From Gemmatimonadota bacterium (GTDB lineage Bacteria > ARS69), in contig JASLLL010000006.1 in assembly GCA_030747075.1 (NCBI GenBank), positions 47,774 through 111,773 of the forward strand: a DNA stretch of 64,000 nt, written 5' to 3'. This document shows, piece after piece, positions 1 to 64,000 of the stretch. Numbering within the stretch: the stretch's first letter is position 1; each line of letters begins with the position of its first letter. Both the position numbers and the translations under genes were made by a program. The notes under the pieces are model-generated. The model was given only the letters and a program-made list of their open reading frames with translations, had not been told where the DNA came from and searched no databases.

Positions 1-2
1 CG

Positions 3-1781
3 CTGGCCGAGCATCCGCTCATCGACATCTTGGTGGATGACGGGAGTGACCGTACGGTAGGGGCGGTGCTCACGGATCTGCTCGACCAGGGAGTCGGGTC
101 GGTGGAAGTGGCCGCGCCTGCGGAGGGCGGTCCCCGGGTTCGTATCAGGGCCGCGGCGTGGGACACCGAGGACCCGGCCTACCGGCGGATTCTCCTCTGG
201 GTCGCGGAAGTCCCGCTGAAGGAACCGGTTCCCGAGGCTTCCATTGGGGAGGAGACGGCTTCCCGCGCAAAGGAAGGCACGCCCCCCCCGGGACAGGGTA
301 GGATGGGGCGGTCCTCGAAAGAGGAGGTCGCTCCCGTGCAGGACAGCTTGATTGAAGCGGACGCTCCCGCCATCCGGGTGGTTCTTCTGGGTGCCGGTGA
401 CAACGAGATTCCCGCGCTCCGGTTGCTCTACCGGGTTCGCCGCATGGCCATCGCCATGGTCTTTGACCCCGACGCGGAGGCTCCCGGGCTTTCGCTGGCG
501 CAGGATCTGGGCATTCCCGCGATCTCCGGAAACCTCTCCGTGACGCTGGAGACCCCGCCGGATGCGGTGGTGCTGGCACGCGACGGGTTGGAGGGTTCTC
601 TTGACTCGCTCGGGCTGAGCGCGGTGCCCCGTGTCCGTCGCGACGACCTGGAGGAGTTCCTCGTGGAACCGGACCCCTTCCTCGACCGCACCTGCGCCGC
701 GCCGGAGGTGCTGGTGGAGTCGCCGCCACAGGAACTGGCTGCGGAGGACCCCTTGCCTGCCGCACCCGGGGAACCCGCCGCGGAGGAACCTCCATCCGGG
801 GAGCAGCCCGCGAAAGGCCCGGCTCCCATGGACGAAGTCGAACGACTCGAGGCGGCGGCGGAGCTCTTGTCGGATCTTGCCCGGCTGGGCGGGCAGATTG
901 TCGACATGGGCATCGAGCGGATCGGGGCCTCTTCCGGGAGCCTCATGCTTTTCGACGAGGAAGGGGAAGCGCTTCGTGTGGTGGCGTCGCGAGGATTGCC
1001 GCCGACGGTCGTTCAGGAATCCCGGAGGCTTCGAGGCGAAGGGATCGCCGGAAGGGTGGCGGATCGGGGGGAGCCACTTCTTCTCACCGGGCAGGTCGCG
1101 GACGCGGCGTTCGATCTGGACCCCGACCGGCCGACCATTCCCTCTTCCGTGTGTGTCCCTGTTCGAACGGCCACCGGGATACTGGGTGTTCTCAACTTCC
1201 GCTCCTCACCTCTTGCGCCGGATTTGGACCGTGGCGAACTCGAAGAAGCTGCCGCGCTGGGCCGCCGGGCCGGGCCGCTTCTGGAACGCGCGCTGTTGCT
1301 GGAGCGCGCGGAGAGGGGAACCCGGGAGCATTCGCTGGAGGCGGACCTGGAGGCGATTGCCGCGTCGGGTGAGGGGCTGGCTCTCCGGCTGGAGCGGATG
1401 GCCGAGCGGTTTGCGTCCGGGCTCGGTACGCAGTCGTGCGCGATCTACTCGCTGGACCCTTCGGGTGACCGGCTTGTTCTGCGGGCGGCGGCCGGGATTT
1501 CGGCGGTTCCCGAGGGATCCGTGTCGGCTCCGGTCGGAACGGGGCTGGTGGGGTGGGCGGCGGCGGAGGATCACGCCATCGTGCTGGCTCCCGCCGCGAC
1601 CGGGGGAGGTCCGGCTCCGTTCAGTGCGGCCGCGCCACTTCGACATGACGGTCGGGTGGTTGGCGTGGTCTCGGTTGAAGGAACGGCCGTCGACACCTTC
1701 GCGGACGAGTCCCTTCAGCTTCTGGAGAGCGCGGGCACGATTCCCGGAAGGTGCATCGCTTCGAGCGACTCCCGTTCTTGA
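3..1781 (+). CDS. Rossmann-like plus tandem GAF domain protein, 5' truncated
   Basis: The frame is open to the left edge, so the N-terminus is missing; a TTG at 30 is the first possible start inside the window. About 592 residues are visible. Near residues 120-205 there is a Rossmann-like stretch with a GAGDNE turn, in the style of nucleotide- or CoA-binding domains. A low-complexity Pro/Glu/Ala linker follows. Two GAF-type modules lie at about 285-425 and 455-575, recognisable by the ASRGLP, GIAGRVAD and VCVPV ... GVLNF patterns, then GTGLVGWAA and GVVSVEG. GAF domains bind small ligands or mediate dimerisation. No kinase, cyclase or HTH output is seen, so it may act by protein contact. The stop lies 135 bp before gap on the same strand. 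Ligand and role are unknown. Confidence 0.7.
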   Translation: MAEHPLIDILVDDGSDRTVGAVLTDLLDQGVGSVEVAAPAEGGPRVRIRAAAWDTEDPAYRRILLWVAEVPLKEPVPEASIGEETASRAKEGTPPPGQGRMGRSSKEEVAPVQDSLIEADAPAIRVVLLGAGDNEIPALRLLYRVRRMAIAMVFDPDAEAPGLSLAQDLGIPAISGNLSVTLETPPDAVVLARDGLEGSLDSLGLSAVPRVRRDDLEEFLVEPDPFLDRTCAAPEVLVESPPQELAAEDPLPAAPGEPAAEEPPSGEQPAKGPAPMDEVERLEAAAELLSDLARLGGQIVDMGIERIGASSGSLMLFDEEGEALRVVASRGLPPTVVQESRRLRGEGIAGRVADRGEPLLLTGQVADAAFDLDPDRPTIPSSVCVPVRTATGILGVLNFRSSPLAPDLDRGELEEAAALGRRAGPLLERALLLERAERGTREHSLEADLEAIAASGEGLALRLERMAERFASGLGTQSCAIYSLDPSGDRLVLRAAAGISAVPEGSVSAPVGTGLVGWAAAEDHAIVLAPAATGGGPAPFSAAAPLRHDGRVVGVVSVEGTAVDTFADESLQLLESAGTIPGRCIASSDSRS

Positions 1782-1868
1782 CCCCCGCGGGGTCAGGAAG
1801 TAACCTCAATCGCCTTTTGAATGGGTCGCCCTCGCGCACGCGGTCGGCCCGGTCTTCACAGTTTCCGG

Positions 1869-1902
1869 GCCCTTCGGGCCGGGTCGGACGGGGCTGCGCC
1901 CC
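1869..1902 (+). promoter_or_regulatory. Two hairpins in the gap leader
   Basis: Two GC-rich inverted repeats sit just ahead of the gap ribosome-binding site. The first is GGCCC-TTC-GGGCC. The second is GGGGC-TGC-GCCCC and ends directly against the GGGAGGAA Shine-Dalgarno at 1903-1910. They could terminate the upstream GAF gene or modulate gap translation. There is no T-run, so this is only a structural observation. Confidence 0.3.
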
Positions 1903-1916
1903 GGGAGGAACTTCAC

Positions 1917-2927
1917 ATGCCAGTCAGGATCGGAATCAACGGGTTCGGTCGCATCGGCCGAAACTTCTATCGCGTCCTGATGTCCAACCCGGATGTCGAA
2001 ATCGTCGCCGCGAATGATCTGACGGACTCCGCGACTCTGGCGCACCTGCTCAAGTACGACTCGGTCCACGGTCGTCTCGGCAAGGATGTCAAAGTGGTGG
2101 ACGGGGGCATCGAAGTCGAGGGTCGCCTGCTGCGCGTTCTGTCGGAGCGGGATCCGGGGAAGCTCCCCTGGGGAGAGCTCGGTGTGGATGTCGTGGCGGA
2201 GAGCACGGGGCTTTTCACCGCCCGCGAGAAGGCCGCGCTGCACCTGAAGGCCGGCGCGAAGAAGGTGGTGATCTCCGCGCCGTCGAAGGACGCGGATGTG
2301 ATGGTCGTGATCGGCGTGAACGATGACATGGTGGATCCGGCTGGCCACGAAGTGGTCTCGACCGCCAGTTGCACCACCAACTGCCTGGCTCCCGTCGCGA
2401 AGGTGCTCCACGAGACCTGGGGGATTGAGCACGGCCTCATGACGACGATCCACGCGTACACCAACGACCAGCGGATCCTGGACTTTCCCCACAAGGACCT
2501 GCGTCGTGCGCGTGCCGCTGCGGTCAGCATGATTCCCACCACGACCGGCGCGGCGGCTGCGGTGTCCAAGGCGCTTCCGGAGCTGGAAGGAAAGCTGACG
2601 GGCATGGCCATTCGCGTTCCGGTACCGAACGGTTCGGTGGTGGACCTCACGGCGGTGCTTTCGCGCGAAACCACCGCAGAGGAAATCAACGAGGCCATGA
2701 AGTCCGCTGCCGAAGGAGAGCTTCGCGGGGTGCTGGAGTATTCCGACGAGCCGCTTGTCTCGGTGGACATCATTGGGAATCCGCACAGCTCCATCTTCGA
2801 TTCCATGTGCACGACGGTGATCGGGGGAACGCTGGTGAAGGTGGTGAGCTGGTACGACAACGAGTGGGGCTACTCCAATCGTCTGGCGGAAATGACGCTG
2901 CGCATGGCGAAGGGGATTTCCGGCTGA
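1917..2927 (+). CDS. gap: Glyceraldehyde-3-phosphate dehydrogenase, type I
   Basis: This enzyme oxidises glyceraldehyde-3-phosphate to 1,3-bisphosphoglycerate with NAD and phosphate in the cytosol (EC 1.2.1.12). The ATG at 1917 is preceded by GGGAGGAA at good spacing and gives 336 residues, the usual family length; an in-frame 32-codon extension upstream has no family resemblance. The N-terminal dinucleotide loop reads [10 protein letters not shown]. The catalytic motif SCTTNC places the nucleophile at about Cys152, and the partner His lies in [10 protein letters not shown]. The C-terminal signature [11 protein letters not shown] is intact. It is the first gene of a gap-pgk-tpiA-secG-tRNA unit; pgk starts one base after its stop. 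Identity is secure; NAD versus NADP preference is inferred from the AANDLTD loop, where Asp favours NAD. Confidence 0.97.
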
Positions 2928-2928
2928 C

Positions 2929-4143
2929 ATGGTGTCCTCCTCTGCTCGTCGGCTGTCCGTCCGGGATCTGAACGCTTCCGGGAAGCGGGTGCTCGTCCGA
3001 TGCGACCTGAATGTGCCGCTCGCGCACGGAGCGGTGGCGGACGGGACGAGGATTCGGGCCAGCCTGCCCACCATCCGCCACCTGACAGAGGCCGGGGCGC
3101 GGGTCATCCTGATGTCGCATCTGGGTCGCCCGAAAGGCCGTGTCGTGCCGGACCTGAGCCTTGCGCCGGTGGCCGGGGAGTTGTCGCGGGAACTGGGGAT
3201 GCCGGTCGCGATGGCGCCGGATTGCGTCGGGCCGGAGGTGATGCGGCTGGCCGCCGAACTGGGCGACGGGGAGGTGCTCCTGCTGGAGAACCTGCGATTC
3301 CACGCAGAGGAGACCGCCAACGAGGAGTCCTTTGCGAAGGGTCTCGCCGCGCTGGCGGATCTGTTCGTGAGTGATGCGTTTGGGACCGCGCATCGCGCAC
3401 ACGCTTCCACGGCAGGCGCGGCCGCGCACTTTGAACAGGCGGCGGCGGGGTTTCTGCTGGAGAAGGAGCTGGCGTTTCTGGGAGGCGCCGTGACGGACCC
3501 GGAGCGGCCGTGCGTGGCCATTCTCGGGGGCGCGAAGATCAGCGGGAAGATGGATGTGCTGGAGAACCTGCTGGATCGGATGGACTCCATTCTCATTGGC
3601 GGGGCGATGGCCGGGACCTTCTTCCGGGCGCTCGGGCTGGAGACGGGGAACAGCCTCGTGGAGGAGGACCGGATCGGGCTGGCGAAGGGGCTTCTCGCAC
3701 GGGCCTCGGAGAACGGCCGGGACCTTCGGCTTCCTGTGGACGGCGTGGTGGCTTCGGCGTTTGATGCCGATGCGGATGCGTCGGTCGTCCCCGTGGGCGA
3801 GATCCCCGTGGATCGCTGGATGCTGGATGTCGGCCCGGAAACCGTGGCGGAGTACCGCAAGGTGATTCTCGGCGCGCGAACCGTCCTCTGGAACGGGCCC
3901 ATGGGTGTTTTTGAGATGGATCGGTTTGCAGAGGGAACGCTGGGCATTGCGCGTGCCATGGCCGAGGCGACGGACCTCGGAGCGACCACGATCATCGGCG
4001 GGGGAGACTCCGCCGCCGCCATTGCGAAGGCCGCGTGCGCGGATCGAGTGAGCCATGTATCGACGGGAGGCGGTGCGTCCCTTGAGTTCCTGGAGGGGAA
4101 ACTCCTTCCCGGCGTGGCGGCCCTGACGGAGGTGAACTCTTGA
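2929..4143 (+). CDS. pgk: Phosphoglycerate kinase
   Basis: It transfers phosphate from 1,3-bisphosphoglycerate to ADP, the first ATP-yielding step of glycolysis (EC 2.7.2.3). The 404 residues match the monomeric bacterial family. Hallmarks run in order: RCDLNVPL near residue 25, SHLGRPKG at the substrate site, [34 protein letters not shown], and the C-terminal nucleotide-site GGGDSAAAI. The start is the ATG one base after the gap stop. The stop TGA overlaps the tpiA TTG start as TTGA, so the two are probably translationally coupled. No anomalies were seen. Confidence 0.97.
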
Positions 4144-4904
4144 GAACGCCATTCGTATGCGGGAACTGGAAGATGCACAAGACGACGGGAGAGGCCCGGG
4201 CGCTCGCGCGGGAGATCGTGAACTCGCTTCGCGGCGGGGCCGGGGGCGTGGATGTGGTGGTATGCCCGCCGTTCACGGCACTGGCGGCGGTGGGGGAGGT
4301 GCTGGGAGGGTCCGGGGTGCGTATGGGCGCCCAGAACGCCCATTCCGCCCCGTCCGGGGCGTACACTGGAGAGGTCTCCGCGCCGATGCTGGTTGACCTC
4401 GGCTGCGATTTCGTGATACTCGGCCACTCGGAGCGTCGCCAGCTCTTCGGAGAGACCGATTCGGGTGTCCGGGAAAAGCTGGAGTCGGCTCGTGGAGCGG
4501 GCCTCGTCCCCATCGTTTGCGTGGGAGAGACCCTGGAGGAACGCGAATCAGGCCGCACCGCAGAGGTGGTGCTGGGCCAGGTGCGCGGGGCGCTGGAAGG
4601 TCTGCCGGCCCCGGAGGTCGGGAGGTTGATCCTCGCTTACGAGCCGGTCTGGGCCATCGGTACAGGGAAGACGGCCACGCCGGAAGAGGCTCAGGAGGTG
4701 CATGCGCGGATTCGCGCAGAGGTTGAAACATTGTTCGGCGAAGAGCCCGCGGGCTCCGTTCGCATCCTCTACGGAGGGAGCATGAAGCCGGACAACGCCG
4801 CGGACCTTCTGTCCCGGCAGGACATTGACGGAGGCCTGATCGGGGGGGCGGCCCTCCGGGCCAGCGACTTCACTACCATCGTGGGTGCGGCATGTACGGA
4901 GTGA
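4140..4904 (+). CDS. tpiA: Triosephosphate isomerase
   Basis: It interconverts dihydroxyacetone phosphate and glyceraldehyde-3-phosphate (EC 5.3.1.1). The 254 residues are typical. Catalytic residues are visible: Lys in GNWKMHK (about residue 11), His in ILGHSERR (about 95), and Glu in [11 protein letters not shown] (about 167). The phosphate-binding YGGSM loop is near the C-terminus. The start is a TTG overlapping the pgk stop, and the family N-terminus begins exactly there. The 3' end overlaps secG by 13 bp. The TTG start may tune its level through coupling to pgk. Confidence 0.96.
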
Positions 4905-5323
4905 TTCTCGGAGTTCATGTGATTGTCTGTCTCGGCCTGATTCTCGCCGTGCTTCTCCAGTCCTCCAAGGGCACGGGGCTCGCGGGGGGGAGCGCATTCG
5001 GCGGTGGCGCGGAGGCCACGGTGTTTGGTGGACGAGGCGCGGCCACATTCCTGTCGAAGGCCACGACCATCCTGGGGGCCTCGTTTATGGTGACCTCCCT
5101 GGTGCTGACGCTGATCGGTATCGGGGGAGGAGACGGGCCGGAGAGCATCGTCGCCCGGGAGGCGGCTCAGAACGCTCCGGTAGCGGCACCCGCCACGGGC
5201 GCGCCTCTGGGAGGCGATGGCACAGGAACCCCGGTGGCACCCTCGTTTCCGGCGCCGGGTGCGGGGAGCGGCGCGGGAGAACCCGCCTCCACCGACGGGG
5301 GAGAGAGTGCGGGCGGAGAGTAG
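4892..5323 (+). CDS. secG: Preprotein translocase subunit SecG
   Basis: SecG is the small accessory subunit of the SecYEG inner-membrane channel. The 143 residues show the expected two-helix topology: one membrane segment at about 2-22 and a second at about 53-75. Between them lies the conserved Gly-rich loop (SSKGTGL, GGSAFGG, TVFGG). The tail from about 80 onward is an Ala/Pro/Gly-rich extension typical of many SecG proteins. It starts inside the end of tpiA, and tpiA-secG-tRNA-Leu is a recurring bacterial arrangement. The tRNA begins 14 bases after its stop. Confidence 0.92.
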   Translation: MYGVILGVHVIVCLGLILAVLLQSSKGTGLAGGSAFGGGAEATVFGGRGAATFLSKATTILGASFMVTSLVLTLIGIGGGDGPESIVAREAAQNAPVAAPATGAPLGGDGTGTPVAPSFPAPGAGSGAGEPASTDGGESAGGE

Positions 5324-5337
5324 AGTCTGATCCGAGT

Positions 5338-5422
5338 GCCCGGGTGGTGAAACTGGTAAACACGCACGGTTGAGGGCCGTGTGGGGCAACCCTTGCGGGT
5401 TCGAGTCCCGCCCCGGGCACCA
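5338..5422 (+). tRNA. tRNA-Leu (anticodon GAG)
   Basis: The 85-nt cloverleaf can be drawn by hand. The acceptor stem is GCCCGGG with CCCGGGC, and the D stem is GTG with CAC. The anticodon stem CACGG/CCGTG holds loop TTGAGGG with anticodon GAG at 5372-5374. A long variable arm of the class II (Leu/Ser) type follows, then a T arm GCGGG/CCCGC around TTCGAGT. The discriminator is A and the CCA end is encoded. It reads CUC and CUU leucine codons. It lies directly behind secG and is followed by a terminator hairpin, so it is probably processed from the glycolytic transcript. Confidence 0.96.
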
Positions 5423-5430
5423 TGAGAAGA

Positions 5431-5467
5431 GGGCGGTCAGGGGAAACCCGGCCGCCCTTTCTTCGTT
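5431..5467. terminator. Intrinsic terminator after tRNA-Leu, possibly bidirectional
   Basis: Stem GGGCGG (5431-5436) pairs with CCGCCC (5452-5457), with an inner GGG-AAA-CCC. It is followed by TTTCTT. It lies between the tRNA and the convergent aminotransferase gene, so it could serve both strands. Confidence 0.6.
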
Positions 5468-5493
5468 CTGTCTGTGCGGAAGCACCCGGTGGG

Positions 5494-6816
5494 CTACTCC
5501 ACCCTGGTCAGCACATCTCTCAGACGCACCATGCCCGCATCGATCTCCGAAGGGCTGACCGCGCCGACGGAAATCCTCATCCAGCCGGTGTCTCCCTCCA
5601 TCCCGAAAGCCTGGAAGGGAAGAACACCCAGCCCGGCCTCCTCCAGCAGAAGTCGGCGGATGTCTTCGTTGGTCCGGATGTCGCGGCCCGCCACCCGCTT
5701 TCCGACCAAGTCGAATCGCACGGAGAGGTAGATGGCTCCCTGCGGCGGGATGTGCTCCACGGGACATCCGGCGGTGGCCATGTCGCCCAGCGCCAGGTGG
5801 ATGCGATCCAGACGGTCGTGCAGTTGACCGATGAAGGAGACCCGGTGCGCGGAGAGCGCGGTGCGGTCTTTCAGGAAGCGAGCCGTGGCCACTTGTTCCG
5901 CGCGCGGCGCCCAGGCCCCGTAGTGCCCGGCCATTTCCCGCATCTTCGCAATGAGATGCGGCGGTCCGGCAGCCCACCCCACGCGCAGCCCGGTGCCGCT
6001 CATGGCCTTGCTCACCGCGTCCACCAGGACCGTGTAGGGCGCCATCTCCGGGACCAGCCCCACGGGTGTGTGGTGTCTGGAGTCTCCATAGGTCAGCGTG
6101 CGGTATACCTGATCGTAGACCACATAAAGCGGACGCTGCCCGATGGCCTCCCGCCGGGAGTTCTCCCGTACGATGGCCTCGGAGATCCCGCCGAGCGCGC
6201 TTTCCGAAATGCAGGTGCCCGTCGGGTTCAGCGGCGAGTTCAGACACAGGAGGCGTGCGCGCTGAATCCACGGTTCGATGGCTTCCGCGTCCAGATGGAA
6301 GTTCCGGTCTGGAGAGACGGGAAGCGCCGTGGCGTTTGCGCCGGAGAGATAGGCGTAGTGGTGGTTGTTCCACGAGGGAACGGGATACAGCACGCAGTCC
6401 TCCGGGTCCACCACCGCCATGTAGGTGGAATAGATGAGGGGGCGCGCGCCTCCGGCCACGAGCACGCTCTCCATGGGGTACTCCAGTCCCAGATCGTCCC
6501 GGTTGAGCACACGGATCTGCTCCCGGAGTTCCGGAACGCCGTCGACGGGTGGGTAGTTGGTTTCCCCGTCGTGCAGTGCCTCTACGATGTAGTCCACCAG
6601 AGCTTCAGGAACCGGGAACTGATCCGGCCGGAAATCCCCGACCGTGAGGTTGAGCACCTGCTCTCCACGCCCCTGCATCGCGCGGATTTCGGCGGCGATC
6701 CGAAGGATGGTGGAGCCCTCTACGCGGTCCGCATACCGGGACAGGCCGGGTTGCGCGGCGTCGTCACCGGGAAGGAAGTGCGTGAGATTCCTGTCCGGGG
6801 TTTTCGAGGCGGTCAT
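5494..6816 (-). CDS. PLP-dependent class I/II aminotransferase
   Basis: This is a fold-type I PLP aminotransferase of about 440 residues. Diagnostic elements are LTVGDF and TNYPPVDG near the N-terminus, [15 protein letters not shown], and the Schiff-base lysine in [15 protein letters not shown] (about Lys270). The start is the ATG at 6816, whose ATGA overlaps the stop of the upstream acyltransferase; a longer in-frame extension is Arg-rich and unlike the family. Overall it resembles aspartate/aromatic-type aminotransferases. The substrate cannot be read from sequence. Coupling to a hexapeptide acyltransferase hints at an amino-sugar or amino-acid derivative pathway, but most sugar aminotransferases are of the DegT class, which this is not. 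Confidence 0.85.
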
Positions 6817-7430
6817 GCGGACTCTCCATCCGGAGGACTTCCCTCCTGCTCGAGCGTGACGATCCCCTCCGCGAGTCGGTAGATGTCTCCGGTGCGAGGG
6901 CATTCCGCGCGTCCCTGATCATCGAAGGAGATGCTCTCTCCGTACCGTCCGACCCAGCCGTGATGCCGGGCGGGGCTTCCGTACACCAGCGCGAAGTCCG
7001 GGACATCCTTCGTTACGACGGCGCCGGCGCCGATCATGGCGTGCAGGCCGATCGTGATGCCGCAGACGATGGTGGCGTTGGCGCCGATGGTGGCTCCCGT
7101 TCGGATCAGCGTGGATCGGAACTCCGTTTCCGGGTCTTTCTTGAATGCGGATCTCGGGAGGAAGTCGTTTGTGAAGCACGCGTTGGGTCCGAGGAAGACA
7201 TAGTCTTCGCAGGTGACCTTGTCCCACACCGCGACTCCGTTTTTCACCGTACAGAAGTCTCCGAGGACGCCACCTCCCTCGACGAAGCTGCACTCTCCGA
7301 TGTTGCACTCCCGGCCGACGACGGCTCCCGGGAGAACATGGGCGAAGGCCCAGATGCGGGTGCCTTCTCCCACGGTGTCTGAATCGCAGAGACCGCGCGC
7401 GTGAACGAACACTCCGGCAGGACTTGCCAC
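6813..7430 (-). CDS. Left-handed beta-helix acyltransferase (WbbJ/WlbB-like)
   Basis: A hexapeptide-repeat acyltransferase of about 205 residues. Repeated turns of the [42 protein letters not shown] and [18 protein letters not shown] type build a left-handed beta-helix, ending in the [12 protein letters not shown]-terminal signature. This pattern is common in sugar N-acetyltransferases such as UDP-2-acetamido-3-amino-glucuronate acetyltransferase. The GTG at 7430 has a strong GGAGGGAG five bases upstream and gives a family-like N-terminus; an in-frame TTG at 7490 lacks one. It overlaps the aminotransferase by ATGA. Acyl donor and acceptor are unproven. Confidence 0.8.
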
Positions 7431-7521
7431 GACTCCCTCCTCGCTGATTCCAGGACCGCCCATGGTACGCGTGAGGGCAGGGGAAGGCAACGGGTGTCGC
7501 CTCGGTGGGATGTGCTTCCGC

Positions 7522-7550
7522 TTTCCCCGGCCCGGTCTGTCTGATATCTT
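7522..7550 (+). promoter_or_regulatory. Possible rocD promoter
   Basis: TTTCCC (7522-7527), a 17-base spacer and TATCTT (7545-7550) lie in the divergent gap ahead of rocD. Match to the sigma70 consensus is partial. Confidence 0.35.
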
Positions 7551-7556
7551 GCGCTC

Positions 7557-7575
7557 CGCCCGGGAATGCCGGGCG
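7557..7575. promoter_or_regulatory. Perfect 7-bp hairpin or dyad in the rocD leader
   Basis: CGCCCGG and CCGGGCG flank the loop GAATG, just downstream of the proposed rocD promoter. It would form a hairpin at the start of the transcript or a regulator-binding dyad. Confidence 0.4.
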
Positions 7576-7610
7576 AATGCGCGCGGGCTTTGTTCGTAGG
7601 AGGGTCACTC

Positions 7611-8828
7611 ATGACCACCGGATCCACTGACCGATTCATTGATCTTGCAGACCAGTTCTCCGCCACCAACTACCACCCTCTTCCGATCGTGATTGAACGC
7701 GCGGAGGGCGTCTGGGTCTGGGACCCGGAAGGCCGTCGGTATCTGGACATGCTTGCGGCGTATTCGGCGGTGAATCAGGGACACTGTCATCCGCGGATTC
7801 TCGAGGTGCTCCGGTCTCAGGCGGAGCGTGTCACGCTGACTTCGCGTGCCTTCCACAACGACCAGTTTGGTCCGCTTTGTCAGGAACTCTGCGAGGTGGC
7901 CGGGTTCGAGAAGGTGCTGCTCATGAACACCGGCGCCGAAGCGGTGGAGACCGCCGTCAAGATGGCGCGGAAGTGGGCGTACGAGGTCAAGGGTGTGGAG
8001 CGTGATCAGGCGGAGATCATCGTGGCCGAGGGGAACTTCCACGGGAGGACGACTACCGTGATCAGTTTCTCCACGGATGAGCAGTACCGCGAGGGCTTCG
8101 GGCCATTGACGCCCGGCTTCCCGGTGGTTCCGTTCGGAGATGCGGACGCACTGGAGGCGGCGATCACTCCGCGGACGGCGGCGTTCCTTGTGGAGCCCAT
8201 TCAGGGCGAGGCGGGGATCATCATTCCGCCGGACGGATACCTGAAGCGTGTGCGGGAGCTTTGCACGCAACACAGGGTGCTTCTGATTGCCGACGAGATC
8301 CAGAGCGGACTGGGACGGACCGGGAAGCTGTTCGCGCACGAGCACGCCGGGATCCGGCCGGACGCGTTGATTGTCGGGAAGGCGCTCTCCGGCGGCTTCT
8401 ACCCGGTGAGCGCGGTGCTGGCGGACAGCGAAGCCATGGGGGTCTTCCGGCCGGGGGATCACGGATCGACTTTCGGCGGGAATCCGCTTGGCTGCGCGGT
8501 TGCCCGGGAGGCGCTGGCCGTGCTTCGCGAAGAGAACCTCGTGGAAAACTCGCGGGAGATGGGCGCGTACCTCATGGAGCGGCTGGCCGAGGTCCCGTCG
8601 GAGGTGGTGGAAGAGATCCGCGGAGTGGGGCTTTGGATCGCGATCGAGGTGAAGGAGACGGCCGGAAGCGCGCGTCCCTACTGCGAGGCGCTGAAAGAGC
8701 GCGGTATTCTCGCGAAGGAGACGCATGAGCAGGTGGTGAGGATCGCGCCGCCGCTTTGCATTACGCCGGAGGAGATCGACTGGGCGGTCCCGCTGATCGT
8801 GGAGGTACTGTCCGGGAAGAGGGGCTGA
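7611..8828 (+). CDS. rocD: Ornithine--oxo-acid aminotransferase
   Basis: It converts ornithine and 2-oxoglutarate to glutamate-5-semialdehyde and glutamate (EC 2.6.1.13), a step of arginine/ornithine degradation or proline formation. The 405 residues belong to class III aminotransferases. Ornithine-type features are NYHPLPIV near the N-terminus and [11 protein letters not shown]. The PLP lysine is in [10 protein letters not shown] (Lys257), with [12 protein letters not shown] before it and [12 protein letters not shown] after. The start ATG at 7611 follows AGGAGGG. Its 3' end overlaps the convergent EamA gene by 68 bp. The product feeds PruA, encoded at 31.7 kb. Confidence 0.93.
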
Positions 8829-9660
8829 GAGCGCCCGCTTCGGAGAGCACCATGCCGCCGAGAATGATGATTCCGCCGAGCCACGCGGTGGGCGTCAGCG
8901 TCTCGCCGAGGAGCACCCACGAGAACCCCGCCGCGAAGAGCGGCTCCGTGGCGTAGACCAGTGCGGCGCGGGTCGGCTCCACCTTCGGCTGGTAGCGGAG
9001 TTGGAGCCAGACCACGCAGGCGGTGGCGAGAATCGCGGTGGTTGCCAGCCCCGTCAGCAGCACGGGGACGGGTTCCATGCGGGGAGTCTCGACAAGCGGG
9101 GACAAGAGGAGCGCGAGAGCCGCGGTGACCCCCAACTGCGAGACGAGAAGCCCGGCGCGGTCGTAGTCGCGGCCGTACTTCCCCAGAAGCGCGACATGAA
9201 GCCCGAAGAAGAACGCGCAGGCGATCGTCCAGGAGTCTCCCCGGTTCCATGAACCAGCCTCCGGGGCGGTGAGAATCCAGAGCCCGGGTACGGCAAGTGC
9301 CAGTCCCGCCATGGAGAGGGGGCGGGGTTTCCGGCCGGTGAGGAGCATTGACCAGACTGGAACCAGTGCGACGGAAAGTCCGGTGATGAATGCCGACCGG
9401 GCCGGCGTGGTGACGGCCAGCCCCAGCGTCTGGGTGCAGTAGCCTCCGGCGAGGACCACGCCCAGCCCGATGCCGCGAACAAGCGCCGCCCGGACTTCGG
9501 GGCCCCGGTGACGCAGGAGTGGCAGCGTGGCCAGCGTGGCCAGCGCAAACCGCATTCCCACGAACAGCAGTGGCGACGCATGGTCCAGAGAGGCCTTGAC
9601 CGCCACGAAGGTGGCGCCCCAGAGGAAGGAAACGAGGAGGAGTGCTGCGGTCGGGGGCAT
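8761..9660 (-). CDS. EamA/DMT-family membrane transporter
   Basis: This is an inner-membrane permease of the drug/metabolite transporter superfamily, about 299 residues with roughly ten hydrophobic segments in two EamA repeats. The first repeat opens with [15 protein letters not shown]; the second carries [17 protein letters not shown], a classical EamA signature. The ATG at 9660 has AAGGA about nine bases upstream, whereas an ATG three codons earlier (9669) overlaps that sequence. The substrate is unknown; family members export amino acids or metabolites. The last 68 bp overlap rocD on the opposite strand. Confidence 0.87.
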
Positions 9661-9672
9661 CAGGCGCATTCC

Positions 9673-9704
9673 TTGAGGATTTCAGGCTCCGATCGTGCTA
9701 TTAT
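9673..9704 (+). promoter_or_regulatory. Extended -10 promoter for the choice-of-anchor-B gene
   Basis: TGC then TATTAT (9699-9704) matches an extended -10 with five of six consensus bases. A TTGAGG lies 20 bases upstream. Transcription would begin near 9711, about 45 bases before the start codon. Confidence 0.5.
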
Positions 9705-9756
9705 GGACATCCTTGTACGCAATCCCGGAAATCGCAGCCATCCTGAGGAACCCAGT

Positions 9757-12159
9757 ATGCATCGGAACATCTCTCTTGCCGCTCTGGCGGTCGCCCTGTC
9801 TTGCCTTGCGCCGTGTCCCTCGTTCGCGTGGGATACCTACAACACCGTCCTTCGCAGCCATCAGAATGTCCACCCCGGCGTGAATGACTGCTGGGGGTAC
9901 ACGGCCCCGGACGGAACGGAACTGGCCATCTATGGCTACGATCTGGGAACGGCCTTCGTGAACGCGACGGACCCGGACAACCCGGTCGAGATCTTCGACC
10001 TGGCCGGTCCCAGTTCCGTCTGGCGAGACATCAAGACATACCTCAACTATGCGTACATCGTCACGGAAGGATCGGGCGCGGGGACGGGCATGCAGATTGT
10101 GGATCTCTCGGATCCGCTGAACCCCGTCTATGTCACCACCTACACGGCGGCCGGAATGACCACCGCGCACAACATCTGGATCGACGAACCCGAGGGCGTC
10201 GCCTATTGCTGCGGGGCGGCCCCGGGCGGGGGGATGCACATTCTGTCGCTTGCGGACCCCGAGAATCCGGTAGAGCTGGACTTCTTCAGTCAGTACTACA
10301 TCCACGATCTGTATGTCGGGAACGGTCGAGCTTATGCCGGGAACATCTACTCGGGCGCGCTTCGGATCATTGATGTGACGAATCCATCCCAGCCGGTGAC
10401 CATTGCTTCGCATTTCTATCCGGACGGATTCACACACAACGGGTGGCCGACCGCGGATGAGTCGCACTGCATCACCACGGATGAAGTCGGCGGGGGGCAC
10501 CTGAAGATCTGGGACATCTCCAACTTCTCGAACATCTCGCTTGCCGGAGAGTGGGAGCCGGACCCCAACGGGATCATCCACAATGCTCTGCTCCGTGACG
10601 ACATGGCGTACATCTCCTACTACACGCGCGGAGCCCGAATCGTGGATGTCACGAACCCGACCGCTCCCGTGGAAGTGGGGTACTTCGACACCTCCACAAG
10701 GCCCAGCGGGTTCAATGGTGACTGGGGCATCTACTGCTTCCGGGACGACAACATCGTGTACGCGTCGGATCGCCAGAACGGACTGTTCATCTTTGAGTTC
10801 GTCGGGGACTTTGCCGCGGACATTTCCGGGGTCGTGCGTGACGCGGGAACGATGGCCGTTCTGGACAGCGCGACGGTAACCCTCCTGGAGGACGGGCTCA
10901 CACTCTCTACCGGAGGGGCGGGCACCTATGCCGGCGCGGTCTCCGGAGGGAGCTACACGGTGATCACCACGCGGTTCGGTTATGTACCGGACACGACCGT
11001 TGTGGCCATGCCCGGGCACTCGCAGGTGACCCACGATGTACTGCTGAGCGCGTCCCCGAACGGGGCGGCGCGGCTTCACCTGACATACCGCGGCGCCCCT
11101 GCGGAAGGGGTGCTGATGGATATCCCGGGGACCCCCGTTCACGGACTGGTGTCGGACGCCGCCGGGGAGATTCTCGTGCCGGGTCTTCCGGTGGGACAGA
11201 CCTGGGGGCTTCGCGTGGCGCGCTTCGGGCTGGCGGTGACGGAGATTCCCGCAGCGGTCACCGAGGGGACCGTGACGGATGTGTTCGCGGAACTGGCCTC
11301 GGGATTCCAGGACGACTTCGAAGTCGATCAGGGCTGGACGGTGGGAGACCCCGCCGATGACGCAACGGACGGATTCTGGGAACGGCGGATTCCTCTCGGC
11401 AGCTACTTCCTGGGTATCGTCGGTCCCGAAGAGGACGCAACCCAGGCCGGGACCGGATACGCCTACATCACGGAACGCCATGTGATGGGGGCCTATGTCG
11501 GGACTTCGGATGTGGATACCGGGCGCACCTCCGTGCTCTCCCCCGTGTTTGATGCGACCGGGCTGGGGTCACTCATGCTGAACTACCAGCGCTGGTTTTC
11601 GAATCGGGCGCCCACTCCCGCATCGGATCCGTTCCGGGCGGAGATCAGCAACGACGGCGGCGCCACCTGGACGAATCTGGAGACGGTGAACACGGGAACG
11701 GACAGCTGGGCCGCGGTGAGCATCTCGCTGGACGGGGTGATCACCCTGACGGACTCCATGCGTCTCCGGTTCTCGGCGGAGGACCCAGGTAGCGACACCT
11801 ATGTGGAAGCCGGACTCGACGATGTAGAGATTCTCTCCACCGCGACTTCGGCGGGAATCCCGTCTGCCGCGACGGACTCAGAGTCTCTGCTTCGCGCTCC
11901 AGTGCCGAGTCCGTTCCGTTCGAGCGTGGACTTTTCGTTTGAACTCCCCGCATCCGATGCCGTGGAACTGGTCGTCCACGATGTCTCGGGGCGTCGAGTC
12001 GCGCGGCTTCTCTCCGCCGAGCGCCTGGCTTCGGGAGTGCATCGCGTTCGCTGGGACGGGCGGGATGACCAAGGGCGACAGGCGGTTCCGGGTGTCTACT
12101 TCGTGCGGCTGGAAACCCGGGAAGGCGTGGAGTCCGAGAAGGTCGTGCGCGTTCGCTGA
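9757..12159 (+). CDS. Secreted choice-of-anchor-B (LVIVD-repeat) protein with FlgD-like C-terminal domain
   Basis: Secreted protein of 800 residues. The ATG at 9757 follows GAGGAA and gives a signal peptide ending near Ala24 (PSFA). Residues about 30-350 carry LVIVD-type beta-propeller repeats of the choice-of-anchor-B family (GMQIVDLSDPLNPV, ALRIIDVTNPSQPV, GARIVDVTNPTAPV). A carboxypeptidase-regulatory-like Ig domain follows at about 355-430, a second Ig-like unit, then an immune-inhibitor/MAM-like jelly roll at about 515-690. The last 90 residues form the FlgD/Por-like tail (VSGRRVARLL, WDGRDDQGR, GVYFVRLE, KVVRVR). It is probably surface-attached or released; ligand unknown. It has its own promoter. 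Confidence 0.85.
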   Translation: MHRNISLAALAVALSCLAPCPSFAWDTYNTVLRSHQNVHPGVNDCWGYTAPDGTELAIYGYDLGTAFVNATDPDNPVEIFDLAGPSSVWRDIKTYLNYAYIVTEGSGAGTGMQIVDLSDPLNPVYVTTYTAAGMTTAHNIWIDEPEGVAYCCGAAPGGGMHILSLADPENPVELDFFSQYYIHDLYVGNGRAYAGNIYSGALRIIDVTNPSQPVTIASHFYPDGFTHNGWPTADESHCITTDEVGGGHLKIWDISNFSNISLAGEWEPDPNGIIHNALLRDDMAYISYYTRGARIVDVTNPTAPVEVGYFDTSTRPSGFNGDWGIYCFRDDNIVYASDRQNGLFIFEFVGDFAADISGVVRDAGTMAVLDSATVTLLEDGLTLSTGGAGTYAGAVSGGSYTVITTRFGYVPDTTVVAMPGHSQVTHDVLLSASPNGAARLHLTYRGAPAEGVLMDIPGTPVHGLVSDAAGEILVPGLPVGQTWGLRVARFGLAVTEIPAAVTEGTVTDVFAELASGFQDDFEVDQGWTVGDPADDATDGFWERRIPLGSYFLGIVGPEEDATQAGTGYAYITERHVMGAYVGTSDVDTGRTSVLSPVFDATGLGSLMLNYQRWFSNRAPTPASDPFRAEISNDGGATWTNLETVNTGTDSWAAVSISLDGVITLTDSMRLRFSAEDPGSDTYVEAGLDDVEILSTATSAGIPSAATDSESLLRAPVPSPFRSSVDFSFELPASDAVELVVHDVSGRRVARLLSAERLASGVHRVRWDGRDDQGRQAVPGVYFVRLETREGVESEKVVRVR

Positions 12160-12175
12160 TTCGGCGCGGAGCCTG

Positions 12176-12541
12176 CTAGCGGGCCTGCTCGGAGAAGATA
12201 TCGAGGCGAATGTTGGATCCCGGTTCCACGAAGAAGCGGATGCCCTCCTCGTCAGGCATCCATGAGAACTGAATGTCGCGCCTGCGGTGCCGGCCGGGGA
12301 ACTCGACGAGTCCGCTCTCGAAGTCCTTCAGGTGGCAGCCGAGTGTCTTGAGTTCCGCATCCAGGTCCGAGAGTTCACGCGTGAGACGGTCGTGTTCCGG
12401 CGAAGAGTTGCCGAACTCCTCGCGGACTCTGATCAGTTCCTTCCACTTGTCCGCTGCATCGCGCGCAATGGATCGCACAAGAGGGAGGGCCTGTTCGGCT
12501 TCCCGGATTGAAAAGCGCCGCTCTTCCTGGGATGCACTCAT
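12176..12541 (-). CDS. DUF2203 family protein
   Basis: A small soluble protein of 121 residues. It begins RFSIREAEQALPLVRSI, the typical DUF2203 opening, has a central helical hairpin rich in Glu/Leu, then LKDFESGLVEFPG and FSWMPDEEGIRFF, the family's conserved ending. The ATG at 12541 is preceded by GGGAGGGG. Function is unknown in all members I know of. It lies tail to tail with the choice-of-anchor-B gene (16 bp apart) and downstream of korB on the same strand, but 170 bp away, so it probably has its own promoter. Confidence 0.85.
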   Translation of the reverse strand: MSASQEERRFSIREAEQALPLVRSIARDAADKWKELIRVREEFGNSSPEHDRLTRELSDLDAELKTLGCHLKDFESGLVEFPGRHRRRDIQFSWMPDEEGIRFFVEPGSNIRLDIFSEQAR

Positions 12542-12711
12542 CGTTCCCCTCCCGGCCCGCCGGTCTGCGGGACACTAGTAGCATCGGCCGGACCGCACCG
12601 GCTCTTCACCGGAATCCTGCGGCCGCTTTGGGGGGATCGGTCGGTGATTGCGGGCGTTTCGCCCTCCCTCCGGCGAAGCCGCAGCAGAGCGCAGCCCGAC
12701 ACCCAAACCAG

Positions 12712-13737
12712 TTAGATCTCCCAGACATCCCCTTGCTCAAGAAGGTCTTCCAGCTTCCCCGGCCCTTCGGCCGCAGTGACCGTGGCGATCTGGTCCGCCA
12801 TGGCCGCATCGAAGGTGGGGGCCTCCACGGCTCGGAACACGCCGATGGGAAGCGGGAAATCCGGGGGTTGCAATGACGCAAGCATAGACGCCATGGCCAC
12901 AGAAGGGGCCTTTTCGTCGTGGACGAAGAGGCCGTCCGTCTGGTTTCCGCTTTCAGGAATGTCGACGATTTCAAGGTCCCGGGACTGGAAGCGAAGACCC
13001 TTGTTCTCTTCCGAGCCGAACACGAGCGGCTTCCCATGGGCGAGCTCCACCTGCGTGTCCTTGCGGTGGGCTCTCTCCGTGATGCTCTTGAAGGCGCCGT
13101 TGTTGAAGATGTTGCAGTTCTGGTAAATCTCCACGAAGGAGGTTCCGCGGTGAGCCTGAGCCCGCGCGAGCGTCTCCTTGAGATGCTGCCCTGAGACATC
13201 GGTGGTGCGGGCGACGAAAGTGGCTCCCGACCCAAGCGCCAGCAGGATCGGATTGAACGGAGGGTCCACGGTGCCGTAGGGCGAGGACCGCGTGCGCTTG
13301 CCGTACTCCGAAGTGGGGGAGTACTGGCCCTTGGTGAGCCCGTAGATTCGGTTGTTGAACATCAAGATGTTGATGTCGACATTGCGCCGGAGCGTATGGA
13401 TGAGGTGATTCCCTCCGATGGCAAGCGAGTCTCCGTCTCCGGACGCGACCCATACGGACAGATTCGGGTTGGCAATCTTCACACCACTGGCGATGGCGGC
13501 CGCACGGCCATGAATGCCGTGGAAACCGTAGGTCTTCAGGTAGTACGGAAACCGGCTGGAACATCCGATGCCCGACACGAAGACGAAGTCCTCCCGGGGA
13601 ATCCCGAGCGTCGGAAGGATGTTCTGTACCGCCGAGAGAATGGAATAGTCTCCGCAGCCCGGACACCATCGGATGGCCTGATTGCTGACGAAGTCCTTCT
13701 TGACGAGGGGAGCGCTCCCGTTGGCCTGGTCGGTCAT
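12712..13737 (-). CDS. korB: 2-oxoacid:ferredoxin oxidoreductase, beta subunit
   Basis: This is the thiamine-pyrophosphate subunit of a 2-oxoacid:ferredoxin oxidoreductase, probably 2-oxoglutarate specific, which makes or uses acyl-CoA and reduced ferredoxin. The 341 residues show RWCPGCGDY, GIGCSSRFP, HGRAAAIASG, and the TPP/Mg motif GDGDSLAIGG ... FNNRIYGLTKGQYSPT. GLTKGQ with SPTS is common in KorB. Its ATG overlaps the korA stop as ATGA, so the subunits are coupled. Together with the adjacent fused KorA it should form the full enzyme. Substrate preference is inferred from similarity pattern only. Confidence 0.92.
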   Translation of the reverse strand: MTDQANGSAPLVKKDFVSNQAIRWCPGCGDYSILSAVQNILPTLGIPREDFVFVSGIGCSSRFPYYLKTYGFHGIHGRAAAIASGVKIANPNLSVWVASGDGDSLAIGGNHLIHTLRRNVDINILMFNNRIYGLTKGQYSPTSEYGKRTRSSPYGTVDPPFNPILLALGSGATFVARTTDVSGQHLKETLARAQAHRGTSFVEIYQNCNIFNNGAFKSITERAHRKDTQVELAHGKPLVFGSEENKGLRFQSRDLEIVDIPESGNQTDGLFVHDEKAPSVAMASMLASLQPPDFPLPIGVFRAVEAPTFDAAMADQIATVTAAEGPGKLEDLLEQGDVWEI

Positions 13738-15596
13738 TCCCCGTCCTCCAGCGTGCGGTGGATTGCATCCAGGATCTCCGAACTCTTGAACGGTTTGCCC
13801 TGGACCTTGTTGTACTGTTTCACATCGATGAGGAACTCCGCTCGCAGCATGTGCGCCAACTGGCCGAGGTTCAGTTCCGGGACCAGGATCTTGTCAAACC
13901 CCTTCAGGAGTTCCTCCAGATTCTTCGGGAAGGGGAACAGGTAGTCCACATGAACATGGGACACTTGAAGACCGTTTTCCGCGCCGCGCCGCAGCGCGCC
14001 GCAGATGGCTCCGTAGGTGCTCCCCCAACTGACAATCAGGAGTTTGCCGGTGCGGTCCCCGACCACTTCGGCGTCGGGGATGGAATCCTGGATCCGGGCG
14101 ACCTTCTCGGCGCGCAGCTGGACCATCTTCTGGTGGTTGGCGGGGTCGTGGCTGACATTGCCGCTCCCGTCCTCCTTTTCCAGGCCTCCGATCCGATGTT
14201 CCAGGCCCGGCGTGCCGGGAATGGCCCAGGGCCGTGCGAGCGATTCCGGGTCCCGATCGAAGGGGCGGAAGCCCTCCGGGTCTGTTCGCAGCTTGACGGG
14301 GATTCCCGGGAGTTCGTCCGGGGAGGGGATCTTCCACGGCTCCGCGCCGTTGGCGAGGTATCCGTCCGAGAGAATGATGACCGGAGTCATGTACTGGATG
14401 GCGATCCGCGCCCCCTCCATGGCTGCCCAGAAGCAATGCCCCGGAGAGCGTGCGCTGATAATGGGGATGGGGGCCTCGCCGTGCCGCCCGTAGGCGGCCT
14501 GAAGCAGGTCCGCCTGCTCCGTTTTCGTGGGGAGACCCGTGGAGGGACCTCCTCGCTGGATGTTCACGATCACAAGCGGGAGCTCCGCCATCACAGCCAG
14601 CCCCATGGCTTCCGACTTGAGCGCCATGCCCGGCCCGCTGGTGGTCGTGACCGCGAGCATCCCCGCGAACGCTCCACCGATCGCCTGGCAGATGGCTGCG
14701 ATCTCATCTTCGACCTGGATGGTCAACACGCCATGGCGCTTGTGCTTGGCCATCTCGTGAAGGATGTCGCTGGCGGGGGTGATGGGATAAGTGGACAGAA
14801 ACACGGGAAGCCGGGAGCGGTGCCCGGCGGCGGTCAGTCCGAGCGCCATGGCCGTATTGCCGTTGATGTTGCGGTATTTCCCGGGAGGGAACTCCGCCTT
14901 CTCCACGCGATAAGTGGTCTGGAAGACATGCGTGGCCTCGCAGTAGGCTCGTCCGCCCTGGATCGCGAGGCGGTTGGCCTCGGCCAGTTCGGGGCGGTTC
15001 TGGAACTTCTTTTTCAGCCAGGCGACCGTGGTGTCGGATGACTGATTGTAGAGGTAGTACATCATCCCCAGTGCGAAGAAGTTCTTGCATCGGTCCACGG
15101 TCTTGCGGGGAAGGTCCAGCTTCTCCAGCGCCTTCCGCGTGAGCGTCGTAAGCGGAACTTCGATGGTTCGGTAGCCGTCCAGCGAGTGGTCATCCAGGGG
15201 GCTCTTCTCGTACCCGGCAAGCTGGATGTTCTTCGGCGTGAAGAGATCCGTATTGATGATCAGGATGGCATTGACCTTGAGGTCCTGGACGTTCATGCGA
15301 AGCGCGGCGGGATTCATCGCGACGAGTGCATCCGGCTGATCACCGGGAGTATGAATGTCCATGCTGGCAAAGCTGATCTGGAAGCCGCTCACGCCAGCCA
15401 GCGAACCCGCGGGTGCGCGGATCTCGGAAGGGAAGTCCGGGAAAGTGCTGACATCGTTCCCGAGGATGGCGGAGGTGTTGGTGAACTGGTTTCCGGTGAC
15501 CTGCATTCCGTCACCGGAGTCTCCGGCGAACCGGATGATCACACGCTGGACGCTTTCGACTCCGTTCTGCACGGGGTCCTTCGCTGTCGGGTTCAT
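13734..15596 (-). CDS. korA: 2-oxoacid:ferredoxin oxidoreductase, fused gamma-alpha subunit
   Basis: The gamma domain (residues about 15-200, opening VIIRFAGDSGDGMQVTG) is fused to the alpha pyrimidine-binding domain (about 215-600, with FLSTYPITPASDIL and TTSGPGMALKSEAMG). About 620 residues is usual for the fused KorA type. It converts 2-oxoglutarate plus CoA to succinyl-CoA with ferredoxin, or the reverse in a reductive TCA cycle. The ATG at 15596 fits the family N-terminus. An in-frame GTG at 15659 overlaps the upstream DHH gene stop as GTGA and could be used instead. It lies in an operon: DHH phosphoesterase, korA, korB. Confidence 0.92.
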   Translation of the reverse strand: MNPTAKDPVQNGVESVQRVIIRFAGDSGDGMQVTGNQFTNTSAILGNDVSTFPDFPSEIRAPAGSLAGVSGFQISFASMDIHTPGDQPDALVAMNPAALRMNVQDLKVNAILIINTDLFTPKNIQLAGYEKSPLDDHSLDGYRTIEVPLTTLTRKALEKLDLPRKTVDRCKNFFALGMMYYLYNQSSDTTVAWLKKKFQNRPELAEANRLAIQGGRAYCEATHVFQTTYRVEKAEFPPGKYRNINGNTAMALGLTAAGHRSRLPVFLSTYPITPASDILHEMAKHKRHGVLTIQVEDEIAAICQAIGGAFAGMLAVTTTSGPGMALKSEAMGLAVMAELPLVIVNIQRGGPSTGLPTKTEQADLLQAAYGRHGEAPIPIISARSPGHCFWAAMEGARIAIQYMTPVIILSDGYLANGAEPWKIPSPDELPGIPVKLRTDPEGFRPFDRDPESLARPWAIPGTPGLEHRIGGLEKEDGSGNVSHDPANHQKMVQLRAEKVARIQDSIPDAEVVGDRTGKLLIVSWGSTYGAICGALRRGAENGLQVSHVHVDYLFPFPKNLEELLKGFDKILVPELNLGQLAHMLRAEFLIDVKQYNKVQGKPFKSSEILDAIHRTLEDGE

Positions 15597-15655
15597 AGCT
15601 CCGCTCTCGCCGCAAGGCGATGGTTCCCCCGGTCTCCCGGGAAAAGGCTGACGGC

Positions 15656-16780
15656 TCACGCCCCCCGGGAGGAGGAGGCAGACAGTTTCTTGACGACTTG
15701 CTTCCTTGCCCTGTTCTTCGACACCCCTGATCTATCGGTTGAGAGGGATGGGGTCAAGAGATCCTCGGGTTTTCTTCCGATTGCGTCCATTTTCTCCAGG
15801 AATCGGAGCGTCAGGATATCTCGTGCGCGGGCGTAAGTGGAGGGGGTGAATCGATCCAGATGGGCGATCCCACCCGCCATCATTCCGTGTCCGCCCGCCT
15901 TTCCTTCCTTGCCGACCACCCGGGCAATGGTCCGTCCCGCATGGCCGGAGCGGACCCTGGTTCGGAGCGACAGGGCCACCATGCCGTTCACCTGGCCCAT
16001 GCAGAGCGCCCAGCGCACGGAGTCCAGTCGCAGAATCATGTCGCAGAACTCGGCGCAGAAGTCCGGGTTGGAGATCTTCCCCAGCGAAGTGACGGAGACA
16101 TCCCCGTAGAGGACGGAGTGAGACAGCGCGTGTCCCATCAGCCCGAAGTACTCCCGGGAGACGCCCGCGTGTTCGATGTCGGAGATCTTGCGGAAGTCCA
16201 CATGCGGGAAAAGCGCGACATAGGCGTCGCGGTCCCTGCGTGAGGCTTCCCGGCTGAGGCTTTGCGTCTCCGCTTTGATTCCGTAGAAGAGCGCGGTGGC
16301 CAGGTCCGGGTCCAGCCGGAGGCGGGCGGCGCGAAGGTACTCCAGCATCATGGTGGCCGTGGCGCCGAAGCGGGTGCGGATGTCGTGGAAGGCGGCGCGG
16401 CGAGTCTCCCGGCGAATGGGGTGGTGGTCGATGACCACTTGCGGTACGCGTCCGGACGGCAGCGAGTTGTTTCCGCTCCGGGGCTGCGTGTCGACGAGCG
16501 CGAAGCCGCAATAGGTCGAGAAGTCCACCTCTTCCACCGGTTTCAGACCGGAGCGCACGGCGCGGATCAGCGCTTGATTCTCCGCGCGGCCGACCGTTCC
16601 ACCGTAGGCGATATCCACCTCGGCGCGGGTTCGCCTCTCCAGTATGCGACGAAGCGCAAGTGCGCTGGCCACGGAGTCCGGGTCCGGGTAGTCGTGCGTC
16701 AGGATGAGTATTCTGTTGGCGCCGTCGAATGCGCGGAGCAGGCGCTTCAGTCGGGTCCGGCTCATCTCGGTGGTCTTCAT
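15656..16780 (-). CDS. DHH/DHHA1 family phosphoesterase (NrnA-like)
   Basis: A soluble DHH-superfamily phosphoesterase of 374 residues, similar to bifunctional oligoribonuclease/PAP phosphatases. Metal-binding motifs are LTHDYPDPDSVASA (motif I), ALVDTQP (II) and VIDHHP (III, the DHH itself). The C-terminal DHHA1 part carries GKEGKAGGHGMMAGG. Likely substrates are short oligonucleotides, pAp or cyclic dinucleotide fragments; which one cannot be told. The ATG at 16780 follows AGGAA; the frame extends further upstream but without family resemblance. A Lys/Arg/Ser-rich tail ends the protein. The gene leads the korAB operon. Confidence 0.85.
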   Translation of the reverse strand: MKTTEMSRTRLKRLLRAFDGANRILILTHDYPDPDSVASALALRRILERRTRAEVDIAYGGTVGRAENQALIRAVRSGLKPVEEVDFSTYCGFALVDTQPRSGNNSLPSGRVPQVVIDHHPIRRETRRAAFHDIRTRFGATATMMLEYLRAARLRLDPDLATALFYGIKAETQSLSREASRRDRDAYVALFPHVDFRKISDIEHAGVSREYFGLMGHALSHSVLYGDVSVTSLGKISNPDFCAEFCDMILRLDSVRWALCMGQVNGMVALSLRTRVRSGHAGRTIARVVGKEGKAGGHGMMAGGIAHLDRFTPSTYARARDILTLRFLEKMDAIGRKPEDLLTPSLSTDRSGVSKNRARKQVVKKLSASSSRGA

Positions 16781-16843
16781 GACGATTCCTGCCGTCGGTC
16801 CTTTCGAGAAGAGATCCCGTGCGTGATTCCGGGTGAACGGCGT

Positions 16844-16857
16844 TTCCCCGAAGGGAA
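16844..16857 (-). promoter_or_regulatory. UUCG-loop hairpin in the DHH-korAB leader
   Basis: TTCCC and GGGAA flank the tetraloop TTCG on the minus strand, within the about 105-base leader predicted from the promoter at 16893-16921. Confidence 0.35.
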
Positions 16858-16892
16858 GCGGGCATTCACGAAGTTCCGAAAACAGACGGAAC

Positions 16893-16921
16893 ATACTAGC
16901 ACCCCAGAGTCACGCGGGCCA
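16893..16921 (-). promoter_or_regulatory. Predicted promoter of the DHH-korAB operon
   Basis: On the minus strand, TGGCCC, a 17-base spacer and TAGTAT (16898 down to 16893). The -10 has four of six consensus bases; the -35 is weak. Confidence 0.4.
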
Positions 16922-16964
16922 GCTTCGTCGACCGCCTTTCGGCGTCCCGTCCGCAGTTCTTGAG

Positions 16965-18713
16965 TCAGCCGGACTCCGCCTCTCGGATGAGGGTGCGGAT
17001 TTCGCGGGTCGTGGCCAGGGAGACGGCGCGGTCGGCCACGGTCCGCCACTCGGCCGCGTCCACCGAGGCCAGCACCAGTCCCACGGGGAGGATCCACTGC
17101 GGTGCCATCGAGAGCCTCTCCACGCCCAGTCCCACGAGCAGCGCCGTCAGAGACGGGTCTCCCGCGATCTCCCCGCAGACCGACAGCGGGGTGCCTGTCT
17201 CCAGGGAGAGCGCGCTCAGGTGCGCCAGCGCCCGGAGCACGGCCGGGTGGCAGGGGTCGTAGTAGGCCGCGAGGTGGGCCGCATCCCGGTCGACCGCGAG
17301 GATGTACTGCGCGAGATCGTTGCTCCCGATCGAGATAAAGTCCGACTCGGCGAAAATCTCCGGTGCCAGCGCGACGCCCGCGGGGTGTTCGATCATCGCC
17401 CCGACGGGGAGGTCCGGGGAGTGGCGGATTCCTTCGCGGCGAAGGTCCTCGTGAAGGTCGTGGACAAGCGAGCGGATGCGTCGGATGTCGTCCACGCCGG
17501 AGACCATGGGGAGCAGAAGGCGCACCGGTCCGTCGGCGGCGGCCTGAAGCACGGCGCGGATCTGGGTGCGAAGCAGCGCGGGGTTCTCCTGAAGGAAGCG
17601 GAGGGAGCGAAGCCCGAGCGCCGGGTTCCGTTCGTGGAGGAGTCGCGTTCCGGGGAGGTGCTTGTCGCTGCCGAGATCCAGAAGCCGGATGTCCACGGGG
17701 TCCTGCGTAAAGGCACACGCCGCGTCCGAGTACTCTTCGACCAGTTCGGCTTCGGTGGGGATGGTCGTCCGCGAGAGGTAGAAGAACTCCGTGCGGTACA
17801 GCCCGATCCCGTCCGCGTCCACCTGCGCCGCGTTGTGGATGTCCCTCCGGGCACCGGCGTTTCCGAGAAGGTAGATCCGGCGCCCGTCGGCGGTCCGGCG
17901 ATGCCCGCGTGGATCGGACGGGGCGGGAGGCGCGAGGAGCCTCCGGCGGCGGAGGTTCTCTCTTGCGGACTCCAGCGCTTCTTCCGCCGGGTTGATGAGG
18001 ACCTGTGCTTCGTCCGCCTCGATGATGAGCAGATCCCCGTCGCGCACCTGCGCCAGGAGGCCTTCCACCTGAATGAGCGCGGGGAGGTCCAGCGCGCGGG
18101 CGAGAACCGCGACATGGCCCATCTGCCCGCCCTGCTCGCACAGGATTCCCGCGATGCGGTCCGGGTCCATCCGGGCGAGAAGGCTCGGCGGCGGGTTGTC
18201 CGTGACGAGGATGACCCGGCTGTCGCGCACGGGTTCGGTGTCGGTCTGGTCCCGGGGAGATCGGCCGCCCAGATGGGAGAGAATCAGCCGCTCCGCGTCC
18301 GTCATGTCGATCACTCGGTTTCGGATGATCTCGCTGGACGAAAGCTCCAGTTTCACGCGGATCTGATCGAAGCGGTGTCGGACGGCTCGGGCCGCATTGG
18401 TGCGGGTTTCGCGGATGGCGGTCTCCACGGAGGTCAGGAGCGTCGGGTCGCGGAGGATCATGCGCTGGGCCGCGAAGATCTCGGATTCGTTCTGGGAGAG
18501 AATGCCCCTGGCCCAGTCGAGATCCGCCTCGGCGTCCTGATCCGCAGCCTCCAGCGCCTCCCGGAACCGCACGATTTCGGCTTCGACATCCGTCTCGGAC
18601 TCCAGCACAAACGAGGGAACGACGGAAGGATCCTCCAGGCGGATCTCGGCTGCGCCGATGGCGGTGCCGTCGTGGATCGTTTTTCCGTGGAGGAGGGTGT
18701 GTTTTCGTTCCAT
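16965..18713 (-). CDS. ptsI: Phosphoenolpyruvate--protein phosphotransferase (PTS Enzyme I)
   Basis: Enzyme I takes phosphate from phosphoenolpyruvate onto a histidine and passes it to HPr (EC 2.7.3.9). The 582 residues match the full-length enzyme. The phospho-histidine is in GGQMGHVAVLAR (His200); the usual TSH is here MGH. The PEP-binding barrel follows with GIGLYRTEF, LPMVSGVDD, GAMIEHPAG, IGSNDLAQY and the proton-donor SVCGEIAGD (Cys513). The ATG at 18713 follows AGGGA. No HPr or Enzyme II gene lies nearby, so it may serve a regulatory rather than a sugar-uptake PTS. It is divergent from the cobalamin adenosyltransferase gene. Confidence 0.92.
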   Translation of the reverse strand: MERKHTLLHGKTIHDGTAIGAAEIRLEDPSVVPSFVLESETDVEAEIVRFREALEAADQDAEADLDWARGILSQNESEIFAAQRMILRDPTLLTSVETAIRETRTNAARAVRHRFDQIRVKLELSSSEIIRNRVIDMTDAERLILSHLGGRSPRDQTDTEPVRDSRVILVTDNPPPSLLARMDPDRIAGILCEQGGQMGHVAVLARALDLPALIQVEGLLAQVRDGDLLIIEADEAQVLINPAEEALESARENLRRRRLLAPPAPSDPRGHRRTADGRRIYLLGNAGARRDIHNAAQVDADGIGLYRTEFFYLSRTTIPTEAELVEEYSDAACAFTQDPVDIRLLDLGSDKHLPGTRLLHERNPALGLRSLRFLQENPALLRTQIRAVLQAAADGPVRLLLPMVSGVDDIRRIRSLVHDLHEDLRREGIRHSPDLPVGAMIEHPAGVALAPEIFAESDFISIGSNDLAQYILAVDRDAAHLAAYYDPCHPAVLRALAHLSALSLETGTPLSVCGEIAGDPSLTALLVGLGVERLSMAPQWILPVGLVLASVDAAEWRTVADRAVSLATTREIRTLIREAESG

Positions 18714-18814
18714 GATCCCTTCCAGGAGGCTGGCGGACACGACAGAGGATAGCGCACCCGCGCCGTCACGACCAGATGCGGCGTGGCGTGCGGCCAAATG
18801 CCGGAGGGATGGAC

Positions 18815-19381
18815 TTGCGAATCTACACCCGGACCGGAGACACGGGGGAGACCTCGCTCATCGGAGGACGACGCGTAGGCAAGCACGATCCGCGGATCTC
18901 GGTCTGTGGAGACCTCGATGAACTGAGTGCATCGATGGGTGCGGCTCTAGCCGAACTGCCGGAGGGGCACGATCTCCGGGACGAAGTGGATCGAGTGCAG
19001 GAGGACCTGTTTGGAATCGGCGCGGAGGTGGCGGCTCCGGGCGCGGAGGCCGGGAGGATGTTGCGAGACGAGCGGGTTGCCGCGCTGGAGGCGTCGATCG
19101 ACGCGATGGAGAGCGGACTTGAGAAGCTGACCGGCTTCCTGCTTCCAGGCGGAGGGAAGGCGGGGGCGGCGTTGCATGTGTCGCGAACGGTTTGTCGCCG
19201 CGCGGAGCGGTCGCTGGTCGGGCTGTCCTCCGGAGACGATGGCGGCGTGCGCCCCGCGATTCTCGGTTACATGAACCGGCTGTCCGACTGGCTGTTTGTT
19301 GCGGCACGCCGGGTGAATCGGGAGGAAGGGTCTCCCGAACGCACAGGGAGCAGCGGGAACCCGGACGGTGGACCGGGGTAG
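18815..19381 (+). CDS. Cob(I)alamin adenosyltransferase, PduO type
   Basis: It transfers the adenosyl group of ATP to cob(I)alamin, making coenzyme B12 (EC 2.5.1.17). About 188 residues. The ATP-binding N-terminus TRTGDTGETSLIGG and the region RISVCGDLDELSA are signatures, as is the C-terminal RLSDWLFVAARRVN with its catalytic Arg/Asp environment. The TTG at 18815 sits seven bases after GGAGGG and yields the family-like RIYTRTGD start; the ATG at 18809 is too close to that site. An Arg/Gly/Pro-rich tail is added at the C-terminus. B12-dependent enzymes are not in this window. Confidence 0.88.
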   Translation: MRIYTRTGDTGETSLIGGRRVGKHDPRISVCGDLDELSASMGAALAELPEGHDLRDEVDRVQEDLFGIGAEVAAPGAEAGRMLRDERVAALEASIDAMESGLEKLTGFLLPGGGKAGAALHVSRTVCRRAERSLVGLSSGDDGGVRPAILGYMNRLSDWLFVAARRVNREEGSPERTGSSGNPDGGPG

Positions 19382-19493
19382 GATGGGCGGCCCCCTCGGG
19401 CGAACTTGTCGGTCTGCGGCGGGCGTGATACGGTCGCGCCGCTTCTTCAGGCATTGCGGGGCGGGGGCGTCAGGACAGGGGGAGGGGACTGCA

Positions 19494-20228
19494 TTGGACC
19501 ATCCGTTCATTACCACACTGATGAAATCCGGTCCGGTGGGGCAGACGATTCTCGCCGGTCTGCTACTCCTGTCCGGGTACTCCTGGGCGGTGATCGTTTC
19601 GAAGATCCGCGCGCTTCGTCACGCCGAGGACGGGATTGCCGCTTTCCTCCAGCGCTTTCATGCCTCCGGGGTGGAGTGGTTGCGTTCGGGAAGTTCGGAC
19701 GCAGGCCGCGAGGGCTCTCTTGCGCGTGTGTATCAGGCCGGGGCCGCCGCCTATCGCAATCAGTTGCAGATTGCCGGAGCCTACGACGCTCTCGGCGCGG
19801 ATCGCGTGGAAGCCACGCTGGACGCGGAAGTAGCCGAGTCTGTCGCGGAGTTGGAAAGGGGGCTCACCGTTCTGGCTGTTCTTGCGAGCGCGTCTCCATT
19901 TGTCGGGCTGTTCGGCACGGTGTGGGGGATCATGAATGCGTTTCGCGGGATGAGTTCAGAAGGCAGCGCGGGAATCGCAGCGGTGGCTCCCGGGGTTGCG
20001 GAGGCGCTCATCACCACCGTGGCGGGCCTGGCGGTCGCGATCCCGGCGGTCGTTGCGTACAACCTGCTCAATCGGCGGGTGCGTCTCCTGGAGCTCAAGC
20101 TGGATCGTTTCATCCCGGAGTTTCTGGACGGTGCCGCGCTGGCGTCGCGCGGGTCTTCGCCCGGCCATTCCGCTGAAGACGACGGCGCTCCTGTTTTCGC
20201 CAGCCACGATCCGCGAGGCGCGCGATGA
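19494..20228 (+). CDS. tolQ: Tol-Pal system protein TolQ (MotA/TolQ/ExbB family)
   Basis: An inner-membrane proton-channel subunit that, with TolR, uses the proton-motive force to drive TolA. The TTG at 19494 has GGAGG eight bases upstream and gives 244 residues of family length. One membrane segment lies near residues 17-37. A cytoplasmic domain follows, then two segments with the hallmark FVGLFGTVWGIMNAFRGM and ALITTVAGLAVAIPAVVAYN. It overlaps tolR by ATGA. It could be called ExbB in isolation, but the downstream tolB and pal define the operon as Tol-Pal. Confidence 0.92.
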   Translation: MDHPFITTLMKSGPVGQTILAGLLLLSGYSWAVIVSKIRALRHAEDGIAAFLQRFHASGVEWLRSGSSDAGREGSLARVYQAGAAAYRNQLQIAGAYDALGADRVEATLDAEVAESVAELERGLTVLAVLASASPFVGLFGTVWGIMNAFRGMSSEGSAGIAAVAPGVAEALITTVAGLAVAIPAVVAYNLLNRRVRLLELKLDRFIPEFLDGAALASRGSSPGHSAEDDGAPVFASHDPRGAR

Positions 20229-20635
20229 AACGGCGCCGGTCGATGGAGGGCGTCGTTGCGGAAGTCAATGTGACCTCTCTGGTGGATGTCACGATGATGC
20301 TCCTCATCATCTTTATTCTTGTGGCGCCCATTCTGGTTCAGGGCATCGAGATAGACCTTCCCGACGCGGCCACTTCGACCGCACGCCCGGACAGCGGGCT
20401 GCGGGTTTCGATTGGCCCCGGCGGAGAGATCTTCCTGGACGGCGCCCCGACCATGCCCGCGGATCTCGACGCCGCGCTGGCCGCGAGAGCCGCCGCGAGC
20501 CCGGACATTCCCGTGCTGGTGGAGGCGGACGGAGAGGTTGAGTACCGTGTGGTCATGGACATTCTCGATCGGGCGCGTGGGGCGGGTCTTCGCCAGGTGA
20601 GCCTTGCCACCGAACCCGAAAGGGGTGTGCGGTGA
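20225..20635 (+). CDS. tolR: Tol-Pal system protein TolR (ExbD/TolR family)
   Basis: A 136-residue inner-membrane protein with a short cytoplasmic N-terminus, one membrane helix and a periplasmic domain. The helix region carries the channel aspartate in VNVTSLVDVTMMLLIIF, which takes part in proton flow with TolQ. The periplasmic part ends with the conserved YRVVMDILDRARGAG pattern. Its ATG overlaps the tolQ stop (ATGA) and its stop overlaps the next gene (GTGA). Confidence 0.93.
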   Translation: MKRRRSMEGVVAEVNVTSLVDVTMMLLIIFILVAPILVQGIEIDLPDAATSTARPDSGLRVSIGPGGEIFLDGAPTMPADLDAALAARAAASPDIPVLVEADGEVEYRVVMDILDRARGAGLRQVSLATEPERGVR

Positions 20636-21399
20636 GGTTCGGGTGGGTCTGCTCGGTGGTGGGGCACGGAATCCTGCTGGGGTTCGTGCTTCTCGGGCCG
20701 CGCCCCGATCCCTTCCGGAGAGACTGGGCGGAAGCGGTTCCCGTAACGCTGGTCGCCTCGTTTCCCCACATGGAACCGCCGGAGATCGCGCGCCTGGAAG
20801 TTCCCGAGAGGGCTTCCATGTCCCCGCTGCGCGAAAAGGCGAACGAGGCGGACATTCCGGAGGATACGGAACCGGCCCGGGAAGCCGTGACGCCGGTGCG
20901 TGCTGCACCCGTGACGCCGGATCGCCGCCCCCGGCAGTTTCAGCGGGCCGCGCAGGATCAGACGCAGGGGCCGTCTCTTGCGGAACGCCTGCGTCAGAGA
21001 ATCGCGCAGCCGGATGCCCCGGACACGGCGGAGACGGTCGACGCGGTGGAAGCCCCGGAACCGATGGAGGCGGTCGGGTCTCCGAGCGCGCTGGTTGAGG
21101 CGGCGGACTTCCCCTTTGCGTGGTACTTGAATCTCCTGCGAACGAAAATCACCGACTCGTGGAATCCGCCGGGGCGCGGACTTTTCACCGGCGGCAATGC
21201 GCCGGTGGTCGTCCGCCTGGAGCTGGGTCGAGACGGCAGCGTGGGGTCGGTGCGCGTGGAGACCGCCTCCGCAGTTCCAGGGCTGGATGCAAGCGCCCGA
21301 GATGCCGTGACGCGCGCCTCGCCGTTTCCCGCGCTTCCCGATTCCTGGGAGGGCGACCGGCTGATTGTCCGCATACGGTTCTCCGTGGCCGGATCGTGA
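20632..21399 (+). CDS. TolA/TonB-like energy-transducing protein
   Basis: A 255-residue periplasm-spanning protein in the TolA position. One N-terminal membrane helix (VCSVVGHGILLGFVLLG) is followed by a Pro/Glu/Ala-rich linker to about residue 160 and a C-terminal TonB/TolA-like domain (WYLNLLRTKITDSWNPP ... VVVRLELGRDGSV ... LDASARDAV). It should connect TolQR in the inner membrane to TolB and Pal. It starts with GTG overlapping the tolR stop. The domain is of the TonB_C type often labelled TonB family; position makes TolA the likely role. Confidence 0.85.
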   Translation: MRFGWVCSVVGHGILLGFVLLGPRPDPFRRDWAEAVPVTLVASFPHMEPPEIARLEVPERASMSPLREKANEADIPEDTEPAREAVTPVRAAPVTPDRRPRQFQRAAQDQTQGPSLAERLRQRIAQPDAPDTAETVDAVEAPEPMEAVGSPSALVEAADFPFAWYLNLLRTKITDSWNPPGRGLFTGGNAPVVVRLELGRDGSVGSVRVETASAVPGLDASARDAVTRASPFPALPDSWEGDRLIVRIRFSVAGS

Positions 21400-22694
21400 A
21401 GGACCGGATGGGGCTTCGGATAGCGGCCGCGGCCGCGTGCGTTCTGACCGGGGTTTCAGCAGGCGCGGAAACCGGTGCCCCGATCATCGATGTGGAAAAG
21501 AGCGCCGATCGTCGGATTGCCATCGGGATCGGGTCGTACCCGGAGCTGGGATCGATCCCCCCGAGTTCCACTCCTCGTGAGGTTCTTGCGTTCGATTTCG
21601 CGCTGTCGGTCTGGTTTGCGCCGGTCGTCCCGGAGGAGCCGCCCTCCGCCATGATCCCCGACTGGTCACGAGCCGGTGCCGAAGTGTTTGTGGAGTTCGC
21701 CGCGCTCGCGGGGGATGTGGTCGGCCGCGTTCGCGATGCTTCGTCCGGGGCGTTGCTCTTCGAGAGGGCAGGATTCGTGAGCGGGGAGGTGACCCGTCAG
21801 GATCTGCACGCTTTCGCTGACGACGCGGTCACCGCGTTGACCGGAGAGCCGGGGATGGCGGGGACGCAGATTCTGTGCGAGTGGGATCCGGCGGACGGGA
21901 AGGGAAAACGAATCGTTCGAATGGACGCGGACGGTCATGGCATGCAGGAGGTGACGGGGGAGGAGGCGCTGGAACTTAGTCCGCGATGGGCCCCGGATGG
22001 CGGACGGTGTGCCTACACTTCGTACTCCAGCGGCTGGCCGGATGTGTGGATTCAGGATCTGGACACCGGATCGCGGGAGCGGGTTGCTCACTTCGAGGGG
22101 TTGAACGCGCAGGGAGATTTTTCTCCGGATGGCGGGAGACTGGTACTGACGATCTCCCGCGACGGGAACCCCGAGATCCATGGGATGGATCTCGAGACCG
22201 GCAAGGTCCGTCGTCTGACCCGGCATCGCGCGACGGACAACTCTCCGGTCTGGTCACCGGACGGGGGGAGGATCGCGTTTGTGTCGGATCGGTCCGGGGG
22301 GCCGCAGGTCTATGTGCTGGATCTGGAGACAAGGGAAGTGCGTCGGGTTACCTTTCGCGGGAGCTACAACACCTCTCCGGACTGGTCGCCTGACGGGAGG
22401 AAGATCGCGTACAGTTCCTTTCGATCAGGAGGGTTTGAGGTGCGCGTCGTGGACCTCGCTACGCGAAGAGTGGAGACGGTCGCATCCGGCGGGGACTGCG
22501 AGGATCCGAGTTGGTCGCCCGATGGCCGGAGTCTGCTGTACAGTCGCTCGGCTGGCCGGGTGGGGGAGAGAACGGAGCTGGTGATCACACATCTGAAGGA
22601 ACGGCGGACCATCCGGATCTCCCGGGGGGTGGGCCGTTTTCTGGCGCCGGACTGGTCGCCGCTTCTGCGGCGGACGGAGGAGGAAGGACGATGA
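21396..22694 (+). CDS. tolB: Tol-Pal system protein TolB
   Basis: A periplasmic beta-propeller that binds Pal and links it to TolA. About 432 residues. A signal peptide (IAAAAACVLTGVSAGAE) leads into the TolB N-terminal domain (residues about 30-150). Six PD40-type propeller blades with SPDG or APDG motifs (SPRWAPDGGR, GDFSPDGGRL, SPVWSPDGGR, SPDWSPDGRK, DPSWSPDGRS) follow. The GTG at 21396 overlaps the previous stop (GTGA); an ATG at 21408 with AAGGA ahead is an alternative. It overlaps pal by ATGA. Confidence 0.92.
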   Translation: MKDRMGLRIAAAAACVLTGVSAGAETGAPIIDVEKSADRRIAIGIGSYPELGSIPPSSTPREVLAFDFALSVWFAPVVPEEPPSAMIPDWSRAGAEVFVEFAALAGDVVGRVRDASSGALLFERAGFVSGEVTRQDLHAFADDAVTALTGEPGMAGTQILCEWDPADGKGKRIVRMDADGHGMQEVTGEEALELSPRWAPDGGRCAYTSYSSGWPDVWIQDLDTGSRERVAHFEGLNAQGDFSPDGGRLVLTISRDGNPEIHGMDLETGKVRRLTRHRATDNSPVWSPDGGRIAFVSDRSGGPQVYVLDLETREVRRVTFRGSYNTSPDWSPDGRKIAYSSFRSGGFEVRVVDLATRRVETVASGGDCEDPSWSPDGRSLLYSRSAGRVGERTELVITHLKERRTIRISRGVGRFLAPDWSPLLRRTEEEGR

Positions 22695-23260
22695 CGCGCA
22701 GGAAGGGAATGCGAGCATACGGGATTGTCACGATCCTGAGTGCGGTGGGAATCATGGCGGTGCTTCTGGGCGGATGCTGGAGAAAACCGGAAGTGGAGAC
22801 GGATCCTGTGGTTCCGCCCGAACCCCCGGTGGTTGTGGAGACGGAGACGGTGGAGGAAGTGCAGCCGCCGGAGCGAGAAGAAACCACGGTGTTTGTGGAT
22901 CCGAATGTGGAGCACGCGTCGGTGCTTCGACCGATTCTGTTCGACTTCAACAAGTACGCCATTACTGCGGCCGCTCGCCCGATGCTGGAGGAGATCGCGG
23001 TCCTGCTGCGAGAGAATGCGGCCTGGAGTGTCCTGGTGGAAGGGCACTGCGATGAACGCGGCACGGACGAGTACAACCTCGCCCTCGGTGAGCAGCGTGC
23101 TCAGTCTGCCGTCCGCTATCTGTCGGAGCTTGGGGTCGGGAAGGAGCGTTTCCAGACGCTGTCCTATGGTGAGGAGCGCCCGGCCGCGCCGGGCCATGAC
23201 GAGGAGTCCTGGGCACTGAACCGTCGGGCTGAGTTCCGCGTCGAAGCGCCGGGATCGTGA
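22691..23260 (+). CDS. pal: Peptidoglycan-associated lipoprotein Pal
   Basis: An outer-membrane lipoprotein that anchors to peptidoglycan. The 189 residues start with a lipoprotein signal and lipobox LLGGC (Cys29). A Pro/Glu/Val linker follows, then an OmpA-like domain at about 75-185 with ILFDFNKYAI, VEGHCDERGTDEYN, ALGEQRAQ and the NRRAEF end. The diaminopimelate-binding Asp/Arg pair is in CDERGT ... NRRAEF. It overlaps tolB by ATGA and the next gene by TGATG. Confidence 0.94.
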   Translation: MTRRKGMRAYGIVTILSAVGIMAVLLGGCWRKPEVETDPVVPPEPPVVVETETVEEVQPPEREETTVFVDPNVEHASVLRPILFDFNKYAITAAARPMLEEIAVLLRENAAWSVLVEGHCDERGTDEYNLALGEQRAQSAVRYLSELGVGKERFQTLSYGEERPAAPGHDEESWALNRRAEFRVEAPGS

Positions 23261-23889
23261 TGACTCGCCGGGGGCTTGCGGTGCTTGTGGGAGGAGTCCT
23301 TCTCCTCCCCGGGTGCCTGGCAACCAGGAGTCAACTGGCGGCGGTCGAGGCCGACATCAGTCGCCAGGATGCCTGGAATGACGAGAAACTCCTCCAGTTC
23401 GAGGCGGAACTGGAGGCGTTGCGTGCGGAGAATGAGGCGCTGCGCGCGCGGCTCGGCGTCACGGAGGATCAGGCGGAGGCGTTTGCGTCGGTGATCGGTG
23501 AGCGTCTGCAAGTAACGGCCGGGCGAGCGGAAGAGGCGGACGGCGAAATCGGCCGCCAGATCAGTCGCGTGGAGGGCGTGATCGCCGAGACGGAACGCAA
23601 GCGGGCGAAGGAGCGTGCGGAGGATCAGGCCGAAATCGGGAGGCGTCTGGAGGCTATCGTGGAGGAAGTGCTGCGTGAGAACACGCTTCTGGCGACCCGT
23701 CTGGAGAAGCTGGAGTCGAGTGCGTTCACCTATGGACAGCTCCACGCCGTGCAGACCGGAGAGACGGTGGAATCCATCGCGCGGAAGTACGGCGTAACGG
23801 CGGCGGATCTCATCCGAGCGAACGATCTCCCCAATGCCAACCTCATCCGCGAAGGGCAGGAGCTGCTGGTGCCGGGAGTGAGTGAATAG
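23260..23889 (+). CDS. LysM-domain coiled-coil lipoprotein in the tol-pal operon
   Basis: A 209-residue lipoprotein (lipobox LLPGC, Cys19). Residues about 22-155 are a Glu/Ala/Arg-rich heptad-like coiled coil, and the C-terminal 45 residues form a LysM module (TGETVESIARKYGVTAADLIRAND ... REGQELLVPG, split here for reading). It occupies the place where other bacteria encode CpoB/YbgF, which is a coiled coil plus TPRs. It may coordinate Tol-Pal with cell-wall synthesis, an inference from position. The ATG at 23260 overlaps the pal stop (TGATG); a GTG one codon earlier is equally possible. Confidence 0.82.
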   Translation: MTRRGLAVLVGGVLLLPGCLATRSQLAAVEADISRQDAWNDEKLLQFEAELEALRAENEALRARLGVTEDQAEAFASVIGERLQVTAGRAEEADGEIGRQISRVEGVIAETERKRAKERAEDQAEIGRRLEAIVEEVLRENTLLATRLEKLESSAFTYGQLHAVQTGETVESIARKYGVTAADLIRANDLPNANLIREGQELLVPGVSE

Positions 23890-23921
23890 CCGGGAGCACC
23901 CTCCGGCGAAGCACCATCGGA

Positions 23922-24593
23922 CTAGCCGGGCCACCAGCCCGGCCGGAACAGCCCGAGGATCCAGCCGGGCAGCGTGACCGCGGCCGCCCGGCCGGGCGCT
24001 GCGCCGGTGAGGGCACGCATGCCTGCTATCCGAAGCAAGAGGGTCCATCCTGCGGCAAGCGTCAGTCGGTGGCCCACTCCAGTCGGAACGGGCAGTCCCA
24101 GGTCCGGCGGAAGGAGTGCGGCGAGACTGGTGGACGGCGTGCGAAGCGGCGTGAGATCCGGAGCAAACTCCGGGCCTGCACTCCATACGGAGACGAGGTC
24201 TGCCAGCGCGCCGATTGCCTCCGGCGCCGCGGCCAGGGCGACCACCCGCTGAGCGTCGATCATGCGGATGCGGTGCCCGAGGGTTCGTGCGGCACCGGCA
24301 AGGAGCCCCCCCGCGATGACGCCGTCGGTGATCTTCGCCAGCGGAGCGAAGACCATGGCCTCCCGATAGAGGCCGCCGACCGACGCAGCCAGTCGTTCCG
24401 CGTCTGCCGACGAGAGTCCGGCTTCGGCGAGGGTTTCGACAACGCGTGCCGCGACCGATACGGAGAGCCACCCGAGTCCGGCGAGAACCGCGGTCAGCAT
24501 GACCCACGATCGGGCGGGGGAGTGGTGCGAGCGGTGGGCACGGATGCAGGCGCGGCCCGGATCCACAAGCGCACGGACGATGTTCCCGGGCAT
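23922..24593 (-). CDS. Yip1-like integral membrane protein
   Basis: A 223-residue inner-membrane protein. The ATG at 24593 is preceded by AGGAGGGAGC, the best ribosome-binding site in the area; the frame continues 49 codons upstream into Gly/Arg-rich sequence unlikely to be coding. The start NIVRALVDPGRACIRA resembles the amphipathic opening of bacterial Yip1-domain proteins, and four to five hydrophobic segments follow (for instance WVMLTAVLAGLGWLSVSVAA, VIAGGLLAGAA, RLTLAAGWTLLLRIAG). No catalytic motif is visible. Assignment to Yip1 is tentative. Confidence 0.6.
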   Translation of the reverse strand: MPGNIVRALVDPGRACIRAHRSHHSPARSWVMLTAVLAGLGWLSVSVAARVVETLAEAGLSSADAERLAASVGGLYREAMVFAPLAKITDGVIAGGLLAGAARTLGHRIRMIDAQRVVALAAAPEAIGALADLVSVWSAGPEFAPDLTPLRTPSTSLAALLPPDLGLPVPTGVGHRLTLAAGWTLLLRIAGMRALTGAAPGRAAAVTLPGWILGLFRPGWWPG

Positions 24594-24871
24594 GCTCCCT
24601 CCTCTTTCTCGGTTCCTGTCCGGTTTCTGCCCACCCGGGGACCCCCCGCCCCCCACCCACCTCCACCACCGGGGAGACCCTCGCGATGAAGCAAAGGAGA
24701 TGGCCGCGACGGTGGCACCGGCCAGGAGCGCGAGTCCCAAGACGCGTAATGACGGTTATCCCGCCGCGACCCGCGACTCCCCTCTGATCGGAGAGCCGCG
24801 CCCCGGTTCCCAGCAAGAGCCGTGCCCGCAGAGCCATCGCGAAGGGGCCGCAGGCCCCCTTCTCCGGGCGC

Positions 24872-24915
24872 GGGTACAACTCGCCGCGTCGCTTTCGTCC
24901 ACCTGGGTTGTACCC
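24872..24915. repeat. Perfect 9-bp inverted repeat upstream of nfo
   Basis: GGGTACAAC (24872-24880) and GTTGTACCC (24907-24915) are exact reverse complements separated by 26 bases. The right arm abuts the TTGACG of a candidate promoter. It could be an operator or a long hairpin. Confidence 0.55.
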
Positions 24916-24916
24916 C

Positions 24917-24946
24917 TTGACGAGAGGCCCACCTGCCGGAGACATT
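24917..24946 (+). promoter_or_regulatory. Candidate nfo promoter
   Basis: TTGACG (24917-24922) matches five of six -35 bases; GACATT lies 18 bases downstream and is a weak -10. Confidence 0.35.
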
Positions 24947-24966
24947 CACGCGAAGGGAGGGAGCCG

Positions 24967-25875
24967 ATGCTTCTCGGCGCTCACATGTCGGTTGCGGGAG
25001 GTGCCCCCACGGCGTTTGCCCGCGCGGAAAGCGTGGGGTGTACCGCGCTCCAGATCTTCGTGAAGAACGCCAATCGCTGGAAGGGGCGGCCCCTCGGGGA
25101 TGAGGAGGTCCGGGACTTTGCGGCAGAGCGCGCACGGTCCGGCATTCTCCCGGTCTTCGCGCATGCGTCCTACCTGATCAACCTTGGAAGCCCCGATTCC
25201 GCGCTGTGGGAACGCTCCATCCGGGCGCTCGTGGATGAGTTGGAGCGCTGCGAGCGGCTGAAACTCAACGGACTCGTCGTTCATCCCGGGGCGCATGTGG
25301 GTAGCGGGGAGGAGGCGGGGTTGCTTCGGATCGCGCGGGGCCTGGATCGCGTGATTGCGGCCACGGAAGGGTTCGCGTGCCCGGTGCTCCTGGAGACGAC
25401 GGCCGGGCAGGGATCGACCCTCGGCTGGCGCTTCGAGCATCTGGCGAGCATTCGCGAAGGGGTGTCCGATCCCGCGCGGATTGCATTCTGTTTCGACACC
25501 TGCCACTCATTCACCGCCGGTTACGACCTTCGCGATGAAGAGTCCGTCCGTGAAGCTCTGGCCGAGTTCGACCGCGTTTGCGGACTGGACTCACTCCGTG
25601 CGATTCATGCCAACGATTCGCTCAAGCCCTTCGCCAGCCGCCGCGATCGTCACGCGCACATCGGGTGCGGAGAGATCGGGAATGCCGGGTTTGCCGCGCT
25701 TCTTCGCGCGCCGGAGTTGCAGAGCGTTCCCTTCCTTCTGGAGACCCCGAAAGGAAGCGAACTCCTGGAGGATGCGCGAAACCTGGAAGTCCTGCGTGCG
25801 CTGGCTCGCGGCGAAAATCCCGATCCCGGGCCGCCTCCGTCCACGCCGGAGTGGGCCAAGGGTGTTCTTGCGTGA
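24967..25875 (+). CDS. nfo: Deoxyribonuclease IV (apurinic/apyrimidinic endonuclease)
   Basis: It cleaves the DNA backbone 5' of abasic sites in base-excision repair (EC 3.1.21.2). The 302 residues form the three-zinc TIM barrel of endonuclease IV. Ligand motifs are GAHMSVAGG at the N-terminus, VVHPGAHVGSG, LLETTAGQGS, CFDTCHSFTAGYD, HANDS and RHAHIGCGEIG. The ATG at 24967 follows GGGAGGGAG. The stop overlaps the GTG start of the following sulfatase-like gene (GTGA), an odd functional pairing. Confidence 0.95.
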   Translation: MLLGAHMSVAGGAPTAFARAESVGCTALQIFVKNANRWKGRPLGDEEVRDFAAERARSGILPVFAHASYLINLGSPDSALWERSIRALVDELERCERLKLNGLVVHPGAHVGSGEEAGLLRIARGLDRVIAATEGFACPVLLETTAGQGSTLGWRFEHLASIREGVSDPARIAFCFDTCHSFTAGYDLRDEESVREALAEFDRVCGLDSLRAIHANDSLKPFASRRDRHAHIGCGEIGNAGFAALLRAPELQSVPFLLETPKGSELLEDARNLEVLRALARGENPDPGPPPSTPEWAKGVLA

Positions 25876-27863
25876 CCCGCCATCGGCTCATTCTACACGG
25901 AGTCTTGCAGGGCATTCTGTTTGGGGTGGTGGCTGGCGTTCTTGACGCGGTCTTCTCGCGCAATGAGTTTCTGGATCGGCGTCTGCTGACCGTCGCGGTA
26001 TTGGACTGGGTAGCCTGCCTTGCGCTCTTGGGGGCGGTGCTGGGTATTCTGGCGGCGCTTCTCGTTCATTCCGGACATTCCGCCCGCCGCTTCCGTTCTT
26101 CCCGGGTCCTGGCCGCATCGACCAGCGCCGTCCTCGCCGTCTTCCCCGCCTGGTTTCTCGTTCTCGTTCAGCTCAATGTCGTCTATCTGGGGTCAGACAC
26201 CGGTGCGCTGTCGCTGGGGGTGGATGCGGGCGTCACGGTGCTGGCGATCGCGGCCGGGCTGTTTCTCGTGCGCGGCCTCACGCACTCCTTCGCGTCAAGG
26301 GGGATCCTCGCGCGCATTCTTGCCAGCGCACCCGGCAGCCTCCTGCTGGCTGGCTCCTTCTTGTGCGTGGCTGCGCTCTCGTGGCAGGGCGGGCCTTCCG
26401 CCACGGGGCCGCCATCCGGTTCCGCTCCTGGCGATGCGCCGGATGTCGTCCTGGTGCTCGTGGACACGCTGCGGCGGGATCACCTCTCCGCGGAGGGATA
26501 CGCCCGCACGACCAGCCCGTCGCTCGACGCGCTTGCGGCGGAGGGGGCCCGCTTCCCCCGTTTCACCAGCCCGAGTTGCTACACCAAACCGGCGGTCGCA
26601 TCGTTGCTCACATCCCGTTACCCATCGGGGCACCGCGTTGGACACCTGCGGTCGGTTCTCCCGGAGCGGTTGCCCACGCTGGTCGAGGCGTTCCGCGATG
26701 CCGGTTACCGCACGGCGATGTTCTGCTCCAACCCGATCATCTCCGCAGAGTTCGGGTTCTCGCAGGGAGCGGAGGTCTTCCACGCGCTGGAGAAGGAGTT
26801 CACCTCCAAGACGCGCCTCGGCTACGCGCTCTTCCGTCTGGCTGAAGGCGGCCGGAACCTGCCGGGCGTTCGGCTGTGGAGCGGCCTCCTCCTCGGGATG
26901 GAGAAGCGTGTTCTGCGAGGACCGGGGGCGGAGGCGACCTCGCTGTCGGCTCCGGATGTGACCGAGGCCTTTCTCGACTGGCGGCGCTCACTGAGCGGCG
27001 CGCCTTCCTTCGCGTATCTGCACTACATGGAGCCGCACGCGCCGTATCGCGTGCCGGAGGGGGAGGCGCCGGACTTCGCCGGGGACGGCCCGGCCCCGGT
27101 TGCGGAGCACCCGTCGACCGTCGGGCTCTTTCTGCCGTTCTCCCGCGCGCAGAGCGTTCCCGACGAGACCCGCGAGGGAATGATCCTGGCCTACGACGCC
27201 GAAATCGCCTACCTCGACCGTGTGCTTGGCGGACTGTTCGACACACTGCGCACACACCCCGCCTCGGGTCGCGGAACGCTTCTCGCGGTGACCAGCGATC
27301 ACGGAGAAGAGTTTCACGAGCATGGCGGCTGGGGGCACGGGCAGTCGCTGTACGAGGAACTCCTGGCCGTGCCGCTCGTGCTGGCCGGGCCGGGAGTGCC
27401 GGAAGGCGTTGTGGTCGACCAGGCTGCCGGGCTGCTGGATGTGGGGCCGACGCTCCTGGACCTTGCGGGTCTGGAGACTCCCGCCGGTATGTCCGGCCGC
27501 TCACTTCGCAGCGTGCTGGAGGCGGCATCTTCCGGGAATGTGCCGGAGCCATCTTCGGAGGACGAAGTCTTCGCGGAGATTCTCTACGGGAAGAACTACC
27601 GGGCGCGGTCCCTTCGGCGCGGGGAGTGGAAGGTGATTGTCAGCCGTCTGGACGATCGCGAAGAGGTTCGGCTGTACCACCTCATGACCGATCCCGGGGA
27701 GTTGAGGGATCTCGCGGGCGAGCAGCCGGACCGGCTGGCCGAACTGCGCGACCGCCTCCGTGCGCGGGTTGACCTTGCGAGAGAAGGCGGCGCGCCCGAA
27801 GCGAGCGCTCAGTTCGATCCGGTGACGGAAGAGCGGCTGCGCGCACTGGGATACCTGAAGTAA
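25872..27863 (+). CDS. Membrane-anchored sulfatase-like hydrolase/transferase
   Basis: A 663-residue protein with about five N-terminal membrane helices (residues 5-175) and a large alkaline-phosphatase-superfamily domain (about 205-660). Metal and active-site motifs are VVLVLVDTLRRDHLS, TSPSCYTKPAVASLLTSRYP and TSDHGEEFHEHGGWGHG. The usual sulfatase C-x-P-S-R is replaced by YTKPAV, so a Thr could act as nucleophile as in lipoteichoic-acid synthase and related phosphotransferases; a sulfatase activity should not be assumed. The GTG start overlaps the nfo stop. It may modify a surface lipid or polysaccharide. Confidence 0.82.
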   Translation: MTRHRLILHGVLQGILFGVVAGVLDAVFSRNEFLDRRLLTVAVLDWVACLALLGAVLGILAALLVHSGHSARRFRSSRVLAASTSAVLAVFPAWFLVLVQLNVVYLGSDTGALSLGVDAGVTVLAIAAGLFLVRGLTHSFASRGILARILASAPGSLLLAGSFLCVAALSWQGGPSATGPPSGSAPGDAPDVVLVLVDTLRRDHLSAEGYARTTSPSLDALAAEGARFPRFTSPSCYTKPAVASLLTSRYPSGHRVGHLRSVLPERLPTLVEAFRDAGYRTAMFCSNPIISAEFGFSQGAEVFHALEKEFTSKTRLGYALFRLAEGGRNLPGVRLWSGLLLGMEKRVLRGPGAEATSLSAPDVTEAFLDWRRSLSGAPSFAYLHYMEPHAPYRVPEGEAPDFAGDGPAPVAEHPSTVGLFLPFSRAQSVPDETREGMILAYDAEIAYLDRVLGGLFDTLRTHPASGRGTLLAVTSDHGEEFHEHGGWGHGQSLYEELLAVPLVLAGPGVPEGVVVDQAAGLLDVGPTLLDLAGLETPAGMSGRSLRSVLEAASSGNVPEPSSEDEVFAEILYGKNYRARSLRRGEWKVIVSRLDDREEVRLYHLMTDPGELRDLAGEQPDRLAELRDRLRARVDLAREGGAPEASAQFDPVTEERLRALGYLK

Positions 27864-27926
27864 GGGGCCGCCCCGAAGAGCAGCCCCTCTCTCACCTGCC
27901 CGCCATTCCCGGCGTATGCAGCGGGT

Positions 27927-28502
27927 CTATTCCGCCACGACCTCGGGGATGGGGTGCGCAACCTCCTTCACGCGCTCCTCGTACTTGAACTCCTGATAGA
28001 AGGAGTTCCCTTCCGCCGTATGGCACTTCGTGCAGACCGCTTCGTCCGGAGCCAGAAGGCCTACCGACGCGGCCTCCACCGTACCGTCGGTGATGCCCGC
28101 CATGACCTTCTTCTTGTAGTAGCCTTTCCCGGGTCCGTGGCAACTCTCGCAGGAGACGCCCTCCTCCAGCGTGATCTTCTCCGTCTCCAGCTTGTCCATC
28201 ACCGGGAACGCGGTGGCGTGGCACTTCAGGCATTCCGGCGCCGTCCGGGCATCCGCGATGCCGAGTGCCTTGGCTTCCGCGGCGGCCTCTTCCGTGGCAA
28301 GGGTCTCAAACGCCTTTGCGTGCGCGGTCTCCAGCCACTTGCCGTACTGGTTTCCGCCGCTGGCCTTCTTGTGACACATCTTGCACTTCTTGACGCCCAC
28401 GAACCCGAACTCCTCCGCCGCTGAGGCAGACGCGGGGGAGATCAGGAGGGCGACCATCGCGACCAGAATGCCGACGGTCAAAGCGGTTCCGACGAACTTC
28501 AT
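27927..28502 (-). CDS. Periplasmic tetraheme c-type cytochrome (cytochrome c554-like)
   Basis: A 191-residue exported cytochrome. A signal peptide ends near Ala29 (ASASAAE). Four heme-attachment motifs are present: CKMCH (40-44), CLKCH (91-95), CESCH (118-122) and CTKCH (157-161). Spacing and the GVSCESCHGPG context resemble the cytochrome c554/c-prime family used in periplasmic electron transfer. The ATG at 28502 follows GGAGAG. No reductase or quinol dehydrogenase gene is adjacent, so its partner is unknown. It follows the MocR-like gene on the same strand with a 56-bp gap. Confidence 0.88.
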   Translation of the reverse strand: MKFVGTALTVGILVAMVALLISPASASAAEEFGFVGVKKCKMCHKKASGGNQYGKWLETAHAKAFETLATEEAAAEAKALGIADARTAPECLKCHATAFPVMDKLETEKITLEEGVSCESCHGPGKGYYKKKVMAGITDGTVEAASVGLLAPDEAVCTKCHTAEGNSFYQEFKYEERVKEVAHPIPEVVAE

Positions 28503-28558
28503 GAATGCTCTCCGGTTTGAGGATGGGGCTACGATGGGGTACAGACGCTCTCTAAAAG

Positions 28559-30025
28559 CTACCCACTGGCGGTGGGGTCGTCCAGAGCACCCCCGGCATC
28601 CCGGTTCCGAACGACACTTTCCACGATCTCCCCCAGCCGGGCGATGCCAAGGAGAAGATCCCCCTCGTCGTGCCTCAGAAGGTCCAGAAGCAGGAATCCC
28701 GGCTCTTCCGGCGAGAGTCCGCAGTCCGCTTCGGTGAGCACGCGAATGTCCGCCCGGGCGGCCGCGTCGCGGACAAGGGCCGACGGGACCCCCTCGGGGA
28801 GGTCCAGTCTCACGGCATCGGAAGCGGACGCGAACGCCACTCCCGCCAGCGAGGGCATTCTCCGCCGGATCGTGCGTGCGACGCTGGTGGCCAGGAGGTG
28901 CCGCTGCTCCCGCGTGGCGTCCAGGAGTCGGTTCCGGGCGGGCGTGTCGATGGCGAGTGCCAGCGCGCGCTGGGAGAGGCGGTCCAGCGCGGGGGAGGGC
29001 GAATCCGCGCGCAGCCGGTCGAGAACCCGCGCGGGGGCCCCGATCGCTGCTGCATGGAAACGGCCGCCCGCCTCGTCGCACAGGTCGATCAGGGCCATCA
29101 CGCGCCCCGAGGAGTCCATGGACGCCAGGGGCGGGGGGGCTCCGGGTTCCCGGAGCGTGTCGAGGTCCGTCACATCCTCCAGCACGGGAAGGCCGCGCTT
29201 CTTCGCAAGATCCACCAGTGCCCGCCGACGGGCGGCGTCCGGCAGCGATCCCGGAATGCGGGACCGTCCGCTGGTGACGAGAAGCAGTCGCGGTCGAGTG
29301 CGGCCCAGCGCCTCCTCCAGCGTCTCCGCCGAACTTCCCGGAGGCAGGATGCGCAGTCGGCACGGTCGCGCAAGCACCGCCCTGGCGATCTCCGGGTCCG
29401 GGGGGGCGTCCGCCACCACCAGCGAGCGCCTCCCCGCGAACAGGGCCAGCACCGCAGCCACGATGGCCGCGCGATCCGCCCCGATGGCGACCTCCTCTGC
29501 TCCATGCAGTACTCCGCACAGTGCGAGTCGGTGTGCGGCCGCGCCGCGCAGTGTGGACTCTCCCAGCGGAGGCGCGGGCGCGAAGAGCGGCCCCCGACTG
29601 GTCGCCAGCGCTTCCGCGTGGAGGCTCTTCATATGACGGGAGGGGAGCGTGGCGAGGCGGGGCAGGTCCCCGGCGAAATCGTAGGACTCTCCCGGCCTGT
29701 CCTTCGCTGGAAGCCAGGCATCCGGAGGCAGCGGGTCCTTTCCGCGCGGCCGACGAAAGGGCAGCCCGGGTTCCGTCGGCTTCGCCGGTCGTTTCCGTAC
29801 GGTCGCGCCCTGGCCGGGGCGCACCGAGATCATGCGTCGTGCGGCAAGATCGCGATAGGCCGCGTCCACCGTCGTTCGTGCGACTCCCAGAGAGCGCGCC
29901 AGTACCCGGGTCGCGGGAAGTTTCGCGCCCGGCACAAGGTGTTTCCGTCGCACGAGCTCCGCCAGATACGACGCGATCTGCCGCGCCAGAGGGACCGGGG
30001 AATCTCGTTCCAGCGGGATATACAC
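28559..30025 (-). CDS. MocR/GntR-type transcriptional regulator with degenerate aminotransferase domain
   Basis: A 488-residue fusion. Residues about 5-75 are a GntR winged helix (PLARQIASYLAELVRR, LPATRVLARSLGVARTTVDAAYRDL). The rest aligns in order with the aminotransferase-like domain of MocR/PdxR regulators. The catalytic lysine of the family, normally in a GSFSK ... PGLRLGY stretch, is absent: the equivalent region reads ALIDLCDEAGGRFHAAA. It therefore probably cannot form the PLP aldimine and may bind another ligand or none. It is transcribed divergently from glnA, 263 bp apart, which suggests it regulates nitrogen genes; that is inference. It has its own promoter at 30082-30110. Confidence 0.8.
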   Translation of the reverse strand: MYIPLERDSPVPLARQIASYLAELVRRKHLVPGAKLPATRVLARSLGVARTTVDAAYRDLAARRMISVRPGQGATVRKRPAKPTEPGLPFRRPRGKDPLPPDAWLPAKDRPGESYDFAGDLPRLATLPSRHMKSLHAEALATSRGPLFAPAPPLGESTLRGAAAHRLALCGVLHGAEEVAIGADRAAIVAAVLALFAGRRSLVVADAPPDPEIARAVLARPCRLRILPPGSSAETLEEALGRTRPRLLLVTSGRSRIPGSLPDAARRRALVDLAKKRGLPVLEDVTDLDTLREPGAPPPLASMDSSGRVMALIDLCDEAGGRFHAAAIGAPARVLDRLRADSPSPALDRLSQRALALAIDTPARNRLLDATREQRHLLATSVARTIRRRMPSLAGVAFASASDAVRLDLPEGVPSALVRDAAARADIRVLTEADCGLSPEEPGFLLLDLLRHDEGDLLLGIARLGEIVESVVRNRDAGGALDDPTASG

Positions 30026-30081
30026 CCTGCGCCTCCCGGTTGGGGCGCGCTCCGGCGCCCTTCGGCTGCTCTGCTCCCCCC

Positions 30082-30110
30082 ATTGAACCCCTCTCCGGCC
30101 AATCCATCAA
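30082..30110 (-). promoter_or_regulatory. Predicted promoter of the MocR-like gene
   Basis: Minus strand: TTGATG (30110-30105), 17-base spacer, TTCAAT (30087-30082). Both hexamers match four of six sigma70 bases. Transcription would start about 50 bases before the start codon. Confidence 0.5.
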
Positions 30111-30146
30111 GTGCCCCCGACCGGTGTTGCGCGAACTCCAAGGCTA

Positions 30147-30172
30147 AATATCCGGGTGCGCAGGTCGATATT
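30147..30172. promoter_or_regulatory. AT-rich dyad between the MocR-like gene and glnA
   Basis: AATATC (30147-30152) and GATATT (30167-30172) are exact inverted repeats 14 bases apart, in an otherwise GC-rich divergent promoter region. This is a possible operator. Confidence 0.35.
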
Positions 30173-30288
30173 CCGTGGTAACGATCCCGCAGGAAGCGTG
30201 TCCGTCGGCCGGGAGATCGATCGGATCCCCGCCGTCCGCTGTCCATCCCGGGGCAGGGTAAGCGACCCCACGAACCAGGAGCGTTCGG

Positions 30289-31650
30289 ATGACCGATTCC
30301 ACGATGTCTCACAGTCTCGATCAGATCCGTGCGGAATGTGAGTCGCACGGCGTCCGGTATGTCCAGCTTCAGTTCGTCGATATTCTGGGAATGCCGAAGT
30401 GTATCGAGATTCCTCTTCGGGAGATCGACAAGGCCTTCGCGAATGAGCTCATGTTCGACGGCTCTTCGATCGACGGGTTCGCCCGCATCGACGAGAGTGA
30501 CATGGCGCTTTACCCCGACTGGAGTTCCCGGTTCTACGAAAACTCCCCCGACGGCACCGGGAGCGTTCTTCGCGTTCTCTCCGATGTATATACCGACAAG
30601 CAGGGTGCGGAAGGCGCGCGTCCCTTCGAGGGGGATCCCCGGCTCAATCTGAAGAGTTTCCTTGCCCGCATGAAGGAAGAGCGCGACTGGGAACTCATGA
30701 CGGGCTGCGAGGCGGAGTTCTTCCTTTTCGATGCGGAGGCGCTGGAGGAGGGCAAGCTCGTCACTCATGATGAGGGCGGCTACTTCGATGTAGACCCGGT
30801 CGATCGGGGAGTGCTCGTCCGCAGGGAGATCACCGATCAGCTTCAGGAGCTCGGCTTCGACATCGAGGCGCTGCATCACGAAGTGGCGGCCGGCCAGCAC
30901 GAGATCGACTTCCGGTTCGCGCACGCTCTCCAGACCGCGGACCACCTGATGAAGTTCAAGTCGCTCATCAAGAGCGTCGCCCGGGACTACGGCCTGCAGG
31001 CCACCTTCATGCCCAAGCCGAAGGAAGGCATCAACGGAAACGGGATGCACACGCACCTCTCCATCTGGCAGGGCGGAGAGAATCTCTTCGCGGATCCGTC
31101 CGGGACGCACGGCCTTTCGGAAGTCGCGCTCCAGTTCATGGCGGGGATCATGGCGCATGCGCCCGCGATCACGGCGTTCGCGAATCCGCTCATCAACAGC
31201 TACAAACGGCTGATCCCCGGCTACGAGGCGCCGACCGTCATCGCGTACAGCCTCGCCAACCGCAGCCCGATGATCCGGATTCCCAAGGGCACCGGGAAGT
31301 CCAAGCGGATCGAAGTCCGCTCGCCCGATCCCACCGCCAACCCGTACTTCCTCACCACCGCGCTTCTTGTGGCGGGACTCGACGGCATCGACCGGGGGCT
31401 TGCGGCCCCGGACCCGGTGGCGGTGAATGTCTACCTCAAGGGCGAGGAGTGGAGGCGGGAGCACGGAATCCGCGAACTCCCCGCCTCGCTCAGTATCGCG
31501 GTGGACGCGCTGGAAGCGGACGAATGCGTCCGTTCCGCCTTTGCCGAGCACTCGATCGAGCACTATCTGAAGTCGAAGAGGGCGGAGATCTCGGAGTATC
31601 AGAGGCAGGTTCACTCCTGGGAACTGGATGCCTATCTCAGGAAGTACTGA
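30289..31650 (+). CDS. glnA: Glutamine synthetase, type I (alpha subclass)
   Basis: It makes glutamine from glutamate, ammonia and ATP (EC 6.3.1.2). The 453 residues match the shorter GSI-alpha group. Key motifs are FDGSSIDGFA near residue 50, GCEAEFFLFD, EVAAGQHEIDFRF, NGNGMHTHLS, and RSPMIRIP with IEVRSPDPTANPY. The region where GSI-beta enzymes carry the adenylylated tyrosine (NLYDLPPEE) reads instead NVYLKGEEWRREHGI, so control by adenylylation is unlikely. The ATG at 30289 follows CAGGAG. pruA lies 87 bp downstream. Confidence 0.96.
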   Translation: MTDSTMSHSLDQIRAECESHGVRYVQLQFVDILGMPKCIEIPLREIDKAFANELMFDGSSIDGFARIDESDMALYPDWSSRFYENSPDGTGSVLRVLSDVYTDKQGAEGARPFEGDPRLNLKSFLARMKEERDWELMTGCEAEFFLFDAEALEEGKLVTHDEGGYFDVDPVDRGVLVRREITDQLQELGFDIEALHHEVAAGQHEIDFRFAHALQTADHLMKFKSLIKSVARDYGLQATFMPKPKEGINGNGMHTHLSIWQGGENLFADPSGTHGLSEVALQFMAGIMAHAPAITAFANPLINSYKRLIPGYEAPTVIAYSLANRSPMIRIPKGTGKSKRIEVRSPDPTANPYFLTTALLVAGLDGIDRGLAAPDPVAVNVYLKGEEWRREHGIRELPASLSIAVDALEADECVRSAFAEHSIEHYLKSKRAEISEYQRQVHSWELDAYLRKY

Positions 31651-31654
31651 GCGG

Positions 31655-31676
31655 TCCTCCGAGGCCTTCCGGAGGA
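31655..31676 (+). promoter_or_regulatory. Hairpin in the glnA-pruA gap
   Basis: TCCTCCG pairs with CGGAGGA around an 8-base loop four bases after the glnA stop. No T-run follows, so it more likely stabilises or separates the messages than terminates. Confidence 0.4.
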
Positions 31677-31737
31677 GTACCTTGTCAGGCGGGCCGGAAG
31701 GGCCGGTCGATCACCAAGAGGAAACTGAGGGTTCACC

Positions 31738-33372
31738 ATGGCCAATGGGATCTATCTGGCACCGGAACCGGTCAATGAGCCGGTGCTTTCCTTCGCGCCG
31801 GGCACTCCCGAGCGCGACACTCTCCAAAGAGAGATCACGAAGCTTCGCAGGCGGACGATCGAAATCCCGCTCGTCATCGGGGGGCGAAAGGTCCGCACGG
31901 GCCGGTTCGGGCCCTGCCGCGTTCCCCACGATCACGGGCACTCGCTCGGGCGGTACCACAAGGCCGGGAAAGCGGAAGTAGACCGGGCCATCGCCGCCGC
32001 CGCAAAGGCCTGGCCGGAGTGGTCACGAATGGCTCCCGAGGACCGGGCGGCCATCTTCCTTCGAGCGGCGGAACTCCTCGCGGGGCCGTGGCGGCAGGTT
32101 CTGAACGCCGCGACGGTACTCGGGCAGTCCAAGACCTGCCATCAGGCGGAGATCGACGCCGCCTGCGAACTGATCGACTTCCTGCGCTTCAATGTGAGCT
32201 TCATGCAGGAGATCCACGCCGATCAGCCGGTGAGTGGTCCGGGGGTGTGGAATCGTGTGGAGTCCCGCCCGCTGGAGGGGTTTGTCTTTGCGGTCACGCC
32301 GTTCAACTTCACCTCCATCGCCGGGAATCTCCCGACGGCCCCCGCGCTCATGGGGAACACCGTGGTCTGGAAGCCCGCGTCGTCCGCGGTCTACTCCGCG
32401 CACTTCCTCATGCGTCTCTTCGAGGAAGCGGGGCTGCCCCCGGGCGTGATCAATCTCGTCCCCGGCTCCGGCGGCGAGGTGGGAGATCCCGCGCTGGCGG
32501 ACCCCGCGCTGGCCGGAGTTCACTTCACCGGCTCGACCGAAGTGTTCCACGGGATCTGGCGCACGATCGGCACGAACATCGAGCGGTACCACGGATACCC
32601 GAGAATCGTGGGGGAGACGGGCGGGAAGGACTTCGTCTTCGCGCATGAGTCTGCGGATCCCGCCGTTCTTGCCACCTCGCTCGTGAGAGGCGCCTTCGAG
32701 TATCAGGGGCAGAAGTGCAGCGCCGCCTCCCGGGCGTACATCCCGCGCAGCATGTGGCGGAAGATGCGGGACAATCTGCTGGATCAGGTTGGGCGGATCC
32801 GCATGGGGAACCCGGAAGATTTCGGCAACTTCATGGGGGCGGTCATCGACGAGAACGCCTACCGCACCATCTCCGGTTTCATCCGCACGGCGAAGCGTTC
32901 CGCATCCGCCCGTGTGCTGGCGGGAGGCGGCTGCTCCGGGCGCGACGGGTGGTTCATCGAACCGACGGTGGTGCAGACGACGGATCCGGGCTTCCGGCTC
33001 CTTCGCGAAGAGATCTTCGGACCCGTGCTGACGATTTATGTCTACCCGGACGGCGGTCTCGACCGGGCGCTCCGACTCTGCGACGAAACCTCTCCGTACG
33101 CACTGACCGGCGCCGTCTTCGCGCGGGACCGGAAGGTGATTGCGGACATCTCCGACCGGTTGCGTCATGCGGCGGGCAACTTCTACATCAACGACAAGCC
33201 GACGGGTGCGGTCGTGGGGCAGCAACCCTTCGGGGGCAGCCGCGCTTCCGGTACCAACGACAAGGCGGGCAGCTCGCTGAACCTCTCCCGATGGGTCACG
33301 CCGCGAACCATCAAGGAGCAGTTTGTCGGGCCGCAGGACTTCCCGTATCCCTTCATGGATCCGGAAGACTGA
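31738..33372 (+). CDS. pruA: L-glutamate gamma-semialdehyde (1-pyrroline-5-carboxylate) dehydrogenase
   Basis: It oxidises glutamate semialdehyde to glutamate with NAD (EC 1.2.1.88), the last step of proline and ornithine breakdown. The 544 residues are of the stand-alone, mitochondrial-like P5CDH type. Visible are VTPFNFTSIAGNLP, the glutamate in GETGGKDFVF and the catalytic cysteine in YQGQKCSAASR. LREEIFGPVLTIYVYP and GQQPFGGSRASGTNDKAG follow near the C-terminus. The ATG follows GAGGG. It sits behind glnA, so its product glutamate is the GlnA substrate; RocD at 7.6 kb would supply semialdehyde. Confidence 0.94.
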   Translation: MANGIYLAPEPVNEPVLSFAPGTPERDTLQREITKLRRRTIEIPLVIGGRKVRTGRFGPCRVPHDHGHSLGRYHKAGKAEVDRAIAAAAKAWPEWSRMAPEDRAAIFLRAAELLAGPWRQVLNAATVLGQSKTCHQAEIDAACELIDFLRFNVSFMQEIHADQPVSGPGVWNRVESRPLEGFVFAVTPFNFTSIAGNLPTAPALMGNTVVWKPASSAVYSAHFLMRLFEEAGLPPGVINLVPGSGGEVGDPALADPALAGVHFTGSTEVFHGIWRTIGTNIERYHGYPRIVGETGGKDFVFAHESADPAVLATSLVRGAFEYQGQKCSAASRAYIPRSMWRKMRDNLLDQVGRIRMGNPEDFGNFMGAVIDENAYRTISGFIRTAKRSASARVLAGGGCSGRDGWFIEPTVVQTTDPGFRLLREEIFGPVLTIYVYPDGGLDRALRLCDETSPYALTGAVFARDRKVIADISDRLRHAAGNFYINDKPTGAVVGQQPFGGSRASGTNDKAGSSLNLSRWVTPRTIKEQFVGPQDFPYPFMDPED

Positions 33373-33395
33373 GTGCTGTGCCGGGGTGATGTGAA

Positions 33396-33425
33396 ACGGG
33401 CCTCCGGGTTTCCCCGGGGGCCCGT
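33396..33425. terminator. Strong hairpin between convergent pruA and BNR genes
   Basis: ACGGGCC (33396-33402) pairs with GGCCCGT (33419-33425) and an inner CCGGG pairs with CCCGG around TTTC. Twelve GC-rich pairs in a 76-bp convergent gap suggest bidirectional termination; T-runs are short. Confidence 0.55.
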
Positions 33426-33448
33426 TGTCGCAGGGGGAGATGTTCGCG

Positions 33449-35755
33449 TCAGCGGTCGAGCACGGTGATCTTCGTCGTGGCGACCTGCCCGGAGCGGTCC
33501 GTCACGCGCACGAAGTAGACTCCGGCGCCCTCCGCGCCGTCCCAGCGAAGGTCGAAGGTCTCGCGCTCTCCCGGAATGGATCGCGAGTGGACCCGGCGCC
33601 CCCGGACATCATGGATATCCACGACGCACCCTTCGCCCGCGGCACCCCGGACTCGAATCCAGGACGCGCGCGACGATGGATTGGGCCAGGCGGTCACGGC
33701 CAGCGCTCCCGTCCCCGGGAGCGGCGCATCGGGAGCGTCGACCGCGCCGAACGACTGCACGAGGCGGATCCCTTCCTCGCCGACTGCGTACGCCATGCTC
33801 TCGTCGGGGGAGAGCGCGATCCCCTCGATCGACTCCGTGGTCGGACTGTTCTCCACAGACCAGGTGTCTCCGGCGTCCGCACTGTAGACGATTCGTCCGT
33901 GGCTGCACCCCAGCCAGAGTTCATCCCCGCGGGTGGCGAGGCAGTTCGCGCTGAAACCCTCCGCGTCGTACACGGTGTGCCAGTTCGCTCCGCCGTCGGT
34001 CGACCGGAGAACCACCGCGCGAAGCGGCGGCACGATCCATGCCAGCCCCGCCGCGAAGATCGTCCCGGAGTCGGTCGCGGCCATGTCCACATATCGCATG
34101 TTCTGATGGGCGGTCTCATTGTGCACCAGAGTCCAGCTGGTGCCGCCGTCGGTCGTGCGCCAGATCCTGCCGCGTGCCCCGTACTCGGGCGGGCGTTCTC
34201 CCGCGACGAAGCCCGTCAGATCGTTGACGAAAAGCCCCGCCTGTCCCCACGCCATCGAGATATCCGTCGCGTCCTTCCACGCGGTGCCGCCATCGGTCGT
34301 TCGGCGTACGCGCGTGAAGTAGTCACTCTGCACATGGCCGACAGTCCAGCCCTGCGTGGGGCTGCGAAAGCCGATGTCGCGCAGATTGCGCGGGTCGCCG
34401 ACCGCCGGTTCGTCCCAGTTCAAGCCGCCGTCGGTCGTACGGAAGAGGTGCGCCACGCCGCTGATTCCCCCGCCCGCCCATCCCAGAGTCGCCGTCGGAA
34501 ACTCCACCGTCCGAAGGTGCCCGGTGAACCCGGATACGCTCTGCCAGGTGTCCCCCAGGTCGTCGGAGCGGAGTGCGGTCTCATAGTACCCCACCGCGAA
34601 CGCTCCGCTCCCGGTGGCCGCGACATCGAGGAATGTCGAAGAAGTGGTCGGCTGCGAGACCACCGTCCAGCTGTCTCCTCCGTCGGTGGAATACAGGAGC
34701 GCGCCGTGTTCGCCACCCGCCCACACTTCCGTCGACGAAAGCACGGAGACATCCCGGAGTCCGGTCGCGATACCGGACGCAACCGTACCCCAGCTGACTC
34801 CGTAGTCCGTGGAGCGGAGGATGGTGCCGCCGCTTCCGACCGCGAATCCCAGCGTCCCGGAGAAGTCCACTCCCCGCAGGAGCGAGGACACGCCCGTCGT
34901 CGGCGTGGCCCACGACGCGCCGCCATCGGAGGTGAGGAGGATGGTGCCGGATTCCCCCACCGCCACGCACGAGAGTGGTCCTGTCGCCTTCACATCGTAG
35001 AGGCCTTCCGCCACGGGAGTGGGGACGCCGGTCCAGGTGACTCCACCATCGAGCGTCCCGTACAGCGCGTCCTGATTCCCGAGGCCGGTCCAGGTTCGGG
35101 AGGCCCACCCCTCGGTCGCGTTTCGGAAATCCACGGCCGTGTACCAGGAATCCGGCGCTTCATGCCGACCGGCCACCTGCCAGGTGGCTCCCCCGTCAAA
35201 GGTGACGAAGATCGAAGAGATCCGGTTGATGGAGAAGACATCGCACCGGGGAGCTCCCCCTCCGACCCGACCGTGCTGCCACCCGGCCACGACGCCGTGC
35301 ATCGTGTCGGTGAAGTACACATCCTCAAACTGCATCCGCTCCAGTGGAAGGTTGGGGTTCGGGAGTTCCGTCCAGCCCGCGCCGCCATCGGCGGTGTGCA
35401 GGATGATCCCGTCCACGAGATCGTCCGGAACCTGCGTTTCGCAACCGCCGCCCATGCCTCCGACCACCCACGCATTCTGCGCTCCCAGCACGCACATTCC
35501 GTGGAGGTTCCGTCCGTCGCCGGTCTGCAGGGGGGTGGACAGCACCCCGTAGTCTTCCACAAGGCGTACCCGTCCGCCGTCTTCCGCCACCACGACGGTG
35601 CCGGGGGACATGGCCTTGACGGCCTGGATCTTCCCGCCCCCGATCCACTCCCAGGCGGACCATGCAGGAGAGGGAGCGACGAGGAAGAGGACCGTTGCGG
35701 CAAGCGCCGCGCCGAGGAGTGCGTGTCGGGAGCGCGGAGCGGTCAGTATGTTCAT
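33449..35755 (-). CDS. Secreted BNR/YCF48-like repeat protein with FlgD-like C-terminal domain
   Basis: A 768-residue exported protein. The ATG at 35755 follows GGAG and gives a signal peptide ending near Ala33 (AWSA). About ten repeats of the type TxDGGxxW (TADGGAGWT, TFDGGATWQ, TLDGGVTWT, TSDGGASWA, STDGGDSWT, TTDGGLNWD, TTDGGTSWT, STDGGANWH) build one or two beta-propellers of the BNR/YCF48 type. The last 85 residues carry the shared tail: RGRRVHSRS, DLRWDGAEGAGVYFVRV, TKITVLDR. It is probably surface-associated. The function of the propeller is unknown; these repeats occur in sialidases and in photosystem II assembly factors, neither of which is implied here. Confidence 0.82.
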   Translation of the reverse strand: MNILTAPRSRHALLGAALAATVLFLVAPSPAWSAWEWIGGGKIQAVKAMSPGTVVVAEDGGRVRLVEDYGVLSTPLQTGDGRNLHGMCVLGAQNAWVVGGMGGGCETQVPDDLVDGIILHTADGGAGWTELPNPNLPLERMQFEDVYFTDTMHGVVAGWQHGRVGGGAPRCDVFSINRISSIFVTFDGGATWQVAGRHEAPDSWYTAVDFRNATEGWASRTWTGLGNQDALYGTLDGGVTWTGVPTPVAEGLYDVKATGPLSCVAVGESGTILLTSDGGASWATPTTGVSSLLRGVDFSGTLGFAVGSGGTILRSTDYGVSWGTVASGIATGLRDVSVLSSTEVWAGGEHGALLYSTDGGDSWTVVSQPTTSSTFLDVAATGSGAFAVGYYETALRSDDLGDTWQSVSGFTGHLRTVEFPTATLGWAGGGISGVAHLFRTTDGGLNWDEPAVGDPRNLRDIGFRSPTQGWTVGHVQSDYFTRVRRTTDGGTAWKDATDISMAWGQAGLFVNDLTGFVAGERPPEYGARGRIWRTTDGGTSWTLVHNETAHQNMRYVDMAATDSGTIFAAGLAWIVPPLRAVVLRSTDGGANWHTVYDAEGFSANCLATRGDELWLGCSHGRIVYSADAGDTWSVENSPTTESIEGIALSPDESMAYAVGEEGIRLVQSFGAVDAPDAPLPGTGALAVTAWPNPSSRASWIRVRGAAGEGCVVDIHDVRGRRVHSRSIPGERETFDLRWDGAEGAGVYFVRVTDRSGQVATTKITVLDR

Positions 35756-35825
35756 GAGAGGTCTCCATCCGGGTTTTCTGGGGGACGGACGAACCGGGGA
35801 CGAGGGGCAATCGTCCGAGGCCTTC

Positions 35826-35855
35826 ATTGAACCGCATCAGGCCTGTGCGAATCAA
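35826..35855 (-). promoter_or_regulatory. Predicted promoter of the BNR-repeat gene
   Basis: Minus strand: TTGATT (35855-35850), 18-base spacer, TTCAAT (35831-35826). Nearly the same hexamers as the MocR-like gene promoter at 30082-30110. Confidence 0.5.
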
Positions 35856-36005
35856 GCCGAAAGGCCGAGGCGCACGCCTCCCCGGATGCACGGGCGGGTT
35901 CCGCCCGCGTGAAGTGAGGATTGTCGTGGCGCGCCGGGGGGCGCATCCGGTAGACTCCCGGCCGCCTGATTCTGATGAGTTCAACCGCAAGCCGGGGAGA
36001 GAGCC

Positions 36006-36509
36006 GTGACCTGTTCGTCCGATGTGTACCGGAGCTTCACTCCGGAGGAGGCCGAGGCCTTCTTCCTTGAGATGCGCGAGGAACTTCGTCCGCTGTACGC
36101 ACAGGCGGAGCAGGCAGCCTCCGAGACGCTTCGAGTTCGCCCCGTCTTCCTTCGAAAGCAGCCGTTCGCAAAGCGCGCGCAGATGTTTCGCAAGGCGTTG
36201 TCGCTTCGCGTGAATCGCCAGACGGCTTCCGAGATCCTCGCGGCGTTCTTCCTCGAGCGCTACGAAGCGGAGGTTGCCGAACTGCTCGACATGCTGGGAC
36301 TGGAACACGAGGACGGCGTTCTTCAGGATCAGGCTCCGGCGGAACCGGAAGCCGCGCTCCTGGAAGAGGTCGTCGGGAAGTTCCTGGGCGGGGAGAGTCC
36401 GCTCATGCGTTCACTGCTCCTGCGCGCGTTCGCCGCGCAGGCTGCCATCGACTGGCCCGCGCTCAACGCGCTGGCGTTCGCTGAAGAAGAGACCGTTTCG
36501 TCCTCCTGA
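36006..36509 (+). CDS. Uncharacterised helical protein upstream of an ALDH7 gene
   Basis: A 167-residue soluble protein that I do not recognise. It is almost entirely predicted helix, Glu/Ala/Leu-rich, without signal peptide or membrane segment. Notable stretches are SFTPEEAEAFFLEMREEL, LRVRPVFLRKQP, and LRVNRQTASEILAAFFLE. The GTG at 36006 follows GGGGAGAG. It ends 34 bp before the aldehyde dehydrogenase gene on the same strand, so the two are probably co-transcribed and it may be a partner or stabiliser of that enzyme. No cysteine cluster or catalytic motif is seen. Confidence 0.65.
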   Translation: MTCSSDVYRSFTPEEAEAFFLEMREELRPLYAQAEQAASETLRVRPVFLRKQPFAKRAQMFRKALSLRVNRQTASEILAAFFLERYEAEVAELLDMLGLEHEDGVLQDQAPAEPEAALLEEVVGKFLGGESPLMRSLLLRAFAAQAAIDWPALNALAFAEEETVSSS

Positions 36510-36543
36510 GACCAGGGGGAGCATCGAAGAGAAGGAGAGACCG

Positions 36544-38082
36544 ATGACCAGGACCCACGCCATTCCCGAGTCGGACATCCTGGAGGCGCTGGACCTCACG
36601 GGAGTTCAGAAGGGCGCTTCCTACGGACCGTGGATCGAGACACCGTCCGGTCCGGAACTTGTCAGTGCGTCCCCCAACGACGGGTCCGAGATCGGGCGCG
36701 TTCTGCAGGCGGGCGAGGGCGACTACGAGAAGGTCATGGAGGAAGCCGGAAAGGCGTTCCTCTCATGGCGGATGAGGCCCGCGCCGGAGCGCGGCGAGGT
36801 GGTTCGCCTTCTGGCGGGTGAGTTCCGGAAGTACAAGGAGCCCCTGGGCGCGCTCATCAGCCTTGAGATGGGCAAGGTCCGCTCCGAGGGAGAGGGCGAA
36901 GTCCAGGAGATGATCGACATCGCGGACTTCGCGGTTGGTCTCTCGCGGCAACTCTACGGCCTCACCATGCACTCCGAGCGCCCCGGGCACCGGATGTACG
37001 AGCAGTGGCATCCTCTGGGAGTCGTGGGGGTGGTCACGGCGTTCAACTTCCCCGGTGCGGTCTGGGCGTGGAACGCGATGATCGCGGCGGTATGCGGGGA
37101 TGTCACTCTCTGGAAGCCGTCGTCGAAGACTCCGCTGACCGCCATCGCCATCCAGAAGATCTGCAACCGGGTGACGGACGGCATGGGTCTCGACGGCGTG
37201 TTCAGCCTCGTGGTCGGACGCGGGTCCAGCGTGGGAGAGCGGCTCATCAACGACCGCCGCATTCCGCTGGTGTCGGCTACCGGGAGTTGCCGGATGGGAC
37301 GGCGGATCGGCGAGGCCGTCGCGAAACGGCTCGCTCGCTCGCTCCTGGAACTCGGCGGCAACAACGCCATCATCGTGTCGGAGCGCGCCGATCTGGAGAT
37401 GGCGCTCCGCGGGATTCTCTTCGGCGCCGTGGGGACCGCGGGCCAGCGCTGCACTTCCACGCGCCGCGTGTTCCTGCACCGCTCCATCGCGGAGGAGTTC
37501 ACCGCGCGCCTCACCGCGGCGTACGCATCGGTCCGCGTCGGTCACGCTCTGGCGGAAGACACGCTCATGGGGCCGCTGGTGGACGAGGACGCGGTCCGGA
37601 CTTTCGAAGAGGCCATCAAGACCATTCGCGCCGAAGGCGGAGAGATCCTCCATGGCGGAAACCGGGTCGATGGTCCCGGCTTCTTCGTGGAACCGACGCT
37701 CGTGAAGGCGAAGCCCGGAATGCCCATCACCCGGGAAGAGACCTTTGCCCCGATCCTCTATCTCTTCGACTACGACGACCTGGACCAGGCCATCGCCGCG
37801 CAAAACGGCGTGGACCAGGGTCTCTCGAGCGCGATCTTCACGACGGACCTGCTGGAGGCGGAGGAGTTCCTCTCCCACCGGGGATCCGACTGCGGGATCG
37901 CGAATGTGAACATCGGAACGAGCGGGGCGGAGATCGGCGGGGCCTTCGGCGGGGAGAAGGACACGGGCGGCGGCCGCGAAGCGGGTTCGGACTCCTGGAA
38001 GATCTACATGCGCAGGCAGACCTGTACGCTGAACTGGTCCCGGGAGATGGCTCTCGCTCAGGGCGTGAAGTTCGACATCTGA
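36544..38082 (+). CDS. Aldehyde dehydrogenase, ALDH7 (alpha-aminoadipic semialdehyde dehydrogenase) type
   Basis: An NAD-dependent aldehyde dehydrogenase of 512 residues. The catalytic cysteine lies in GTAGQRCTSTRR and the base glutamate in LLELGGNNAII. The C-terminal stretch TSGAEIGGAFGGEKDTGGG, with SDSWKIYMRRQTCTLNWS, is characteristic of ALDH7/antiquitin, which oxidises alpha-aminoadipic semialdehyde in lysine degradation (EC 1.2.1.31) and related piperideine-6-carboxylate. The ATG follows AAGGAG. No lysine aminotransferase, dehydrogenase or saccharopine gene is near, so the substrate is inferred from subfamily only. Confidence 0.88.
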   Translation: MTRTHAIPESDILEALDLTGVQKGASYGPWIETPSGPELVSASPNDGSEIGRVLQAGEGDYEKVMEEAGKAFLSWRMRPAPERGEVVRLLAGEFRKYKEPLGALISLEMGKVRSEGEGEVQEMIDIADFAVGLSRQLYGLTMHSERPGHRMYEQWHPLGVVGVVTAFNFPGAVWAWNAMIAAVCGDVTLWKPSSKTPLTAIAIQKICNRVTDGMGLDGVFSLVVGRGSSVGERLINDRRIPLVSATGSCRMGRRIGEAVAKRLARSLLELGGNNAIIVSERADLEMALRGILFGAVGTAGQRCTSTRRVFLHRSIAEEFTARLTAAYASVRVGHALAEDTLMGPLVDEDAVRTFEEAIKTIRAEGGEILHGGNRVDGPGFFVEPTLVKAKPGMPITREETFAPILYLFDYDDLDQAIAAQNGVDQGLSSAIFTTDLLEAEEFLSHRGSDCGIANVNIGTSGAEIGGAFGGEKDTGGGREAGSDSWKIYMRRQTCTLNWSREMALAQGVKFDI

Positions 38083-38089
38083 CGCGCCG

Positions 38090-39052
38090 TCAGAAAACCC
38101 GCGATTCCACCCATGCCGCGGGGAGGGTACCGGGAACGGTGGCCCTTCCCGCGGGCCTGTCGCGGGTGAGCGTCAGGCGCAGAATGTCCCGGTTGCATCC
38201 CAGCATGAGCCCGGACGCCTGCGCGATGCTCGCGTCCAGTGCTCCGCGCCCGTTCCGGTAGGGACGCCGCGCCCGATAGGGACGCAGCGGGGGGGGCTGC
38301 TCGGGTGCGTTCAGATGGTCGAGGTGGCGGGCCAGAGCGCGGCACACCACCGACCCTGTGCGCAGATCCCGCGCGTCCAGTGGTCTCCCCCCGAGGCGCT
38401 CGTCGTCCATCGTGCCCCAGAGAAAGCGGAACCCGTTCGACTGCCAGAGCAGCTTCCCCGAGTGGCAGATGAGCGCCATCTCCTGATGAGGCCGCTTCCA
38501 CCGATTGGAGAGGATTCGCCGGGCCGCGTCTGAGAATGCGGGGCGGATTGCGCGCAGGATTCGCACGCTCTCCTCCCGGAAGTCCGAAGTGCCCGCGGCG
38601 CGCAGATAGGTGATCCTGCCCAGGGATTCTCCCGGCTCCGTTCCCAGATGCGTGATCACGGAATGCTGCATGCCTGTGGCGGAGCGGAAGCGCTGCTGGT
38701 ACTCCGACGACAAGAACCCCGCGGGGTTGTCGCTGCACAGCGAACTGATCCGCGAGGTTTTTCGCCCGGCCCGGCGTAGCATCTTCAAGGGGAGGTGCCC
38801 TTCCGGGCACTCGCGGAGGATCGACCGGACGGCTTCGGCGTCGCTCCGTCGGAACCAGATGTCGGCATCCGGGGCGCCGTCCGCCGCCGGGTCGTGGACG
38901 GACACGCCGACATCATGCGCGTTCATGACGGGGAGGAGCTGAGTGGCGGCGGCCCGCAGATCCGCGAATCCCACCTGTGGCAGGGAGAGGGACTTACGGA
39001 CTTCGGACACCGCTCTCAGATCGGTGATCTTCGCGGCCACAACAACGGTCAT
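38090..39052 (-). CDS. Uncharacterised 320-residue protein
   Basis: I cannot assign this protein. It is soluble, with no signal peptide or membrane segment. Residues about 15-70 carry a mixed alpha/beta start (VVVAAKITDLRAVSEVRK); the middle holds DADIWFRRSDAEAVRSILRE and a helix FREESVRILRAIRPAFSDAARRI (split when read) reminiscent of the linker before LuxR-type helix-turn-helix domains. The tail is Arg/Pro-rich and no clear HTH follows. The layout resembles bacterial sensory regulators with a PAS/GAF-like core, but this is weak. The ATG at 39052 follows GGAG. It lies convergent to the ALDH7 gene, 7 bp apart. Confidence 0.6.
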   Translation of the reverse strand: MTVVVAAKITDLRAVSEVRKSLSLPQVGFADLRAAATQLLPVMNAHDVGVSVHDPAADGAPDADIWFRRSDAEAVRSILRECPEGHLPLKMLRRAGRKTSRISSLCSDNPAGFLSSEYQQRFRSATGMQHSVITHLGTEPGESLGRITYLRAAGTSDFREESVRILRAIRPAFSDAARRILSNRWKRPHQEMALICHSGKLLWQSNGFRFLWGTMDDERLGGRPLDARDLRTGSVVCRALARHLDHLNAPEQPPPLRPYRARRPYRNGRGALDASIAQASGLMLGCNRDILRLTLTRDRPAGRATVPGTLPAAWVESRVF

Positions 39053-39246
39053 GGGGGCTCCAACGGTGAGTCGTGTTCCGCAGGGGAGGAACAACCCCGA
39101 TGTTTCGCCTTGGCGTTCCTGCCCCGGTTCGACAGGGACGCCAAGGGGAATCTAGCACCTGGAGGCCCCGAGGGCACGCGGAAATCAAGACAGGGAGGTC
39201 AGCTAGCCGGGAACAATCGTAACCTGAGAGGTACTTTTCACGAAGG

Positions 39247-40644
39247 TCACCGTCTCGGGGCGGTCATTTCCTCCGGTCGCACGAGTTCGTCGAACTGCTC
39301 GGCAGTCAGGATCGAGAGCTGAACCGCCGCTTCCCGCAGCGTGATCCCCTCGGCATGAGCCGTCTTGGCGATTCGTGCCGCATTGTCGTACCCCACATGG
39401 GGATTGAGCGCGGTGACCAGCATGAGCGAGTGGGTCAGGTGTTCGGCGATTCGGGGTTCGTTCGGGACAATCCCCGCCGCGCACCGCTTGCGGAACGAGT
39501 GGCACGCGTCGGCCAGAAGCCGCGCCGACCCCAGTACATTGTGGATGATGAGCGGTTTGAAGACATTCAGCTCGAAGTTCCCCGAAGCTCCCCCGACCGC
39601 GACCGCCGTGTCATTCCCGATGACCTGCGCGCACACCATCGTCATGGCCTCGCACTGAGTGGGGTTGACCTTGCCGGGCATGATGGAGCTGCCGGGTTCG
39701 TTTGCGGGCAGCCCGATTTCCCCGATGCCGCACCGTGGTCCGGAGGCGAGCCATCGGACATCGTTCGCGATTTTCATGAGCGAACACGCGACCGTCTTCA
39801 TGGCACCGGAGGCCTGAACCAGCGCGTCGTGGGCGGCCAGCGCCTCGAACTTGTTGGGTGCGGTCACGAATGGAAGCCCCGTCAGACCCGCCACCTTCGC
39901 CGCCACCGTCCGTGCAAAGTCCGGGTGCGTGTTCAGTCCCGTACCGACCGCCGTCCCGCCCAGCGCCAGTTCGTACAACCCGGGCAGCACCGCCGAAAGT
40001 CGCGAGACTCCGCGATCGAGCTGGTGCGCGTAGCCGGAGAACTCCTGCCCGAGCGTCAGCGGCGTGGCGTCCATCAGATGCGTTCGGCCGATCTTCGTGA
40101 TGCCCGCGAACTCCTTCGCCTTCGCGTCCAGCGTCTCGCGAAGTTCCTCCACGGCCGGAATCAGCGTCTCCCGAACGGTCGTTCCGGCGGCCACATGCAT
40201 GGCGGTGGGGAAGACATCGTTGGAGGACTGCGCACGGTTCACATCGTCGTTGGGGTGGATGGGATCCTTGCTTCCGCGCTCTCCGCCCGCCATCTCAATG
40301 GCGCGGTTGGCGATCACCTCATTGGCGTTCATGTTCGACTGCGTGCCGCTGCCCGTCTGCCAGACCACCAGCGGGAAATGGTCGTCCAGTTTCCCCTCGG
40401 CGACCTCGGCGGCCGCCGCTTCCACGAGGTCCGCCTTCTCCGGCGGGAGAGTGCCGATCTCCCGGTTGGCCTGCGCCGCCGCCTGCTTCACGATTCCCAG
40501 CGCCCGAATCATCTCCCGGGGAAACCGATCATTCCCGATGGGGAAGTTCATCAGCGACCGGGCGGTCTGTGCCCCGTAGTAGCAGTCTTCGGGCACTTCC
40601 ACGCTGCCCATGGTGTCGGTTTCAGTTCTCATCTTCGGGGTCAC
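39247..40644 (-). CDS. fumC: Class II fumarate hydratase
   Basis: It interconverts fumarate and malate in the TCA cycle (EC 4.2.1.2), in an oxygen-stable, iron-free form. The 465 residues include [48 protein letters not shown], and the superfamily signature [11 protein letters not shown] with the catalytic serine. The GTG at 40644 has AGGAGG six bases upstream and gives a normal N-terminus; longer in-frame starts are not supported. It is a stand-alone gene, divergent from the symporter operon. With KorAB at 13-16 kb it could serve a forward or reverse TCA cycle. Confidence 0.96.
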
Positions 40645-40771
40645 GGGATCCTCCTTCCGAGGGCATGCCGACGGTCCGTCCACTCCGAGCCAATGTATCG
40701 GTGAATGACGGACTTGGCGACTCCAGTTCCTGCTGATAACCTGCCGTGTCCGTATCCGGGAGAGGGAACCC

Positions 40772-40873
40772 ATGCCTTTGTCCACCATCGTGATTGTCTT
40801 CGGAGCCTGGCTGGTTCTTCTGGGGCTTACCGTTGGAATCCGCCTGCGCACCCGTCGCGAGCGCCGCCCATGA
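40772..40873 (+). CDS. Small accessory peptide of the adjacent symporter
   Basis: A 33-residue peptide: start [20 protein letters not shown], one membrane helix, then a strongly basic end ([10 protein letters not shown]). It has a good ribosome-binding site (GGGAGAGGG) and its stop overlaps the symporter ATG as ATGA, so translation is coupled. Very short single-helix proteins encoded directly ahead of Na+/solute symporters are known as symporter small accessory proteins. The helix plus positive-inside tail fits an inner-membrane partner of the transporter. It was found by reading the leader. Confidence 0.7.
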
Positions 40874-42339
40874 CCGGATCGGGCTGGCTCCTGGCCGGGG
40901 TCGGGTTCTATCTCGCGGCCATTCTCACCGTCGGGATCGTGACCTGGCGGAAGATGCGCTCCTTCGACGACTTCGTGCTGGGCGGCCGGAAGCTCTCCCC
41001 GTTCACCGCTGCCCTCTCCGAACGGGCCTCCGGCGAGAGCGCATGGTTCCTTCTCGGGCTGCCCGGTGCCGCCTATGCCGCCGGGTTCAGCGAGTTCTGG
41101 ACCGTCATCGGAAGCGCATTCGGGGTCTTCTTCTCATGGACGCTTCTGGCGCGGCTCCTGAACGCCCAATCCCGCCGCTTCGGTGCGCTGACGCTCCCGG
41201 ATTATCTGGAGGCGCGCTTCGGAGACACGACGCGCGTGCTGCGAGTCGTGTCGATGGTCATCATCCTCTTCTTCTATACCGCCTATGTGGGGGCTCAGTT
41301 CGTGGGCGCGGGGAAGATCCTCAACGCGACCTTCGGGATCGACGCATCCACCGGGATGATCCTGGGTGCGCTGGTCGTCGTGCTCTACACCTTCATGGGC
41401 GGGTTTCTGGCGGTCGTGTGGACCGATGTGTTCCAGGGGCTGCTCATGATGCTGGTCGTGGTGATTCTGCCGGTCATGGGGATCTTCGAACTCGGCGGGC
41501 TCACGGGCTTTGTGGACGCCGTCGGCGCGAAGGGGCCGGAGTTCCTCACCATGTCCGGCGGGCAGACGGGGCGGGCGCTGCTGTTCGGCGTCATGATCGG
41601 CAGCCTGTCGTGGGGGTTCGGCTACCTCGGGCAGCCGCATCTCCTGACGCGCTACATGGCCATCCGCCACGAAGACGAGGTGCGGCAGGGACACACGGTC
41701 GCCATGAGCTGGGTGCTGCTCTCCTACTGGGGGGCGGTGTTCGTCGGGCTCGTCGCGATCGGGATTCTCCCGGATGTGGCCGACACGGAGCAGGTCATGC
41801 CGCTTCTCGCCATGCGACTTCTCCCGGCGTGGTTTGCCGGGCTTGCCATTGCGGGGGGGATCGCCGCCATGATGTCGACGGCGGACTCCCAGCTTCTCGT
41901 CGCCACTTCCGCTCTCGTGGAAGACATCTACGCGCGCATCCTCCGCCCGGGAGCGTCGCAGCGCGTGCTCCTGCTGCTGTCGCGCGGAGCCACGGTCGTG
42001 ATCGCGCTGGTGGCGCTTCTTCTGGCATTCCGCAATCAGGATCTCATCTTCGACTGGGTGGCCTACGCATGGACCGGGCTGGGTTCCTCCTTCGGCCCGC
42101 CGCTCATTCTGGCGCTTCGCTGGCGTGGCACGACCCGACAAGGCGTGCTGGCGGGAATGATCGGGGGCATGGTCTCGACGGTCGCGTGGCGGAATGTCGA
42201 GCTGCTGCAGGCAACGCTGGACCTGAAGATCGCGACCTTCCTGATCTCCATGGCGCTGGTGGTTCTCGTGAGTTTCGCCACCGGGAGAGGGAAGCGCGGT
42301 GGCGGCATCGTGGATCCGGTCGCCGAGGTGGTGGAATGA
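40870..42339 (+). CDS. Sodium:solute symporter (SSS family, PutP-like)
   Basis: An inner-membrane Na+-coupled transporter of 489 residues with about 12-13 helices. The first helices carry [20 protein letters not shown] and [17 protein letters not shown], close to the Na+ and proline-site region of Put[18 protein letters not shown] and [18 protein letters not shown] (residues near 340) are other SSS signatures. Proline is a plausible substrate given pruA and rocD nearby in the genome, but panthothenate-, glucose- or carboxylate-type SSS members cannot be excluded. The gene is coupled at both ends by ATGA, to the accessory peptide and to the PP-loop gene. Confidence 0.9.
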
Positions 42340-43421
42340 GCCGTTCTCCCCGAGCGCTGGCGCTCGTCTCCGGGGGTCTCGACAGCACGCTGGCGATGGC
42401 ACTCGTCAAGGAGCAGGGCGTGGAGATCGAGGCGCTGAACTTCTCCACCGGGTTCTGCTTCACGGATCACCACCGCGCCATGGACAGCCCGGATCACTCG
42501 CTTCGCAACGAGGCTCTCCGCGCCGGTGCGGATCTCGGGATTCCGGTGACCCTGATCGACATCTCCAGGGAGTACTTCGACGAGGTGCTCCTCCATCCGA
42601 AGCACGGATACGGCGCGAACATGAATCCGTGTCTCGACTGCCGGTCCTACATGCTCGCCAAGGCGGCCGACTACATGAAGAAGACCGGGGCGGACTTCGT
42701 CTTCACGGGAGAAGTGCTGGGCCAGCGGCCGAAGTCCCAGTACCGGCAGGCGCTCATGATCGCGGCAAAGGAGTCGGGGCTCGGCGATCGACTGGTGCGC
42801 CCGCTGTCCGCAAAGCTCCTTCCGCCGACGCTTCCGGAAGCGGAAGGCTGGCTGGATCGCGAAAAACTCCTGGGCATATCGGGCCGAAGCCGGAAGGTGC
42901 AGATGGCTGAAGTGCAGCGCCTCGGGCTGAATCCGGAGGACATTCCACAACCTGCCGGAGGGTGTTGCTTCCTGACGGATGAGGCCTATTCGCGCAAGCT
43001 CCGGGACTGGCTGGACCATCAGGAGAGCCCGGGAGCGGACGCGGAGGCGTTCGTGCTGCTGAAGGTGGGGCGGCATCTGCGTCTTCCCGACGAGGTGAAG
43101 GTGGTGATCGGCCGGGACGAATCGGAGAACGCGTTTCTGGCGAACCATCGCCGCGGGCGCTGGGAGTTCTTCGCGCTGGATGCGCCGGGCGCTACGGTGC
43201 TGGCGGAGGCTCCGCGTGATCTTCGGTGGGAGGAGATCGAACGCGTGGCGGCCATTACCGCACGGTACGGGCAGGCGCGGGATGCCGCCGCCGTCCGCGT
43301 CGGATACCGGGTGCCGCCCGCGTCGGGAACGGAGACGCTCCCGATGGTGGACGAGCGGCCGGTGGAGGAAGTCACGGTCGGGCCCGCCCGGTTGGAGAGC
43401 ATTGAGGAGTTGCGCATATGA
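42336..43421 (+). CDS. PP-loop ATPase (tRNA thiolation-like) with C-terminal NFACT-R-like domain
   Basis: A soluble 361-residue protein. The N-terminus has the adenylating PP-loop ALVSGGLDSTLA and an NPCLDCRSYML motif. FTGEVLGQRPKSQ and PAGGCCFLTD follow, the layout of ThiI/MnmA-related tRNA thiouridine synthases. Residues about 225-310 (FVLLKVGRHLRLPDEVKVV, IGRDESENAFL) resemble the NFACT-R RNA-binding fold found fused to this enzyme group. Two of the Cys pairs could be catalytic or bind a cluster. The target tRNA position is unknown. It overlaps the symporter stop and its own stop overlaps the sulfatase-TPR start (ATGA). Confidence 0.8.
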   Translation: MSRSPRALALVSGGLDSTLAMALVKEQGVEIEALNFSTGFCFTDHHRAMDSPDHSLRNEALRAGADLGIPVTLIDISREYFDEVLLHPKHGYGANMNPCLDCRSYMLAKAADYMKKTGADFVFTGEVLGQRPKSQYRQALMIAAKESGLGDRLVRPLSAKLLPPTLPEAEGWLDREKLLGISGRSRKVQMAEVQRLGLNPEDIPQPAGGCCFLTDEAYSRKLRDWLDHQESPGADAEAFVLLKVGRHLRLPDEVKVVIGRDESENAFLANHRRGRWEFFALDAPGATVLAEAPRDLRWEEIERVAAITARYGQARDAAAVRVGYRVPPASGTETLPMVDERPVEEVTVGPARLESIEELRI

Positions 43422-45436
43422 GACGCGCCGCGGCGGTGCTGGCAGCAGGCGTTCTTGCGGGGTGCGGGCAGTCGACCGCGCCCGGAGATCTTGCCGGGTG
43501 GAATGTCCTGCTTCTGACGATCGACACCCTCCGCCCGGATCACCTGGGGTTTGCGGGGTATGAGGGGGCCGAGACCCCCGTCCTCGACGGCCTTGCGGAG
43601 CGCGGGGTGGTTTTCGAGCGAGCGGTCGCTCCCGCTCCGGTGACGCTGCCGTCCCACGCCACCATCCTCACGGGGAGGTACCCGCCCGCGCACGGCGCGC
43701 TGGACAACGCCGTATACACCCTGGCCGAGGGGGTGCCGACCCTCGCGCATCTTCTGCGCGCGCGGGATTACGACACGGCCGCGGTCATCGGCGCGTTCGT
43801 GCTGCATCGGCAGTACGGCCTTGCGGACGGGTTCGACCTGTACGACGACCACTTCCGGCGGCCTCGCGATCGCGGGCAGTCCCATCGGGAGCGACCGGCT
43901 TCGGAGGTGTCGGGGATTGCGCTCGACTGGCTGCGCAACCGGCCGAATCCGAATCGGCCCTTCTTCCTGTGGGCGCACTACTACGACCCCCACCTGCCGC
44001 ACCAGCCGCCGGAGTCCTTCCGGGCGCGCTTCCGGGGGCGGCTCTACGACGCGGAGATCGCGTTCACGGACCATTCCATCGGCATGCTGCTCGATGGACT
44101 TCGTGACTCCGGGGAACTCGCGCGGACGCTGGTCGTGGTGGTCGCCGACCATGGCGAGGCTTTCGGTGACGGCGGCGAAGCCACGCACGGCCTCCTTCTT
44201 CGCGGGGCGACGCTCGACATTCCGTTCGTCCTGGCCGCGCCCGGCGCGCTTCCGGAGGGGCGACGCGTCGAGGGAACGGTCACCTCCGCCGACCTCACCC
44301 CGACGGTCCTGGATCTGGTGGGCGCTCCCGTCCCTTCCGGACTGGACGGGCGCTCCCTTCTGGCGGAGATCGGCGGATCCACTTCCGGTGGCCGCCCTGT
44401 CTACTCCGAGACGCGTCTTCCGCTGGACCAGTACGGCTGGTCCATGCTCTCCGGCTTCCGCGACGACCGGTGGGCGTGGGTGCGCGCACCGCGCCCGGAG
44501 CTGTACGACCTGGACGCGGACCCCGGCGAGACGACCAATCTGGCGGGGACGCTTCCGGATGTCGAAGCCAGGCTCGACGAACTGGTGGAGGCCGTGCTTG
44601 CCGGGGAACCCGCCCGGGAGACGCGAAGGCGCCCCTCCGCCGACGAACTGGAGAAGCTCCACGCGCTGGGGTATGTCCTTTCCAGCGACGCCCCCGAGGC
44701 CACCGGCGCCGACCCCAAGGACATGCTCGAGGTCTGGAACGGGATCGTCGAAATCCGGGAGCGCGCGCGGGGGGGACTCCAGGAGAGCGACATCGTCCGG
44801 GAGGCGACGCGTCTACTGGCGATGGATCCGGGGAATGAAGAGCTGCGGCTCATGCGGGGGCAGGCGCTGGTCGGGGCGGGGCGTGCGGAGGAGGGGCTGG
44901 AGGAGCTGGCCGCGCTTCACGCGGAAAACCCGGGACCGGGGCGGATCGGAGCCTTCCGCTCGCGTGCCCTCTCCGACGCGGGGCGTTTCGCCCAGGCCGC
45001 GGAGCTGCTGCGGGAGCTGGCGGAGGCGGAGCCGCTGGTCGAGGACCACCCGTACCATCTGGGGCTGACGCTGCGGGAGATGGGGCGTGCGGCGGAGGCG
45101 CGGGAGGCGTTTGAAGCCGCCCACCGGCTCAATCCCGACGCGGTGCATGTGCTGGCGAATCTGTCGGTCGAGTTGTCCAGGGTGCCGGGGGAGGAGGCAC
45201 GCGCCGCCACACTTGCGGAGCGCGCCGTGGCGCTTGCGCCGGGCGACGACCGGGCGCGCGAGAACCTCGCTCGCGTTCTGGGAAACACCGGCCGCACGGC
45301 GGAAGCCATGGCCGAGGTGCGGGCGCTCTCCGCGAAGCGCCGCCTCTCGGGGGTGAGCCGAAAGGAACTGGCGGACCTCATGCGGGAACTTGAGCATCCT
45401 GCGCAACCCCTTGGAAACGGGGGGCAATCGGAGTAG
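43418..45436 (+). CDS. Sulfatase-like lipoprotein with C-terminal TPR repeats
   Basis: A 672-residue predicted lipoprotein (lipobox LAGC, Cys16). Residues about 27-400 form an alkaline-phosphatase-superfamily sulfatase-like domain (LLLTIDTLRPDHLG, TLPSHATILTGRYP, VVADHGEAFGDGGE). The nucleophile position reads PVTLPSHA, a Thr or Ser instead of Cys-x-Pro-Ser-Arg, so sulfatase maturation is not expected. Residues about 440-660 contain TPR-like helical repeats (GRAEEGLEELAALH, GRFAQAAELLRELA, GRAAEAREAFEAAHRLNP). It is likely a periplasmic or surface phospho/sulfohydrolase with a protein-binding arm. It is coupled by ATGA to the PP-loop gene. Confidence 0.82.
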   Translation: MRRAAAVLAAGVLAGCGQSTAPGDLAGWNVLLLTIDTLRPDHLGFAGYEGAETPVLDGLAERGVVFERAVAPAPVTLPSHATILTGRYPPAHGALDNAVYTLAEGVPTLAHLLRARDYDTAAVIGAFVLHRQYGLADGFDLYDDHFRRPRDRGQSHRERPASEVSGIALDWLRNRPNPNRPFFLWAHYYDPHLPHQPPESFRARFRGRLYDAEIAFTDHSIGMLLDGLRDSGELARTLVVVVADHGEAFGDGGEATHGLLLRGATLDIPFVLAAPGALPEGRRVEGTVTSADLTPTVLDLVGAPVPSGLDGRSLLAEIGGSTSGGRPVYSETRLPLDQYGWSMLSGFRDDRWAWVRAPRPELYDLDADPGETTNLAGTLPDVEARLDELVEAVLAGEPARETRRRPSADELEKLHALGYVLSSDAPEATGADPKDMLEVWNGIVEIRERARGGLQESDIVREATRLLAMDPGNEELRLMRGQALVGAGRAEEGLEELAALHAENPGPGRIGAFRSRALSDAGRFAQAAELLRELAEAEPLVEDHPYHLGLTLREMGRAAEAREAFEAAHRLNPDAVHVLANLSVELSRVPGEEARAATLAERAVALAPGDDRARENLARVLGNTGRTAEAMAEVRALSAKRRLSGVSRKELADLMRELEHPAQPLGNGGQSE

Positions 45437-45439
45437 AAT
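45411..45439 (+). promoter_or_regulatory. Promoter of the CehA/McbA-type gene
   Basis: TTGGAA (45411-45416), a 17-base spacer and TAGAAT (45434-45439), the latter with five of six consensus bases. The TAG of the -10 is also the stop codon of the preceding sulfatase-TPR gene. Transcription would begin about 30 bases before the ATG at 45476. Confidence 0.6.
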
Positions 45440-45475
45440 TGAAGATTCTCCACCCGAACCTCAGAGAGTCCGATC

Positions 45476-48451
45476 ATGACCATCTCCACACGCCGAATTC
45501 GTGCCGGTTTCCTGCTGCCGGGCGCCGCCCTCCTTCTGCTCTCATTCGCTCCTCCGGAGGATGGCCGCATCTTCACGGTTCGCGAAGTCCAGGAGACCTC
45601 CTCTCCGGTGGGTGACTCCCCGCGTGCCGGAGAGACGGTTCGCCTGCGCGGCGTGGTCACGGCGGTCTCTCCGCACGGCCGGTTCTACTATGTTTCCGAT
45701 CCGGATGGCGGGGCGTGGAGCGGTCTGAAGATTGAGGCCTACTCTCTCGACCGCGTTCCCGGAGAGCAGGTGGTGGTGGACGGCACCGTGACGGAATGGT
45801 GGGGAGAAACCCGCCTCCTGCAGGAAGCCGTTCGATCACTGGGAGTCGCCGAACTCCCCGATCCGGCCCCGGTCACCGTGGCGGATCTGCTCCTGGACGG
45901 GGAGACCTGGGAAGGCGTCCTCGTGCGGCTGGGCGGCGCGACCGTCACGGACGAAACCAGCCGCTACGGCGAGTACACCGTCTCCGACACCTCGGGCGAC
46001 GGGGCGATCATCGACGACGAGTTCTTCACTTCCTACATTGCGGACATCGGGGACACCTTCGACTCGATCACCGGGGTCATGGCGTTCGGGTGGTCCAACT
46101 TCTGTCTGGAGCCCCGCAGCGACGCGGACCTCACCGGGTGGGTGTCGGTCCGGGATTTCGATGCGGTGCTCACCGTGGAAGCCCGGGACGAGAGTGGGGA
46201 TTCGCTCCCCGCCCGCGTCGTTCTCACACCGGACAGTGCCTTGCCGGAGCTGGATCTCGGCCCGGAGGACCGCGCGGAGGGTTCGGGGAATACCGCCTAC
46301 ATTCCGCCCGGTGGCGGAGACATCCGGCTCCCTTCCGGAATCTACGATGTCATGGTGTCCCGTGGCCCGGAGTACTCGGTATATGAGGAGCGGGTGGCCG
46401 TCTCCCCGGGCGGATCGACGACGGTTCTGGCGACGCTGAAACACGAGGTGGATGTTCCCGGATGGGTGTCGGGAGACTTCCACCTGCACTGCGCTCCCAG
46501 CAGCGACACCCCGCTTCCCGTGCCCGGACGCGTGTTGAGCCTCGCGGCCGAAGGCGTCGAGTGGGCCATCGCGACAGACCACAATGTCGTGACGGATTAC
46601 ACGCCGGTGATCGAGGGGCTGGGTCTCACGCAATGGATGACCTCTTCCATCGGGGACGAGATCACCACCCGATCCCCGTCTTTCGGCCATTTCAATGCCT
46701 GGCCGCTGGACGCGGGGCGCGTCTCTCCTCCGTACGAGGGCGTGACACCCGAGGAACTCTTCGCGGGCGCGCGCACTCCGTTGAGAGACGAAATCGTGCA
46801 GGTGAATCACCCCAGCATTCCCGACTGGGGCAACCAGTACTTCGACATATACGGCGTCAACTCCCATACCGGGGAGCCGGAGAACCCCGGGTGGTCGTGG
46901 GACTTCGATGCCATCGAAGTCATGAACGGCGGGTTCATCGAACAGGGCATGAGCAACTTCCGAATCTGGATGCGCTGGCTGAACTCAGGCCGTCGGATTA
47001 CCGCGACCGGCAACTCGGACTCCCATCACATCGCCTACTCCAATCCTGGGTACCCGAGGAACTTCGTGGCCAGTTCGTCGTTTGGCCCGGGGGACTCCTC
47101 CGAAGAGGAACTGGTCGCGGCCGTGCTGGCCGGGAGAGTCTTCGTGAGTTACGGCCCCGTGTTGGACTTCCGGATTGACGGTGAAGGGCTTGGCGAGACG
47201 GTGGTTCCCGATTCCAGCGGCCAGGTGGAGATCACCTGCCGGGTGCGCTGCGCCTCCTGGCTCCGCGTGGGGCAGGGCACGATCTACCGCAACGCGGTTC
47301 CCGTCCGCACCTTCCCGCTGGCTGCGGATGCCCCGGGCGTTCAGGATATCACCTACACTTGGCACGATCGGCCCGAGGCGGACAGCTGGTATCTGGTCCT
47401 GGTCGAAGGGGAAGCGGGGCTGGATCCGGTCGAGCCGAGCGAGTGGTTCCGGCCGCTGGCATTCACGAATCCCATCCGCGTGGATGCGGACCGTGACGGC
47501 CAGTTCACGCCCCCTGGGAATGAAGCGCCGGACACGGACATCGGTGCGTTGGATCCGGTGGACGCGGACGGGGTTCCGGTGCGGGCAGGGCAGTGGGTTT
47601 CCATCGAAGGATGCGCCACCACCTTGTCCGGGTTCATTCCGTCCGTTCCGGGTCGGTTCTACCTGGACGACGGCACGGGTGGCATCCAGGTGCGCGAAGT
47701 GCCGGGCACCCCGACGCTCATCGAGCGGGGAGACATCATCCGGGCGACCGGGATCGTGGGGCACGCGGTGGGGGAGACCTTCCTTCTGGACGCGGACATT
47801 CAGGTGGTGAGCGTCGGAGGGGTCTGTCCGCCGCCCATCGATCTGGCCACCGGTTCGGCGGCTTCGCCGGGTGAAGCGCTGGAGGGCCGAGTCGTGAGGA
47901 TCACCGGAGCGGATGTGACCTCGGGCAGCTGGCCGGTCGGGGGGGCGGAAGGCCTGGTACAGGTGAATGACGGCACCGGAAACGCGCCGCTCTACATTCC
48001 AGCGGGTGTGGTGGTGCCTCCGGAGGCGATGGGCATGACAGATCTCACCTTTGCCGCTCTGGTGACTCAGCACGACTTCTCCCCGCCGTACACATCGGGC
48101 TACCGACTCACGCTGCGCAACGGCACGGACCTTCTTTCCGGCGGCACCTCCGTCTCCGAACTTCCCGCGCGGACCGCCTTCGGACAGGCGCGTCCCAACC
48201 CCTTTCGCGGCATCGTCGAGATTCCCTTCGTGCTCGGGAAGGACCTGACCGCGCCGGCGGATCTGTCCGTCGTGGATGTACAGGGGCGTCGCGTGCGGGA
48301 CCTGGGCGCCATCCCCCGGGATCAGCCGACGGGCCGGATTCAATGGGACGGGCGGGACCGTCAGGGGCAGACGGTGGCTGCGGGCGTGTACTTTCTCCGG
48401 CTTCGGGCAGGTGGGGTAAGGCTGGATCAGAAGATTGTCAAGATACGCTAA
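45476..48451 (+). CDS. Secreted CehA/McbA-family PHP metallohydrolase with OB-like domains and FlgD-like C-terminal domain
   Basis: A 991-residue exported protein with a signal segment ending near residue 26. Residues about 32-190 look like OB-fold, DUF5689-type modules (VRLRGVVTAVSPHGRFYYV). A PHP-type metallohydrolase core follows at about 345-620 with GDFHLHCAPSSDTP, WAIATDHN, VQVNHPS and GNSDSHH, whose His and Asp residues bind metals. A second OB-like unit (RFYLDDGTGGIQVRE) is at about 700-800. The last 85 residues are the shared FlgD-like tail (QGRRVRDLG, WDGRDRQGQ, GVYFLRLR, KIVKIR). Relatives include carbaryl hydrolase CehA; the natural substrate here is unknown, perhaps a phosphoester. 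Confidence 0.85.
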   Translation: MTISTRRIRAGFLLPGAALLLLSFAPPEDGRIFTVREVQETSSPVGDSPRAGETVRLRGVVTAVSPHGRFYYVSDPDGGAWSGLKIEAYSLDRVPGEQVVVDGTVTEWWGETRLLQEAVRSLGVAELPDPAPVTVADLLLDGETWEGVLVRLGGATVTDETSRYGEYTVSDTSGDGAIIDDEFFTSYIADIGDTFDSITGVMAFGWSNFCLEPRSDADLTGWVSVRDFDAVLTVEARDESGDSLPARVVLTPDSALPELDLGPEDRAEGSGNTAYIPPGGGDIRLPSGIYDVMVSRGPEYSVYEERVAVSPGGSTTVLATLKHEVDVPGWVSGDFHLHCAPSSDTPLPVPGRVLSLAAEGVEWAIATDHNVVTDYTPVIEGLGLTQWMTSSIGDEITTRSPSFGHFNAWPLDAGRVSPPYEGVTPEELFAGARTPLRDEIVQVNHPSIPDWGNQYFDIYGVNSHTGEPENPGWSWDFDAIEVMNGGFIEQGMSNFRIWMRWLNSGRRITATGNSDSHHIAYSNPGYPRNFVASSSFGPGDSSEEELVAAVLAGRVFVSYGPVLDFRIDGEGLGETVVPDSSGQVEITCRVRCASWLRVGQGTIYRNAVPVRTFPLAADAPGVQDITYTWHDRPEADSWYLVLVEGEAGLDPVEPSEWFRPLAFTNPIRVDADRDGQFTPPGNEAPDTDIGALDPVDADGVPVRAGQWVSIEGCATTLSGFIPSVPGRFYLDDGTGGIQVREVPGTPTLIERGDIIRATGIVGHAVGETFLLDADIQVVSVGGVCPPPIDLATGSAASPGEALEGRVVRITGADVTSGSWPVGGAEGLVQVNDGTGNAPLYIPAGVVVPPEAMGMTDLTFAALVTQHDFSPPYTSGYRLTLRNGTDLLSGGTSVSELPARTAFGQARPNPFRGIVEIPFVLGKDLTAPADLSVVDVQGRRVRDLGAIPRDQPTGRIQWDGRDRQGQTVAAGVYFLRLRAGGVRLDQKIVKIR

Positions 48452-48478
48452 CACAATAGATTGGCGGGGCCAGATCAA

Positions 48479-51046
48479 GTGAAGTCGAGGGGTGGGCGGG
48501 GGAGTCTCCGGAGGTGGCTGACCGCGGGCGGCACGGCCGTTGTGGCGTTCTTCGGGTTGCCTCTCCCGTGCTGTGGCGTCCCCACTCCGCAGTTTGAGCG
48601 CGAGCTGGACACCATCCTCGTGATCGATGGATGGGGACCGGTGGAGCGCGCCTGGTATGGCGGATGGGAGAAGGCTCGGCCGCAGTTCGTGGACATCGAT
48701 GCGGACGGAGACGCGGATCTTTTCGTGAACGAGGAGGACGGGAAGCTCCGCTTCTATCGCAATACGGGGACCCCCGCCGCGGCGGCCTATTCACTGGTGA
48801 CAGACGAATACTCCGGCGTCCACCGGTACTTCTGGTCGCGATTCGTGGACATGGATGCCGATGGCGATGCGGACCTCCTGGTGGAGGATCGTCCGCCGGA
48901 CGGGAGTTCCTCGCTCGGCTTCCTTCTCCACAATACCGGCCCCGCCGAGTCCCCATCCTTCGAAAACCTCTCGGACCATCCGGACGGGCATTGGACGGAT
49001 GATGCCGGGGTGCCCATCCCGTTCTTTCTGGCCACCCCCGGTTTTGCGGACATCGACCGGGACGGGGACATGGACCTTCTCATGGGGGATGGATCGAATC
49101 AGGGGTCCGTCATCCTCTACCGCAACGAGGGCGGGCCGGGCTCCGCGGTCATGCATCGGGAAACGGACAGCTACCAGGACATTTCGATCGTGTTCGGGTC
49201 GTGCAATCCGGAGCGCGGCGCATCTCCCGCGCAGACGCCTCCGGGCGGCCGACACGGGTTCATGTTGTTCTCCTTCGAGGACCTGACGGCGGACGGAAAC
49301 CCGGACCTGTTCGTCGGGGACCAGTTCAATCCGAATGTGTACTTCTGGGAGGGCACGGGGGGGCCGCCGGATCCGGGATTCACCTGTCGTACGGAAGCCT
49401 ACTTCACCGACGAGTTCGGGCAACCCGCCGTCTATGCGCAGTACATTCTCTCCTCCTTTGCGGATCTTGATGCGGACGGGGATCTCGACGCCGTGCTGGG
49501 TGCGGGCACCGGGCACGACGGACTGGTGTACTACGCCAACTTCGGCACGCCGTCTTTCCCGTTCCATCGTCTGGAGTCCGACGACTGGCTTGGTGAGTTC
49601 GATCGCGGACAGAACACCTGCCCGGCGGCGGCGGATCTGGATCTGGACGGAGACCCGGACCTTCTGCTCGGGGTGGGGACCGGCCAGCGCGTGGAGTATT
49701 ACAGCAACGAAGGCTCTGCGGACTCCCCCCTGTACGCCGTCATCAACCCGAGCTGGATTTCGCTTCCCGGAAGCGACTGGGCGGCCCCGGAGGTTGCGGA
49801 TCTCGATGGGGACGGAGACATGGATGTGTTCGTCGGCACCTCCGAGGGGGGAATCCGGTACTGGAGGAACACCCGCAACGGGCCGGGAGAGCCGCTTCTT
49901 GCCGAGGTGACGGATCACCCGGACTTCGGAGACGCCATGGGCTGTCTTTTCGCGGACGCGCTGGATGCTGCGGCGGTTCCGCGTTTTGTGGACCTTGACG
50001 CGGACGGGGATCTGGATGTGCTGGTCGGAAGCTGGTCCTTTTCCGAGGAGACCGCCCATCTGGCGTCCTTCCGGAATGTCGGGTCATCCACGGCACCTTC
50101 GTTCGAACTGTGGAGTACGGACTTTCACCAGCTCGGTCCTCTCGGGCAGAGTGCCGCTCCGGCCGTCGCCGATCTGGATGCGGACGGCGACCCGGACATT
50201 CTGGTCGGTTCCCGCGATGGTGGAATCCTCTTCTTCGCAAACGAGGGGACCTCCGCGCACCCGGCGTTCGCTCCGGCCGGAATGGAACTCTCCGGGCTGG
50301 ATGTCGGGGCGCGTTCGGTCCCGACCCTTGCGGATCTGGATGCGGACGGAGATCTCGATCTGGTCGTGGGGGAGTCGGGGGGCGGCTGGAACCTCTTCCG
50401 CAACTCGATGCCGGAAGATGCTCCGCCTGCGGCCTTCGCGCTGGACACCCCTTCGAACGGAACCTCCGCTGGCGTGCGGGAGCCGGTTCACTTCGCCTGG
50501 GAATCCTCGATCGACCCCGACGACCTCACTGAAGCCGTCTACGATCTGCGCCTGGCCGCTTCTCCGGATGCGCCCATCTCGGAGTGGGCTCTTGTGGAGG
50601 GACTGACCGACAGCCGGGTCACGCTGGTTCCGTCCCGCGACGGGCCTGCTGGAGCCGAGGAGATCTGGTGGACCGTATGCGCCCGCTCCGGAGAGCGGAA
50701 CGCTCCCGTCCCCCAGTGGAGGCGTCTCGTCATCGATTCCGTTCCGGTCCTGCCCGACAGCATCTCCGTGGGCTTCCAGCTGGAGAGCCCACGGCCCTCG
50801 CCCTTTGCCGCGTCCACCGTGATCCGGTTTGAGACCGCGGACAGACAGCGGGTCCGCCTCACGGTGCTGGATGCGGCGGGAAGGAGAGTGGCGGTTCTGG
50901 TCGACGGACTTCGGGGGAGCGGGCCGCACAAGATCGTCTGGGACGGTCGGACTTCCGGTGGCGGGACCGTGGCGCCCGGGGTGTACCTCCTCCGGCTGGA
51001 GGCCGGGGGCAAGACCACCACGCGTCGCGTCGTCCGGGTCCGATGA
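48479..51046 (+). CDS. Secreted VCBS/FG-GAP repeat protein with FlgD-like C-terminal domain
   Basis: A repeat protein of about 855 residues. Ten Ca-binding-style motifs of the form DxDxDGDxDL recur about every 60-70 residues (DIDADGDADL, DMDADGDADL, DIDRDGDMDL, DLDADGDLDA, DLDGDGDMDV and so on), building an integrin-like beta-propeller. A fibronectin-like region follows at about 650-760. The last 85 residues are the FlgD-like tail (AAGRRVAVLV, WDGRTSGGG, GVYLLRLE, RRVVRVR). The start is uncertain: GTG at 48479 or TTG at 48461, neither with a clear Shine-Dalgarno, and both lead into an Arg-rich signal-like segment. It is coupled to the pseudokinase gene by ATGA. Confidence 0.83.
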   Translation: MKSRGGRGSLRRWLTAGGTAVVAFFGLPLPCCGVPTPQFERELDTILVIDGWGPVERAWYGGWEKARPQFVDIDADGDADLFVNEEDGKLRFYRNTGTPAAAAYSLVTDEYSGVHRYFWSRFVDMDADGDADLLVEDRPPDGSSSLGFLLHNTGPAESPSFENLSDHPDGHWTDDAGVPIPFFLATPGFADIDRDGDMDLLMGDGSNQGSVILYRNEGGPGSAVMHRETDSYQDISIVFGSCNPERGASPAQTPPGGRHGFMLFSFEDLTADGNPDLFVGDQFNPNVYFWEGTGGPPDPGFTCRTEAYFTDEFGQPAVYAQYILSSFADLDADGDLDAVLGAGTGHDGLVYYANFGTPSFPFHRLESDDWLGEFDRGQNTCPAAADLDLDGDPDLLLGVGTGQRVEYYSNEGSADSPLYAVINPSWISLPGSDWAAPEVADLDGDGDMDVFVGTSEGGIRYWRNTRNGPGEPLLAEVTDHPDFGDAMGCLFADALDAAAVPRFVDLDADGDLDVLVGSWSFSEETAHLASFRNVGSSTAPSFELWSTDFHQLGPLGQSAAPAVADLDADGDPDILVGSRDGGILFFANEGTSAHPAFAPAGMELSGLDVGARSVPTLADLDADGDLDLVVGESGGGWNLFRNSMPEDAPPAAFALDTPSNGTSAGVREPVHFAWESSIDPDDLTEAVYDLRLAASPDAPISEWALVEGLTDSRVTLVPSRDGPAGAEEIWWTVCARSGERNAPVPQWRRLVIDSVPVLPDSISVGFQLESPRPSPFAASTVIRFETADRQRVRLTVLDAAGRRVAVLVDGLRGSGPHKIVWDGRTSGGGTVAPGVYLLRLEAGGKTTTRRVVRVR

Positions 51047-51900
51047 CCCGCCCCGACCTGTCCTTCGGGCCGTTTCGGATTCTCGAACGGCACGATCTCC
51101 CCGGGGACGCCTTCGACGCCGCGGCAAAGGAGCGGGAATCAGGCCGCGAAGTGCGCCTCTGGGCCGGAATCCCCGGGAGCGCCGAACCGCGCCAGGGGCG
51201 GCCGCACCCGGATGAGGTTCGCGCGGGGTTGTCGCGCGTGTATCACTCGTCCCTGCCGAAGGTCCTGCGAACGGAGACCATCGAAGAGCGGGCGGTACTC
51301 GTTCTGCAGCCCTGTCGTGGGCGCACGCTGTCGGAGGTGCTGGCCGAAGCCCCCCCGGTGGACCCTCTGCGCGCCCTGTCGATCGTGGAGTCGCTCGGGG
51401 CTGCTCTGGCGAAGGCCCATCGGGCGGGGTTCTGCCACGGGCATCTGGACGAAGACGCGGTGCTTCTTGACGAGGGCGGGAAGACGATGCTCCTTCGTGT
51501 CGGATGGTGGCCGTTTCTCGGGAGCCGCCCGCCTCTCGCGCCCGAGGACCTCGGCGGAGGAGAGCCGAGGCCTTCCGCGGATGTCTTTGCGCTGGCCAGA
51601 CTGCTCGCCCGGCTCCTTCTTCCCGAAGATCCCTGCGGCACCGGAGAGGCGGCTCTCCGCGCCTGTTCAGAGGGCCCGGACCCGGCCGTGATGCCGACTC
51701 ACCTCCCTGAGGGGCTCCGCCGTTTCCTCGCTCGGGCGCTCCTGCCCGTCCCGAACCAGCGCATCGCAAGGGCGGACGAACTCACCGGCGACCTGCGCGT
51801 GATTCGGGCCTCCTGGGCGTCTCTGGCCACGGATTCGGCCTCCCGCGGCGGTTGGAAGGCCTCTCTGCCGCGCTGGCTGTCGCCCGGAAAAGGCCGTTGA
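51043..51900 (+). CDS. Degenerate Ser/Thr protein kinase-like protein (pseudokinase)
   Basis: A soluble 285-residue protein whose order of elements follows a bacterial Ser/Thr kinase but whose catalytic residues are lost. The opening FGPFRILERHDLPGDAFDAA lacks the Gly-rich loop, and REVRLWAGIPG replaces the VAIK lysine. The HRD-type loop reads CHGHLDEDAVLL with no catalytic Asp or Asn, and the DFG position reads RVGWWPF. C-lobe features survive (APEDLGGGE ... PSADVFALARLLARLL, and a late PNQRIARADEL). It probably binds rather than phosphorylates. It is translationally coupled (ATGA) to the VCBS-repeat secreted protein. Confidence 0.7.
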   Translation: MTRPDLSFGPFRILERHDLPGDAFDAAAKERESGREVRLWAGIPGSAEPRQGRPHPDEVRAGLSRVYHSSLPKVLRTETIEERAVLVLQPCRGRTLSEVLAEAPPVDPLRALSIVESLGAALAKAHRAGFCHGHLDEDAVLLDEGGKTMLLRVGWWPFLGSRPPLAPEDLGGGEPRPSADVFALARLLARLLLPEDPCGTGEAALRACSEGPDPAVMPTHLPEGLRRFLARALLPVPNQRIARADELTGDLRVIRASWASLATDSASRGGWKASLPRWLSPGKGR

Positions 51901-51915
51901 AGGCGGATTTCCGTG

Positions 51916-51945
51916 TTGACTCCCCTCGCCTCCTGTCCCCATGAT
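51916..51945 (+). promoter_or_regulatory. Promoter of the histone-fold gene
   Basis: TTGACT (51916-51921, five of six), an 18-base spacer and CATGAT (51940-51945, four of six). Transcription would begin near 51952, giving a leader of about 70 bases. A small hairpin GGCCC-CGAAA-GGGCC (51947-51961) spans the start. Confidence 0.6.
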
Positions 51946-52023
51946 CGGCCCCGAAAGGGCCATTCAGGCCATCTTTGATCCCGGAAGAGCCCCGAATCAC
52001 AGGGGCAATCAGGAGAAATCCAC

Positions 52024-52200
52024 ATGGCAGACACTCTTGTTGTCCAGTCGAAGATTCGTGAGCTCATCAAGGAGCAGGGCTGTTCCACGAGCCAGGACGC
52101 CGTCGACAAGCTCTCCTCGGAAGTGACCCGAGTCGTCATGAAGGCCGTGGAGCGGACGAAGGCGAACGGTCGGAAGACCGTCAAGGGGTCCGATATCTAG
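52024..52200 (+). CDS. Bacterial histone-fold protein (DUF1931-type)
   Basis: A 58-residue single-domain histone-fold protein. It reads as a short helix 1 (TLVVQSKIRELIKEQG), loop CSTS, a long helix 2 (QDAVDKLSSEVTRVVMKAV ... RTKANG), then the hallmark second loop GRKTVK and a very short helix 3 (GSDI). The N-terminal ADTLVVQSK and the AKANGRKTV region closely resemble DUF1931 proteins and the Bdellovibrio histone Bd0055, which dimerise and bind DNA. The ATG follows AGGAG at eight bases. It has its own promoter and an intrinsic terminator, fitting an abundant nucleoid protein. The stop is shared palindromically with rlmN. Confidence 0.85.
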   Translation: MADTLVVQSKIRELIKEQGCSTSQDAVDKLSSEVTRVVMKAVERTKANGRKTVKGSDI

Positions 52201-53351
52201 TCTGACCGAGGCCTGGGAGTGTCTTTCGGGGGGTGTGGCAAGTCCGCGCCCCCCGTCTTTTGTGCATTCTCCCCGCACAGCTGTCCACAGGCGGCCGAGA
52301 TATCCGGCCCCATGCTCCAGCGAACCGTGACTGCCGGGGATCCCGGAAGAAGGATGGTTGCGAACTCATCCACCCGAGCCCGATCCGGACGCTTCAGTTC
52401 CGGAGAGGCTCCCGGATTGTAGGGGATGAGGTTCACCTTGAAGGGGCCGTTCCGGACCAGCGCCATGAGCCGCTTCGCATCCGCATCCGAGTCGTTGATG
52501 CCGCGAATGAGAACATACTCCACCGTCACCCGGCGTTTCGTGTCCCGGGCGTAGGCGGCTGCCGCTTTCATGAGATCCGGAATGGGTGTCCGCGCCGCAC
52601 GGGGCATGATCCGGGCGCGGACCTCCTCGGTGGTCGCGTTCAGCGAGATGGCCAGCCCGACCCCGACCCCGGACGCAGCCAGTTTCCTGATCCCGGGCAG
52701 AACCCCCGCGGTGGAGATCGTCAGCCGCCTCGGGCCGAAGTTGAGCCCGAGCGGTGACTGAAGAATGCGCAGTGCCCGCAGCAGCGCGTCGACATTGTGG
52801 AGCGGCTCTCCCATGCCCATGAAGACAATGTTCGTCCGGATCTTCCGGTCCCGGACTCTTCGCCACAGCGGCAGTATCTGACCCAGGATCTCGTGCTGAT
52901 TCAGGTTCCGCTCAAAACCCATCCCCGCCGTCTGGCAGAACACGCAGTCGAGTGTGCAGCCGACCTGCGTGGACACGCAGAGCGTGATTCGGCGCGCTGC
53001 CGTCATGAGCACGGATTCCACCGAAGCACCGTCCTCCAGCCGGAAGAGGAACTTCTCGGAGCCATCGACCTTCGACACCCGGTGGGCGGCCGTCGTCAGC
53101 TCATCCAGACGAAACCGGCGGTCGAGTTTCGCTCTCAGGTCCAGCGAAAGATCGGTCATCTCGTCGAAGGAGGTGGCGGTCCGGTCGAAGAGCCACCGGG
53201 CGATCTGGCGAAATCGGTACTCCGGGAGTCCGAGACCGGAGACGGCCGCCTGCAACTCCGCCAGGGACAGCGAACGGAGGTCGGGTCGGGGGCTGAGAGC
53301 GGGCTCGGAAATCACAGGATTGAATCCGTTGCGCAAGAGGTGCGGAGACAC
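52197..53351 (-). CDS. rlmN: Dual-specificity 23S rRNA / tRNA adenine-C2 methyltransferase RlmN
   Basis: A radical-SAM enzyme that methylates A2503 of 23S rRNA and A37 of some tRNAs (EC 2.1.1.192). About 384 residues. The 4Fe-4S cluster motif is CTLDCVFC. The methyl-carrying cysteines are in the C-terminal AACGQLCGEN and in the region after FMGMGEPLHNVD. RRLTISTAGVLP and GLAISLNAT are family motifs. The start is uncertain: GTG at 53351 or GTG at 53315, neither with a good ribosome-binding site. The last 65 codons include a Pro/Arg-rich tail antisense to the histone terminator. Confidence 0.95.
   Translation of the reverse strand: MSPHLLRNGFNPVISEPALSPRPDLRSLSLAELQAAVSGLGLPEYRFRQIARWLFDRTATSFDEMTDLSLDLRAKLDRRFRLDELTTAAHRVSKVDGSEKFLFRLEDGASVESVLMTAARRITLCVSTQVGCTLDCVFCQTAGMGFERNLNQHEILGQILPLWRRVRDRKIRTNIVFMGMGEPLHNVDALLRALRILQSPLGLNFGPRRLTISTAGVLPGIRKLAASGVGVGLAISLNATTEEVRARIMPRAARTPIPDLMKAAAAYARDTKRRVTVEYVLIRGINDSDADAKRLMALVRNGPFKVNLIPYNPGASPELKRPDRARVDEFATILLPGSPAVTVRWSMGPDISAACGQLCGENAQKTGGADLPHPPKDTPRPRSD
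52227..52261 (+). terminator. Intrinsic terminator of the histone-fold gene
   Basis: CGGGGGG (52227-52233) pairs with CCCCCCG (52249-52255), followed by TCTTTT. It lies 26 bases after the histone stop, inside the antisense 3' end of rlmN. Confidence 0.6.
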
Positions 53352-53358
53352 TTATTCT
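53329..53358 (+). promoter_or_regulatory. Candidate promoter of the SH3 lipoprotein gene
   Basis: TTGCGC (53329-53334), 18-base spacer, TATTCT (53353-53358). It overlaps the start region of divergent rlmN. Confidence 0.4.
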
Positions 53359-53449
53359 GGAACCGGGAACGGGCGCGGAGCGTATCGGATCCCGGGGGGG
53401 GGCTCAAGCCGATTCCCCGGGTGGGCGGATGCTTCCCGGAGGTGGAACC

Positions 53450-54238
53450 ATGGGGCGCTGGAAGACGGGTACTTGGGTGGCGTCCGGGGTGATTTCGGCG
53501 TGCCTGGCCCTCCTGCAGGGGGCTTGCGGCCCCTCGTCCGCGCCGCCGTCCACCGGGGCCACCCTTCGCCCGGCCCCGGTGGACTCTTCGGACCCCTACG
53601 CTCGCCTTCAGGCCCAGCTGGCCTCCCTGCGGGTCTCCGGCAAGGTGGCGACCAGCACCGGTCTCCTCCTCCCCGAGAGAATCCGGATCGAGGTCCGCAG
53701 CGAGATCTGCGTGGAGACGCGCCGTCCCGGGGCCCGGTTCTGGGCGATGGACTTCGACACCTGCTTCGTCTACTCCGCGATCGATACGGTGGATTCCACC
53801 GGGATGTACCAGGTCAGCGTCCCCTGCATCGATGCCGACAGGGACTACGAGGCTTCCACGCCCCGGATGGACTATCGCCTCGTTCCGCGGGGGCCGGTCA
53901 CTTTTCTCGCGGAGTCCGACGCGGGGTGGCGCCATCAGGAGACCTTCACCTCCTCACGGAACCAGCGGCGGGATCTCAAGCTGACGCTGCATACCGAGAC
54001 CTTCTTCGTGGTTCATGACCAGGCGGCCATCGTGGCCAGCCCGGAGCCGGGGGCCGCGGTCCTCCAGGTGCTTCGCTTCGGCGGGGCGGTGGAGGTGATC
54101 CGGTTTCACCAGGGTTGGGCTGAGTGCCTCCTGCCGGACCGGATCGGATGGATCGCCATGCGTGGCCTCGGGACGGAACGGGAGGTGCGCGACCTGGCGC
54201 CCTTCCGGGGAAAGCCGAGGATTGAGAAGGCGGAGTAA
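53450..54238 (+). CDS. Putative lipoprotein with C-terminal SH3-like domain
   Basis: A 262-residue exported protein. The ATG at 53450 follows GGAGGTGGAACC. The hydrophobic start offers two possible lipobox cysteines, ISAC (Cys18) and QGAC (Cys26). The middle (residues about 50-185) is beta-rich with SEICVETRRPGARFW and DTCFVYSAIDTV; two Cys pairs may form disulphides. The end (about 190-245) resembles a bacterial SH3 fold (VHDQAAIVASPEPGAAVL, GWAECLLPDRIGWIA), often a cell-wall-binding module. Function unknown. It runs toward the histidine kinase gene, 8 bp apart. Confidence 0.65.
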   Translation: MGRWKTGTWVASGVISACLALLQGACGPSSAPPSTGATLRPAPVDSSDPYARLQAQLASLRVSGKVATSTGLLLPERIRIEVRSEICVETRRPGARFWAMDFDTCFVYSAIDTVDSTGMYQVSVPCIDADRDYEASTPRMDYRLVPRGPVTFLAESDAGWRHQETFTSSRNQRRDLKLTLHTETFFVVHDQAAIVASPEPGAAVLQVLRFGGAVEVIRFHQGWAECLLPDRIGWIAMRGLGTEREVRDLAPFRGKPRIEKAE

Positions 54239-54246
54239 CCCCACGC

Positions 54247-56193
54247 TCAACCGGGATGCGTCGCCCGGCGGGGGGTGCCTTCCACGAGGTCGGGGTTCTC
54301 CCGCACGGGCGTCGCCTCACACCCGGCCAGCGGCAAACGCACGGTGAAGCGCGCGCCGTTTCCCGGTTCGCTCTCCACATCGATCTGACCGCCGTGCCCT
54401 TCCACCACCCGATGGCAGACCGCGAGGCCGAACCCGTGCCCGTCGGCCTTCGTCGTAAAGTGCGGATCGAAGATCCTCTCGCGCACCGAGTCCGTCATCC
54501 CGATGCCGCGGTCGATCACCGTCGCCCAGGCGAAGCCGTCGCGCTCGAAAGTCTCCACGACGACCGCTTCGTCGGTCCGGCCCGCCGCTCTTGTGGCGTC
54601 CGCGCCGTTGCCCAGGAGATTGAGGAACACCTGCTGGATCTGCTGGTCGTCGGCGTGAATCGTGAGGGGGGACGGGTGGAGCGCTGGTTCGAATCGGATT
54701 CCGTCCTGGCGGCCGCACGGACCGAGGAACGAGATGGTCCGTTCCACGATTCCGTTCAGATCGGTATTGACCGGATGGCTTCCCCGCCGCGCGGAGTCGA
54801 GCAGCCCGTCGGTCAGGACCCGCATCCTGGAAATCTGCCGGGCAATGGTGCGTGCGTTCTCGACGACGGCTTCCTGTCGGCCGCGGGAAAGCGCCATCGG
54901 GATCAGCTCCGCCCGCCCCCCGATGGCGGAAAGGTAGTTGTTCAGTTCGTGCCCGATCTCACCCGCCATTTCCCCCATGGCGGACAAGCGCTGGGACCGC
55001 ACCAACCGTTGCTCCATGGCCTTGAGCTTCGTGATATCCCGCGTCACCTGGATGAGTCCTGCCGCCTCTCCCCCCGCGTCGTGCAGGAACGCGTGAGTCA
55101 CGAGGAGGTCCCGCCGTTCGCCCGCCGGAGTTCGCTCCTCCGTCTCGTACGATTCCGGCCCGTCGCGGAGCATCCGTGCGATCGACGCCGCGTTGCGGTC
55201 CGGGTCCCGGGTGAAGTCCCCGATGTCCCGCCCGGAGATCAAGTCCGGATTCTCGCCGAAGATCTCCCGCGTGTGTGTGTTCGCCGAGATGATCGTCCCA
55301 TCCAGATCCGCCACGAGGATGCTCTCGTCGACGCTCTCCAGGATGGTGGACAGGTGGTTCTTCGTCTCCACGATCTCCCGCGTCTTCTCGGCGACGCGCT
55401 GCTCCAGGTCACGATTCCAGCGCGCCTGATTCTCGCGGGCCTGACGCAACCCCGCGGCCATTCTCGAGAAGGAAGCGGTGAGCGTGCCGATCTCGTCGCG
55501 GGATGCGGAGACGGGAGTTGCGGAGTAGTCGCCGTGCGCGATTCTCTCGGCAGCGCGCGCAAGGCCGCGAATCGGCGCGACGATTCTCCCCACGAGCAGG
55601 GCCGTGGCCGCGGCTGCCGCCAGCGCCAGTCCCAGCGCGACGGGGATGACGCGCCTTCGGAGTTCGTCCCGTCGGGCGTCGAAGCGCGCCAGCGAAGTGA
55701 TGATCCGCACGGCGCCGATCGTCTCCGGGTTTCCCGGAGATGAAACGACCGGCGTCACCGCGTCCAGCACCCGGATCCTCCCGATCGAACGGAGTGTTCG
55801 GGACGCGGGCGAGCGAACCACCTCCGCACCGGCCGGGTGAGTGGCGAGAAGCGCTTCCATGCCGTCCGTGAGCGGAGCTGTCCGCCGGGCGATCTCCCCC
55901 TCCACGCCGACCACGGATGCGTGAAGTACAGTCGGTTCGCGGAAGATGGCCGAGAACGGCCCGGAGAGCGAAGAGGGGTCGCCCTCCTGTACGCCGCGCA
56001 CGGAAAGCCGCGCCAGGAGGTCGCTCGACGAGTCGGTTCGCCGCATCAGGTCGTCGAGGTTGATGCCTTCGAGATGGTGGAAGAACGCTCCGGAAAGCAG
56101 GAACGCCGCGATCAGCACCCCGGCGGCCGCCGTGAGCGCGGCCTTGGAGCTGAGTCGCGGGAAGTCCGTTGCGGTGAACTTCTGTGAACTCAA
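54247..56193 (-). CDS. Membrane sensor histidine kinase (HAMP-PAS-HisKA-HATPase)
   Basis: A 648-residue two-component sensor. Membrane helices lie at about 17-37 and 185-207 and flank a periplasmic sensor domain. A HAMP linker follows (about 207-258), then a coiled coil, a PAS domain (about 285-395, ESILVADLDGTIISAN), and the HisKA box AMGEMAGEIGHELNNYL with the phospho-acceptor His. The HATPase part has VFLNLLGNGADA (N box), VIDRGIGM (G1) and FGLAVCHRVVEGHGG (G2). The start is a TTG at 56193 with AAGGGGG upstream. No response regulator gene is adjacent, so it is an orphan kinase; the signal is unknown. Confidence 0.9.
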   Translation of the reverse strand: MSSQKFTATDFPRLSSKAALTAAAGVLIAAFLLSGAFFHHLEGINLDDLMRRTDSSSDLLARLSVRGVQEGDPSSLSGPFSAIFREPTVLHASVVGVEGEIARRTAPLTDGMEALLATHPAGAEVVRSPASRTLRSIGRIRVLDAVTPVVSSPGNPETIGAVRIITSLARFDARRDELRRRVIPVALGLALAAAAATALLVGRIVAPIRGLARAAERIAHGDYSATPVSASRDEIGTLTASFSRMAAGLRQARENQARWNRDLEQRVAEKTREIVETKNHLSTILESVDESILVADLDGTIISANTHTREIFGENPDLISGRDIGDFTRDPDRNAASIARMLRDGPESYETEERTPAGERRDLLVTHAFLHDAGGEAAGLIQVTRDITKLKAMEQRLVRSQRLSAMGEMAGEIGHELNNYLSAIGGRAELIPMALSRGRQEAVVENARTIARQISRMRVLTDGLLDSARRGSHPVNTDLNGIVERTISFLGPCGRQDGIRFEPALHPSPLTIHADDQQIQQVFLNLLGNGADATRAAGRTDEAVVVETFERDGFAWATVIDRGIGMTDSVRERIFDPHFTTKADGHGFGLAVCHRVVEGHGGQIDVESEPGNGARFTVRLPLAGCEATPVRENPDLVEGTPRRATHPG

Positions 56194-56270
56194 GAGCGAA
56201 CCCCCTTGGGGACTGTGAACGGCCAGACCCGGACGAAGGGCACACGCGCCCGGCGCCGGTCGGGAATCCC

Positions 56271-56300
56271 TTGGAGGGGAAGACAGGAGACCCCTATAGT
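56271..56300 (+). promoter_or_regulatory. Promoter of the TusA-like / DUF362 / thiD unit
   Basis: TTGGAG (56271-56276), 18-base spacer, TATAGT (56295-56300, five of six). Transcription would begin near 56307, about 70 bases ahead of the GTG start. Confidence 0.6.
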
Positions 56301-56375
56301 TCCGTCCTTACCGTTGGGTTTCGGCGAAATCCGGGTCGCTCTTGATCGGGATCTCTTTCGCGTGCTGGAGGGGCT

Positions 56376-56621
56376 GTGAGCGGGGATTCGGCGTCGTCCG
56401 GGGAGGTGGTCGATGCTCGGGGGCTTCTGTGCCCGCTTCCCGTGATTCGGCTGGCGGAACGGTTCGACGATCTGCCCGCGGGGGAGGGGATGGACCTGCT
56501 CGCCGACGACCCGGCCGCGGAGGACGATGTCCGGCTCTGGTGCCGGGGGCGCGGGTACACCGTGGAGAGCGTGAGTCGCGAAGGGCGAACCGTTCGGATC
56601 CGGGTGCGAAAGTCCGGGTGA
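56376..56621 (+). CDS. TusA/SirA-like sulfur-carrier protein
   Basis: An 81-residue two-layer alpha/beta protein. DARGLLCPLPVIRLA contains the CPxP motif with the active Cys19, which in TusA carries persulfide sulfur. The rest (LLADDPAAEDDVRLWC ... GYTVESVSREG) fits the family. It starts with GTG after GGAGGGG. It may pass sulfur to tRNA thiolation (the PP-loop enzyme at 42.3 kb is a possible client) or to cofactor synthesis; members also act in redox control. It is first in a unit with DUF362 and thiD. Confidence 0.88.
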   Translation: MSGDSASSGEVVDARGLLCPLPVIRLAERFDDLPAGEGMDLLADDPAAEDDVRLWCRGRGYTVESVSREGRTVRIRVRKSG

Positions 56622-56702
56622 GGTGGTAGTCTCCTCCGCCGGGCGCCCAGTCGATCGGACAGCAGGCGCGGCCAACGACGCACCCTTCTTGCGGAGAACC
56701 CC

Positions 56703-57797
56703 ATGACGAGCCATTCCTTCCCCGGGCGGGGGAAAGTCGCGGTCCTGAAGACGCATCCGGACACCGTTCTCGAGGACTATGCGCGCCTCATGGAGATGGC
56801 CGGGTTCCGCGATGCCCTGGTGCCGAGCGTGGAGACGCTGCTCAAGATCAACATCTCCTGGGCCACCTGGTTCCCCGCCTGCTCGACGGCGCCCTGGCAG
56901 CTGGAGGGCGCCATTCTCGCGCTGCGAGAGGCCGGATACGACCAACTCACCGCCGCCCACAACAAGACCGTGGTGGTGGACGCATATGTCGGAGAACGCA
57001 ACAACGGGCACAAGGCGGTCGTGGACCGGCACGGCGTGAAGAATGTCCACCTCTACGAGCCGTACTGCGAATGGGAAGTGTACGAACCGCGCGCGGAGAT
57101 GCTCGTCTTGAACGACATCTTCCCGGAAGGGATTCGTATTCCGAAGCTGTTCCACGGCAAGAACATCGTGCATTTCCCCACGGTGAAGACGCATGTGTTC
57201 ACCACCATTACCGGCGCGATGAAAAACGCGTTCGGCGGGCTGCTCAGTGAGAAGCGGCATTGGACGCACTCGGTGATTCACGAGACGGTCGTGGATCTGC
57301 TGGCCATCCAGCAGGAAATCCACGCGGGCATCTTCGCGGTGATGGACGGGACCTTCGCGGGCAATGGCGCCGGTCCGCGCGCGATGGTGCCGGTCGAGAA
57401 GGATGTGATTCTGGCATCGGCCGATCAGGTGGCGATCGATGCGGTATCCGCACGCATGCAGGGCTTCGACCCCATGTCCCTCCGGTTCATTCGTCTGGCG
57501 CACGAGCGTGGTCTCGGGGTGGGAGACCCGAAGGACATTGAGATCGTCGGCCACGACATTTCGCTGGAAGACTGGGGATTCGTTCAGGAAGAGACTTTCG
57601 CGTCGAAGGGGCAGAAGCTGATCTACCACGGACCGCTGAAGCCGCTGGAGAATGTCCTGCTTCGTTCGCCCATTGTCCCATGGTCCTATGCGGCGTCCCG
57701 CATCTACCACGATCTGTACTGGTACCCCTTCGTCGGAAAGAAACGCGTGGAGTGGGGACTCGGGACGAAGTGGGGCAAGCTCTTCCGGACCTACTGA
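56703..57797 (+). CDS. DUF362 domain protein
   Basis: A soluble 364-residue DUF362-type protein. Recognisable parts are LLKINISWATWFPACSTAP, AHNKTVVVDAYVGERNNG, NIVHFPTVKTHVFTTITGAMKN and a DQVAIDAVSARMQGFDP region. The family often carries an iron-sulfur ferredoxin module, but none is visible here (few cysteines). The biochemical role is unknown. The ATG follows GGAGAA. It lies 81 bp after the TusA-like gene and 15 bp before thiD, so the three are likely one operon. The basic, Trp/Tyr-rich tail (YWYPFVGKKRVEWGLG) is notable. Confidence 0.8.
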   Translation: MTSHSFPGRGKVAVLKTHPDTVLEDYARLMEMAGFRDALVPSVETLLKINISWATWFPACSTAPWQLEGAILALREAGYDQLTAAHNKTVVVDAYVGERNNGHKAVVDRHGVKNVHLYEPYCEWEVYEPRAEMLVLNDIFPEGIRIPKLFHGKNIVHFPTVKTHVFTTITGAMKNAFGGLLSEKRHWTHSVIHETVVDLLAIQQEIHAGIFAVMDGTFAGNGAGPRAMVPVEKDVILASADQVAIDAVSARMQGFDPMSLRFIRLAHERGLGVGDPKDIEIVGHDISLEDWGFVQEETFASKGQKLIYHGPLKPLENVLLRSPIVPWSYAASRIYHDLYWYPFVGKKRVEWGLGTKWGKLFRTY

Positions 57798-57812
57798 CCG
57801 GGGGGTTCCGCC

Positions 57813-58586
57813 ATGGCAGATCTTTGTGCGCTGGCTATCGGGGGTTCCGACTCCAGCGGCGCGGCGGGTCTCGTGGAGGATCTTCATGCGTTCCGGTGCG
57901 GGCGCGTCCGGGGAGCCATCGCTGTCACCGCCGTCACCGCCCAGGGAGCCGAAGGCGTGGTTGCCGTGCATCCGGTTCCGCCCGAAGTGGTGCGTGCGCA
58001 GATCGACGCGTGCCTGAAGTCGCTTCCCGTTCGTGCCGCCAAGACCGGAATGCTTCTGGATCGCGGGATTGTGGCCGAAGTGGCGGACGCCTTCGTGAGG
58101 GGGGAGTCTGTGCCCCTGGTGGTGGACCCCGTGCTGGAATCGACATCCGGGCACGCGCTCCTGGACACCGGGGGGCTGGCTGAGTTGCGAACGCGGCTCC
58201 TTCCCGTCGCGACGATCGTGACCCCCAATGTGCCGGAGGCCACGGCGCTGACGGGGCTTCCCATCGGCGACGAGGCGGGGATGGAACGCGCCGGCCGGGC
58301 CATGCTCGATCTCGGCTGCCGGGCGGTTCTTGTCAAAGGAGGGCACCTTCCGTCCGGGCCGTGCGTCGATCTCCTGATCCGGCCCGAAGCGGAGACGGTG
58401 CGCTTCTCCTCCCCCCGGCGCCCGGGCCCGACCCGCCGGGGGTCCGGGTGCTTTCTTGCGTCCGGGATTGCGGCGGGGATCGCCCACGGGCTGGAGCTTC
58501 CGGCGGCGGTCGAGCGCGCCCGCCAGGCGTTGAAATCCTCCGGAAACCCTCACGAAGAGCCCCACAAGAGCCGATTCATCCACTGA
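57813..58586 (+). CDS. thiD: Hydroxymethylpyrimidine/phosphomethylpyrimidine kinase
   Basis: It phosphorylates HMP and HMP-phosphate for thiamine synthesis (EC 2.7.1.49, 2.7.4.7). The 257 residues are a ribokinase-like fold. The opening AIGGSDSSGAAGLVEDLHAF is a variant of the usual GSDSGGGAGIQADL. VDPVLESTSGHALL and VTPNVPEATALTG are ThiD signatures, and VLVKGGHL follows. The anion-hole end reads RRGSGCFLASGIAAGIAHG, keeping the Gly-Cys of ThiD. Divergence at the N-terminal glycines leaves room for a different small-molecule kinase activity. The ATG follows a GGGGGG tract. Confidence 0.85.
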   Translation: MADLCALAIGGSDSSGAAGLVEDLHAFRCGRVRGAIAVTAVTAQGAEGVVAVHPVPPEVVRAQIDACLKSLPVRAAKTGMLLDRGIVAEVADAFVRGESVPLVVDPVLESTSGHALLDTGGLAELRTRLLPVATIVTPNVPEATALTGLPIGDEAGMERAGRAMLDLGCRAVLVKGGHLPSGPCVDLLIRPEAETVRFSSPRRPGPTRRGSGCFLASGIAAGIAHGLELPAAVERARQALKSSGNPHEEPHKSRFIH

Positions 58587-58624
58587 GAGTCCGCGATTTC
58601 CCGCGCCTTCCAGGAGGATGAAGC

Positions 58625-60490
58625 ATGAGAGGCACCCGCACGCACTTCTCCGTGCCGGTCGTTGCGTTCCTGAGCCTGTGGGTAGCGGTTGCGTCTGCCG
58701 CCTCGCCGGTTCCCTCGATGGACGGAGTGCGCGGGATGTTCCGCATTCACGCCGCGGATTCCGCCATTCCCGGCACAGCAACCGCCACCTTCACCGGGCT
58801 GTACACGCAGGAGTGGTACTCATCGGTCGCCTCCCCCCGGGGGCGATCCGAACGGGCGCGGCTCGGGGCGGGTCTCCTCGGGCTGGGGTACGCGGTGTCG
58901 CCGTCGCTGGAGCTGGGATTCCGTGCTTCCGTGGAAAGCCAGCAGGTGGTTGCCCGGGACTCGGACGACGAAGCCAGCGCGCTCGGCGTGGGAGCGTATG
59001 AGGCTCACTTGAAGCATCGCCTTCTCTCTTCGCGATCCGGTGCCTGGAGCCTGGGCGCGGGGGTGTCGGTGGGGACCGCTTCCGGCAATGGGCGCGCGCT
59101 CCTTGGCGAGTGGGATCGGTCCGGCGTGGACCTGACAGGGCGGCTGGCGCTGACCCTCGCGCCGCCCCGGGGAAGCCGCGGAGCCGGGGCGCGCGTCCAC
59201 ATGAACGCCGGCTATCGAAGCGGTACCGGCGGGTTCGATGAAACCGCGCAGCCGGCCATCAATCCGGGTGACACGCCCTCCCGACTGGTGCCCCACGGCG
59301 ATCGCTTTCTATACGGGGTGGGCATGGAGATCCCCGGCCCGGGGGGCTTCGACTTCCTCGCCGAATGCACGGGCGAATACGATGTGAACGAATCCGAAGC
59401 ACTCCCCGTCCATTCCATGAGGATCACCCCGGCGGTTCGATGGACACAGGCGGTCGGGCTCTTCGCCTGGACGGCGGGAGTGGATGTCCGTCTCTCGGAG
59501 GAAGGTTCCGGCCCGGACTGGCAGGCGGTCACGAGCTTCGCCTTCGGGAGCCACCTGGCCCCGCTGTCCGGAGTGCTCCTGGGCTCTGTGCGCCACGGGG
59601 AGACGGGGGATCCGGTGCCGGGGGTGCGGATTGTCGCGCGCAACCGGGACACGCCGCCGACCTGGTCGGACGAGGACGGGAGGTTCCGGCTGGACATCCG
59701 CGAGGGGTACACGGTTCTGGAGATGGAGCGCGACGGGTTCGTTCCCCGGACGCGGGTGGTCGAGGCTCCCGCGGGCGGGGAGACGGAAGTCTCCTGTACG
59801 ATCGTCCCGAGGATGGTCTTTGGTCGCGTCACCGGCCGCGTGCTGGACTCGGAGACAGGCGAACCGCTTCCGGCGCGTGTCGAGGTGGCCGGTGCCGGGA
59901 GCTGGGCCGAAGCGGATCCTGAGAGCGGGACCTACGCCATCGAGCGGGTTCGCGAAGGCGATGTGAACCTCATGGCGCGCGCCGAAGGTTATGACGACGC
60001 CCACGGGAGTACTCGCGTGGTGGCGGGAGAGTCATCGGCGGAGGATCTCTTCATGCAGCGCACGCAACCCGCGCAGCACACGGAGCGGGAGGTGTCGCTC
60101 ACCGAAGGCCTGCCAGCCGGAGCGCCGGTCTGGAGAGTCGCGCCGGAGGGGATTCGCTTTGAGTCCGGCACTGCGACGATTCTCCCCGGCACCGTGGCGT
60201 CGCTGGAGTCGGTCGCCCGCATGCTGTTGGAGAACGACGGAGTCCATGTCCACATCGAGGGGCACACCGACGACATCGGACCGGCCAATCGGAATCTCGC
60301 GCTGTCGCAGCGTCGCGCTGACGCGGTGATGAAGGCTCTGGTGGTGAACTTCGGCGTCGATCCGGATCGCCTCTCGGCGCTGGGCGTGGGGGAGATTGAA
60401 CCCGTGGAAGACAACTCGTCGCCGGAGAACCGTGCACGGAACCGTCGGATTGAGTTTCGTGTCCGGGGAGGGAGGTCCGCGGAGAGATAA
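58625..60490 (+). CDS. OmpA-family outer-membrane protein with carboxypeptidase-regulatory-like repeats
   Basis: A 621-residue exported protein. The ATG follows AGGAGGATG; the signal peptide ends near Ala26 (VASAAS). Residues about 35-310 alternate in beta-strand fashion, suggesting an outer-membrane barrel. Two carboxypeptidase-regulatory-like Ig domains follow at about 315-400 (GSVRHGETGDPVPGVRIVA) and 400-480 (GRVLDSETGEPLPARVEV). An OmpA peptidoglycan-binding domain ends the protein at about 505-615 (GIRFESGTATILPG, VHIEGHTDDIGP, NLALSQRRADAV, NRRIEFRV). It likely connects outer membrane and cell wall. Confidence 0.85.
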   Translation: MRGTRTHFSVPVVAFLSLWVAVASAASPVPSMDGVRGMFRIHAADSAIPGTATATFTGLYTQEWYSSVASPRGRSERARLGAGLLGLGYAVSPSLELGFRASVESQQVVARDSDDEASALGVGAYEAHLKHRLLSSRSGAWSLGAGVSVGTASGNGRALLGEWDRSGVDLTGRLALTLAPPRGSRGAGARVHMNAGYRSGTGGFDETAQPAINPGDTPSRLVPHGDRFLYGVGMEIPGPGGFDFLAECTGEYDVNESEALPVHSMRITPAVRWTQAVGLFAWTAGVDVRLSEEGSGPDWQAVTSFAFGSHLAPLSGVLLGSVRHGETGDPVPGVRIVARNRDTPPTWSDEDGRFRLDIREGYTVLEMERDGFVPRTRVVEAPAGGETEVSCTIVPRMVFGRVTGRVLDSETGEPLPARVEVAGAGSWAEADPESGTYAIERVREGDVNLMARAEGYDDAHGSTRVVAGESSAEDLFMQRTQPAQHTEREVSLTEGLPAGAPVWRVAPEGIRFESGTATILPGTVASLESVARMLLENDGVHVHIEGHTDDIGPANRNLALSQRRADAVMKALVVNFGVDPDRLSALGVGEIEPVEDNSSPENRARNRRIEFRVRGGRSAER

Positions 60491-60500
60491 CAACCCGTCG

Positions 60501-60529
60501 TTGCCCTTCCCGGAAGATGGTCTCATAGT
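60501..60529 (+). promoter_or_regulatory. Promoter of the outer-membrane barrel gene
   Basis: TTGCCC (60501-60506), 17-base spacer, CATAGT (60524-60529). Transcription would start about 40 bases before the ATG at 60576. Confidence 0.5.
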
Positions 60530-60575
60530 GTGAGTTCGCGGCCTCACGGGACCTTCTCAACCGGATCGGTGGTTC

Positions 60576-61328
60576 ATGATCGACCTCTCCAGCCGGTGTC
60601 CTTACTCGCGCGCTCTTGAAGCCTCGGCAGGTGGTGTCCGGCTTCGCATGGTGGCTCTGCTTCTCGGGGCCGCGCTCATTCTCCCCGACTCCGCAAGTGC
60701 CTACGGATCCCGACTTCCCGAGCTGAATCCGTTTGGCGGGAATGACTACGGATTCTCGATCGGCGGGTATGACCCCCGCGATCCCCAGTTCGACGCGCAC
60801 GCGTCCCTGGCCTTCCCGGTGGGCATACGCACTCGGCTGCGCGTATGGGAGTGGGTGTGCGTGGAAGCGGAGGGTGCCTACTTTCGCGCTGGTGGACAGG
60901 GGCACCCGGCGCTGCCGGTGAGCGCGCTCCCGCGCCTCGACGGACTTCTTGTTCGGTTCATGCTCGAGGCGGCCCCCCGGAGCCGGGGACCGGTTCGGCC
61001 CTATGCCGGGGTGGGGCCGGTATTCCTCTCGCTCAGCCGGGATTTTGTGGTCGAGCTTCCGGAGGTTCCGGAGGAGAATGCCATCGCGAGATTCCAGCTC
61101 GGGAAGTGGACCCGATTTGATCTCGGGTGGGCGGCCTGTGCCGGAATGGACTTCCGCATGGGGCGCAGACTCTGTCCCTATGTGGAGGCGCGGTATCTCT
61201 TCGGCAGCCTCACCGTGGAGGAGGTCCTCTTCGGCCTCTGGAGCCGGTCGCCGGAATCGTTGGGGCTGTCGAACACCTACGACTACTCGGGACCCATGGT
61301 GTCAGCGGGTTTGAGGATTCCATTCTGA
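60576..61328 (+). CDS. Putative outer-membrane beta-barrel protein
   Basis: A 250-residue exported protein. The hydrophobic segment MVALLLGAALILPDSASA at about 25-42 is a signal peptide, preceded by a 24-residue N-region if the ATG at 60576 is used; an ATG at 60648 gives a standard signal. The mature part has alternating strands with aromatic girdle residues (YGFSIGGYDPRDPQF, RPYAGVGPVFLSLSRDF, CPYVEARYLFGSLTV) and ends in SAGLRIPF with a C-terminal Phe, as expected for Bam-dependent barrels. Eight to ten strands are likely. Substrate or role unknown. Confidence 0.72.
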   Translation: MIDLSSRCPYSRALEASAGGVRLRMVALLLGAALILPDSASAYGSRLPELNPFGGNDYGFSIGGYDPRDPQFDAHASLAFPVGIRTRLRVWEWVCVEAEGAYFRAGGQGHPALPVSALPRLDGLLVRFMLEAAPRSRGPVRPYAGVGPVFLSLSRDFVVELPEVPEENAIARFQLGKWTRFDLGWAACAGMDFRMGRRLCPYVEARYLFGSLTVEEVLFGLWSRSPESLGLSNTYDYSGPMVSAGLRIPF

Positions 61329-61371
61329 TCTGCTACCGTGAGTGCCTGGAAGCAGGGGAGGACAGAAGAGG

Positions 61372-62034
61372 ATGAAACTCCGTTTCCTCGGTCACTCGGC
61401 GTTTCTTGTGGAGACTTCGTCGGGGCGGTCCATTCTGATTGATCCATTCCTGACAGGGAACCCCGTCGCCGTGGCGGGTCCGGAGGATTTCCCCGGAGTG
61501 GACCTCGTGCTGGTGACGCACGACCACGAGGATCATCTCGGCGACTCCTTCGACATCTGCAAGCAGACGGGGGCCACGCTGGTGGCCATCTACGAGACGG
61601 CTGCGCGTGCGCAGGAAGAGGGCATTGTCGCGGAACCCATGTCCATCGGTGGCGCGATCACGCTCGACGGCCTCGTCATCAACATGGTGAACGCCCAGCA
61701 CGGCGCGGGGCAGGGGCATGCCGCCGGATTCGTTCTGGAGGTGGATGGGAAGGCACTGTACTTTGCCGGGGACACTGCGCTTTTCGGCGATATGAAGCTG
61801 TTTGGCGACCTGTGGGATCTGGACTTCGCCGCGTTGCCGGTAGGGGATCGCTTCACGATGGGGCCAGCCCATGCGGCCATGGCCGTGAAGTTCCTGCGCC
61901 CGACGCATGTCGTCCCGACGCACTACGCGACATTCCCGATCATTCTTCCGGATGCGTCGGATTTCGTGAGGCGGGTGGAAGACCTGGCGCAGGTTCATGC
62001 GCTGGAACCCGGGCAGTCGATGAGCCTGGACTGA
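61372..62034 (+). CDS. UPF0173-type metal-dependent hydrolase (metallo-beta-lactamase fold)
   Basis: A 220-residue cytosolic hydrolase. It opens KLRFLGHSAFLVE and carries the zinc motif VTHDHEDHLGD (HxHxDH). The later ligands are in NAQHGAGQGHAAGFV, YFAGDTALFGDMK and VVPTHYATFP. These are the UPF0173/YtkL-like signatures of the metallo-beta-lactamase superfamily. Natural substrates are unknown; the family is general-purpose hydrolase-like. The ATG at 61372 has GGGGAGG about a dozen bases upstream. An extension of ten codons upstream is possible but unlike the family. Confidence 0.9.
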   Translation: MKLRFLGHSAFLVETSSGRSILIDPFLTGNPVAVAGPEDFPGVDLVLVTHDHEDHLGDSFDICKQTGATLVAIYETAARAQEEGIVAEPMSIGGAITLDGLVINMVNAQHGAGQGHAAGFVLEVDGKALYFAGDTALFGDMKLFGDLWDLDFAALPVGDRFTMGPAHAAMAVKFLRPTHVVPTHYATFPIILPDASDFVRRVEDLAQVHALEPGQSMSLD

Positions 62035-62100
62035 GTCCGATTCGGGGAGGGTGCGAACGCATCCCGCCGGGCCGGTGACGAAGAGGAAGGGGCGAGGGGC

Positions 62101-63846
62101 GTGGATCTCAGACGGACGGGATTGCGAAGCCGGGTCATTCCGGTGATGGCTCTGGTGGCTCTGGCGGCGGCATCGGTGGCTGACGCCACGACATGGCGAG
62201 TTCCGGACGACTTCGCGGTGATCAACAATGCCGTCAACGCGGCGGCCCCCGGGGATTCCATCCTGCTGGCCGGGAACGGGGGGTCCACCTATTTCACGGG
62301 CGGCTCCACGCTGGAAATCGACTTCGACCTCACCATTCAGGGCGGGTGGCGCGCGGACTTCGCGGTGCGGGATCCCTCTCTGTACATCTCTGTCGTGCGG
62401 GATGAAACCATCGGCAGCACCCGGCCGCTGGTGCGCGTGACGGGACCCTGCTCGGTCGTGCTGGACGGCTTCCGGATCCTCGGAGGCGAGACCGGCATCG
62501 AGTCGACGGACGCGGACCTGACCGTTCGGGACTGCGTGACCGAAGACCAGCGAAATACGGACTTCACGACCCCCGGCGGCGGGCTTCGTGTGTCCGGTGG
62601 GACGCTCATGATGGAGCGCACGACGGTCCGGGACGCATATGCGGTCGGTGGCGGCGCGGGCATGTCGCTGACCGGGTTGGCGTCGGCCACGCTGTCGGAC
62701 TGTTCCATTGTCGGCAATCACAGCGCGCTGGCGGGCGCGGGGATTCTGGCGACATCGGTAGCAAGCCTGACGCTCAGCGGAACCACGGTGGCCCGGGACT
62801 CGGCGGACACGGAAGCGGGACTGCTTCTCCTGGAAGGGACATCGCTGACCGCCTCCGATTGCGAGTTTGTCGGCGGTCGGAGTTTCCTGGGGAGCTGCAT
62901 TCGGGTTACGGGTGGAGCGGTTGAGTTTACGGACTGCCGGTTCGATTCCAGCGAGTCGTGGCATGGCGGAGCGATGAGCGTGGAGTCCGCATCTTCTCTG
63001 ACGCTGCGAGGCTGTTCCTTCGAGGAGAACCGCGCAAGATCTACCGGCGGGGCGATTCGTGTTCAGGAGACCCCCATCGACTTTGAAGACTGCCTGTTCC
63101 GTGCGAACCACATGAGCGGGATCGTCCCCAGCATCCCCAGCCGCGGGGGGGCGGTCTGGTCCGTCGGTTGCGACGGGGTCGTGGAGTCGTGCTCGTTTGA
63201 GGACGAAGAGTGCACCGATCGCGGGGGGGCGTGGTACCAGACCGGTGGAGAGGTTGCCTTCGAGGAGTGTGACTTCACGGGGAACACGGCGCGTCTCCAT
63301 GGCGGAGGGATCTACCTGGAAGTGAGCGGAACAGTGACCGCTCACCGGTGTCTTTTCACGGGGAATACGGCAGCGTTCGGCGGGGCTCTGTCGCTGGCCT
63401 TTACGGCGGATGCGGCGCTCAGCCAGTGTACGATTGCGGGAAGCGCGGGCAGGATCTCAGGGGCCGGAGTGTACATCGGCACGGGGGCGGACCTCGTTCT
63501 CACGGACAGCATTGTCTGCTGTTCGCTCCGCGGCGAAGGAATCACCTGTTCGTCCGGCAGTCTCGACGCGTCCTATTCGAACCTGTTCCACGATCCTGCA
63601 GAGAACAACCGTCCGGTCGTGGGAGGAACCTGTCAGAACCCGACCGGCACCTCCGGGAACATCGCAGCCGATCCGCTCTTCTGCGATTCCGCATCCGGCG
63701 ATTATCGTCTCTCCGCCGGCTCGCCCTGCGTTGGCGCGGCGTCGGGTGGCGGGCGCATGGGATCCGAGGAGATCGGGTGCCCGGCCCCGCGTTCGTCCTC
63801 GCTGGAGAGCACAAGCTGGGGTCGCGTGAAGGCGTACTACCGATAA
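62101..63846 (+). CDS. Secreted right-handed parallel beta-helix repeat protein
   Basis: A 581-residue exported protein. The GTG follows an AGGAAGGGGCGAGGGG purine tract; a signal peptide ends near Ala29 (VADAT). From about residue 100 to 500, 20-25-residue turns of the type LTVRDCVTEDQ, ATLSDCSIVGNHS, VEFTDCRFDSSES, LTLRGCSFEENRA and VAFEECDFTGNTA build a right-handed parallel beta-helix of the pectate-lyase/polymorphic-membrane-protein type. Many turns contain Cys. It has no FlgD-like tail, unlike four other secreted proteins here. Function unknown; adhesion or polysaccharide binding is typical of such folds. Confidence 0.82.
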   Translation: MDLRRTGLRSRVIPVMALVALAAASVADATTWRVPDDFAVINNAVNAAAPGDSILLAGNGGSTYFTGGSTLEIDFDLTIQGGWRADFAVRDPSLYISVVRDETIGSTRPLVRVTGPCSVVLDGFRILGGETGIESTDADLTVRDCVTEDQRNTDFTTPGGGLRVSGGTLMMERTTVRDAYAVGGGAGMSLTGLASATLSDCSIVGNHSALAGAGILATSVASLTLSGTTVARDSADTEAGLLLLEGTSLTASDCEFVGGRSFLGSCIRVTGGAVEFTDCRFDSSESWHGGAMSVESASSLTLRGCSFEENRARSTGGAIRVQETPIDFEDCLFRANHMSGIVPSIPSRGGAVWSVGCDGVVESCSFEDEECTDRGGAWYQTGGEVAFEECDFTGNTARLHGGGIYLEVSGTVTAHRCLFTGNTAAFGGALSLAFTADAALSQCTIAGSAGRISGAGVYIGTGADLVLTDSIVCCSLRGEGITCSSGSLDASYSNLFHDPAENNRPVVGGTCQNPTGTSGNIAADPLFCDSASGDYRLSAGSPCVGAASGGGRMGSEEIGCPAPRSSSLESTSWGRVKAYYR

Positions 63847-64000
63847 ATGGAGCCGGTGCCCGGAGGTGGGTTCTGCTGCGGCTTCGCCAGGCGGCGTCTG
63901 GCTGCGTCGCTGGAACGGGATCGATCCTCGACGGGGCCATGGCCCCGCCTCCGGTCGACCCCGCCCCGACTCCTTGCCCGACGCCGCCTGACAAACCCTC
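63847..64000. other. Unassigned right end
   Basis: No gene is supported in the last 154 bp. It contains GC-rich inverted sequences and a 17-base word shared with the korB 3' flank (see rejected items). Confidence 0.5.

Follow-up and report, generated by a model that had tools for sequence, protein, structure and literature searches.

Described FtF and dimeric histones

The alpha3 histones are split into several groups. In one of these, the face-to-face (FtF) histones, R48 and N52 (numbering of the family profile) mediate tetramer formation; bacterial dimers such as Bd0055 lack both residues (PMC11390915). In the crystal of HLp, the bacterial FtF histone of Leptospira perolatii (PDB 9QT0-9QT2), R49, N53, and R55 form the tetramer and the pair R55-D62 clamps loop 2; the HLp tetramer, the wrapping of ~60 bp of DNA, and the effect on the nucleoid were determined experimentally (PMC12701072). 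In Leptospira the FtF histone occurs in the absence of HU, whereas in Bdellovibrio histones coexist with HU (PMC12701072). Bd0055/HBb of Bdellovibrio (PDB 8FVX, 8CMP) forms dimers only and bends DNA. The bacterial FtF histones described so far come mostly from Spirochaetota, Planctomycetota, Bdellovibrionota, and Myxococcota, and an N-terminal tail is common in them but not in archaeal FtF histones (PMC11390915). The lineage studied here is unnamed in the main texts of PMC11390915 and PMC12701072, the individual genomes being listed in their supplements.

A small histone with a truncated alpha3 helix

The window, that is, the whole 64,000-nucleotide stretch analysed, comes from a genome of the phylum designated ARS69 in GTDB and contains the following gene.

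52024-52200, plus strand: histone gene, 58 amino acids, single alpha3-truncated histone fold with the FtF residues R44, N48, R50, and D57 (sequence and predicted structure)

The product of this ORF is MADTLVVQSKIRELIKEQGCSTSQDAVDKLSSEVTRVVMKAVERTKANGRKTVKGSDI (58 residues), in which the GRKTV loop was found as the initial annotation had described it. By phmmer, the product matched Bd0055 (9.4e-11), HBb (1.1e-10), HLp (8.6e-9), and HTkC (3.2e-5) in the PDB. Its score with Pfam PF00808 was below threshold (E 0.0019, 18.9 bits vs a cut-off of 21.4), as was that with NCBIfam archaea_histone (NF043032; 4.7e-6, 26.9 of 50 bits), and no match to DUF1931 was obtained in the Pfam profile search. Hence, when both families were searched as the initial annotation had proposed, the histone side gave a weak, sub-threshold hit and the DUF1931 side gave none. 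Since the PF00808 search over the five genomes of the phylum returned zero matches, this profile misses histones of this sort.

The AlphaFold monomer model, for which 45 related sequences were used, had a mean pLDDT of 91.3 and consisted of alpha1 (residues 8-17), alpha2 (24-47), and alpha3 (54-56), the last being one turn of 3 residues. The best Foldseek match of the model was HLp (TM 0.92/0.96, 0.7 A), followed by HBb/Bd0055 (within 0.8 A) and HTkC, with the nucleosomal histones more distant. The ORF is not a chance one, because it has the above PDB matches, orthologues in three more genera, and a between-genera pN/pS of 0.16-0.34. These results indicate that 52024-52200 (+) is a genuine small histone whose monomer fold is settled, so that the stand-alone bacterial histone fold first read from the sequence is borne out both by PDB matches of ~1e-10 and by the AlphaFold/Foldseek fold. 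We infer that the protein forms a dimer. The loop 1 cysteine C20 (window 52081-52083; GCST/GCNT) was kept in most of the FtF relatives compared and was absent from HLp and Bd0055.

Residues of the FtF tetramer type

In the alignment, R49, N53, R55, and D62 of HLp corresponded to R44, N48, R50, and D57 of the window histone, and the FtF markers R48 and N52 of the profile were thus present as R44 and N48. The RxTxxxxD motif (RD clamp) with the alpha1 lysine was found as R50, T52, D57, and K10/K16, and the predicted structure had the FtF form, namely a single fold, a shortened alpha2 (24-47), and an alpha3 cut to 3-4 residues (54-56). The RKTxxxD motif and alpha1 lysines of the bacterial dimers were also present; they are common to FtF histones and hence do not discriminate, whereas the absence of R48 and N52 that marks the bacterial dimers was not observed. 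Archaeal nucleosomal histones differ in that the window histone fell below both the PF00808 and NF043032 cut-offs and has a short alpha3. From these residues, the window histone is placed on the FtF side, that is, with the predicted tetramers and not with the Bd0055 kind of dimer. Bd0055, which the initial annotation had taken as the functional model, is not the best one, because it has S and D at positions occupied by FtF tetramer residues in the window histone. The likeness to DUF1931 claimed there also failed: DUF1931 proteins such as AQ328 of Aquifex share the histone superfamily with the window histone but are pseudodimers with two fused folds per chain, compared with 58 residues here. 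In the PDB, HLp is called "DUF1931 domain-containing protein", a name that comes from annotation only.

HLp and the window histone are alike in fold, length, truncated alpha3, the R/N/R tetramer residues, the RD clamp, and the S-K and K of alpha1. They differ in that identity is 44%, the window histone has no N-terminal tail, T56 of HLp loop 2 is replaced by K, and the last residue differs (I vs F). The FtF histones of Iainarchaeota (Diapherotrites) and HTkC of Thermococcus (PDB 9F2C) resemble the window histone in being tail-less and in having the R..N.RKT loop; the former reach 62% identity although their hosts are archaeal, and the latter, also of an archaeal host, is ~38% identical with E at the N48 position. 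Beyond the phylum, the nearest relatives were those of Iainarchaeota and some deltaproteobacterial MAGs (57%), and the R..N pair was found there too.

Genomes with two paralogues gave the same division. In a Bdellovibrionales MAG, the copy resembling Bd0055 had N/D and the other, FtF copy had R/N; in a Myxococcales MAG, the bacterial-dimer type had A/D and the FtF type R/N. The search for related loci included KANGRKTV among its words, and the constancy of N48 among these loci is therefore partly a selection effect; the R..N pair was nevertheless present in all four genera of the phylum that carry the gene, two of which (G001 and G004, with KGNGRKTV) were recovered by an independent search without that word.

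Conservation and genomic neighbourhood

The genes flanking the histone are as follows.

51043-51900, plus strand: kinase-fold protein with degenerate catalytic motifs, upstream neighbour, beside the histone in four genera
52197-53351, minus strand: rlmN (23S rRNA methyltransferase), convergent downstream neighbour, conserved beside the histone

The sample of the phylum, which may correspond to one of the FCB lineages in PMC9727166, comprised five genomes of one family. Orthologues 68-72% identical to the window histone were found in three further genera, at one copy per genome in four of the five genomes, and the order of the kinase-like gene directly upstream, the histone, and the convergent rlmN was identical in all four genera. 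The pN/pS values given above show that the histone is under purifying selection. The fifth genome (G002, 67% complete) contained no histone. A loss of the gene was considered for this genome and rejected, because rlmN and a close orthologue of the kinase-like neighbour were missing as well; at this completeness the locus is simply absent from the assembly, and the histone was present in 4/4 genomes in which the neighbourhood is assembled. In the family tree, which was calculated from 58-60 columns and is mostly unresolved, the four genera grouped together with a support of 91; the tree is too weak for a firm placement of the histone or for deciding on a transfer from archaea. Taken together, the orthologues, constant gene order, pN/pS, and grouping in this weak tree suggest that the histone is old and has been kept vertically in the phylum.

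The kinase-fold neighbour scored below the PF00069 cut-off and has HGHLDEDAV in place of HRDxxxxN and VGWWPF near the DFG position. Within window 52197-52262, the stop codon of the histone shares 4 nt with the terminal part of the convergent rlmN ORF, and the terminator-like hairpin described below also lies there.

Promoter, leader, and terminator-like hairpin

The following signals were located around the histone gene.

51916-51921, plus strand: promoter -35 box TTGACT, with a conserved G before it (promoter scan and comparison of genera)
51940-51945, plus strand: promoter -10 box CATGAT, CATSAT in four genera, after an 18-bp spacer (scan and comparison of genera)
51946-52023, plus strand: 5' leader of ~70 nt from a presumed transcription start (comparison of genera)
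52011-52016, plus strand: Shine-Dalgarno sequence AGGAGA, 7 nt before the ATG (read from the sequence)
52227-52262, plus strand: terminator-like hairpin with a T-rich tail, within the 3'-terminal part of rlmN on the opposite strand (scan)

TTGACT-N18-CATGAT (51916-51945) was the sole site in the 1.4 kb scanned, where 0.1 was expected. GTTGAC-N17/18-CATSAT was found upstream of the histone in 4/4 genera, with the boxes ~75-110 bases before the start codon; the rest of the upstream region was poorly conserved, the leader being similar in length but not in sequence. Over the five genomes this pattern occurred 7 times (one or two per genome), 4 of them at the histone, and the reversed control pattern occurred twice. 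Since TTGACT-N17-TAGATT is found at the rRNA operon of this genome and the -35 box is thus shared, a housekeeping sigma factor probably reads both promoters. These sequences support a separate histone transcript from a conserved sigma-70-type promoter. Accordingly, the promoter and the Shine-Dalgarno sequence proposed in the initial annotation both stand, the former with conservation across four genera, whereas of its intrinsic terminator only the hairpin does: the 12-pair stem (52227-52255) is in place, but as a terminator it is weakly supported, because ~0.9 such hairpins are expected by chance in the stretch scanned (shuffled background) and the scanner found one in 1/3 relatives (background 0.2-0.5). 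This hairpin sits in the poorly conserved C-terminus of rlmN.

HU/IHF genes and the proposed role of the histone

When HU/IHF genes were sought, as had been suggested for this genome, three were found above the Pfam cut-off, and the four relatives had two or three each. Two of the three lie <1 kb apart (L096, G000:C31, ~2645-2912 and 3494-3757), and a similar close pair was observed in G001 to G004. Because of these three genes, the histone is not the sole nucleoid protein, a difference from Leptospira, the HU-less host of HLp; the histone probably works beside HU, adding to it. By codon usage the histone ranked in the top 4% of pieces; ribosomal-protein pieces and the background, which includes doubtful ORFs, were <1 SD apart, so that this test has low power and the rank is only suggestive of high expression.

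In the mechanism that we consider quite likely, the protein is an FtF alpha3 histone that forms a closed tetramer holding ~60 bp of DNA, is expressed alone, and supplements HU/IHF as an accessory nucleoid protein. Two monomers would pair via their crossed alpha2 helices, and a pair of such dimers would close into the tetramer by contacts of the alpha2 end, loop 2, and the short alpha3, with R44, N48, and R50 of one dimer facing the opposing C-terminus; it is on these residues that the predicted assembly rests. K10, R12, K16, T22, K51, and T52 would line the rim of the tetramer and hold the DNA without sequence preference, and expression would start at the conserved sigma-70-type promoter. A homotetramer with DNA wrapped non-specifically round its rim, as in HLp, is thus the likely form. 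The proposal builds on the histone fold, its residues, their conservation, and the promoter sequence, and it is by homology with HLp that we infer the tetramer, the wrapping, and the nucleoid role.

Alternatively, the protein may stay dimeric like Bd0055/HBb and bend DNA or coat it end-on. Bd0055 gave the top phmmer score and, in plain identity, stands slightly above HLp (50% vs 44%); its fold, RKTV loop, S9-K10 motif, and RD clamp are shared. However, this identity lies mostly in the common N-terminus and GRKTV loop, the extra loop 1 residue of Bd0055 is missing here, R44 and N48 are present and conserved while bacterial dimers lack these markers (PMC11390915), and the nearest relatives outside the phylum also have the R..N pair, which together make a dimeric histone unlikely. 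The archaeal origin of the closest of these relatives could instead point to a chimeric contig or archaeal contamination, that is, to a histone that is not bacterial. This is extremely improbable and is refuted by the synteny, since four independent genomes, each of a different genus, share the bacterial neighbourhood of the kinase-like gene and rlmN; moreover, the contig is 112 kb long, and its genome has a completeness of 100%, a contamination of 0.96%, and a bacterial 16S gene.

It is also conceivable, although we regard it as rather unlikely, that this histone-fold protein is expressed at a low level and has a local or regulatory role outside chromatin, e.g. as a specific DNA-binding partner or an HU partner. 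The genome already contains the HU/IHF genes, and the survey authors warned that not every prokaryotic histone-fold protein need organise genomes (PMC11390915). Against such a role, the gene stands alone with its own conserved promoter and a strong ribosome-binding site, its product has no fused domain and keeps most of the DNA-contact residues of HLp, and it is conserved across genera.

A whole bacterial phylum outside the usual FtF list might combine a tail-less tetrameric histone of archaeal style with several HU/IHF proteins in organising its chromosome, and its nucleoid would then contain wrapped as well as bent DNA; we hold this wider view with slightly less than even confidence. The protein itself is of a known kind, found in an additional lineage, another small and little-known phylum. 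A vertically kept, tail-less FtF histone beside HU/IHF is a natural counterpart to Leptospira with its histone without HU, and makes it testable whether HU must be absent for an FtF histone to be the main chromatin protein.

Other histones among the related loci

Besides an R/N FtF copy, two Elusimicrobia MAGs (L130 and L132) each encode another histone paralogue, in which loop 2 carries one inserted residue (GKKKTLGVEDL) and the FtF positions are K/E. In a MAG labelled Chloroflexi (L018, L024), two FtF histones were near-identical to those of Diapherotrites, and binning contamination is likely. In three further MAGs, two labelled Euryarchaeota and one labelled bacterium, a single ORF encoded head-to-tail fused FtF-type folds, both with an ANGRKTV-like loop, which are possible FtF pseudodimers.

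L034:5001-5400: fused FtF-type pair
L040:5001-5400: fused FtF-type pair
L074:5001-5400: fused FtF-type pair
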